Origin: Terriglobales bacterium
GTDB taxonomy: Bacteria > Acidobacteriota > Terriglobia > Bryobacterales > Bryobacteraceae
Direction of reading: 5' to 3'
Length of the DNA: 37,295 nucleotides
Assembly (NCBI GenBank): GCA_027485675.1
Contig: JAIXQP010000039.1
Span: 1-37,295, forward strand
Shown here in pieces: positions 1 through 37,295 of the stretch. A program made the translations under genes and the position numbers. Under the pieces are notes generated by a model. The model was not told the origin of the DNA. It saw only the letters and a list, made by a program, of their open reading frames with translations, and did not search any database. Every line of letters starts with the position of its first letter. Position 1 is the stretch's first letter.

Positions 1-246
1 CCGCCGGAGCCGGTCGATATCACCGCGGATTCGGCCGTACTCAACGAGCCGGAGCCCCCACAGTATGTGGTCGAAGAAATGCTGAAACTCGCCGACCGGG
101 CCAAAAAGGAACCGAACTTTCCGTTACCCGATTGCGTCGTGTATCTGCTTTACGATGAGGAACTTATGAAGAAATTCGCGCCGCATTACGACGCCCGCGA
201 ATTACGAAAACGGTATCCGAACCCGGATTCGAAACGGGCGGCCTAG
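1..246 (+). CDS. Hypothetical protein, 3' end only
   Basis: The window opens inside this frame, which runs 81 codons to a TAG at 244-246. The visible part is charged, with a Pro/Glu-rich start (EPPQYVVEEMLKLADRAKK) and a basic end (ELRKRYPNPDSKRAA). I recognise no family. The stop is one base before the ATG of the terminase-like gene, so the two are almost certainly co-transcribed. A phage packaging accessory such as a small terminase subunit is possible from position alone, but nothing in the residues shows it. Confidence 0.6.
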   Translation, partial: PPEPVDITADSAVLNEPEPPQYVVEEMLKLADRAKKEPNFPLPDCVVYLLYDEELMKKFAPHYDARELRKRYPNPDSKRAA

Positions 247-247
247 C

Positions 248-1687
248 ATGAGTGGCCGTCGATCCTTGCCCTGTATTTGGGGCGGCCTCCTGTTGGCGAC
301 GGCCGCTGGCCTGCCGGAAAGTGTGGCGGCCTGGGCTCTGGAAGCCTTCGGCTTTGTCGCCGATGCGCTCCAGCAGCCGATTCTCGATTGCAGCGCCTCG
401 CGGGTCATCATCTGTACGTCCCGCCAGGTCGGCAAAAGCACCGTGGCGGCGCTCCGGGCGCTCTATCTGGCCTTGCGATACCCGCGGTCGCTCATCCTGA
501 TCATTGGCCCCGTTGGCTCCCAAGCCGGCGAAATCCTCGAAAAAGCCCGCGAATTCGCCGCCGAACTCGGTTTCGCCGTCCGCGGCGACGGCATCAATCG
601 GCAATCGCTCCGGCTGCCCAATGGGTCCCGTCTGGTGGCCCGGCCGGCCATCTCGCGAACCTCCCGGGGATATTCGCAAGCCCGGCTCATCATCGTCGAT
701 GAAGCCGCCTTCGTCCCGGACGGCATTTTCCGCGCCATCACGCCGAGTCTCGGCATCAGCCGCGGCAGTCTCTGGGTTCTGTCCACGCCGCATGGCCAGG
801 CCGGCGAGTTCGCTCGCTACTGGCACGATCCCGCCAGCGGTTTCGAACGCTTCCGCATCACGGCGGACCAGTGTCCTCGCTTCAGCCCGGAGTTTCTCGC
901 CGCCGAACGCAAACTGCACGGCGAACTATCCTACGCCCAGGAATATCTCTGCGAGTTTGTCTCGCAGGGCGTCCAGTTACTCACGCGCGAACAGGTCCAG
1001 GCGGCCTTCATCCCGGCGGCGCCGGTGCCGGCTCTGGCCCTGCAGGGCGAAACCCGTTACTATTTCGGCCTCGATCTCGGCAAACGGCAGGACCATAGCG
1101 CCTTGGTGGTCGTCGAACTCAGTTGGATCTTGGGCCCGCTTAGTCCGGTCACTCAGGCGCACAGTCGGGTGCCGCAACTGACGGTCCGGTATGCGTCTCG
1201 CCTGCCGCTGGGCTTTGAAACCACCGGCTTGCCTCGCTTCGTGCGGGACGCGGCCCAAAGCTTCCCGTTGTTGGCCGCGCTGCGGCATCCGGGAACCCTG
1301 TTGGTCGATGCCACGGGGAATGGCCATACGGTGATTGAACTGCTTCGGGCGGATCGCAATGGGCTCTTGTTGAAACCCGTCAGTATCTCGAGCGGCTACC
1401 AAGCCCGCCAGTTGGCCGATAGCTACTACAGCATTCCGCGCACCGACCTGTTGACCCGGCTGAAGCTCTTATTTGAGCGGGGCCTGCTCAAAATCGAGCG
1501 GCCGGCCGCCGGCATGGACTTCCTCGAGCGCGAACTCATCGAATTCGAACCCGGCGGCCGCCAGCAGGAGCACGACGATCTGATCATGGCCTTGTCCCTG
1601 GCCGTGTGGCAGGCGGTCGAAGACCAGAAGGAGTTGATCGGCATGCCGGTCCCGAGGCCGGTCTATGCCGCCCAGCGGATTCTCTAG
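248..1687 (+). CDS. Phage terminase large subunit-like ATPase/nuclease
   Basis: A 479-residue protein with the two-domain layout of TerL, the motor that packages phage DNA into capsids. ATPase part: Walker A-like SRQVGKST at residues 58-65, Walker B LIIVDEAAF at 147-155 with D151/E152, and a coupling motif STPHG at 179-183. RNase H-like nuclease part: acidic residues in GLDLG (D276), VDATGNG (D354) and HDDL (D443/D444). All key residues are present, so it looks intact. The upstream gene ends one base before this ATG. No portal, capsid or integrase gene follows, because the next gene is a convergent response regulator whose stop overlaps by 4 bases. It may be a prophage remnant, the edge of an element lying to the left, or a domesticated terminase. 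The family assignment is firm; the role is not. Confidence 0.85.
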   Translation: MSGRRSLPCIWGGLLLATAAGLPESVAAWALEAFGFVADALQQPILDCSASRVIICTSRQVGKSTVAALRALYLALRYPRSLILIIGPVGSQAGEILEKAREFAAELGFAVRGDGINRQSLRLPNGSRLVARPAISRTSRGYSQARLIIVDEAAFVPDGIFRAITPSLGISRGSLWVLSTPHGQAGEFARYWHDPASGFERFRITADQCPRFSPEFLAAERKLHGELSYAQEYLCEFVSQGVQLLTREQVQAAFIPAAPVPALALQGETRYYFGLDLGKRQDHSALVVVELSWILGPLSPVTQAHSRVPQLTVRYASRLPLGFETTGLPRFVRDAAQSFPLLAALRHPGTLLVDATGNGHTVIELLRADRNGLLLKPVSISSGYQARQLADSYYSIPRTDLLTRLKLLFERGLLKIERPAAGMDFLERELIEFEPGGRQQEHDDLIMALSLAVWQAVEDQKELIGMPVPRPVYAAQRIL

Positions 1688-2328
1688 CTGATGATCTTCT
1701 TCCGAACGGCGTAGAGCACGATTTCGGCCGTATTGTGCAGGTTCAGCTTCTGCATCAGGTTGGTCCGGTGGGTTTCGACGGTATAGGGGCTCACGTTCAG
1801 AATCCCGGCCGCTTCTTTGTTGGACTTGCCTTCGGCGAGCAGTTGCAGGATCTCCTTCTCGCGTTCGGTGAGCAGGTTGTAGGAGTCGGCGACGCCCTTT
1901 TTCTGCATCTGCCGGGTGAAGTCATCGACGAGCATCTGCGCGACGGCTGGACTGAAGTAGGCTTTTTTCTGAGCCACCGCCCGCACCGCCCGGACCAGGT
2001 CCATTTGAGCGGTGTCTTTGAGCAGGTAGCCTTTCACCCCGGCCGAGAGGGCGCGGACGAGGTAGTCTTCTTCCTCGTGCATGGAGAGGATGATGATCCC
2101 GGCCTCCGGAACCCGCCGGACGATCTGTGCGGCGGCGTCGAGGCCATTGAGTTGGGGCATGGCGATATCCATGACGATCACGTTCGGCTTCAGCTTTTCG
2201 GCCAGCTCCACCGCGGTCCGCCCGTCTTCGGCCTCGCCGACGACGGCAAGGTCCGGTTCCCGTTCGAGCAAAGAACGCGTCCCTTGCCGAACGATGCCAT
2301 GGTCGTCCGCAATCAGTATCTGTATCAT
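1684..2328 (-). CDS. NarL/FixJ-family response regulator
   Basis: A 214-residue two-component response regulator. The receiver domain has the acidic pair D8/D9, phospho-acceptor D54 in VIVMDIAMPQLNG, and the conserved Lys in GYLLKDTAQ. The C-terminal LuxR-type helix-turn-helix has LTEREKEILQLLAEGKSNKE and VSPYTVETHRTNLMQKL. I chose ATG 2328 because the receiver fold begins there; ATG 2337 adds three residues and is also possible. The longer open frame upstream reads Gly/Trp-rich sequence translated from the repeat array and is not real. It should be phosphorylated by the HisKA_3 kinase at 3229-4539 on the same strand, although about 900 bases of repeats lie between them. That separation is unusual for a NarX/NarL-like pair. 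Confidence 0.95.
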   Translation of the reverse strand: MIQILIADDHGIVRQGTRSLLEREPDLAVVGEAEDGRTAVELAEKLKPNVIVMDIAMPQLNGLDAAAQIVRRVPEAGIIILSMHEEEDYLVRALSAGVKGYLLKDTAQMDLVRAVRAVAQKKAYFSPAVAQMLVDDFTRQMQKKGVADSYNLLTEREKEILQLLAEGKSNKEAAGILNVSPYTVETHRTNLMQKLNLHNTAEIVLYAVRKKIIS

Positions 2329-2368
2329 CCCTCCCATTCTCCCCGACCCAAGCCCCCCAAAGCTCGAT

Positions 2369-3140
2369 CCGCCGCCAGCCAACCCGCCAAGCCAAAGCCT
2401 CCACCAATCCCGACCCGCTGAACCCCGCACCGGCCAACCCTCCAAGCCAAAGCCTCTTCCCCACAGCGGCCCCAGCCCACCCGGCAGCGGCCCGCCAAGA
2501 GTCTCCACCAAGCCCGACCCACTAAACCCGCACCGGCTCACCAACCCCTATCGCCTTCCGCCGCCAGCCAACCCGCCAAGCCAAAGCCTCCCCCCATCGC
2601 GGTCCCAGCCCACCCGGCAGCGGCCCGCCGGGGCATCGAGCCCCAGCGGCCCGCCAAGAGCCTCCACCAATCCCAACCCGCCAAACTCCGCGCCGACTTA
2701 CCAGCCACTACCGCCTTCCGCCGCCAGCCAACCCGCCAAGCCAAAGCCTCTCCCCCAAAGCGGCCCCAGCCCACCCGGCAGCGGCCCGCCGGGGCATCGA
2801 GCCCCAGCGGCCCGCCAAGAGCCTCCACCAATCCCAACCCGCTGAACCCCGCACCGGCCAACCAACCCCTACCGCCTTCCGCCGCCAGCCAGCCAAGCCA
2901 CAGCATGCCCCCCCACCGCGGTCCCAGCCACCCCGGCAGCGGTCCGCCGGGGCATCGAGCCCCAGCGGCCCGCCAAGAGTCTCCAACAATCCCAACCCGC
3001 TAAACCCCGCGCCGACTTACCAGCCACTACCGCCTGCTGCCACCAGCCCACCCGCCAGCGGTCCGCCGGGGCATCGAGCCCCAGCCGTCCGCCAAGGGTC
3101 TCCCCCAAGCCAACCCACTGAACCCCGTGCCAACCTACCC
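2369..3140. repeat. Tandem array of ~160-base repeats with hairpins
   Basis: This gene-free stretch between the kinase stop and the regulator start is an array of degenerate direct repeats. The block CGCCTTCCGCCGCCAGCC recurs near 2552, 2712 and 2872, with a diverged form near 3031, giving a period of about 160. A perfect hairpin, GGGGC-ATCGA-GCCCC, is unchanged at 2630-2644, 2791-2805, 2949-2963 and 3068-3082 (spacings 161, 158, 119). The first copy, near 2490, lacks the hairpin through a clean deletion between two copies of CGGCCCGCC. The top strand is very C-rich. Frames through it encode only Pro-rich or Gly/Trp-rich low-complexity sequence, so I call it non-coding. It lies in the kinase-to-regulator direction of transcription, so it would be in their RNA if the two are co-transcribed. 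Confidence 0.9.
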
Positions 3141-3228
3141 CCATTCCCGCCGTTCCAGCCACGACAGGCCAAACCGACCTAATCAGCCCACCCCCGACCG
3201 AGTCCACCAACGCCACACTCCCCCAACC

Positions 3229-4539
3229 CTACCGCTTCGCCCCCGCCGCCGCCGGGCCCTCCCCCTTCCCCCGCGGCCAACGCGCCCGCACCACCGTCCC
3301 CTCCCCAGGCTCGGACGCTACCTCGCACCTCCCTCCCAGTTCCGCCACCCGCTCCTGCATCCCCAAAATCCCAATCCCCGCGCCGCCACGCTTCCCCATC
3401 CCCACCCCGTCATCCGTCACCGTCAGCCGGATCTCGTCCGGACTCTCCTCCACCGCCACCCGGACCCCCGAAGCCCGCGCATGCTTCGCGCAATTCGTCA
3501 GCGACTCCTGCACCACCCGGTACACACACGTCCGGTGCGCATCGTCCAGGTCCGCCAACTCCCCGCTCATCTGCAGGTCCACCTCCAGCCCCGAGTGCTT
3601 CCCAAAATCCTTCGTCAGCCACCGCAAGGCCGACCCCAATCCCAAGTCATCCAGCATCGCCGGCCGCAAACCCCGCGCCATCTCCCGCACCGATCGCAAC
3701 GACCGGTCCGCCAGCTCCGTCGCCTGCTGAGCATGCTCCCGCGAAGCCTCGTCCCCTGGCTCAATCTGCCCCAGCTGCACCCGCAACGCCGTCAGAATCT
3801 GCCCCACCTCGTCATGCAGCTCCCGCGCCAGCCGCTTCCGCTCCCCCTCCTGCGCCTCCACCAGATGCTGCGACAGCTGCCGCAGCCGCTCCACGTACTT
3901 CCGGATGTACCACAGCGCCACCGCCGTCACTATCAGCCCCAGCGCCACCACCGCCACCAGCAGCCGCAGAATCAACCCCCGCAGCTCGTCCATCGCCCCG
4001 CGCGTCTCCTCGTTCCGGCTCTGCCGCAGCGTCGCCACCAGGTCCTGAATCTGCCGCACCGTCTGGGCAAACTCATCGCGCGTCGGACCCAGCACCTCCC
4101 GCAAGTACCGCGGCCCGTTCGCCTTCCGCTCCACGTCCTCCCACTCGCTCACCGTCCGCGCCCCCGTAAAGTACTCCCGCCGGGCGCTCTCCACCACCGC
4201 CACCGGCTCCCGCAGCTCCTCCGGAATCGCCTGCCCCTCGTCAAGCCGCGTCTGCGAGAGCTCCCCCAGCAGCTTGTCCAGGTCCAATTTGGCCCGCACC
4301 TGCGCCGGCCCGTCCAGAATGATGTTGTCCCGCACCAGGTTCGAAACCTGCAGCAGATCCACCTGCGCATCCCCGAATCGCCGCAGCAGCGCCGTCTCCT
4401 CGTTCGCCAGCCGCACCATGTCCGCCTGAATCGTCCGCAGCCGCCACACCAGCACCCCTAACGCCGTCGCCACCAGCACCACCTGCGCCAAAGTCGCCAC
4501 CAGCAAAATCCAAGTAGCCCGCGATCGCATATCCCCCAT
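3229..4539 (-). CDS. NarX-type sensor histidine kinase (HisKA_3)
   Basis: A 436-residue membrane histidine kinase. Transmembrane helix 1 is about residues 9-31 and helix 2 about 189-211. They enclose a mostly helical sensor region of ~155 residues that I cannot assign to a named sensor domain. A short helical linker leads to the HisKA_3 dimerisation domain with H242 in RLARELHDEVGQ. The ATPase domain follows, with N-box N349 in QESLTNCAKHA, G1 DDGVGMG (376-382) and G2 GIGILGMQERV (388-398). All catalytic elements are present. ATG 4530 (residue 4) has a better-spaced GGGGG upstream and may be the true start. The gene is divergent from the glycosyltransferase operon across about 60 bases. The likely partner is the regulator at 1684-2328. 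Confidence 0.95.
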   Translation of the reverse strand: MGDMRSRATWILLVATLAQVVLVATALGVLVWRLRTIQADMVRLANEETALLRRFGDAQVDLLQVSNLVRDNIILDGPAQVRAKLDLDKLLGELSQTRLDEGQAIPEELREPVAVVESARREYFTGARTVSEWEDVERKANGPRYLREVLGPTRDEFAQTVRQIQDLVATLRQSRNEETRGAMDELRGLILRLLVAVVALGLIVTAVALWYIRKYVERLRQLSQHLVEAQEGERKRLARELHDEVGQILTALRVQLGQIEPGDEASREHAQQATELADRSLRSVREMARGLRPAMLDDLGLGSALRWLTKDFGKHSGLEVDLQMSGELADLDDAHRTCVYRVVQESLTNCAKHARASGVRVAVEESPDEIRLTVTDDGVGMGKRGGAGIGILGMQERVAELGGRCEVASEPGEGTVVRARWPRGKGEGPAAAGAKR

Positions 4540-4575
4540 CCTATCTCTGGTGTGTTTTCGGGATAGTCAATCCCG

Positions 4576-4586
4576 CCCCCCCCCCC
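4576..4586 (+). repeat. Homopolymeric C11 tract in a divergent promoter region
   Basis: An uninterrupted run of 11 C lies between the kinase start and the glycosyltransferase-phosphatase ATG, 14 bases before that ATG and in the spot where a Shine-Dalgarno sequence would be expected. No purine-rich ribosome site is visible there. Such tracts can change length by slippage, but an effect on expression here is inference. Confidence 0.7.
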
Positions 4587-4600
4587 GCTAGCCTGAAACC

Positions 4601-5989
4601 ATGATTTCCGTCATCATCCCCGCCCTCAATGAGGTCGCCAATATCGAGTCCGTGGTCGCTTTTGCCTGCCGCTGCCCCGCCGTTGGTGAAGTCATCGTCG
4701 TCGATGACGGCTCCGTCGACGGCACCCCCGAAGCAGCCACCCGCGCCGGCGCCCGCGTCATCACCAGCAGCCTCCTTGGCAAAGGCGCCTCCATGGACGA
4801 CGGCCTCCAAGCCGCCCGCGGCGACATCCTCGTCTACCTCGACGGCGACCTCCGCGGCCTCCACGACCATCTCATCGAACTCCTCGCCAATCCCATCCGC
4901 CAGGACCAGGCCGACTTCGTCAAAGCCCGCTTCAGCCGCAGCGCCGGCCGCGTCACCGCCCTCACCGCCCGCCCGCTGCTCCAAACCTTCTTCCCCGAAA
5001 TCGCTTCGTTCACCCAGCCCCTCGGCGGCATCATCGCCGTCCGCCGCGCCCTCCTCGAAAAGCTCCCCTTCGAAACCGACTACGGCGTCGACCTCGCCCT
5101 CCTCATCGACGCCCACTTCCTCGGTGCCCGCATCGCCGAAGTCGACATCGGCCACCTCGAACACGATAGCCAGTCCCTCGAAGCCCTCGGCCAAATGGCC
5201 AAACAAGTCGTCCGCGCCCTCATGCACCGCGCCGAACGCCACGGTCGCCTCTCCATCAACCAGGTCGTCGAAATCGAAGAGGTCGAACGCCAGTCCCGCG
5301 CCGAGTTCTCCCTCGTCACCGGCCGCCTCGCCGGCGCCGAACGCCTCGCCCTCTTCGATATGGACGGTACCCTCCTCCGGGACCGTTCCGTCGTCGTCCT
5401 CGCCAAACAGACCGGCCGCTATGCCGCCCTCTGCGAATTCCTCGACCGCCAAGACCTCTCCCCCGCCGATCGCACCCGCGCCATCGCCCGCCTCCTCGCC
5501 GGCGTCCCGCGCGCTGCCTTCGAAGAGGTCGCCCGGACCATGGAACTCAGCGAAGGCGCCCGCGAAACCATCGTCGCCCTCCGCAAGGAAGGCTACCGCG
5601 TCGGTATCGTCAGCGACAGCTACCGCATCATCACCGAGATCGTCCGCCGCCGCGTCTTCGCCGATTTCAGCATCGCCAACCTCATGCGCTTCCGCGACGG
5701 CATCGCCTCCGGCGACGTCACCCTCTCGCCCATCTTTGAACACCCCAACGGTTGCCCCGGCCATCCCATCTGCAAGGGGAACGTCCTGCTCCACCTCGAA
5801 GAAAAGCTCGGCATCCCCGCAAGCCGCATCCTCTCCGTCGGCGATAGCGCCAACGATATCTGCCTGCTCCGCCACTCCGGCACCAGCATCGCCTTCGAGC
5901 CCAAAACCAGCGAAGTCGCCGCCGCCGCCGACTTCGCCATCCACGCCGACATGCAGCAAGTCCTCGCCCATCTTTCGGTGGCAAAATAA
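4601..5989 (+). CDS. Fused GT2 glycosyltransferase and HAD-IB phosphatase
   Basis: A 462-residue two-domain enzyme. Residues 1 to ~235 are a GT2 (GT-A fold) glycosyltransferase: IIPALNE at the start, VVDDGSVDGT (33-42), GKGASMDDG (60-68) and the metal-binding DGD at 81-83. The motif set resembles glucosyl-3-phosphoglycerate synthases. Residues ~248-462 are a SerB-like HAD phosphatase: motif I DMDGT (D253/D255), motif II VSDS (337-340), Lys K392 and motif IV GDSANDI (D415, D419). A plausible reading is synthesis of a phosphorylated sugar conjugate, such as glucosyl-3-phosphoglycerate, followed by dephosphorylation in one polypeptide to a compatible solute or glycolipid precursor. The substrate is inferred. 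The cupin starts three bases after this stop. Third codon positions are strongly C-ended. Confidence 0.85.
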   Translation: MISVIIPALNEVANIESVVAFACRCPAVGEVIVVDDGSVDGTPEAATRAGARVITSSLLGKGASMDDGLQAARGDILVYLDGDLRGLHDHLIELLANPIRQDQADFVKARFSRSAGRVTALTARPLLQTFFPEIASFTQPLGGIIAVRRALLEKLPFETDYGVDLALLIDAHFLGARIAEVDIGHLEHDSQSLEALGQMAKQVVRALMHRAERHGRLSINQVVEIEEVERQSRAEFSLVTGRLAGAERLALFDMDGTLLRDRSVVVLAKQTGRYAALCEFLDRQDLSPADRTRAIARLLAGVPRAAFEEVARTMELSEGARETIVALRKEGYRVGIVSDSYRIITEIVRRRVFADFSIANLMRFRDGIASGDVTLSPIFEHPNGCPGHPICKGNVLLHLEEKLGIPASRILSVGDSANDICLLRHSGTSIAFEPKTSEVAAAADFAIHADMQQVLAHLSVAK

Positions 5990-5992
5990 GAC

Positions 5993-6340
5993 ATGGACAT
6001 CACCGCCCTCGATATCAACGCCCTCCCTTGGGAAGAGCGTTACAACGAACATCTCCAAAAGACCCTCTATCGGAAGAACCTCATCACGGACCCCGATACC
6101 GGCATGGAGATCCGCGTGGTGAAGTACCCGGCCGGGGTCATCAACTCCCGCCACACCCATCCCTGCGCCCACGGCATGTATGTCCTTGAAGGCACGCTCG
6201 TCACCCACCAGGGCAGCTTCGGCCCCGGCCACTTCGTCTGGTTTCCCGAAGGCCCCGAAATGGAACACGGCGCCACCGCCGAGCAAGACGTCGTCGTCCT
6301 GTTCATCACCAACAAGCCCTTCGAGATCCACTACAAGTAA
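5993..6340 (+). CDS. Small single-domain cupin protein
   Basis: A 115-residue cupin. Motif 1 is RHTHPCAHGMYVLEG, with H54, H56 and H60 and then E66 as candidate metal ligands. Motif 2, GPGHFVWFPEGPEMEHG, supplies H92. The metal site therefore looks intact, but a small cupin alone does not reveal the reaction: it may be a sugar-binding or isomerase-like enzyme or a dioxygenase. The gene starts three bases after the glycosyltransferase-phosphatase stop, and its TAA shares a base with the next ATG. The operon position suggests a role with the sugar enzyme upstream or the iron-sulphur protein downstream. Confidence 0.85.
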   Translation: MDITALDINALPWEERYNEHLQKTLYRKNLITDPDTGMEIRVVKYPAGVINSRHTHPCAHGMYVLEGTLVTHQGSFGPGHFVWFPEGPEMEHGATAEQDVVVLFITNKPFEIHYK

Positions 6341-7191
6341 TGGAACTTACTCATTTCGACGAGCACTGGCCCGCCGCCATCACCTCGCTGCTCCCGGATG
6401 TCGTCGAGCGCGACGCGCTGCTCATCTGGCTCCAACTCTATCCCCTCTCTGTCTCGGCCCTGGCGCAGTCTGAAAAGGACCGCGCCGATTTCGAACGCTA
6501 CTACCAGCTCCGCGGCCGCTACCGGCTCAGCGAGATCGCCGATACCTCCCATTCCTTCCTGCCCGGTCACCGCCACTGGCCCGCCGTCAAAGCCGCGCTG
6601 CCCGCCTCGCCGGGCAACGATCTCGCCGCTCTCATCCGCCAGATCGCCGGTGGCGACCCGGCCAAGCTCGCCATCGCCGCCGTTCTGGTGATGACCCTCC
6701 GCCAGGCCGGCCCCGCGTTCCTCAAAAGCGGTTATCAACCGCCCGCGCCACCGCCCAAGCCCGGCTTCTGGCAACGCCTCACCAACCGCGGCGCCCGCAT
6801 CACCATGCAGGATGGCAACTCGTTCCCCATCCTCCCCGGCCAGCACATCACCACCGGCGCGGAGCTCGACAAGCGTCCCTATCACGAGAGCGACGAACGC
6901 TGCTACCAGGGAATGGGGCCCATCCCCGTCGACTGCCGCAGCGGCAGTTGCGGCACCTGTTGGGTCGGCATCCTCGGGGGCAGGGAACTCACGGACCCGG
7001 TAGCGGACTTCGAGCAGAAGCGCATGCAGTACTTCGGCTACTGGGAGAACCCGTTCCACGAAGCCGGCGCCGAACGCCCCCTGATTCGCCTCGCCTGCCA
7101 GACCATCGTGCGCGGCAATTGCGAGATCGTCATTCCGACCTGGAACGGGGTCCTCGGCAAAGCCCGTCAGTTGAGACGGTCCGAGACGTAG
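6340..7191 (+). CDS. 2Fe-2S ferredoxin-domain protein with unassigned N-terminal region
   Basis: A 283-residue protein whose C-terminal half (~150-270) looks like a plant-type 2Fe-2S ferredoxin domain. C199-x4-C204-x2-C207 sits in DCRSGSCGTCWVG, and C253 in IRLACQ is the fourth ligand. C188 and C261 are extra cysteines. The first ~140 residues are helical with Trp and His (LPGHRHWPAV) followed by a Pro-rich linker (PPAPPPKPGFW); I do not recognise that part. It starts on the TAATG overlap with the cupin stop, so translation is probably coupled. Its 3' end overlaps the convergent beta-helix gene by 25 bases. It is probably an electron carrier for a redox step in this operon; the partner is unknown. 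Confidence 0.8.
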   Translation: MELTHFDEHWPAAITSLLPDVVERDALLIWLQLYPLSVSALAQSEKDRADFERYYQLRGRYRLSEIADTSHSFLPGHRHWPAVKAALPASPGNDLAALIRQIAGGDPAKLAIAAVLVMTLRQAGPAFLKSGYQPPAPPPKPGFWQRLTNRGARITMQDGNSFPILPGQHITTGAELDKRPYHESDERCYQGMGPIPVDCRSGSCGTCWVGILGGRELTDPVADFEQKRMQYFGYWENPFHEAGAERPLIRLACQTIVRGNCEIVIPTWNGVLGKARQLRRSET

Positions 7192-8261
7192 GGCTCGCCG
7201 TTCGGGTTCACATACAGATTCGTCCGTCCGCTCTCCGCCACGTTGTTGCCCGCGATGGCCACCCGCCGCCCGGAGTACAGCGCGATGCCATAGCGGGCGC
7301 AATCCCGCACGTAGTTGTTCCGGATCGTCACATCCTCGGCGATCGTCGGGTCCGGATTGGCCAACGGGTGTCCCCAGATGAAGATGCCGTCTTGCGGCTG
7401 CCGGGAACTGCGTGTGCCGAAGATGCGGTTGGCCTCCACGGTAATCCGCCGCGCCGACCGCACCATAATCCCCGTCGTCGAGCTCGCCAGCAAGTAAAGC
7501 GAGTTGTTCGCCACGCTGACATCCTCGCTGGCCGCGCCCACCTCAATCCCCACATCCACAATCCCCGCGAGAAAGTTGCCATGAATGCGGATGTTCCCGG
7601 TGCCGTACTTGCCCACCACCCCGCTTCCGATCGCGAAAATTCCGTTGGCCTGCCGGACGTTCAAAATCGTGTTGTGCGAAACCTCTCCGTCCCGCACCGT
7701 CGCCTCCGGCGAGGTGTTGCCCAGCAGAATTGCCGAGCCGATCGTGAAGTTCTGCAGCCGGTTGCCCGTGATCTTGAAATCGCGGCACCCCTCATCGAGC
7801 CAGACGCCATGGACCCGCACATTCCGGATCGTTGAGTTCCGAATCTGGATCCCGGTCACGTGCCGGAACCGGAGCACGCTCGAAAACATGCTGGTCTGCC
7901 TTTCGCCGTCTCCATCCAGCGTCATGCCGTCAATCGTGATCTGACCGGCATTCTGCGCCGAAAGCAGCGGACCGTCGGAAGCGGCGCGCAGGCGCAGAGT
8001 GCCCGGCCCGAGCAAGTGCGTATTCTCTCCGAGACGCAGCGGGCCCGTCACACAGACCCCGGCCGGAAACTGCACCGTTGCGCCGGCACCGGCGTCAATC
8101 GCTTGCTGAATCGCTTCGGTATCGTCCGCAACGCCGTCGCACGCCGCGCCCCAATCGACTACGCTGACCGCGGCTAACAGGAAAACTCCAGTCACCCGGT
8201 CAGTATTCCCGTCCGTTGTGCTTGGCGCTTCGGTTCCAAAGTTGGTCTCGTACCGGGGCAT
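7167..8261 (-). CDS. Right-handed parallel beta-helix (pectate-lyase-like) exported protein
   Basis: The first domain carries the Pectate_lyase_3 opening signature VDWGAACDGVADDTEAIQQA. Regular coils follow with repeated N-rich turns (NSTIRNVRVHGVW, NRLQNFTIGSAI, NNYVRDCARYGIAL), typical of polysaccharide lyases, hydrolases and epimerases with a beta-helix. The ATG at 8261 gives 364 residues, but the first 22 are polar. A GTG at 8195 would start directly at VTGVFLLAAVSVV, a short hydrophobic export signal, and may be the true start. The likely substrate is a polysaccharide outside the cytoplasm; catalytic residues cannot be placed by eye. The gene begins just after the 3' end of tRNA-Arg on the same strand and overlaps the 2Fe-2S gene tail to tail. 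Confidence 0.8.
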   Translation of the reverse strand: MPRYETNFGTEAPSTTDGNTDRVTGVFLLAAVSVVDWGAACDGVADDTEAIQQAIDAGAGATVQFPAGVCVTGPLRLGENTHLLGPGTLRLRAASDGPLLSAQNAGQITIDGMTLDGDGERQTSMFSSVLRFRHVTGIQIRNSTIRNVRVHGVWLDEGCRDFKITGNRLQNFTIGSAILLGNTSPEATVRDGEVSHNTILNVRQANGIFAIGSGVVGKYGTGNIRIHGNFLAGIVDVGIEVGAASEDVSVANNSLYLLASSTTGIMVRSARRITVEANRIFGTRSSRQPQDGIFIWGHPLANPDPTIAEDVTIRNNYVRDCARYGIALYSGRRVAIAGNNVAESGRTNLYVNPNGEPYVSDRLN

Positions 8262-8281
8262 TCCCCGAACGGCTTATGAAG

Positions 8282-8359
8282 TGGTATGCCCGAGAGGATT
8301 CGAACCTCTGACCTTTTGCTCCGGAGGCAAACGCTCTATCCAGGCTGAGCTACGGGCAC
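8282..8359 (-). tRNA. tRNA-Arg (anticodon CCG)
   Basis: The reverse strand folds as a complete cloverleaf: acceptor GTGCCCG pairs with CGGGCAT (G1-U72 is a wobble), D-arm GCTC...GAGC, anticodon arm TTTGC-CTCCGGA-GCAAA, and T-arm AGAGG-TTCGAAT-CCTCT. Anticodon CCG reads codon CGG. The discriminator is A, and CCA is encoded in the genome at 8284-8282. I saw no repeat of the tRNA 3' end elsewhere in the window that would mark an integrated element. Confidence 0.96.
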
Positions 8360-8394
8360 ACACCAAACCAACGTTCTTCAGTATACCCTAAAGC

Positions 8395-9804
8395 ATGCGG
8401 CTTTTGGGTCTGTTGTTGGCGTTGGAACTGGCTTTCGCGGAGAAAAAACCGAAATTGCCAGTCGCGATGGAACAAATTGTACAAAGTGAGCCGGTCACGG
8501 CCCGCGCGCATCTCGGCATGCGCGTCGTCGAGATTCGCAGCGGAAAGGTACTATACGAACGGAATCCCCGCGCCTGGTTCGTCCCCGCCTCGAACACGAA
8601 GTTGTACTCCACCGCGCTCGCACTGACCAAGTTCGGCCCCGATTATCGCTTCGACACGCAGGTCGTCGCCGATGGCAAGGATCTGCGCCTCGTCGGTGGC
8701 GGTGACCCGACCTTATCCGGCAGAAAGTATCCCTATGAGCGCGATGCCGACTGGGGCGACGGCGCGTCGGCGATTGAGCAACTCGCCGACGCGCTCGTCG
8801 CCAAAGGTCTGAAGCTGGTCGAAGGGTCCGTCATCGGCGATGACACCCGCTACGTTTGGGATCCGGTGCCCCCCGGCTGGGGCGCCGACGATGGCCTGTA
8901 CGAATATGGCGCGCCCGTCTCGGCGTTGATGCTGAACGACAACACCATCCGGTTGAAAATCCGACCCGGCTCCCAACCCGGCGAACCGGCGGCGTTGACC
9001 GTGAACCCAGCGTTTGAATACTTCGCGATTCAAAATCGCATCGTCACCGCCGAACCCGGCACCCGCACCCGCATTCGCTTCGAACGCCCGATTGGCACGC
9101 GAGAGGTTTGGCTCGACGGGACCATCGCCGTGGGCGCTGCCGAGACGGAAGAGCTTTTGGCGGTCGACGAGCCGGCGCGCTTCGCGGCGCAGGCACTCGT
9201 CGAAGCCCTGCGGCGCCGAGGCGTCGAGGTCCGCGGCGGCGCCGGCGTCCGCCACCGCTTCGGCGAAAATCCCATGGCGTGCGATAGCTGCGAAGTGCTG
9301 GCGGAGCGGAAATCACCGCCCCTCAGTGAAGTCATACAAGTGGTGAACAAAGTCAGTCAAAATCTTCACGCCGAAATCATGCGCCGCGAAGGCGGCGGCC
9401 AAGACGGCATGAAAGCGCTGTTCGCATCGGCCGGGATCACCGATGAGGACACCTATCTCGTTGACGGATCCGGCCTGTCGCGGCTGACGCTCGTCTGTCC
9501 CGAATCGTCCACCAAGATCCTGCTGCATCTCTGGAACAGCCCCCACCGCGAACCCTGGCTGCGCTCGCTACCGATCGGCGCCGAAGACGGCACGCTCGAG
9601 AACCGCTTCAAAGGTTTTGCTGAAGCGGGCCGCGTGAAAGCGAAAACCGGAAGCCTGACGCACGTCGCGGCACTGGCGGGCTATCTCGACCATCCGAAGC
9701 GGGGCATGCTGGCTTTCAGCGTGATGGTCAACAACTATAACGGGACCTCCGCAAAGGCCCGGGCCGTCATTGATAAACTGGTGATGAAGTTACTGGAGTA
9801 TTAA
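8395..9804 (+). CDS. dacB: D-Ala-D-Ala carboxypeptidase/endopeptidase, PBP4 (S13) family
   Basis: A 469-residue periplasmic penicillin-binding protein that trims or cleaves peptidoglycan peptides. The start (MRLLGLLLALELAFA) is a short export signal. All three active-site motifs are present: SxxK as S66-N-T-K69, SxN as S321-Q-N323 and KTG at 417-419. The ~250 residues between the first two motifs match the insertion domains of the S13 family. The FmdB-like gene starts four bases after its stop, so they are probably co-transcribed. Its promoter must lie in the ~35 bases before 8395, head to head with tRNA-Arg. Confidence 0.93.
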   Translation: MRLLGLLLALELAFAEKKPKLPVAMEQIVQSEPVTARAHLGMRVVEIRSGKVLYERNPRAWFVPASNTKLYSTALALTKFGPDYRFDTQVVADGKDLRLVGGGDPTLSGRKYPYERDADWGDGASAIEQLADALVAKGLKLVEGSVIGDDTRYVWDPVPPGWGADDGLYEYGAPVSALMLNDNTIRLKIRPGSQPGEPAALTVNPAFEYFAIQNRIVTAEPGTRTRIRFERPIGTREVWLDGTIAVGAAETEELLAVDEPARFAAQALVEALRRRGVEVRGGAGVRHRFGENPMACDSCEVLAERKSPPLSEVIQVVNKVSQNLHAEIMRREGGGQDGMKALFASAGITDEDTYLVDGSGLSRLTLVCPESSTKILLHLWNSPHREPWLRSLPIGAEDGTLENRFKGFAEAGRVKAKTGSLTHVAALAGYLDHPKRGMLAFSVMVNNYNGTSAKARAVIDKLVMKLLEY

Positions 9805-9808
9805 GACG

Positions 9809-10015
9809 ATGCCGATTTTTGAATATCGCTGCGTGGATTGCGGCAAAGGTTTTGAGAAGCTCGAGCGGCGCGATACGGATACCGTCGCTTGTCCGGGCTG
9901 CGCGGGGCATCATCTCGAACAACAGCTTTCGACGTTTGCGGCGAAAGCCGAGGGCCCGAAACAGTTTTGCGGCGGTCCCTCGTGCCAGATGGGCATGTGC
10001 GGCAGCAAGAATTAA
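9809..10015 (+). CDS. FmdB-family zinc-ribbon protein
   Basis: A 68-residue protein beginning MPIFEYRCVDCGKGFE, the standard opening of the FmdB/CxxC-CxxC family. Zinc ligands are C8/C11 and C28/C31. A Gly/Cys tail (C54, C59, C64) is typical of the family. The general function is unknown; FmdB was proposed as a regulator of formamidase and amidase genes. It follows dacB by four bases and precedes lexA by 45. Confidence 0.9.
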   Translation: MPIFEYRCVDCGKGFEKLERRDTDTVACPGCAGHHLEQQLSTFAAKAEGPKQFCGGPSCQMGMCGSKN

Positions 10016-10024
10016 AGATTGACT

Positions 10025-10056
10025 TTCGCCTGAGGTTCGCCGAAAATAAGGCGAAC
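10025..10056 (+). promoter_or_regulatory. Probable LexA operator upstream of lexA
   Basis: GTTCGCC at 10035-10041 and GGCGAAC at 10050-10056 form a perfect 7-base inverted repeat around an A-rich 8-base spacer (GAAAATAA). A further TTCGCC lies at 10025-10030, one helical turn upstream of the TTCGCC at 10036. The site ends four bases before the lexA ATG, a usual place for autoregulation. LexA binding is inferred from position and symmetry; I know no matching published consensus for this group. Confidence 0.6.
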
Positions 10057-10060
10057 ACCC

Positions 10061-10687
10061 ATGGCACTCACGCGCAGGCAGAAAGAGGTTCTCGATTTTC
10101 TGGCCGATTTTATCGACCGGAAAGGCTATTCGCCGAGTTATGAGGAGATTGCCGAAGGCATCGACCTGAACTCGATTGCGACCGTGCATAAACACATCGC
10201 GGCTTTGGAGAGCAAAGGGTACCTGAAGCGCGGATTCAATCAGAGCCGGTCCGTGGAGATCAGCGAGAGCTATCTGGCCGAGCGCGGGCGCACTCCAGCG
10301 ACGGAGAGTTCGGTCCCCTTGCTGGGCCGAATCGCGGCGGGGCGTCCGGTGGAGCAGGTGGCACAGGGCGATTCGTTGCAGTTCAGCGACTTCGCCGGCA
10401 ACTCTTCGACGTTCGCGCTGCAGGTACGCGGCGAATCGATGATCGACGATCACATCTGCGACGGGGATTTTGTCCTGATCGAGAAGGCCGAGTCGGCCCG
10501 CGACGGGGAGATCGTGGTCGCGCTCGTCGAGGGGTACGAGACGACGCTCAAGCGGTTTTATCGCGAGTCCGATGGTCAGGTTCGATTGCAGCCGGCCAAC
10601 AGCACGATGGGTCCGATTGTCGTTCCCGCGGCGGCGGTAGAGATTCAGGGGCGGCTAATTGCGGTGATGAGAAAGTACAAGAACTGA
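10061..10687 (+). CDS. lexA: LexA SOS repressor
   Basis: A 208-residue self-cleaving repressor of the DNA-damage response. The N-terminal winged helix starts LTRRQKEVLDFLADFI and includes the recognition region NSIATVHKHIAALESKGYL. The cleavage site is A93-G94 in RIAAGRP. The S24-type catalytic pair is S126 in GESMIDDHICDGD and K164 in TTLKRFY. Length and residue set are normal, so it should be functional in RecA-stimulated autocleavage. Regulation is probably by its own product through the inverted repeat immediately upstream. No obvious SOS effector gene is adjacent, though it could share transcripts with dacB and the FmdB-like gene. Confidence 0.96.
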   Translation: MALTRRQKEVLDFLADFIDRKGYSPSYEEIAEGIDLNSIATVHKHIAALESKGYLKRGFNQSRSVEISESYLAERGRTPATESSVPLLGRIAAGRPVEQVAQGDSLQFSDFAGNSSTFALQVRGESMIDDHICDGDFVLIEKAESARDGEIVVALVEGYETTLKRFYRESDGQVRLQPANSTMGPIVVPAAAVEIQGRLIAVMRKYKN

Positions 10688-10743
10688 CTTCCTGGTACAG
10701 CCGTCGTGCCTTGAGTAAGCCCGGCTGATATTCTAGGCGGTTG

Positions 10744-12159
10744 ATGCCTTGCACGGTTGAGCGTTTTGACTTCTGGCCTGTTCTGGCGCCGGATTTTCGG
10801 TTGTTGAATGTTTCGGGTTTGCACGCCCCGTTCACGCCGCGGATTTTGACCCGGTGCACCTTGAGTGATGGTTCGGTGGGATGGGGAGAGGTTCCCTGCA
10901 ACACCGGCGTGATCCGGGTGCTGCGGACAGTCCTGCCGGAGGTGGTGGGAACCGGGATCAGCGCGGAGGAGTCGGCGCGGACGTTGGAGCGGGTGGCGGC
11001 GCGGAGCCGGGAGCTCTCCGCGCAGTTCGCGCTGACCGATGAGCGGGGCTCGGCGACCTTTGACCGGGGCGTGACGAATCACGTGCGGGCGGGGGTGCAG
11101 ATGGCGTTGCATGCCGCGATGGCGCAGCACATGGGAGTGCCGCTGTGCGACCTGCTGGGCGGCGAGAACGGCCGGAAGCGGAATGAGGTCCGGTTCAATC
11201 TGTATCTGTTCTTTTTGGCTGACACGGCGGGGAGTGGGTTGGACTACTCCTATGGCAAGCCGGCGACGCCGCGGAGCGAGTTCGAAGCGCTGCGGGAAAC
11301 CGTCGTGATGGATGCGGCGAGCGCGGTGCGGCTGGCGAAGGCCGGGGTGGCGGAGTTGATGCCCGGCGTGAAGCTCGTGAAATGGAAGCTGGGGGTGTTG
11401 GACCCGCGGGCGGAGTTGGCGGTGATGCTGGCGGTGGCCGAGGCGCTGGGGCCGGCGGTGCAGGTGGTGCCGGATCCGAATGCGGCTTGGGATAACGAGA
11501 CGGCGATTGCGGTGATCCGGGAGTTGAAGGGCGCGATTGGGGAGCAGTTGCCGTACTTCGAGGATCCGGTTGCGGGGCGGGAGAACATGGCGATTGTGCA
11601 CCGGGAGACCGGGGTTCCGCTGGCGACGAACATGTGCGCCGCCAATTTTGAGCAGCACGAAGACGCCGTGCGGAAGAACGCCATTCAGATTACCTTGGGC
11701 GGGGACTGCCACTACATCGGCGGTAGCGATGAGGCGGTGCGGTTGTCGCGGTGGTGCGCGGCGAACGGGATCGGCTTCGCGCAGCATTCGAATACGCATC
11801 TGGGGATTTCCCATGCCCACACGGTGCAGATGGGGGCGGCCGCGGAGACGCATGATTGGCCGTTTGACTCCCATTACTTCCCTTGGCAAGCCGATTTCGA
11901 TCCGGTGGTGAGTGCGCCGATGCCGCTCGAGTTTGGGGGGATCTGCCGGGTGCCGGAGCAGCCGGGTCTGGGCGTGGAGGTGAACTTCGACGGGGTGATG
12001 CAACTGCACGAACTCTATCTGGCGGCGAACCGGAACGGGCGCGCGTATCAGAACCGGGACGATGGGCCAGTGGCGGAGGTGGTCTACGGAGGTTGGGTGC
12101 GGCCGCAGAACCGGGCGCAGAAGTGGTTTTTGGCCGGGGTGCCGCGGGAAGCCCTATAG
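10744..12159 (+). CDS. Glucarate dehydratase-like enolase-superfamily enzyme
   Basis: A 471-residue enzyme of the mandelate racemase/enolase superfamily, best matching D-glucarate dehydratase, which removes water to give 5-keto-4-deoxy-glucarate. Visible catalytic positions: KxK base K213-W-K215, metal ligands D244 (DPN), E273 (FEDP) and N297 (TNMCAANFEQHED), and the His-Asp dyad D321 (GGDCHY) and H348 (AQHSNTHLG). Order and spacing follow the E. coli enzyme with a shift of about 8-9 residues. I take ATG 10744; a TTG sits just before it. No transporter or downstream sugar-acid aldolase is adjacent. It overlaps the convergent phosphofructokinase by six bases. A related acid-sugar dehydratase is possible. 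Confidence 0.88.
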   Translation: MPCTVERFDFWPVLAPDFRLLNVSGLHAPFTPRILTRCTLSDGSVGWGEVPCNTGVIRVLRTVLPEVVGTGISAEESARTLERVAARSRELSAQFALTDERGSATFDRGVTNHVRAGVQMALHAAMAQHMGVPLCDLLGGENGRKRNEVRFNLYLFFLADTAGSGLDYSYGKPATPRSEFEALRETVVMDAASAVRLAKAGVAELMPGVKLVKWKLGVLDPRAELAVMLAVAEALGPAVQVVPDPNAAWDNETAIAVIRELKGAIGEQLPYFEDPVAGRENMAIVHRETGVPLATNMCAANFEQHEDAVRKNAIQITLGGDCHYIGGSDEAVRLSRWCAANGIGFAQHSNTHLGISHAHTVQMGAAAETHDWPFDSHYFPWQADFDPVVSAPMPLEFGGICRVPEQPGLGVEVNFDGVMQLHELYLAANRNGRAYQNRDDGPVAEVVYGGWVRPQNRAQKWFLAGVPREAL

Positions 12160-13293
12160 CGTTGGCCAGGGGTCGATCGCGCCGGCTAGCGGGGCCGCGT
12201 AGCGGAGGAACTCGAGCGTCACGTTGTTGCCGCCCGGGGCGATCCACTCCCGGGGAACCAGGCGTTCGAAACCCGCGACGCGGGCAAGAGGCACCGTCGC
12301 GGTATCCCCCGTTTCCGTCAGGCCGATCATCACGCCCGATTCGCCGCGTTCGACGGCCTGGACGGCATCGAAGCCGCAACGGTAGGAGGCCTGGGCGTCC
12401 GCCGCTGAGACCGCGAACGAGCAGGACCGGCCGAGCAGACCTGGCTTTTCACTGCGGACGCGCAGACCGGTGGCTTGGCTGATGGCGCGGGCCAGGGTGT
12501 GAGCCAGGTTGCTGGGCAGTTCGTGCCGCTGGTCGCCGGCGCGGTCGAGATCGGCGCCGAAGGGCCGGCCCTGCGGGTCGCGGAGGCCTTCGCAGACGGC
12601 GACCACCACCCGGCCGAGGCGCGCGTAGACGGCTTGGACATCGGCGCAGATCTGGTCGAGAGCCGGCGGACATTCCGGGAGATAGATCAGGTGGGGCGCG
12701 TCGTCCGGACGGGAGCGGGCGAGCGCCGTGGCGCCCACGACCCAACCGGCGTTGCGGCCGATCACCTCGACGATGGTGACCGGCGAGGGGAGGGCGCGAT
12801 TGTCGGCGCCGATGTCGCGGACGGCTTGGGCGTAGAAGCGGGCGGCGGAGCCGAAGCCGGGGCAGTGGTGGGTGCCGAGCAGATCGTTGTCGACGGTCTT
12901 GGGTACGCCGGCGACGAGAAGTTCGCCGGATTGATGGGCGAGGTAGGCGGTCTTCATGGTGCCGTTGCCGCCGGTGAAGAAGATGGCGCCGACTCCCTGG
13001 TCCCGGCAGCGGGCGATGGCCGGGCCGAGGTGTGTGTGGTCGAAGGGTTTACGGCTGGATCCGAGGACCGAGCCGGGGGCGCGGCGGATTTCGGCGAGGA
13101 GGCTGGACGGCAGGGCGGAGAGGTCGAGCCAATCGTTGGTGAGCAGGCCGTGGGCGCCGCCGCGGGCGCCGTAGAGGCGGCGAATCCGGTTGGAGGCGCG
13201 GCAGGCGTCGATGAGGCCGACGAGGCTCGCGTTGAGAACGGCGGTGGGTCCGCCGCCATGGACGACGATGGCGGCGTCCCAGAGATCGTTCAT
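12154..13293 (-). CDS. Phosphofructokinase family (ATP- or PPi-dependent)
   Basis: A 379-residue PfkA-superfamily kinase phosphorylating fructose 6-phosphate or a similar sugar phosphate. Motifs: GGGPTAVLN (13-21), phosphoryl-donor site GGNGTMKT (108-115), catalytic PKTVDND (131-137) and GRNAGW (179-184). The donor motifs are mixed. The Gly after GGN is the residue usual in ATP enzymes, Lys132 before TVDND is usual in pyrophosphate enzymes, and Asn110 stands where ATP enzymes have Asp. The donor therefore cannot be assigned from sequence. It is convergent with the glucarate dehydratase; the region upstream of its start is the 13.3 kb repeat array. Confidence 0.88.
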   Translation of the reverse strand: MNDLWDAAIVVHGGGPTAVLNASLVGLIDACRASNRIRRLYGARGGAHGLLTNDWLDLSALPSSLLAEIRRAPGSVLGSSRKPFDHTHLGPAIARCRDQGVGAIFFTGGNGTMKTAYLAHQSGELLVAGVPKTVDNDLLGTHHCPGFGSAARFYAQAVRDIGADNRALPSPVTIVEVIGRNAGWVVGATALARSRPDDAPHLIYLPECPPALDQICADVQAVYARLGRVVVAVCEGLRDPQGRPFGADLDRAGDQRHELPSNLAHTLARAISQATGLRVRSEKPGLLGRSCSFAVSAADAQASYRCGFDAVQAVERGESGVMIGLTETGDTATVPLARVAGFERLVPREWIAPGGNNVTLEFLRYAAPLAGAIDPWPTL

Positions 13294-13329
13294 TCTTCAC
13301 GAGTACCACGACGGGTAGGGGCAGAGCGG

Positions 13330-14322
13330 CAAGTGCGGCGTCGGGACCTTCGGGGTGGGGGGCTGCTTTTCGGGCCGGCGCGTGAACTCCGGCGCCACCC
13401 GGGACCTGTTCCTTCGCCAGTCAGGAGGCGAGCTAGTACAGCCGCTGGTGCCGCCGCCGCCGAATACGGGTCTGAATGCAGTGGCTACTGCGGCGTCGGG
13501 ACCTTCGGAGCGGCTGGGTTACTGTTCGGGCCGGGGCATGAACTCCGGCGCCATACGGGACCGGTTCCTTCGCCAGTCAGGACGCGACTGTCTGATCAGG
13601 AAGATCCCGTGGCAGCCGAGCTAAAGGTCGCTCCATTCGCCGGCGAGGCCGCCGCGGGCGGCGTCGAATACAGGTCTGGATGCAGTGGCTACGGCGGCGT
13701 CGGGACCGTCGGAGCGGCTGGGTTACTGTTCGGGCCGGGGCATGAACTCCGGCGCCGTCCGGGACCGGTTCCTTCGCCCGGCAGTAGGCGACTGCCTGAT
13801 CAGGAAGATTCCGTGGCAGCCGGCCTACAGGTCGCTCCATTAGCCGGCGAGGCCGCCGCGGGCGGCGTCGAATACGAGTCTGGGTGCAGTGACTACGGCG
13901 GCGCCGGGACCTTCGGAGCGGGGGCCTGCTGTTCGGGCCAGTGCGTGAACCCCGGCGCCATCCGGGAGCGATTCCTTCGCCAGTCAGTAGGCGACTGCCT
14001 GATCAGGAAGATCCCGTGGCTGCCGAGCTAAAGGGCTCGGCATTCGCAGGCGAGGCCGCCGCGGGCTGGTGTTCGGGCCAGCGCGTGAACCCCGGCGCCA
14101 TCCGGGACTGGTTCCTTTGCCAGCCAGGAGGCGAACTCCCTGACCCGGAAGCGCCTGTGCCAGCCGAGCTAAAGGTCGAGCCATACGCCGGCGAGGCCGC
14201 CGCGGGCCGGTGTTCGGGCCAGCGCGTGAACCCCGGCGCCATCCGGGACTGGTTCCTTTGCCAGTCAGGAGGCGAGGTCGTACAGCCGCGGGTGCCGCCG
14301 AATATGGGTCTGGATGCAGTGG
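13330..14322. repeat. Array of copies of the glycosyltransferase 3' end
   Basis: A kilobase without a gene, made of at least six degenerate copies of the 3' end of the glycosyltransferase at 14323-15171. The anchor CCGGCGCC occurs at 13389, 13545, 13749, 13952, 14092 and 14233, and in the gene at 14393 (spacings 156, 204, 203, 140, 141, 160). Copies include the segment around the gene's stop (compare TGCAGTGGCTACTGCGGCGT). Several also carry a second segment, CAGCCGAGCT with its flanks, that matches coding bases ~14487-14525, with the ~50 bases between deleted. Read on the minus strand, copies still give peptide traces of the parent (KEPVPDGAGVHAPARTV versus KETVRDGAGVYALARAV). Frames are broken between copies. 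Long open frames across the array are by-products of GC content. Confidence 0.85.
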
Positions 14323-15171
14323 CTACTGCGGCGTCGGGACCTTCGGGGCGGGGGTCTGCTGTTCCTTTACCGCTCGGGCCAGCGCATAGACGCCGGCGCC
14401 ATCCCGGACCGTTTCCTTCGCCGGTAAGGAGGCGAGATAGTCCGGCCAAAGCGTCCGCTCGCGGACCACCAGGCCGAGCCGGTACTCCCAGACCAGGAAG
14501 ATCATGCGCCAGCCGAGCTTCCAGGCCTTCCAGAGACTGCCCGTGACCGACGATTCGCCGACCCTTGCCCGGTAGTTCAGGGGAATCTCGACGAACGGCA
14601 CCTGATGGGCCAACATCTCCAACAAAATCTGCGGGCCAAAGTGGGAGCCGCGAATAGTGAGGTGGGGGCGCAGGAGCTTGGCGGCTTCGCGGGAGATCAG
14701 GCGGTGGGTACAGCCCATATCCGTCAAAATCGTCGTGTTGAACAGGAGCTCCGTCATCTTGGCGACCGCCCAGTTGCCCCAGCGGAGAAATAAACCCATG
14801 TTCGCGCCACGCCAGATGAACTGCCGGCTGGTGCGGGTGCCGAGAACCACCGGGACGTCGTCTGAATAGGCCAGCAGCTTGGGCACGTCCAGGCCGCTGA
14901 AGGTGCCGTCGGGCTCCGAGAAGATGATGAGTTCAGCGTCGGTGTTATCGAGCCCACAGAGCAGCGCGCTGCCATAACCCTGGCGGCGTTCAAAGATCTC
15001 GCGCGCTCCGGTGCCGGCAACCTCCTCCGAGGTGCCCGCGGCGGCGTTGTTATTGACGACGATGACCTCATCGACGAGACCCGTCGAGAAGTACTCGAGT
15101 ATCGACTCCCGAATGGAATCCTTTTCGTTGTAAGTCGGAAAGATGACCGCGACTTTCTTGCCCCGATGCAT
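14323..15171 (-). CDS. GT2 glycosyltransferase, dolichyl-phosphate-mannose-synthase-like
   Basis: A 282-residue GT2 enzyme: VAVIFPTYNEKDSI at the start, VIVVNNNAAAGTSE for nucleotide binding, ERRQGYGSALLCGLD, and EPDGTF in place of a strict DxD. It resembles enzymes that move a sugar from a nucleotide to a polyprenyl phosphate. A hydrophobic segment, WRMIFLVWEYRLGLVV, lies near the C-terminus. I chose ATG 15171 because it overlaps the methyltransferase stop (TAATG) and the fold begins there; the longer frame to 15252 is an artefact. The last ~40 residues (after RERTLW) fall outside the GT domain and are the part repeated in the downstream array. It is the last gene of a three-gene operon. Confidence 0.9.
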   Translation of the reverse strand: MHRGKKVAVIFPTYNEKDSIRESILEYFSTGLVDEVIVVNNNAAAGTSEEVAGTGAREIFERRQGYGSALLCGLDNTDAELIIFSEPDGTFSGLDVPKLLAYSDDVPVVLGTRTSRQFIWRGANMGLFLRWGNWAVAKMTELLFNTTILTDMGCTHRLISREAAKLLRPHLTIRGSHFGPQILLEMLAHQVPFVEIPLNYRARVGESSVTGSLWKAWKLGWRMIFLVWEYRLGLVVRERTLWPDYLASLPAKETVRDGAGVYALARAVKEQQTPAPKVPTPQ

Positions 15172-15830
15172 TAGTGAGTGGCCTCCGCGACAACCAGGAA
15201 CTGGCCGGCCAGAGGCCGGTAGGGTAAAGCAAGATAGAGGCTGACCATCCATTCCGCCTTGGGCCAGCGCGACTTCATCGTGAAGGGGGTGAAGCGGGGC
15301 TCACTGTGCACGACACGGAAGCCGGAGGCGGCGAGGAGACCGGCGAATCCGGCGTCGGTATAGGCCGTTTTGTGGGTGTAGTCATCAAAATAGCGATGCG
15401 GTTCGAGACGGAAGTTGGGCTGGACGGCGATGAGCTTGCCGCCGGGCTGCAGCGTGCGCCGGGCTTCCTGCAGGATCTGCTGGCCTTCGTCCGTGGTGAA
15501 GTGCTCGAAGAAATTGGAGGCGAAGACCGTGCCGAGCGAACCGTTGGGGATAGGCAGGGGTGCAAGAGCGCCCTGGATGAGCGGCCGGACGCCTTCGGCC
15601 CAGTGGGGAATCAGGTCCGGATTGAGGTCGAGGGCCCATTTCGGGCCGCTCTCGATAAAGCGCGAGAAGTCGCCATAGCCCGCTCCGAGGTCAAGTGACC
15701 CGGCTTGGGGATCCACCCAGGTCTGCAGGTAGCGGCAGAGCGCCCGCCACACCTTCGCCCGTTCCGGGTCGAAGGCGAACCGCGTCTGATGGTAGACGCT
15801 CGTATAGAGTTCAGTTGCGGATTGGCTCAT
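15171..15830 (-). CDS. Class I SAM-dependent methyltransferase
   Basis: A 219-residue Rossmann-fold methyltransferase. The SAM-binding motif I is LDLGAGYG (46-53), followed by an acidic loop (ALDLNPD), motif IV-like ASNFFEHFTTDEG, and PGGKLIAVQPNFR. The closest type is the Methyltransf_11-like group found in glycan and lipid biosynthesis clusters. The acceptor is unknown; a sugar or polyprenyl-linked intermediate is suggested by the flanking glycosyltransferases. Its start overlaps the upstream membrane transferase by 20 bases and its stop overlaps the downstream ATG, so the three proteins are probably made in a fixed ratio. Confidence 0.88.
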   Translation of the reverse strand: MSQSATELYTSVYHQTRFAFDPERAKVWRALCRYLQTWVDPQAGSLDLGAGYGDFSRFIESGPKWALDLNPDLIPHWAEGVRPLIQGALAPLPIPNGSLGTVFASNFFEHFTTDEGQQILQEARRTLQPGGKLIAVQPNFRLEPHRYFDDYTHKTAYTDAGFAGLLAASGFRVVHSEPRFTPFTMKSRWPKAEWMVSLYLALPYRPLAGQFLVVAEATH

Positions 15831-17340
15831 AGATGTAGTTCCCGTTCAAGAAAGCTCCGTCGAGGTGCTTCACCAGGCGGTAGCGGGTACGGACAGCCTC
15901 CAGTTGCGCCTTCGGCAACGGGGTCAATTCGGCGTTCAGCCAGGTAGGAGTCTGGCCACCCGAGATATCGAAGGGCAGGATGACCGTGTCGAAGCGGCCC
16001 GACTCGAGGTCGCGCTGGACCGGGCCGGGATCGATGCGGCCGGCTTCGACGAGCAGGGTGTAGATCAGCGTCTCGACCTCAATGCGGCCCCGGAGTTGAA
16101 GTGTGGCGTCATAGCTGCCGCCGAGCACGCGGCGGTGGGGTGAGGCCATGTAGGGACGCAGCGATTCGATTTCGGCAGTCTTGGCAGACTCAAAGACCAC
16201 CCGTTCGGCGGCGTTGCGGGCGGTGAGCGTGAGATTCAGCGCGATGTGCAAGGCAAGCGGGATCTGCAGCAGGGTGATCGCATTGCGCCGGTTGGCGAAG
16301 ACGGCGGGGAAGAAGCCCGTCTGGCCGAGCCCGACGCCGGCGGCTACCGCCAGCAGCAGCGTCATTTCCAACTGATAGTTCAGGTCCGAACCGACTTTGG
16401 GCGCTGTGAGTAGCCAGACGGCCAGCGAAACGCCGGCGTACAGAAAAACGGGACTCGATGCGCGGGTGACGGCCGGGAGGCAGCAGACGACGATGAGGAG
16501 TAGGCCCCCGGAGGTGAGCAGAAAGTATTGGGCCTGATCGGCCAGTTTGCCCCAGGCGAACGGGTTCAGATTGGCGAAGAGCGCGTTTTCGAGATAGGCG
16601 CCTTGGGTGGCCACTTGCAGGGTCGCCGCGATCGCGCCGCCGGCCAGGGCGACGGCCGGGATCCAACGGAGGGCGGTTCGCCGGTCCTCCCGCAGCAGGA
16701 GCAGGCTGATGACGGCTCCGCTCGAAATGGCCGTCTGTTTGGTAAAGACAGCGAGCACGACGAAGAGCCCCGCGAGCCACAGGGAGGAGCTTCCGGCGCG
16801 CCAATCGAGATACGTGGAAAATGCCGCCAGCGAGAAGCAGACGGCCAGCATGTCGACTTGTCCGACCGTGCCCCAGTAGAGGAGGTTGGCCGTCGAAGCG
16901 GCCAGCAGCAGGCCGGCCGTGCGGGCGGAGCGGTCCTGCGGCACAAGACGGACGAGGATGCGCCAGCAGAACCAGAGAGAACCGAGCAGGGCGACGAATG
17001 AAATCGACCGCGCGGCGAGATAGACCGGGACGCCGAGGCGATCGAGCGCGGCGCATAGCGAGTAGTAAATAGGCCCGTAGGCGGCCACGGTGTAGGGGTA
17101 CTGATTGAGGGGGTGATAGAGCCCCTCGCCCTGCGCCATCATATGGGCGTGCAGGCCGACGATGCCTTCGACCGGGGTGAGCCCATTGCGTGCCCACAGC
17201 GCGACGGCAAAGAGCGCGACGACCCCCAACCCCGCCAAGAGGCAGGCGACGTGGAACACGCGCGCGATACCCCGTTCCCGAGTGGAGGGTTCCGGAATGG
17301 CGAATTCAACGCCGGCGCGCGCCGCGGGGGGAGACAGCAT
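15811..17340 (-). CDS. Polytopic membrane glycosyltransferase (GT39/GT87-like)
   Basis: A 509-residue integral membrane protein with about 10-11 hydrophobic helices in the first ~380 residues and a soluble C-terminal part. After the first helix (LLAGLGVVALFAVALWA), the first outer loop has acidic and Tyr/Pro residues (HPLNQYPYTVAAYGPIYY), as in polyprenyl-phosphate-sugar-dependent transferases. These use lipid-linked sugars, which fits the GT2 enzyme two genes downstream that could make the donor. The family label is by topology and motif style, not a diagnostic match. It is the first gene of the operon; its promoter region (17341-17411) is shared with the divergent cytochrome/DUF1553 gene. 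Confidence 0.8.
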   Translation of the reverse strand: MLSPPAARAGVEFAIPEPSTRERGIARVFHVACLLAGLGVVALFAVALWARNGLTPVEGIVGLHAHMMAQGEGLYHPLNQYPYTVAAYGPIYYSLCAALDRLGVPVYLAARSISFVALLGSLWFCWRILVRLVPQDRSARTAGLLLAASTANLLYWGTVGQVDMLAVCFSLAAFSTYLDWRAGSSSLWLAGLFVVLAVFTKQTAISSGAVISLLLLREDRRTALRWIPAVALAGGAIAATLQVATQGAYLENALFANLNPFAWGKLADQAQYFLLTSGGLLLIVVCCLPAVTRASSPVFLYAGVSLAVWLLTAPKVGSDLNYQLEMTLLLAVAAGVGLGQTGFFPAVFANRRNAITLLQIPLALHIALNLTLTARNAAERVVFESAKTAEIESLRPYMASPHRRVLGGSYDATLQLRGRIEVETLIYTLLVEAGRIDPGPVQRDLESGRFDTVILPFDISGGQTPTWLNAELTPLPKAQLEAVRTRYRLVKHLDGAFLNGNYIYEPIRN

Positions 17341-17411
17341 AAGCTTCTTCGGGAGGTATCGTCCTTTCGCGCCCGAAACTTTACCCAGCCGATTGGCCCC
17401 GGTAAGGAGCC

Positions 17412-19697
17412 GTGAAATATAATCACTGCGGCCCCATGCACCGAACTTTCGTTCTGCTCCTGATCCCCTTGGCGCTGCTGGGGCAGCCGGCTCCGCTCGA
17501 AAGCGCGGCGCAGGCGATCCTGGGCGCCAAGTGCGTCTCCTGCCACGGGGCGACGGCGATGTCGGGGCTTGATCTGCGCAGCGCGGCGGCGACGGCCAAG
17601 GGCGGCAAGCGGGGGCCCGCGGTGGTGGCGGGGAACGCCGGGGCGAGTCTGTTGCTGCAGGCGGTCGAACGGAAGGGGGAGTTGCAGATGCCGCCCGGCA
17701 AGGGGGCGCTGACGGCGGCCGAGATCGGGGTGCTGCGCGATTGGGTGAACGCGGGGGCGAAGTTCAACGCGGCTGTGACGGGCGCGGCGTGGTGGTCGTT
17801 CCGGAAGCCGGTGCGTCCGCCGGTGCCGGGCGAGGGCCATCCGGTGGACGCTTTCCTGCGCGCGAAGGCGCGGGAGAAAGGGTTGGCGATGGCGCCGGCG
17901 GCGGACCGCGCGACGCTGGTGCGGCGGGCGACGTTTGACTTGCACGGGTTGCCGCCCACCCTGGAGGAGACGGCGGCGTTCGTCAACGATCCGTCGGCGG
18001 ACGCCTACGAGAAGCTGCTGGACCGGCTGCTCGCCTCGCCACGCTATGGCGAACGCTGGGGGCGGTACTGGCTCGACCTGGTCCGCTACGCCGACACCTC
18101 CGGCTTTGAGACCGACCATTTCTTCGTGAACGCGTGGCGCTACCGGGACTATGTGATTCGCGCGTTCAACACCGATAAGCCCTACACGACCTTCGTGCAG
18201 GAGCAGATTGCGGCCGACGAGATCTGGCCGATGGATCTGGACCACGAAGGAACCTCGAAGCTGCCGGCGGAGAAGGCGGAGAATCTGAACCGGCGGATTG
18301 GGACCGGCTTGTTCACGATCGGTTCGTTTCCGATTGAGTTCACCTACTACGGCGACCAGTTCCGGGCCGAGTGGCAGGCGGATGCGGTGGATACGGTGGG
18401 GGCCGCGTTTCTGGGTTTAACCGTGGGCTGCGCGCGGTGCCACGACCATAAGTTCGACGCGATTTCGCAGCGGGAGTATTACGGCCTGAGCGCTCTGTTT
18501 GCCGGGAGTGCGGAGCGGGAGATTCCGCTGGGCGGCCTGTTCGACGTGCAGACGAGCACGCGGTCCTTTCCCCTGTTGGCGCAGGCGGAGGCCTATAAAC
18601 AACTGGCGCGGCGGGCGAAGGGGGCGGAGCGGGACGAACTGCTGCGGAGGCTGGGGGAGGCCTATTTGCGGGCTCCGGCGCGGCCGCCGACGGCCAACGT
18701 ACTGGGCCACGAGGAGATCGTTCCCGCGACGCATCTGCTGGTCAAAGGGGACTTCAAGAACAAGGGCGAACGGGTAGAGCCGGGCTTCGTGGCGGCGCTG
18801 GGTCCCGGGCCGCGGATCGAGGAGCCGGAGGATGTCCTGTTCGTGCCGCGGCGGCGGAAGGCGCTGGCGGAGTGGTTGACGTCGGCGGAGCAGCCGCTGC
18901 TGGGCCGCGTGATGGTGAACCGGATCTGGCAGGGGCACTTCGGCGAGGGGTTGGTGCGGACGCCGAACGACTTCGGTCGGCAGGGGGAGTTGCCGACGCA
19001 TCCGGAGCTGCTCGATTGGCTGGCGGTGGAGTTTGCCGAGCGGGGTTGGAGCATGAAGCAGATGCACCGGCTGCTGATGACGTCGGCGGCCTACCGGGCA
19101 ACGAGCGTGGCGCCGGCGGAGACGCTCGAAAAAGACCCGGAGAACCTGTACCTGACGCGCAGGAACCGGCGGCGACTGGACGGCGACGCGATTCGCGACG
19201 CGACGCTCGCCGTGGCGGGGACATTGAATTTGAAGATGGGCGGGGTGGGCGTGATTCCCGCGATGACGAAGGAAGAGTTGCGGGCGGCGCGGATGCCGGA
19301 GTTGTGGCCGGTGCATCCGGATCCGGCTGAACATAACCGGCGGAGTATCTATCTGCAGATGAAACGCAGCTTGACGCTGCCGCTGTTGCAGATCTTCGAC
19401 GCTCCGGATTCGGCTTCGAGCTGTGCGCGGCGCGAGCGGTCGACCGTGGCGCCGCAGGCGCTGGCGATGATGAACAGCGAGTTCACGACGGCGCAGGCGG
19501 CGCGGTTCGCGGCACGCGTGAAGCAGCAGGCCGGGGAGGACGCCGAGGCGGCCGTCGAGGCGGCGTGGCGGATCGCCCTCTCCCGCGCGCCTTCGGCGGC
19601 GGAGCGGAAGACGGCGGTGGCCTACCTCGAACGGAACTCGATGGAGCGGCTGTGCCTGATGGTGTTGAACCTGAGTGAGTTTCTCTATGTCGATTAA
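17412..19697 (+). CDS. PSD1/DUF1549-DUF1553 cytochrome c-type protein (paralogue 1)
   Basis: A 761-residue exported protein with the domain order haem-binding PSCyt1, DUF1549 (PSCyt2), DUF1553 (PSD1). The haem motif CVSCH is at 41-45 with MPPGKG as the likely distal Met region. DUF1549 shows FDLHGLPPT, SPRYGERWGRYWLDLVRYADT and a second CxxCH in CARCHDHKFD (~338). DUF1553 shows VMVNRIWQGHFGEGLV and ends EFLYVD. GTG 17412 has GGAG just upstream; ATG 17436 would start closer to the signal peptide (RTFVLLLIPLALLG). The family is abundant in planctomycetes, Verrucomicrobia and Solibacter-type acidobacteria; its function is unproven, and a redox role in degrading complex substrates is proposed. 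It overlaps the following DUF1501 gene. Confidence 0.93.
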   Translation: MKYNHCGPMHRTFVLLLIPLALLGQPAPLESAAQAILGAKCVSCHGATAMSGLDLRSAAATAKGGKRGPAVVAGNAGASLLLQAVERKGELQMPPGKGALTAAEIGVLRDWVNAGAKFNAAVTGAAWWSFRKPVRPPVPGEGHPVDAFLRAKAREKGLAMAPAADRATLVRRATFDLHGLPPTLEETAAFVNDPSADAYEKLLDRLLASPRYGERWGRYWLDLVRYADTSGFETDHFFVNAWRYRDYVIRAFNTDKPYTTFVQEQIAADEIWPMDLDHEGTSKLPAEKAENLNRRIGTGLFTIGSFPIEFTYYGDQFRAEWQADAVDTVGAAFLGLTVGCARCHDHKFDAISQREYYGLSALFAGSAEREIPLGGLFDVQTSTRSFPLLAQAEAYKQLARRAKGAERDELLRRLGEAYLRAPARPPTANVLGHEEIVPATHLLVKGDFKNKGERVEPGFVAALGPGPRIEEPEDVLFVPRRRKALAEWLTSAEQPLLGRVMVNRIWQGHFGEGLVRTPNDFGRQGELPTHPELLDWLAVEFAERGWSMKQMHRLLMTSAAYRATSVAPAETLEKDPENLYLTRRNRRRLDGDAIRDATLAVAGTLNLKMGGVGVIPAMTKEELRAARMPELWPVHPDPAEHNRRSIYLQMKRSLTLPLLQIFDAPDSASSCARRERSTVAPQALAMMNSEFTTAQAARFAARVKQQAGEDAEAAVEAAWRIALSRAPSAAERKTAVAYLERNSMERLCLMVLNLSEFLYVD

Positions 19698-21087
19698 CGA
19701 ATCGCGGCGCCGGTTTCTGCAGACGGCGGGGATGGGGTTCGGCGGGTTGGCCGCGGCCCTGGGCGCCGAGCCGAAGACGACGCATTGGCCCGCGAAGGCG
19801 AAGCGGATAATCCATCTGTTCATGCAGGGCGGGCCGAGCCAGGTGGATACGTTTGATCCGAAGCCGTTGTTGAACAAGCTGCACGGGCAGCATCCGCCGG
19901 CGAGTTTTGGGAACGAGGATTTTCAGAACGGCAAGTTTCTCGATTCGGTGATCTTGGGTTCGCAGCGGGCGTTTCAGAAGCATGGCCAATCGGGGCTCGA
20001 GATCTCCGATCTGTTTCCGCATACGGCCCGGCGGGCCGATGATCTGGCGGTAGTCCGTTCGTGCTTTCATGACGGGTTTACGCATTCGCAGGCGCAGTTT
20101 CTGATCCATAACGGCTGGCCGCGCATTGGACGGCCGAGCCTGGGTTCGTGGCTGCTGTACGGGTTGGGTTCGGAGAACCAGAATCTGCCGGGATACGTTG
20201 TGTTGCTCGAAGGCGGGGTGCGATCGGGCCCGGCGGTTTATGGGCAGGGATTTCTGCCGGCGGCCTACCAGGGGACGTCGTTCCGGCCGGGGAAGAATCC
20301 GATTTTGAACCTGACGCCGCCGGCGGGCATGGGACGGGCGGAGCAGCGGGACCTGCTCGATACTTTGGGCGAGTTGAACCGGGCGCATTTGGCGGCACGG
20401 AACGCGGATACGGAGTTGGCGGCGCGGCTCGAGTCCTACGAGCTAGCGTTTCGGATGCAGATGGCGGCGCCGGAGGCGACGGACATTTCGGGCGAGTCGG
20501 AGGCGACGAAGAAGCTGTACGGTTTGGACCATGCCGATCCGGTGGGGGCGGACTTTGGCGGGCGGTGCCTGCTGGCCCGGCGGTTGGTGGAGCGGGGCGT
20601 GCGGTTTGTGCAGGTGTGGTCGGGGAACGGGATGAACGCGACGGATTGGGACGGGCATATCGCTTGTGACGCTAACCACGTGGCCAAGGCCCGGCAGACG
20701 GATCAGGCGGTGGGGGCGCTGTTGACGGACTTGAAGGCCCGGGGGCTGCTCGATTCGACGCTCGTGATTTGGGGCGGGGAGTTTGGGCGGACGCCGACCT
20801 CGGACGGCGGCGGAGGAGGGGCCGAGGGGCGGGACCATAATCCGTACGGGTTCACGATCTGGATGGCGGGTGGTGGGGTGAAGGGCGGGCAGGTAATCGG
20901 CGGGACGGACGAGTTGGGCTTGCGGGCGGTGAAGGATCCGGTGCACCTGCATGATCTGCATGCGGCGATTCTGGGGCTGGCGGGGCTCGACCATACGAAG
21001 CTGACGTATCCGTACCTGGGACGGAACTTCCGGCTGACGGATGTGGGCGGCGGGCTGGGACTGCTGGGGAAGTTGACGAAGGGATGA
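19687..21087 (+). CDS. DUF1501 exported protein (paralogue 1)
   Basis: A 466-residue protein with a Tat-type N-terminus, SRRRFLQTAGMGFGG. DUF1501 belongs to the alkaline-phosphatase/sulfatase fold. Family motifs are QGGPSQVDTFDPKP near the start, a late WGGEFGRTP, then GRDHNPYGFTIWMAGGG and LDHTKLTYPYLGRNFRLTDV at the end. ATG 19687 is chosen because the Tat signal follows directly; it overlaps the preceding gene by 11 bases. The reaction is unknown. Pairing with a DUF1553 protein is standard for the family and repeats twice more in this window, which argues that the two proteins act together outside the cytoplasm. Confidence 0.93.
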   Translation: MSINESRRRFLQTAGMGFGGLAAALGAEPKTTHWPAKAKRIIHLFMQGGPSQVDTFDPKPLLNKLHGQHPPASFGNEDFQNGKFLDSVILGSQRAFQKHGQSGLEISDLFPHTARRADDLAVVRSCFHDGFTHSQAQFLIHNGWPRIGRPSLGSWLLYGLGSENQNLPGYVVLLEGGVRSGPAVYGQGFLPAAYQGTSFRPGKNPILNLTPPAGMGRAEQRDLLDTLGELNRAHLAARNADTELAARLESYELAFRMQMAAPEATDISGESEATKKLYGLDHADPVGADFGGRCLLARRLVERGVRFVQVWSGNGMNATDWDGHIACDANHVAKARQTDQAVGALLTDLKARGLLDSTLVIWGGEFGRTPTSDGGGGGAEGRDHNPYGFTIWMAGGGVKGGQVIGGTDELGLRAVKDPVHLHDLHAAILGLAGLDHTKLTYPYLGRNFRLTDVGGGLGLLGKLTKG

Positions 21088-21123
21088 GTACGCCGGTTGG
21101 CATTAGCGGCTAAGATATCTCTG

Positions 21124-22014
21124 ATGAACCGTTCCTCGGAACGTCGGGTTCTCTGCTTCTTGAACCTGACCGGGTTGGTGCTGGCCGTAGCGCTGGTGAG
21201 CGGGTGTGGCGCGGCGAGGGCTGGCAGGTTTGAGGCCTTTGCGGCGGTGGGGATGAAGTATACGCAGGCGCGGAATGAGTTTCTGCGCCATTCGCTCGAT
21301 GTGAATATCGAGCGGGACACGCTGGAGCTACGCAAGCAGCACGGAGCGCTTGATGCCGCCGGGCGGGCGCGGGTGTTGACCGAGCAGGACAAGATCGTGC
21401 AGGAGCGAATCGCGATTCTGGCGGACCTCGAGCGGCATGGCGCCGTGATGAGCCAGTATTTCGTGGCGTTGGCGCGGCTGGCGAGTCCGCAGGCGGATGC
21501 TAACGCGGCCGCGGCGGCAGCGCGGCTTTCGGGCGAGTTGGGCGGGTTGACGGACGCTCTGGCGAAGAAGTCGATCGCCGGCAACCCGATCAGCGTGCTG
21601 CTGGGCAAGGCCACGGGGATGGCGGTGGGCGGATTTCGGAACCGGGCTCTCGAACGGCACTTGAAGACGCACGCTTCCACCGTGCAAAGGGAGTTGGCGC
21701 TCGAAGAGGAGTTGCTGCGGGTGTTGACGGAGGAGATGATTGCCGACCGAAAGACCCTGCAGGTGAATGAGCGGCGAACGGTGCTGGTGCCGCCGTTCCG
21801 GGCCGACGCTCCGCCACCGGAGTGGGACGCGGAGCGGAAGCGGTTCCTGTTGGCGGAGGTGGACCTGACGCGGGCGCGGGCGGCGCAGGACGCGGCGCGG
21901 CATCTGCGGATGGTGTTTGAGAGTTTGGCGGGCGGCGCCGAGGACGGCGGACTGGCGGCGCTGCAGATGGCGATTGACCAAGTGAATCAGTTCTTGCGGC
22001 CAGGGGGTAAGTAA
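21124..22014 (+). CDS. Predicted lipoprotein with helical body
   Basis: A 296-residue protein that I do not recognise. The start MNRSSERRVLCFLNLTG leads into a hydrophobic stretch ending in lipobox VSGC (C28), so it should be a lipid-anchored envelope protein. The rest is almost all amphipathic helix, rich in Ala, Leu, Glu and Arg, with coiled-coil-like stretches (LRKQHGALDAAGRARVLTEQ and the ELALEEELLRVLTEEM region). There is a small-residue-rich break near GLTDALAKKSIAGNPIS. ATG 21124 is chosen over the TTG 27 bases upstream because of the signal. A 120-residue helical protein starts two bases after its stop, which suggests a two-part module. Function unknown. Confidence 0.8.
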   Translation: MNRSSERRVLCFLNLTGLVLAVALVSGCGAARAGRFEAFAAVGMKYTQARNEFLRHSLDVNIERDTLELRKQHGALDAAGRARVLTEQDKIVQERIAILADLERHGAVMSQYFVALARLASPQADANAAAAAARLSGELGGLTDALAKKSIAGNPISVLLGKATGMAVGGFRNRALERHLKTHASTVQRELALEEELLRVLTEEMIADRKTLQVNERRTVLVPPFRADAPPPEWDAERKRFLLAEVDLTRARAAQDAARHLRMVFESLAGGAEDGGLAALQMAIDQVNQFLRPGGK

Positions 22015-22015
22015 G

Positions 22016-22378
22016 ATGGGCGATTCGACGCTTGATGCTCTGACTCCGCATGAGCTGCGGAACGCGATGCGTAGCGCCTTGAAGAGCGCGCTCGAAAGCA
22101 TGGATAGCGATGAGTTCCTGGACGCGCTCGAGGAGTTGACGCCGGAGGAGCGGAAGGCGGCTGCGATTACCCGGGGCGAAGTGTTTCGGGCTTGGCGGCG
22201 GCTGAACAATCTGCAGTTGGACGAGATTCGGGAGCAGTTGGTGGCCAACGAAGCGGCGTTGCGGCAGGCGACGGCGGAGTTGGCGAAGGCGAAGGCGGGA
22301 GTCGATCAGGTGACGGTGCTGCTGAGCACGGCGAACGAGTTTTTGGCTCTGGTGGCCAAGGTGATTGCGCTGGTGTGA
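22016..22378 (+). CDS. Small helical protein paired with the lipoprotein
   Basis: A 120-residue protein with no signal peptide. It has an acidic first half (LESMDSDEFLDALEELTPEE), a central TRGEVFRAWRRLNNLQ, and a heptad-like C-terminal helix (LVANEAALRQATAELAKAKAG) ending in a hydrophobic tail (LALVAKVIALV) that could insert in a membrane or pack in a bundle. One base separates it from the lipoprotein stop. Composition matches neighbouring genes, so it looks resident. No family recognised. It could bridge the cytoplasmic or membrane side to the lipoprotein, but this is only inference. Confidence 0.75.
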   Translation: MGDSTLDALTPHELRNAMRSALKSALESMDSDEFLDALEELTPEERKAAAITRGEVFRAWRRLNNLQLDEIREQLVANEAALRQATAELAKAKAGVDQVTVLLSTANEFLALVAKVIALV

Positions 22379-22482
22379 GCCGGCGGTGATCCTCAGGCTT
22401 AGGAGAGTGGCATAGGCAATGGTATTGATGGCGGTGGCTCCGCTGGCGGGCGCGGCGAGGCGGAAATCTTCAGCGGCGGGGC

Positions 22483-25122
22483 TCAATCGACGTAGAGGAA
22501 TTCGTTCGAACTGAGCAGGACCTGGGCGAAAGCCTGGAAGGGCATTTGGGCCAGGAATGCGGCCGCGGTCTGCTTCTCCTCTGGCGAAGGCAGGCGGGAG
22601 AGAGCAAGCAGGTACGCCGCTTCGACGTTCGATTCGCTGCGCTGAGCGAGCGCCGCGGCGGCCTTCCAGATGAAGTCGTCGTTCAACATCGTCAGCGACT
22701 GCAAGGGCGTGGCGGAGGGGACGCGGCGGGTGCAGTTGGTATCGATGATGGGATAGTCGAAGACGCCGAGGAAGGACATGGGATACGTGCGGCGGTGCGT
22801 GAGATAGATGCTGCGGCGCCAGTGGGCGGAGTCGGGCTCTTTCGAAGAGACGACCTGGAGGCCATCGGGGCGCATTTCGAGTTGGACGGGCGGGCCGCCG
22901 GCGGTGAGGTTGAGCTTGCCGGCGGCGGCGATGACGGAGTCGCGCAGCGTCTCGGCGTCGAGGCGGCGCAGGTTCATGCGCCAAAGAAGCTTGTTTTCGG
23001 GATCGATGGCGTTGCCCTTTGCGTGCTGGAGGCTCTGCTGGCGGTAGGCGGTCGAGAGCAGGATCTGCTTCTGGAGGCGCTTGGCGCTCCAGCCATTGGC
23101 CATGAAGTCGAGGGCGAGGTAATCGAGCAGGGCTTGATTGGTGGGCGGAGCGCCGGTGGAGCCGAAGTTATCCGGGGTGGCGACGATGCCTTCGCCGAAG
23201 TGGCCCTGCCAGATGCGGTTGACGATGACGCGGGCGGTGAGCGGATGATCGGGGCTCGTGAGCCATTCGGCGAACGCGAGGCGGACGCCGGAGGTTTCGC
23301 CTTGTTTGTTCGGCGAGCCGGTTGCTTCCGTCGCACCGGGTTTCGCGAGCACCGCCGGGTAGCCCGGGGTGACGCGCGGGCCGGGCGCATCGGCGCTGCC
23401 ACGCTGCAACAGGCGGATCTTCGGCGGCTTGCCGACGTCCCAGAGGGCCTGGATCTTGCCGAGCTTGGGCCATTCGGGGTCCTTGGCGTACTGCTCGCGG
23501 AAGGGGGCGTTGAACTTGTTGAAGAGGTACTTCTGGATCTCGGTGCGCTTGTCGGCGGGGGTGGTGAGCGCGGCTTTGAGATCGGCGCGGATTGGTTCGG
23601 GGACGGTTTGGAGTTGCTCGTTGAGCAGGCGGGATTCGATGGCGAGGTGCTCGCTAGTGGGCAGGAGATAGAGGTGATGGTTCTGCGGCTGGATCCAGTC
23701 GGTGGGGTTGTAGGCGTTCGTGAAGAGGGCGAGGAAGCGGTAGTAGTCTTTGTGCGAAATGGGATCGAACTTGTGGGTGTGGCAGCGGGCGCAGTTCATG
23801 GTGAGGCCGAGGGCGCTGCTGCCGACTTTCTCGATGAGCTTGAAGAGAGCTTCGTAGCGTTCGACGGGGAGGTTGGAGATGTCCTCTTCGGTGATGTCGA
23901 GGATGGTGCGGAGATAGCCGGTGGCGGTGAGGAGTTCGTTGATCTCCGGCGTGCGGGTTTTGGCGTTGCGCCAGTCGATGAGTTCGTCGCCGGCGAACTG
24001 TTCGACTAAGAAGCGGTTCCAGGGCTTGTCGTCGTTGAAGGCTTGGATGACGTAGTCGCGATAGCGCCACATGCCTTCGGCGTACTCGGCTTTCTTGGGG
24101 TCGAAGTCCTTGCCGGTGGTATCGACGTAGCCGGCGGCGTCGAGCCACTGGCGGCCCCAGCGTTCGCCGTAGCGGGGGGAGGCGAGGAGTTGATCGATCA
24201 GCTTCTCGTAGCTGTTGTGCTGGCGGAAGGCGGCGATCTCTTCGGGCGTGGGTGGGAGGCCGGTGAGATCGAGGTAGGCGCGGCGGAGGAGTTTCTCGGG
24301 TGTCGCATCGAGACTGAAGGAGAGGCCTTTGGCTTCGAGCGGGGCGAGGAGAAGCTGGTCGATAGGGGTGCGGACGCGGGCCTTGCCCTTCACTTTCGGC
24401 AGCGGCGCGGGAGCCGGTTTCTGAAAGGCCCAGAAGCTGCGTTGGGCGGCGGTGAGCGGCGGGTCTTCTTCGCGGGTGAAGGCGCGGTCGGCGGTGTTGG
24501 CGGTGACGAGTTCGTTGAAGTCGCCGCGATCGATCCATTCCCGGACGGTATTGATTTCGGCTTCGGTGAGCGGCGCGCCGGCGCCCTTGGGGGGCATGTT
24601 GTGGCTGGCGATGCGGCGGACGAGGAGGCTGCGATCGGAGAAGCCTTCGACGACGACGGGGCCGTTGGCGCTGCCTTTGAGGACATCGGCTACTGTGTGA
24701 AGACGCAAGCCCGCGGCGGCCGACTTTTCGCCGTGGCAACTGGTGCAGCGGGAGTGCAGAATCGGCGGCAGCGGGGCGGCGGTTTTGGCGGGCGCATCGG
24801 AGGGGGCGCCGGCTTCGATCCAGGTTTTGACGATGGAGAGATCGGCGTCCGGGATCTTCTGGCCGTAGACGGCCGGGGGCATCTGCCGCGAGGAGACCTT
24901 GGCCCAGAGAATGCTTTCGGCGGGGTTGCCCTTGACGATAACGGGGCCATTGTGGCTGCCGCGGAGGGCGCCGGCGGCGGTGCGGAGATCGAGGCCGAGC
25001 TTGGGCGAGCTTTGGCCGTGGCAGGTGAAGCAGTACTTCGTGAAGAGCGGCAGAACGTCCTTCTCGTAGCTCGGCGCCGCGAGGGCGAGGGCGGGGAGGA
25101 GAAGGAGTAGGCCGGCCTTCAT
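22483..25122 (-). CDS. PSD1/DUF1549-DUF1553 protein with two N-terminal cytochrome domains (paralogue 2)
   Basis: An 879-residue exported protein. The signal peptide is MKAGLLLLLPALALA. Unlike paralogue 1 it has two successive PSCyt1-like haem domains, CFTCH at 31-35 and CTSCH at 126-130, each followed by a distal MPP motif (RQMPPA, HNMPPKG). DUF1549 follows (YLDLTGLPPT, SPRYGERWGRQWLD, NCARCHTHKFD) and then DUF1553 (VIVNRIWQGHFGEGIV), ending NEFLYVD. ATG 25122 overlaps the TGA of the upstream DUF1501 gene (ATGA). The open frame running further upstream to 25425 lies inside that gene and is not used. Gene order is reversed relative to the other two pairs: DUF1501 comes first. Confidence 0.93.
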   Translation of the reverse strand: MKAGLLLLLPALALAAPSYEKDVLPLFTKYCFTCHGQSSPKLGLDLRTAAGALRGSHNGPVIVKGNPAESILWAKVSSRQMPPAVYGQKIPDADLSIVKTWIEAGAPSDAPAKTAAPLPPILHSRCTSCHGEKSAAAGLRLHTVADVLKGSANGPVVVEGFSDRSLLVRRIASHNMPPKGAGAPLTEAEINTVREWIDRGDFNELVTANTADRAFTREEDPPLTAAQRSFWAFQKPAPAPLPKVKGKARVRTPIDQLLLAPLEAKGLSFSLDATPEKLLRRAYLDLTGLPPTPEEIAAFRQHNSYEKLIDQLLASPRYGERWGRQWLDAAGYVDTTGKDFDPKKAEYAEGMWRYRDYVIQAFNDDKPWNRFLVEQFAGDELIDWRNAKTRTPEINELLTATGYLRTILDITEEDISNLPVERYEALFKLIEKVGSSALGLTMNCARCHTHKFDPISHKDYYRFLALFTNAYNPTDWIQPQNHHLYLLPTSEHLAIESRLLNEQLQTVPEPIRADLKAALTTPADKRTEIQKYLFNKFNAPFREQYAKDPEWPKLGKIQALWDVGKPPKIRLLQRGSADAPGPRVTPGYPAVLAKPGATEATGSPNKQGETSGVRLAFAEWLTSPDHPLTARVIVNRIWQGHFGEGIVATPDNFGSTGAPPTNQALLDYLALDFMANGWSAKRLQKQILLSTAYRQQSLQHAKGNAIDPENKLLWRMNLRRLDAETLRDSVIAAAGKLNLTAGGPPVQLEMRPDGLQVVSSKEPDSAHWRRSIYLTHRRTYPMSFLGVFDYPIIDTNCTRRVPSATPLQSLTMLNDDFIWKAAAALAQRSESNVEAAYLLALSRLPSPEEKQTAAAFLAQMPFQAFAQVLLSSNEFLYVD

Positions 25123-26507
25123 GCGAGTAAGTCCAGGACCGGTTTGGCGCCGGTGACGGAGACGTCGGAGGGTGTTTCGAGGCGGCCGCCGTTCGGATAC
25201 TGCACCTTCGTGTGGTCGAGGCCGAGTTGGCGGAGGACGGTGGCGATCATGGCGGGGACGGAGACGCGGTTGACGACGGCCTTGTAGCCGAACTCGTCGG
25301 TTTCGCCATAGATGAGGCCTTTCTTGAAGCCGCCGCCGGCGAACCAGAGGGTGAAGGCGTTGCGGTTGTGGTCGCGGCCGTCGCCGTTTTGCGTGGTGGG
25401 GAGGCGGCCGAACTCGCCGGCCCACATGACGATGGTCGAATCGAGCAGGCCGCGGCTCTTGAGGTCGGTGATGAGGGCGGCGGAGCCCTGGTCGACTTCG
25501 CCGGCGATTTTGTGGAGGTCCTTCGAGATGCTGTTGTGATGGTCCCAGGGTTGGCCGGGGCTGGTGGTGACCTGGACGAAGCGGACGCCTTTTTCGACAA
25601 GGCGCCGGGCCATGAGGCAGCGGAGACCGTAGGCGCCGGCCTTGGGATCGTCGAGGCCGTAGAGCTTCCTGGTGGCGGCCGATTCGTTTGCGGTATCGAG
25701 CACTTCGCCGGCGGCGAGCTGCATGCGGGCGGCGAGTTCGAAGTTGCGGATGCGGGCTTCGAGTTCCTGCTCGCCGGGGTGTTGGCGGGCGTGCTGCTGG
25801 TTGAGCTTGGCGAGGAGATCGAGCGTGGAGCGCTGGGCTTCCGGCGTTTGGCTCGCCGGGGGATTGAGGTGATGGACCGGGGCGCCCTTCATGCTGAACT
25901 CGACGCCGGCGAAGGTGGCGGGTAGGTAGCCGTTGGCCCAGAGTTGCTTGCCGCCGATGGTGTAGCCGGTGGGGTCGCGAAGGACAATGTAGGCGGGGAG
26001 GTTTTGGTTCTCGGTTCCGAGGGCGTAGCTGACCCAGGCGCCCATGACAGGGCGGCCGGGAAAGATCTTGCAGGTGAGCAGCATGTTGAGCGCTTCGAGG
26101 TGGTTATTGTGCTCGGTGTGCATGCTGCGGACGAAGGTGAGGTCGTCCACGATCCTGGCCGTGTGGGGGAGCATCTCGGAGATGTCCATGCCGCATTGGC
26201 CGTACTTCTGGAAGGTGAAGGGCGTGGGGAGGAGCGTGTTGACGTTGTTGGGTTGATGGATCTCGACGCCGCCGGGTAGCGGCTTGCCGGCGAGTTTGTG
26301 GAGCAGGGGCTTGGGATCGAACAGGTCCATCTGGCTGGGGCCGCCGTTCTGGACGAGTTGGATGATGGCCTTCGCTTTGGGGGCGAAGTGCGGCGGGCGC
26401 GCGGCGATATCGTTGACGGGGTTGGCGCGGAGGAGATCGGCAAGGACCAGCGAGCCGAACCCGAGAGTGGTGCGTTCGAGGAGTTGGCGGCGGGTAAGAA
26501 AATTCAC
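25119..26507 (-). CDS. DUF1501 exported protein (paralogue 2)
   Basis: A 462-residue DUF1501 protein with a GTG start. The Tat-type signal is LTRRQLLERTTLGFG. Family motifs are QNGGPSQMDLFDPKP, WDHHNSISKDLHKI, MWAGEFGRLPTTQNGDGRDHN and LDHTKVQYPNGG. The final strand differs from the other two paralogues (RLETPSDV in place of RLTDV). The paired DUF1553 protein is translated from an overlapping ATGA. The aminotransferase upstream ends only 19 bases before this start, so the three genes probably form one operon. The function is unknown, as for the other DUF1501 proteins here. Confidence 0.93.
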   Translation of the reverse strand: MNFLTRRQLLERTTLGFGSLVLADLLRANPVNDIAARPPHFAPKAKAIIQLVQNGGPSQMDLFDPKPLLHKLAGKPLPGGVEIHQPNNVNTLLPTPFTFQKYGQCGMDISEMLPHTARIVDDLTFVRSMHTEHNNHLEALNMLLTCKIFPGRPVMGAWVSYALGTENQNLPAYIVLRDPTGYTIGGKQLWANGYLPATFAGVEFSMKGAPVHHLNPPASQTPEAQRSTLDLLAKLNQQHARQHPGEQELEARIRNFELAARMQLAAGEVLDTANESAATRKLYGLDDPKAGAYGLRCLMARRLVEKGVRFVQVTTSPGQPWDHHNSISKDLHKIAGEVDQGSAALITDLKSRGLLDSTIVMWAGEFGRLPTTQNGDGRDHNRNAFTLWFAGGGFKKGLIYGETDEFGYKAVVNRVSVPAMIATVLRQLGLDHTKVQYPNGGRLETPSDVSVTGAKPVLDLLA

Positions 26508-26526
26508 GGGATTCGCCGTAAGGATA

Positions 26527-27699
26527 TCAGGAGAGTCTGGCGAGGCGTTCGCCGGCGGCGTTGAGCGTCTCTTCCTTTTTGCAGAAGCAGAAGCGGACGT
26601 AGCTGCGGCCGAGTTCGGGGCGGGAGAAGAAGCTCGAACCCGGAACGCCGGCGAGGCCGATGTTGTGAATCAGGTGCTGGACGAAGGCGGTGTCGTTGGG
26701 GAAGCCGAAGGCGGAGATATCGGTCATCGTGTAGTACGCGCCGCTTGGGGTGAAGCAGCGGAAGCCGGCTTTCGTGAGATAGCCTTCGAGCTTGCGGCGG
26801 CGCCAATCGTAATGGCTGCCGAGTTCGTTGTAGTAGTCGTCGGGGGCTTGCAGCGCTTCGACGGCGGCATATTGCAGCGGCGTGGCGGCGCCGACGGTGA
26901 GGAAGTCATGGACCTTGCGGATGCCGTCGGTGAGGTCGGGGCTCGCGAGCACCCAGCCGACGCGCCAGCCGGTGACGGAGTAGGTTTTCGAGCAACTGTT
27001 GACGAGTACGGCGCGGTCCCGCATGCCGGGCAGAGTCATGACGGGGATGTGCTTGGCTCCGTCATAGAGGATGTGTTCGTAGATCTCGTCGGTGATGCAG
27101 AGGGCGTCGTGTTGCTGGCAGAGTTCGGCGATGAGGGTGAGTTCGGCGAGGGAGAAGACGCGGCCGGTGGGGTTGTTGGGCGAGTTGATGATGATGGCCT
27201 TGGTCTTCGGGGAGAAGGCGCGGCGGAGTTCGTCCGGATCGAACGACCAATCGGGGGCGTGGAGGGTGACGAGTTTGCGGGTGGCGCCGCAGAGCTGGAG
27301 GTCCGGGTGGTAGTTCTCGTAGTAGGGTTCGAAGACGATGACCTCGTCGCCGGGGTCGACCAAGGCGAGGAGGACGGCGGCCATGCCTTCGGTGGCGCCG
27401 CAGACGACGGTGACTTCGCGGGCGGGGTCGATGTCGAGACCGTAGTGGTGGCGGGTCTTGTCGGCGATGGCTTGCCGCAGGGGCGGGATGCCCCAGGTGA
27501 TCGGATATTGATTGTGATCGGCCTCGATGGCGCGGGCGGCGGCGGCCTTGAGCCAGGCGGGGGCGGGGAAGTCAGGGAAGCCTTGAGCGAGGTTGACGGC
27601 GCCGGCGGCGATGGCCTGGCGGGTCATATCGCGAATGACGGACTCGGTGAACTCTGCGGTGCGGGCGCTGCGGTAGCGCGGCCGGGCAACAACACTCAT
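26527..27699 (-). CDS. PLP-dependent class I/II aminotransferase
   Basis: A 390-residue fold-type I aminotransferase. The PLP lysine is K238 in NSCSKTYSVTGWRVGW. Cofactor contacts are seen in GATEGM (101-106), NSPNNPTG (172-179) and DEIY (204-207). The overall pattern (NLAQGFPDFP, HNQYPITWGIPPLR) resembles the methionine/kynurenine aminotransferase group, but the substrate cannot be fixed by eye. It starts head to head with the Oar-like receptor and is followed after 19 bases by DUF1501 on the same strand, an unexpected cytoplasmic partner for two exported proteins. Confidence 0.92.
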   Translation of the reverse strand: MSVVARPRYRSARTAEFTESVIRDMTRQAIAAGAVNLAQGFPDFPAPAWLKAAAARAIEADHNQYPITWGIPPLRQAIADKTRHHYGLDIDPAREVTVVCGATEGMAAVLLALVDPGDEVIVFEPYYENYHPDLQLCGATRKLVTLHAPDWSFDPDELRRAFSPKTKAIIINSPNNPTGRVFSLAELTLIAELCQQHDALCITDEIYEHILYDGAKHIPVMTLPGMRDRAVLVNSCSKTYSVTGWRVGWVLASPDLTDGIRKVHDFLTVGAATPLQYAAVEALQAPDDYYNELGSHYDWRRRKLEGYLTKAGFRCFTPSGAYYTMTDISAFGFPNDTAFVQHLIHNIGLAGVPGSSFFSRPELGRSYVRFCFCKKEETLNAAGERLARLS

Positions 27700-27743
27700 T
27701 TGAGTACGGTATCGCGAACTCCGGGCCTCGGTAAAGTGTTTTG

Positions 27744-27771
27744 GAGTCCATAAAACATTTCTATTGGACTC
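27744..27771 (+). promoter_or_regulatory. Inverted repeat in the aminotransferase/Oar intergenic region
   Basis: GAGTCCA at 27744-27750 and TGGACTC at 27765-27771 are perfect 7-base inverted arms around an AT-rich 14-base spacer. This is the most AT-rich spot in a 213-base region between divergent genes. It may be an operator serving both promoters. A weak promoter-like pair, TTGGAC at 27764 and TATTCT at 27789, overlaps the right arm, but the 19-base spacing is loose. No regulator is encoded beside it. Confidence 0.45.
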
Positions 27772-27912
27772 GGCTTGGGCGTGTCGCCTATTCTCTCCCT
27801 ATTCGCGACACCCGTCCAGCCGCCAGATCCGTCACCGCCTAGCTTGCGACTCCCCTCTCTGTGAGAGACTGCGCCCTTCCGTCAAGGGTAGTTAAGACTC
27901 TAGGGGAAAGAA

Positions 27913-30900
27913 ATGAAGGTTCGAATTGCTTTGGTGCTTCTGGCCGCGCTCTCGCCGCTGGCTGCGCAGACGAGTACGCTGCAGGGGACTGTCATGGATG
28001 GTCAGAATGCGGCGGTGGCCGACGCGATTGTCGCGTTGGTGAATCAGGAGACGGCGGCGCAGCGCAAGACGCTGGCCTCGCCCACGGGGAGTTACAGCTT
28101 CGCGCAGGTGCCTCCGGGCAGTTACCGCGTCGAAGTACAAAAGCCAGGATTTCGCGCCTTTGCGGCGCAGGTGCGTTTGCAGGTGAATACGCCGGCGACG
28201 CTCGATGTCCGATTGGAGATTGGGCAGGTGACCGAGACCGTGAATGTTACCGGGGAGGCGGTGGCAATCAACACGCAGAACGCGACGATTGGGAACCCGT
28301 TTGTGGAGGTGCAGGTTCGCCAGTTGCCGCTGCAGACGCGGAACGTCGTGGAGCTGCTGGCTCTGCAGCCGGGCGTGACGGCAACCGGGCAGGTGATTGG
28401 CGCGAAGGCCGACCAGAATAATGTCACCTTGGACGGGGTCGACGTGAACGACAGCCAGGGGGTTAACGGATTCAACGCGGTGCTTCCGATTCCGCTCGAT
28501 TCGGTGCAGGAGTTCCGCACGACGGTCGCTGGGCAGGGCGCCGACCAGGGACGATCTTCGGGCGGCCAGGTGTCGGTGATTACCAAGAGCGGCTCCAACC
28601 AATTTCACGGTTCGCTCTATGAGTTCCACCGGAACGTGAAGACGGCGGCGAATAACTGGTTTTCGAACCGCGCCGGCCTCGCGCGGGAGAATCTGATCCG
28701 GAATCAATACGGCGCCTCGCTCGGCGGGCCGATGGTGAAGAACCGGGCGTTCTTCTTCGTCAATTGGGAGGACCGGCTGGACCGCTCGGCGTCCGCGCAG
28801 ACGCGGACCGTGCCAACCGAGACCTACCGGAATGGATTGATCCTGCTGCGGACGAACAACGGCGGCATTCAGACATTGACGCCGGCGGAGATCCGGCAGA
28901 TCGATCCGCTGGGGATCGGGGCGAGCCCGTACATGCTGAATCTGATGAAGCAGTATCCACTGCCCAACGATCTGCTGACGGGCGGCGACCGCGGCCTGAA
29001 CTTTGCCACCTACCGGTTTAACGCGCCCTACAAGCGGGATGACCGCGCCTATGTCGCCAAGATGGACTTCAACCTCGACAAGGCGGCGATGCATACCGTG
29101 AGCGTGCGCGGCACCTTGACGGACAACGTGCAGGACGATACCGGCAACCTCGCGCAGTTTCCCGGGCAGGAGGCGGCGTCGAAGCAATTGACCAATAGCC
29201 GGGGCATTTCCGCCCGCTACACGGCGGTGTTGACGCCTTCAGTGGTGAACGTGTTCAACTACGGCCTGACACGCTTGGGCACGCAGGCGACCGGCGTGGC
29301 CGGTGCGGCGGTGAACTTCACTCCCTCGAACCTGTTCGCCTTCCCCCGCGCGATTTCGCGGATTCAGCCGACGCACAACTTCGTGAACGACACGACGTGG
29401 ACCAAGGGCGTCCATACGGTGCAGTTCGGGGTGAACGCGCGGCTGATTTCGAACGACCGGGTGCAGGACAACAACTATCCGAGCTACAGCTATGGCCGGA
29501 ACACGCTGAAGGGTTTGGGCGCGGACATCAACGACTCGACGATCAGCTTCCTGCGGCAGCGGACGGGTTCGGCCAACTTGAATCTGTCGGAGGCGACGCT
29601 GGCGACGAACGCGTTTGGCACGATGTTCGGAATCATCAACTCCTACAGCGGCACATATCAATACAAGGTGGACGGCACGACGGTGCCGTTTGGCCAGCCG
29701 GTGGTGCGGGCGTTCGCCAATGAAGAGTACGAGTTCTACATTCAGGACGCCTGGAAGGTTCGCCGGGATCTGACGGTGACCTACGGCCTGCGCTACGGCA
29801 TCTACCAGGTGCCTTATGAGAAGAACGGCGTGCAGGTGGCGACGACGACCGGCCTGGATCAGTTCTTCGCCGAACGGATTGCGGCTTCGCAGGCGGGGAT
29901 TGCCGGTAATGCGATGCCGAATGCGTTTCTGACGTTCGCGCTTTCCGGTCCGACGCGGAACGGGGTGGGCTACTACCGACGGGACAACAATAACTTGGCG
30001 CCGCGGTTGGCGGTGGCGTGGGCGCCGGTGAGCGACACGATGTTGGGACGGGCTTTTGGAAAAGGATCCGTGCTGCGCCTGGGCGGTTCGATGGTCTACG
30101 ACCGTTATGGCAGCGCCATGGCGACCTCGTTTGCGGCTTCGGGTTCGCCGGGCTTGGCGACGGCGGTGACGCAGCCTTCGAACACGGACTTCACGGACTC
30201 GTTCCGGTATACCGGCTCGGCGCTGCCGGCGCTGCCGGCGGCTCCGCAGGGTGGCTTTCCGTTCACGCCTCCGGCGGTGGCGGGCGGCTTTGGCTCGTAT
30301 TCGGGGGTGAATCCGAATCTGGTGGCGCCGTACTCGATGCTGCTGAATCTGAGCTACACACGGCCGTTGCCAGCCAAGATGACGATTGAGGTCGGCTACA
30401 TTGGCCGGCTATCGAGGAAGGGGATTTTGCGGCAGGACTACTTCCAGCCGCTGACGCAGTTCAAGGACAACAAGTCGGGTCAGACGTGGGCGCAGGCGTC
30501 GGGCATCTTGCGCGATGTCCGTGAACGTGGGTTGACGCCGGCGCAGGTGCGGGCGAATCCGGCGCTGATTACGCCGGTGCCGTTTTTTGAGAATCTGTTT
30601 CCGGGTGCGGCGGGCACGGCGTCGGGGACGCGTAACGCGGCGGCGTCGGCGACGGCAAACTACTTCTTCACGGTCTACGGGACGTACGCGGGCAGCGACC
30701 TAGATGCCTTGCACGACTTTGACCGGGTGCGTCAGGCGTCCACCGGATCGTGCTTCAGCGTGTATGGCTGCAACACGTTCTTCGCGCGGCAGAACGCGGG
30801 GATGCTGGCGTGGGTGAACGCGAGTAACCCGGCCTTCCACGGAGGCGAACTGGTGCTGCGGCGGGCGGTGACGAGCGGTTGGGGCTTTGACTTCAACTAC

Positions 30901-31581
30901 ACGTTCTCGAAGTCGATGGACATTGCGTCGGGCTCGGAATCCGGCGGGACGTCGACGATTCAGGATACGTTCAACCCGAACGCTTCGCGGTCGGTTTCCG
31001 ACTTCGACATCCGGCACAGCATTACGGCGAATACCGTGGCGGAGTTGCCGTTTGGCAAGGGCAAGCTTTGGGGCACCAATGCCTCGGGCTTTTTGAACGG
31101 GCTGATTGGGGGCTGGCAGGTTTCGATGCTGACGAAGTTCCGGTCCGGCCTGCCGCTGACCATTACGACCGGTGGCATCTATCCGACCAACTATCTCAGT
31201 TCGTCGATCGCGAATCTGCGGCCGGGCGCGGCGCTGCCGGCGACGAAGGTGGGCTTCAATGAGATCGGCGTGCCGGCGATTTTCCCGAACACTTCGGCCA
31301 ACGAGGCGTTCTTCGGGCAGTATCCGGGGACGGTGGGTGCGCGGAATCTGATTCGCGGGCCGAAGCAGCTGAACTTCGATCTGTCGCTGGGCAAGTACTT
31401 CGCGGTGCCGTTTCTTGAAGGGCACCGGTTCCAGGTGCGAGCCGAGGCGTTCAATGCGTTTAACAACGTGAACTGGAGCAATCCGTCGTCTTTGACGCTG
31501 GCCAACCCGACGACCTTCGGGCAGATTACGGCGTCGGCAGATGCGCGGGTGATGCAGTTTGCGTTGCGGTATGAGTTTTAA
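27913..31581 (+). CDS. Oar-like TonB-dependent receptor with carboxypeptidase regulatory-like domain
   Basis: A 1222-residue outer-membrane protein. The signal peptide is MKVRIALVLLAALSPLAAQ. Residues ~20-105 form a carboxypeptidase-regulatory-like beta-sandwich (LQGTVMDGQNAAVADAIV, TGSYSFAQVPPGSYRVEV). A plug follows with DGVDVNDSQGVNGFN near 175 and the GGQVSVITKSGSNQFHGSLY motif that marks Oar-like receptors. The rest is barrel, ending LRYEF with a terminal Phe for outer-membrane assembly. I see no clear TonB box. These receptors are very numerous in Solibacter-type acidobacteria and are presumed to import large substrates. It precedes a DUF1553/DUF1501 pair by 158 bases in the same direction, suggesting a joint uptake and processing unit. 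Confidence 0.93.
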   Translation: MKVRIALVLLAALSPLAAQTSTLQGTVMDGQNAAVADAIVALVNQETAAQRKTLASPTGSYSFAQVPPGSYRVEVQKPGFRAFAAQVRLQVNTPATLDVRLEIGQVTETVNVTGEAVAINTQNATIGNPFVEVQVRQLPLQTRNVVELLALQPGVTATGQVIGAKADQNNVTLDGVDVNDSQGVNGFNAVLPIPLDSVQEFRTTVAGQGADQGRSSGGQVSVITKSGSNQFHGSLYEFHRNVKTAANNWFSNRAGLARENLIRNQYGASLGGPMVKNRAFFFVNWEDRLDRSASAQTRTVPTETYRNGLILLRTNNGGIQTLTPAEIRQIDPLGIGASPYMLNLMKQYPLPNDLLTGGDRGLNFATYRFNAPYKRDDRAYVAKMDFNLDKAAMHTVSVRGTLTDNVQDDTGNLAQFPGQEAASKQLTNSRGISARYTAVLTPSVVNVFNYGLTRLGTQATGVAGAAVNFTPSNLFAFPRAISRIQPTHNFVNDTTWTKGVHTVQFGVNARLISNDRVQDNNYPSYSYGRNTLKGLGADINDSTISFLRQRTGSANLNLSEATLATNAFGTMFGIINSYSGTYQYKVDGTTVPFGQPVVRAFANEEYEFYIQDAWKVRRDLTVTYGLRYGIYQVPYEKNGVQVATTTGLDQFFAERIAASQAGIAGNAMPNAFLTFALSGPTRNGVGYYRRDNNNLAPRLAVAWAPVSDTMLGRAFGKGSVLRLGGSMVYDRYGSAMATSFAASGSPGLATAVTQPSNTDFTDSFRYTGSALPALPAAPQGGFPFTPPAVAGGFGSYSGVNPNLVAPYSMLLNLSYTRPLPAKMTIEVGYIGRLSRKGILRQDYFQPLTQFKDNKSGQTWAQASGILRDVRERGLTPAQVRANPALITPVPFFENLFPGAAGTASGTRNAAASATANYFFTVYGTYAGSDLDALHDFDRVRQASTGSCFSVYGCNTFFARQNAGMLAWVNASNPAFHGGELVLRRAVTSGWGFDFNYTFSKSMDIASGSESGGTSTIQDTFNPNASRSVSDFDIRHSITANTVAELPFGKGKLWGTNASGFLNGLIGGWQVSMLTKFRSGLPLTITTGGIYPTNYLSSSIANLRPGAALPATKVGFNEIGVPAIFPNTSANEAFFGQYPGTVGARNLIRGPKQLNFDLSLGKYFAVPFLEGHRFQVRAEAFNAFNNVNWSNPSSLTLANPTTFGQITASADARVMQFALRYEF

Positions 31582-31670
31582 CCCAAATGCGGTTAGACTG
31601 AAGGGGTCCCTGTTTCGACTCCGGCCTTGCTTGCCACCACGGGTCTACGCTTACCCAACCGCGCAATTTT

Positions 31671-31695
31671 CTACCGCTGTGTACTTGGGCGGTAG
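31671..31695 (+). other. Stem-loop between the receptor and the DUF1553 gene
   Basis: CTACCGC (31671-31677) and GCGGTAG (31689-31695) can pair as a perfect 7-base stem with an 11-base loop, in the 158-base gap after the receptor. No T-run follows, so it is not a classic intrinsic terminator. It may be an operator, an RNA processing site or an attenuating structure. Nothing else is evident in the gap except the ribosome site AAAAGGA nine bases before the next ATG. Confidence 0.35.
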
Positions 31696-31739
31696 TAGCA
31701 GTCTGGAATCGATTCAATCGTGCGAAAAGGACCTTTCAC

Positions 31740-34700
31740 ATGCAAGGGACGTTAGGAAAGCTTGGGCTTCTGACCGTGGCAACAGGCGTAGCTGTTTGGG
31801 CGCAAACCGCGCCCGGCGGCACGCCGGACTTTTTTGAGGTTAAGGTTCGGCCGGTGCTGGCGAACAACTGCTTCGGGTGCCATACGAATACCGCAATGGG
31901 CGGGCTACGGCTGGATAGCGCGGAAGCCTTGTCGAAGGGCGGCAAGAGGGGACCGGCCGTGGTGGCCGGCGATCCGGAGAAGAGCCTGTTGATTCAGGCG
32001 ATCCGCCATACCAACGCCGATATGAAGATGCCCATGGGCAACAAGCTCAAGGACGCCGAGATCCAGGACCTGACGGAGTGGGTGAAAGCCGGCGCGCCGT
32101 GGCCGAAGTCCGCGACGATGGTGACGGCGAAGGGTGCGGAAGGCAAGTATGTGATCGCGCCCGAGATGCGGAACTTCTGGTCGTTCCGTCCGCTCGCCAA
32201 TCCCGCGCCGCCGACGGTGAAGGATGCGCGCTGGCCGAAGACGGCGATTGACAATTTCGTTCTGGCCAACCTTGAGAAGGAGGGTCTGAAGCCGGTGAAG
32301 GCGGCGACGAAGCGGGATCTGATCCGGCGCGCCAAGCTCGACCTGACCGGGCTGCCGCCGACCTTTGAAGAGATTGACGCGTTTGAGAAGGACGCTGCGC
32401 CCGACGCCTTCGCCAAAGTGATTGACCGGTTCATGGCGATGCCGCAGTACGGCGAACGCTGGGGCCGGGTGTGGCTCGACGTGGCGCGGTTCGGTGAAGA
32501 CGACTACCGGAGCTTGAACCCCTTCCCGCGCGGATTCCGCCCGTACCCGAACGCCTTTGCGTATCGCGACTGGGTGATTGAGGCGATGAACGACGATATG
32601 CCTTACGACAAGTTCGTGAAGGCGCAACTGGCGGGTGACCTGCTCGACGCCAAGGAGAAGCACAAGAGCCTGCCGGCGACCGGGTTCCTGGGGCTGGGGC
32701 CGTGGTATTACGACAACGGCGCCTTTGAGATTACTCGCGCGGACGAGCGGCACGACCGCGTGGACGTGGTGACACGCGGCTTTCTGGGACTGACGGTAGC
32801 CTGCGCGCGCTGCCACGACCACAAGTACGATCCGATTCCGCAGACCGATTACTACTCGCTGGCGGGTGTGTTCTACAACACGATCTACGAAGAGTACCCG
32901 CGGACGTCGAAGACGGTGGTGGCGGAGTACACCAAGCTTGAAGAGGAGTTGGACCGGCAGCAGAAGCTGTTCCAGGAGGCCAACCAGTCGTTGACCAGTG
33001 ACTTGTCGCGGGCGTACGCCTTCCAGGCGTCCAACTACCTGCAGGCTGTCTGGGAGGTGGCGGGGCCGTCGAAGAAGCCGATTGAGCAGGTGGTGGAGCA
33101 GCGGAAGCTCGACTTCGAACTGCTGGACCGCTGGATGAAGTACATGGCCAAGCCGACGACCAAGTACAAGTACAAGGACGCCTGGCAGGCCATGATGAAG
33201 AAGCCGATGAGCACGATGCCGGAGGCCAAGCGCCTGGCGGATAAGCTGCAGGAAGAGATCATCGCGCTGATGCTCGAACGCAACGAACTCGACGCCGAGA
33301 ATAAGGTGATTGCCGCGAAGGATCTCGAGGGCACCAAGCCGAAGAAGCGGACCGACAAGCCGAGCAACTTCACTTCGTTTAAGGACTTCAATCCCGGGTC
33401 GTGGCTGCAACTGAAGAGCCTGCCGGAGGCGGAGAACAACTTCTGGACGGAGATCTTCCAGCGGGAGTTGCCCGATGCCGATGATCCGAACGCGATGATG
33501 GCGATGGGCAACCGGATGGGCAAGCCCGGCGTGCTGCTGTTCCGCGGGTGGGGCCTCGAAAGCCGGTTGGGCTCGGAAGCGCAGACGCGGCTGAAGACCT
33601 TCCAGACGGCGATTGACGCGCTGCGGAAGAAGCTCGAAGACCGCTATCCGTTTATCCACGGCGTCCGCGATGCCGAAGCGCCGCAGGATATTCAGTTGAG
33701 CTTCCGGGGTGACCCGGCGAACCCGGTGGGCGCGCCGATCAAGCGGCACTTCCTTTCGGTGCTCGCCGATGGGGAGCCGAAGGCGTTTGCCAAGGGCAGC
33801 GGGCGGATGGAGCTGGCCGAGCAGATTCTGAAGCAGCCGGTGGCGATGCGCGTGGCGGTGAACCGGATCTGGAAGTCGCACTTCGGCACGGGCATTGTGG
33901 ACACGCCTTCGAACTTCGGCATGACCGGCGAACGGCCGACTAATCCGGAGCTGTTGGATTATCTGGCTTCGAGCTTTGTGAAGAACGGGATGTCGATGAA
34001 GAAGCTGCACCGGGAGATCATGCTGAGCTCGGTGTATCAGCTTTCGAGCGAGAGCGAACCGGTGGCGCTGGCCAAGGATTCGGGCAACCGGCTGTACTGG
34101 CGGGCGAACCGGAAGCGGATGGAAGCCGAGCAGCTGCGGGATTCGATCCTCTACGTTTCAGGGAATCTCGATTCGGCGGCGGGTGGCCCGTCGGTGGACC
34201 TGTCGCCGGCGATGCTGCGGCGGACGGTTTACGGGAAGGTGAGCCGGTACAAGCCCGACGAGTTCCTGACGCTGTGGGACTTCCCGAGCCCGCTGATCAG
34301 CGCGGAGAAGCGGTTCATCACGACCGTTCCGGCGCAGCGGCTTTTCCTGATGAATTCGGATTTCATGCAGGTGGAGGCCGAGGAGTTGGCCAAGCGCGTG
34401 GCAACCGAGGCGAATAACCGGGAGCGGATTAAGAAGGCCTACCGGTACGTTTATGGGCGGGAGGCGAACGAACGCGAGATTGCGTTTGGTCTCGAGTACC
34501 TGAAGACGGAGCCGCTGCTGGAGTACGAGGAGCGGAAGAAGAAGGCGCCGGAGCCGGGTCCGGGCGGGCCGGGGATGCGGCGGCGTGGCGGGCCGGGCGG
34601 ACCGCCGAGCGAGGTGAGCGGTTTGGCGGCGAAGCCGGAAGGCGCGCCGATGCCGACGGAAGAGGCGGGCGCCAATGCAGGGGCGACGGCTGCGGCTGCC

Positions 34701-34865
34701 GCGGCGGGCGACGGCGCGGGCGCCATGGGCATGGGCATGATGGGCGGCATGGGCGGCCGGCGGCCTGGCCCGGCGGCGCCGGTGGAAGTGAAGTACGAAG
34801 CGACGGTGTGGGGACGCTATGCGAAGGTGCTCCTCAGTTCGAGCGAGTTCCTGTTCATCAACTAG
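31740..34865 (+). CDS. PSD1/DUF1549-DUF1553 cytochrome c-type protein (paralogue 3, long form)
   Basis: At 1041 residues this is the longest of the three. The signal is LGLLTVATGVAVWAQ, the haem motif CFGCH is at 44-48, and MKMPMGNKL is the distal Met region. DUF1549 has LDLTGLPPT, MPQYGERWGRVWLDVARF and CARCHDHKYDPIP (~355). A long charged helical insertion (~395-650, including EELDRQQKLFQEANQSLT) separates it from DUF1553 (VAVNRIWKSHFGTGIV). A second insertion, residues ~938-1016, is Gly/Pro/Ala/Met-rich (GPGGPGMRRRGGPGG, GMGMMGGMGG) and sits just before the conserved terminal SSSEFLFIN. AAAAGGA lies nine bases before the ATG. The DUF1501 gene follows after 13 bases with its own AGGAGGA. 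Confidence 0.93.
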   Translation: MQGTLGKLGLLTVATGVAVWAQTAPGGTPDFFEVKVRPVLANNCFGCHTNTAMGGLRLDSAEALSKGGKRGPAVVAGDPEKSLLIQAIRHTNADMKMPMGNKLKDAEIQDLTEWVKAGAPWPKSATMVTAKGAEGKYVIAPEMRNFWSFRPLANPAPPTVKDARWPKTAIDNFVLANLEKEGLKPVKAATKRDLIRRAKLDLTGLPPTFEEIDAFEKDAAPDAFAKVIDRFMAMPQYGERWGRVWLDVARFGEDDYRSLNPFPRGFRPYPNAFAYRDWVIEAMNDDMPYDKFVKAQLAGDLLDAKEKHKSLPATGFLGLGPWYYDNGAFEITRADERHDRVDVVTRGFLGLTVACARCHDHKYDPIPQTDYYSLAGVFYNTIYEEYPRTSKTVVAEYTKLEEELDRQQKLFQEANQSLTSDLSRAYAFQASNYLQAVWEVAGPSKKPIEQVVEQRKLDFELLDRWMKYMAKPTTKYKYKDAWQAMMKKPMSTMPEAKRLADKLQEEIIALMLERNELDAENKVIAAKDLEGTKPKKRTDKPSNFTSFKDFNPGSWLQLKSLPEAENNFWTEIFQRELPDADDPNAMMAMGNRMGKPGVLLFRGWGLESRLGSEAQTRLKTFQTAIDALRKKLEDRYPFIHGVRDAEAPQDIQLSFRGDPANPVGAPIKRHFLSVLADGEPKAFAKGSGRMELAEQILKQPVAMRVAVNRIWKSHFGTGIVDTPSNFGMTGERPTNPELLDYLASSFVKNGMSMKKLHREIMLSSVYQLSSESEPVALAKDSGNRLYWRANRKRMEAEQLRDSILYVSGNLDSAAGGPSVDLSPAMLRRTVYGKVSRYKPDEFLTLWDFPSPLISAEKRFITTVPAQRLFLMNSDFMQVEAEELAKRVATEANNRERIKKAYRYVYGREANEREIAFGLEYLKTEPLLEYEERKKKAPEPGPGGPGMRRRGGPGGPPSEVSGLAAKPEGAPMPTEEAGANAGATAAAAAAGDGAGAMGMGMMGGMGGRRPGPAAPVEVKYEATVWGRYAKVLLSSSEFLFIN

Positions 34866-34878
34866 GAGGATTTTGAGA

Positions 34879-36420
34879 ATGTTTCCCCATAAAGCAAAAC
34901 AACCGACGACACGACGGGAGGCCCTCCGCCGGATTGGGAACGGGTTCGGCATGATGGCCTTCGCGGGCATGATCGGCGATTCGGTGGCCCGGGCCGGCGG
35001 CATTTCGGGACCGGACGGGCAGATGGTCTCCTATCAGCTCGACCACCCGGCGAAGGTGAAGCGGGTGATTTTCCTGTTCATGAACGGCGGCTGTTCGGCG
35101 ATCGACAGCTTTGACCCGAAGCCGGCGCTCGACAAGTACGATGGCAAGCCGATGCCCGGCGGCGGGATCAAGACCGAGCGCCGAACCGGCGAGCTGATGC
35201 GGTCTCCGTATACGTTCAAGAAGTACGGCCAGTGCGGCATGGACCTGAGCGAACTGTGGCCGAACCTGGGCGAAGTGGCCGATGACATCTGCTGGGTACG
35301 GTCGGTCTACACGGAGATCCCGAACCATGAGCCGGCGTGCCTGATGATGAACACGGGCGCCAACCAGGCGGGCCGGCCGGCGATCGGTTCGTGGCTGACC
35401 TATGGGTTAGGCACGGAGAACAAGAGCCTGCCGGGCTTCGTGGTGTTGTGCCCGACGGTGCCGACGACGGTGGGTTCGCCGCTGTGGAGCAACGGATTCC
35501 TGCCGGCGATCAACCAGGGGACTTACATCTCTTCGCGGATTCAGACGCGGCCGGGCGCGGAGGAGGAGCCGCCGATGCCGGCCGCCGACGCGAAGGAGGA
35601 GAAGGACAAGGACGGGAAGGTGAAGAAGAAGCCCGTGAAGGTGGAGGCGGCCTTTGACCCGAAGAAGCTGGTGAGCCACGTCAACAACCCGAAGTTCGAG
35701 TTGACGGAGCAGCGGCGGGAGCTGACGCTGCTCGAGAACCTGGAGAAGATCAAGGCGGAGACCACCGGGCAGGATCAGCAGGTGGAAGCGGTGATGAAGT
35801 CGATGGAGATCGCCTACCGGATGCAGACGGAGGCGCCGGAGGTGTTCGATATCCGGAAGGAGTCGCAGGCGACGCTCGACCTGTACGGGGAAGGGACGAC
35901 GGCGCGGGGCTGCTTGCAGGCGGTGCGGCTGGTGGAGAAAGGCGTGCGGATGGTGCAGGTGTACTATTCGAGCGGCGACCCGTGGGATGCGCACGGCGAC
36001 ATCATGGCGCACAAGACGAACGCGAAGAATTCGGATCAGCCGTTTGCGGCGGTGATCAAGGATTTGAAGCAGCGTGGGTTGTGGAAGGATACGCTGGTGG
36101 TTTGCGGGTCGGAGTTTGGCCGGACGCCGGTGCGGGAAGTGGGCGGCGGCGGTGGCAGCGTGAAGAAGGGCCGGGATCACAATCCGTTTGGCTTCACGAT
36201 GTGGCTGGCCGGCGGCGCCGTGAAGGGCGGGACGATCTATGGGGCGACGGACGAATTCGGCTTCAAGGCCGTGGAGAAGCCGGCGCACGTGCACGACATT
36301 CACGCGACGATTCTGCATTTGATGGGGATCGACCATACGAAGTTGACGTACCGGTATAGCGGTCGGGACTTCCGGTTGACGGACGTGCACGGGAATGTGC
36401 TGCACGAGTTGATCGCGTAG
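34879..36420 (+). CDS. DUF1501 exported protein (paralogue 3)
   Basis: A 513-residue DUF1501 protein. A strong AGGAGGA lies eight bases before ATG 34879. The Tat-like signal TTRREALRRIGNGFG is less canonical than in the other two. The first family motif is altered: MNGGCSAIDSFDPKP where the others have GGPSQ. A charged Lys/Glu insertion (AKEEKDKDGKVKKKPVKVE), absent from the other two, follows near residue 240, before the helical middle part. Late motifs are normal: GSEFGRTPV, GRDHNPFGFTMWLAGG and IDHTKLTYRYSGRDFRLTDV. Function unknown. The last ~36 codons and ~130 bases of downstream DNA are duplicated immediately after the gene. Confidence 0.92.
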   Translation: MFPHKAKQPTTRREALRRIGNGFGMMAFAGMIGDSVARAGGISGPDGQMVSYQLDHPAKVKRVIFLFMNGGCSAIDSFDPKPALDKYDGKPMPGGGIKTERRTGELMRSPYTFKKYGQCGMDLSELWPNLGEVADDICWVRSVYTEIPNHEPACLMMNTGANQAGRPAIGSWLTYGLGTENKSLPGFVVLCPTVPTTVGSPLWSNGFLPAINQGTYISSRIQTRPGAEEEPPMPAADAKEEKDKDGKVKKKPVKVEAAFDPKKLVSHVNNPKFELTEQRRELTLLENLEKIKAETTGQDQQVEAVMKSMEIAYRMQTEAPEVFDIRKESQATLDLYGEGTTARGCLQAVRLVEKGVRMVQVYYSSGDPWDAHGDIMAHKTNAKNSDQPFAAVIKDLKQRGLWKDTLVVCGSEFGRTPVREVGGGGGSVKKGRDHNPFGFTMWLAGGAVKGGTIYGATDEFGFKAVEKPAHVHDIHATILHLMGIDHTKLTYRYSGRDFRLTDVHGNVLHELIA

Positions 36421-36851
36421 CGCGGTAGAAATGGCGCTGCTGGGCCTCTAACGGGCCGGGGAGCGATTTTGAAGGGCTGGTTGGCGCTCTCGGGCTCCGC
36501 CGGCCCTTACTGCTTTCGGAAGCGGTTCGGCGGTTTTCGAGATCCGGCGGTTCTGCCCCTGATGAGGATCGACCAGTCGAAGCTGAGCGGCCGGGATTAC
36601 CGGTTGGCGGACGTGCGCGGGAATGTGTTGCACGAGTCGATCGCGTAGCGCGGTAGAAATGGCGCTGCTGGGCTTCTAACGGGCCTGGGACCGATTGTAA
36701 AGGGGCTGGCTGCTGCTCTCAGGCGCCGCCGGCCCTATTCGCTTTCGGGCGCGGTTCGGCGATTTGCGGCGGTGCCAAGGCGGGAGATGTCCGCGGGGAA
36801 TGCCAATTTTTGGCTGAGAATCGGCGCTGAGACGATCTGCGGTGGGACCGG
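36311..36851. repeat. Tandem duplication of the DUF1501 gene tail and 3' flank
   Basis: Unit 1 (36311 to ~36550) holds the real gene end plus ~130 bases of flank. Unit 2 (36551 to ~36780) repeats both. Just after the stop, GGTAGAAATGGCGCTGCTGG occurs at 36423 and 36651 and is followed by CTAACGGGCC in both. The offset is 240 before, and 228 after, a 12-base deletion. Near 36780-36801, GAGATGTCCGCGGGGAATG resembles the same gene end again and may be a third, worn partial copy. I see no independent gene between 36421 and 36851. Confidence 0.85.
36551..36648 (+). pseudogene. Duplicated C-terminal fragment of the DUF1501 gene
   Basis: This stretch repeats bases 36311-36420, the last ~36 codons of the gene just upstream, with a 12-base in-frame deletion. 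It remains open in the parental frame and reads MRIDQSKLSGRDYRLADV then RGNVLHESIA and a stop, against MGIDHTKLTYRYSGRDFRL etc. in the parent. It has no start, signal or catalytic part and cannot act as a DUF1501 protein on its own. Confidence 0.85.
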
Positions 36852-37295
36852 TTAGGCTCCGCTGCCTCCTGCAGTGCGGGTTTTGGGTTGCGGTACAGCG
36901 GTTTGCGGCGGCTTGCGAGTGGGAGCGGCGATGGCGAAGCCGAAGTTGGCGTGGGCGACGAGTGGCTCCGTGTGGCTTCGATCGTTGTGGTTTTGCGGGG
37001 TTTTTGCGGTGGCCGATGCTGTGTTTTCAGCAGTTTGTGGGTTGGTGGCCGGTGGGTTTTCGTCCGGTTCGGGCTCGGGTTTTGCGCCGGTGGTGTAGAC
37101 CTTTTGGGGCACGCTGAGTTCTGGCTCGAACGGCACCGGCGGGCCGCTGACCGGATCGAGGATGCGGAGCTGGCGAAGTTCGCGGTAGGCCGCGGCGATG
37201 GTGCGTTCGGCGGCGGCGATATCGTGGCGCAGCGCGGCGAGTCCGGCGCCGGGCGCCGCGCAGAGTTGATAGGCCCGGGCGAGATACAGGGCGCC
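36852..37295 (-). CDS. Hypothetical protein, C-terminal part only
   Basis: A minus-strand frame enters from the right edge and ends at TAA (36854-36852), giving 147 visible residues. The first ~60 are helical and TPR-like in look (ALYLARAYQLCAAPGAG, then a helix with ERTIAAAYRELRQLRI). Then comes LDPVSGPPVPFEPELS and a disordered Pro/Thr/Asn/Glu-rich tail (KPEPEPDENPPATNPQTAEN). A GTG at 37136 lies within this continuous frame and is probably not the true start. No family assigned. Confidence 0.65.
   Translation of the reverse strand, partial: GALYLARAYQLCAAPGAGLAALRHDIAAAERTIAAAYRELRQLRILDPVSGPPVPFEPELSVPQKVYTTGAKPEPEPDENPPATNPQTAENTASATAKTPQNHNDRSHTEPLVAHANFGFAIAAPTRKPPQTAVPQPKTRTAGGSGA

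Follow-up and report, generated by a model that had tools for sequence, protein, structure and literature searches.

The question raised by this locus is how about 1 kb of repeated DNA came to lie directly behind a glycosyltransferase gene, and whether the repeats do anything there. The window, by which we mean the whole 37,295-nt stretch of DNA that was analysed, is contig 26 of the source genome, labelled G000 (6.59 Mb, 54 contigs). The minus strand carries, in this order, a 509-aa protein, a methyltransferase, the GT2 glycosyltransferase, the array and the phosphofructokinase-family gene (Table 1); the 509-aa protein, which lies upstream of the methyltransferase, gave no match in a Pfam scan. 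A preliminary description of this DNA had offered three roles for the repeats: slippage debris, a structure in the 3' untranslated region (3'UTR), and a donor store for changing the C-terminus of the enzyme. The first of these fits our results. The array is very probably a decayed, non-coding and neutral tandem duplication that started from DNA spanning the 3' end of the glycosyltransferase gene. No function is needed to explain it, and it may slightly influence the gene that follows.

Table 1. Positions of the genes and repeat units discussed, numbered from the first nucleotide of the window.
Feature	Position	Strand	Details
GT2 glycosyltransferase gene, source of the repeated tail	14323..15171	-	ORF; 282 aa; PF00535, E 5e-14
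Phosphofructokinase-family gene, downstream of the array	12154..13293	-	PF00365
U0, first unit of the series	14275..14435	-	Tail of the gene itself (its final ~113 nt, TAG included) + 48 nt past the stop
U1	14135..14274	-	140 nt; without stop-codon block
U2	13995..14134	-	140 nt; without stop-codon block
U3	13792..13994	-	203 nt; full, with stop block and internal-gene block
U4	13588..13791	-	204 nt; full, with stop block and internal-gene block
U5	13431..13587	-	157 nt; stop block present, most of internal-gene block absent
U6, last unit	13294..13430	-	137 nt; stop codon altered; reaches the start of the next gene
Gene-tail duplication (final ~115 nt of the gene that ends at 36420, plus ~119 nt; one extra copy)	36305..36768	+	Period 240, 80% identical
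Third array of the window, between histidine kinase and response regulator genes	2485..3139		TRF periods 161 and 119; degenerate

Anatomy of the array

The array proper occupies ~13294-14322, between the glycosyltransferase and phosphofructokinase-family genes. Of the span first proposed, 13330-14525, the upper part, 14323-14525, is the gene itself. A repeat search placed a 74-nt reference in seven copies from 13370 to 14447, six of them in the array and one in the gene tail, and TRF reported periods of 204 (3.0 copies) and 141 (2.5 copies).

The claim of at least six degenerate units derived from the 3' part of the gene was borne out: there are six units, and the real score of the tail block was reached in none of 500 dinucleotide shuffles for each of U1, U3, U4, U5 and U6. 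When the gene is compared with the downstream 1022 nt by blastn, gene nucleotides 725-845 align over 121 nt with 77% identity (E 1e-22). The units therefore do copy the last ~110 coding bases, as had been stated, but the stop codon that was thought to come with them is retained as TAG only in U3, U4 and U5 (3/6); U1 and U2 are without its block, and it is altered in U6. A second, internal stretch of the gene (nucleotides ~653-688) gave four matches in the same comparison, the best being 36 nt long and 83% identical (E 7e-6). Here the real score was reached in 0, 0, 3 and 1 of 1000 shuffles for U1, U2, U3 and U4, respectively. The preliminary description was thus right about an internal stretch, but its match is weaker than that of the tail, and the block is found in four of the six units (U1-U4).

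Gene nucleotides ~737-798 are copied in every unit, and U3-U6 extend to ~845-849. Some 46-48 nt between the two matched gene stretches are absent from the units, in agreement with the ~50 deleted bases reported before. The reported unit lengths (~140, ~156 and ~203 nt) are likewise close to those in Table 1, and the length classes correspond to the presence or absence of two blocks: the stop block, which U1 and U2 lack, and the internal block, which is absent or reduced in U5 and U6. Every unit has lost the same 11 nt, which shifts the reading frame; the gene retains them. Adjacent units are for the most part each other's closest match (U1-U2, 123/139 identical; U3-U4, 178/203; U4-U5, 135/157), with the exception of U5-U6 (102/137), as U6 is not closest to its neighbour.

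Direction and age of the duplication

The duplication ran from gene to array after the split from G017, the closest relative compared. Shared deletions point to a single founder, and the array has changed in length and is under no coding constraint. G017 has the same gene order as G000, with protein identities of 93% for the glycosyltransferase and 79% for the phosphofructokinase-family protein. The gap between the two genes is ~45 nt in G017 and contains no array and no self-repeats. At the 37 coding sites that differ between the orthologues, the unit consensus agrees with the gene of G000 at 32, with that of G017 at two, and with neither at three. The units carry the bases of their own genome's gene, which confirms the gene-to-array direction suggested earlier, dates the transfer to after the split from G017, and makes it unlikely that the array is ancestral and was lost in G017.

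Between G000 and G017, 147 of 283 third codon positions of the glycosyltransferase gene differ. The unit consensus departs from the gene at 11 of 102 compared coding positions, so that the duplication seems to postdate the split. The 11 differences are spread evenly across the codon positions (3/4/4). Given that the 11-nt deletion occurs in all six units, the simplest account is that a single founder copy decayed and then multiplied. The first copy would have arisen by replication slippage or template switching, and the later ones by slippage or unequal crossing-over. The array may have persisted because a duplication across the stop codon spares the upstream gene and stays out of the next one, leaving both neighbours intact. 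The array shows the birth of a spacer in a compact bacterial genome, from ~45 nt (as in G017) to 1 kb, by the copying of a gene end.

A search for arrays after orthologues, which had been suggested as a check, did not turn up arrayed tail copies after the gene at any of 80 homologous loci (of 205 found; seven of the 80 have less than 500 nt downstream). Two of these loci, L091 and L118, each have a single weak tail match (E ~1e-5), and in a third, L065, an unrelated array lies 1.9 kb further on. Within the genus, array DNA was found in one of 19 genomes, which is its own; some of the 19 are only 58-83% complete. At the start of a contig of another genome (G006, L039:139-306), we observed a match to residues 227-282 of the glycosyltransferase only, at 63% identity; the gene is probably cut there by the contig edge.

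Duplicated gene ends elsewhere in the genome

Scars of this kind are also present at the 3' ends of other, unrelated genes of G000, with sequences that are unrelated to each other. The glycosyltransferase array is one of several and is ordinary in kind. We sampled 1.22 Mb of G000 including the window (18% of the genome), 0.64 Mb of G017, and from the further relatives 0.37 Mb of G003 and 0.15 Mb of G016 and G025 together, calling genes in the sampled stretches with our own codon-usage caller. The last or first 200 nt of each gene were searched for a copy of at least 50 bits within 1.5 kb downstream (tails) or upstream (heads), respectively. Tail copies were found behind 12 of 878 genes in G000, 3/451 in G017, 0/222 in G003, 0/28 in G016 and 0/45 in G025; the corresponding numbers for heads are 1/885, 1/447, 0/231, 0/29 and 0/45.

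The excess of tails over heads in G000 (12/878 versus 1/885) has a p value of 0.0017. If L203, which is a separated and not a tandem copy, is dropped and the L171 pair is counted once, the numbers become 10 versus 1 (p 0.006). Locus L181 abuts a contig edge and its gene is cut there; treating it as a 5'-end case gives 9 versus 2 (p 0.065), and removing it 9 versus 1 (p 0.021). The tail rate of G000 is not significantly different from that of G017 (p 0.41) or of the four relatives pooled (p 0.065). Twenty internal stretches of G000 contain tail copies behind 3 of 308 genes (one being L203) and head copies before 0 of 312. The tail scan overlooked the case at 36305-36768, which was recovered by a scan for tandem clusters.

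This second scan found 36 clusters of any identity in G000: 14 at a 3' end, two at a 5' end, two at a 5' end together with the whole gene, one at both ends, 10 inside genes and seven intergenic. In G017 there are eight (six inside genes, one intergenic, one at both ends), in G003 three (two inside genes, one intergenic), and in the 0.15 Mb of G016 and G025 none. Clusters that straddle a 3' end with at least 70% identity, L181 left out, number nine in 1.22 Mb of G000 and zero in 1.16 Mb of the four relatives (p 0.004); with the window excluded, the comparison is 7 versus 0 (p 0.016). TRF arrays of period 50 or more, near contig starts, number 10 in 0.78 Mb of G000 and zero in 0.44 Mb of G017. 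The first sampled batches lie near contig starts, where repeats gather. In internal stretches there are two such arrays in 0.40 Mb of G000 and one in 0.20 Mb of G017, or 5 per Mb each, albeit from small numbers; the excess in G000 may therefore partly be a contig-end effect.

Ten of the genes concerned were scanned against Pfam, and the eight with a match are mutually unrelated (AcrB-type, SMC, HAD, GT9, cytochrome P450, isocitrate/isopropylmalate dehydrogenase, VWA and a sub-threshold DUF6798). The clearest examples have a cleanly repeated segment: behind the isocitrate/isopropylmalate dehydrogenase gene, ~230 nt from -183 to +46 about the stop occur three times with 94% identity, and behind a 509-aa gene in the sampled stretches 165 nt occur ~3 times with 93% identity. 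The duplication at 36305-36768 includes the stop codon and is absent from G017. The protein encoded by 34879-36420, which may be DUF1501-like, gave 115 rows of matches in G017, with several rows to a gene, and so comes from a large paralogous family.

The third array of the window, at 2485-3139, lines up with G017 on both sides, G017 being ~770 nt shorter. We rejected it as a tail array: the kinase gene gives no match, but the sequence at and just before the regulator gene does. A cluster of 61% identity over this region was labelled as 3'-end and was left out of the counts that require at least 70% identity.

The seven arrays compared with G017, a non-random choice, are the three in the window and four others among the clearer ones (L210, L176, L123 and L218; L130, L141, L142, L166, L171 and L203 are not among them). 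None of the seven is present in G017. For six of them, the DNA on either side of the array can be aligned with G017. Behind L123 the flank fails to line up, and G017 has a weak, distant repeat there (66%, E 9e-5). With a close relative that is without any of the seven arrays, it becomes measurable how often tandem duplications occur in this group and where they lie. The glycosyltransferase locus itself is ordinary debris. At L171:14406-15411, a segment of ~300 nt between convergent genes is in tandem, with the ends of both genes partly copied. The long intergenic arrays at L177:6083-7086 and L182:119-1303 are complex, combine several periods (66-209 nt) and do not overlap called genes.

Two explanations for the preponderance of 3' ends have to be weighed. 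Either duplications occur at random and selection removes those that damage genes, or the lineage has a process directed at 3' ends that duplicates stop codons too, for instance at sites of transcription termination or where transcripts converge, and that leaves arrays behind about one gene in 100. The excess of tails over heads and the 3'-end clusters of at least 70% identity, seen in G000 and in none of the relatives with or without the window, are what such a process would produce. However, a selection filter gives the same bias, the tail rates of G000 and G017 are not significantly different, the internal TRF densities of the two genomes are equal, and G017 also has a diverged tail repeat (L227, 63%). 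Tails are over-represented in convergent pairs (6/238, versus 4/609 in co-directional pairs; p 0.034, with L171 counted twice and L203 included); with L171 counted once and L203 dropped, the counts are 5 and 3. It is in such pairs that a selection filter would most readily let duplications survive. The period is divisible by three in 17 of 18 clusters inside genes (G000, G017 and G003) but in only 4 of 13 3'-end clusters (any identity, L181 left out), as a selection filter would give, although this test is soft, as many of the within-gene clusters have identities of no more than 57-65% and may reflect protein repeats or alignments driven by codon composition. We prefer a selection filter acting on random duplication, which needs nothing new, and regard a directed process as unlikely. 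The repair genes recJ, mutS1 and xseA are all present in G000, so the simple loss of these is not behind a high duplication rate.

Possible roles of the array and known systems

No hidden coding sequence is present in the array on either strand, as the mean codon log-odds score is ~ -0.18 to -0.19 in all six frames, compared to +0.24 for the gene. A structured RNA element in the 3'UTR, which would set mRNA stability or uncouple the next gene, is decidedly improbable. The array does occupy what is a ~45-nt spacer in G017, and its GC-rich sequence makes strong folds; the best-folding unit, U2, reaches a z-score of -2.10 against shuffles and is more stably folded than most of them. The other four folded stretches have z-scores of -1.01 (U1, folded whole like U2) and of -0.81, 0.46 and -1.47 (parts of U0, U3 and U5), and an Rfam search of the array gave nothing near a gathering score, two matches to a plastid intron model (21.5 bits, cut-off 65.5; E 0.14) being rejected as a known RNA family. 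The anatomy of the units also differs by large deletions, and the array sequence occurs in none of the 18 other genomes of the genus. There are no sigma-70-type promoter-like sites in the array on either strand. Four terminator-like sites (0.5 expected) are all on the strand opposite to the gene and none is on the gene strand, which speaks against a promoter or terminator role. The excess of these sites, the fold of U2 and the poor match of U6 to its neighbour are points against the neutral duplication that we favour. The 3'UTR role proposed in the preliminary description found no positive evidence.

The donor-store proposal, in which the array returns sequence to the glycosyltransferase gene and so varies the C-terminus, fared worse, and we consider it very improbable. 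In its favour, the units are in direct orientation immediately behind the gene, and U5 hardly differs from the gene in the last coding bases and the stop. Against it, the 11-nt deletion common to all units is absent from the gene, the unit translations are frameshifted and several contain stops, and the homologous genes surveyed above have no tail-copy array. Silent cassettes can be joined in frame to the expressed gene, which the shared deletion and the lack of a codon score argue against here, and they convert it. The gene tail bears no conversion track, its identity to the unit consensus being 49/57, 42/45 and 30/35 in three successive parts (one genome against one relative), and the gene aligns with the G017 orthologue through the C-terminus. 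Finally, a dispersed repeat family or mobile element inserted behind the gene can be dismissed as extremely improbable: although the array counts as an insertion when compared with G017, it is built from the neighbouring gene's own sequence, occurs in 0/18 other genus genomes at E 0.001, and was found at one place in its own genome, in a repeat search in which 40/90 and 27/86 first-look candidates were scored.

We are thus left with a decayed tandem duplication of the gene end, and its place among known repeats can be considered. That the same repeat family might occur genome-wide, which had been named as a possible objection, is not what we found, the sequence having turned up at no other place among the candidates scored. 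The array is accordingly not an element present at many intergenic sites, as those of the MIRU/REP type are, and its head-to-tail direct copies at a single, non-dispersed locus make it a probable minisatellite or intergenic tandem repeat. It resembles bacterial minisatellites and variable-number tandem repeats (VNTRs) in having direct, head-to-tail, non-coding units that are lineage-specific and change length in the manner of slippage or recombination. It differs from them in that the units are long (137-204 nt), degenerate and partly made of the upstream gene's coding end.

The E. coli tyrT operon has 178-bp repeats, associated with rtT RNA, in tandem behind the gene, and each unit contains a copy of the gene's 3' end. 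The gene in this case is a tRNA gene, and the repeats are transcribed. Both loci have tandem copies of a gene's 3' end directly behind the gene, but here a protein gene is the source, the copies have frameshifting deletions, and an RNA product is only hypothetical. A looser parallel is provided by the cassettes of CDI/Rhs and maf systems, which keep their reading frames and encode variant toxin ends. They, too, are C-terminal gene parts near a full gene, whereas the units described here are non-coding copies of one enzyme's tail. Excerpts of the respective papers describe orphan C-terminal cassettes in CDI/Rhs systems (PMC3150448) and for the maf toxins of Neisseria (PMC4287609).

Among openly licensed papers, as represented by titles and the beginnings of abstracts, we found no description of gene-tail arrays of this kind. 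Gene-tail repeats are likewise not mentioned in excerpts of three papers on related subjects, which report that a Solibacter genome has many short repeats (PMC3174227), treat small variable segments and minisatellites (PMC2884548), and note that repeat units in coding regions tend toward multiples of three (PMC4679880).
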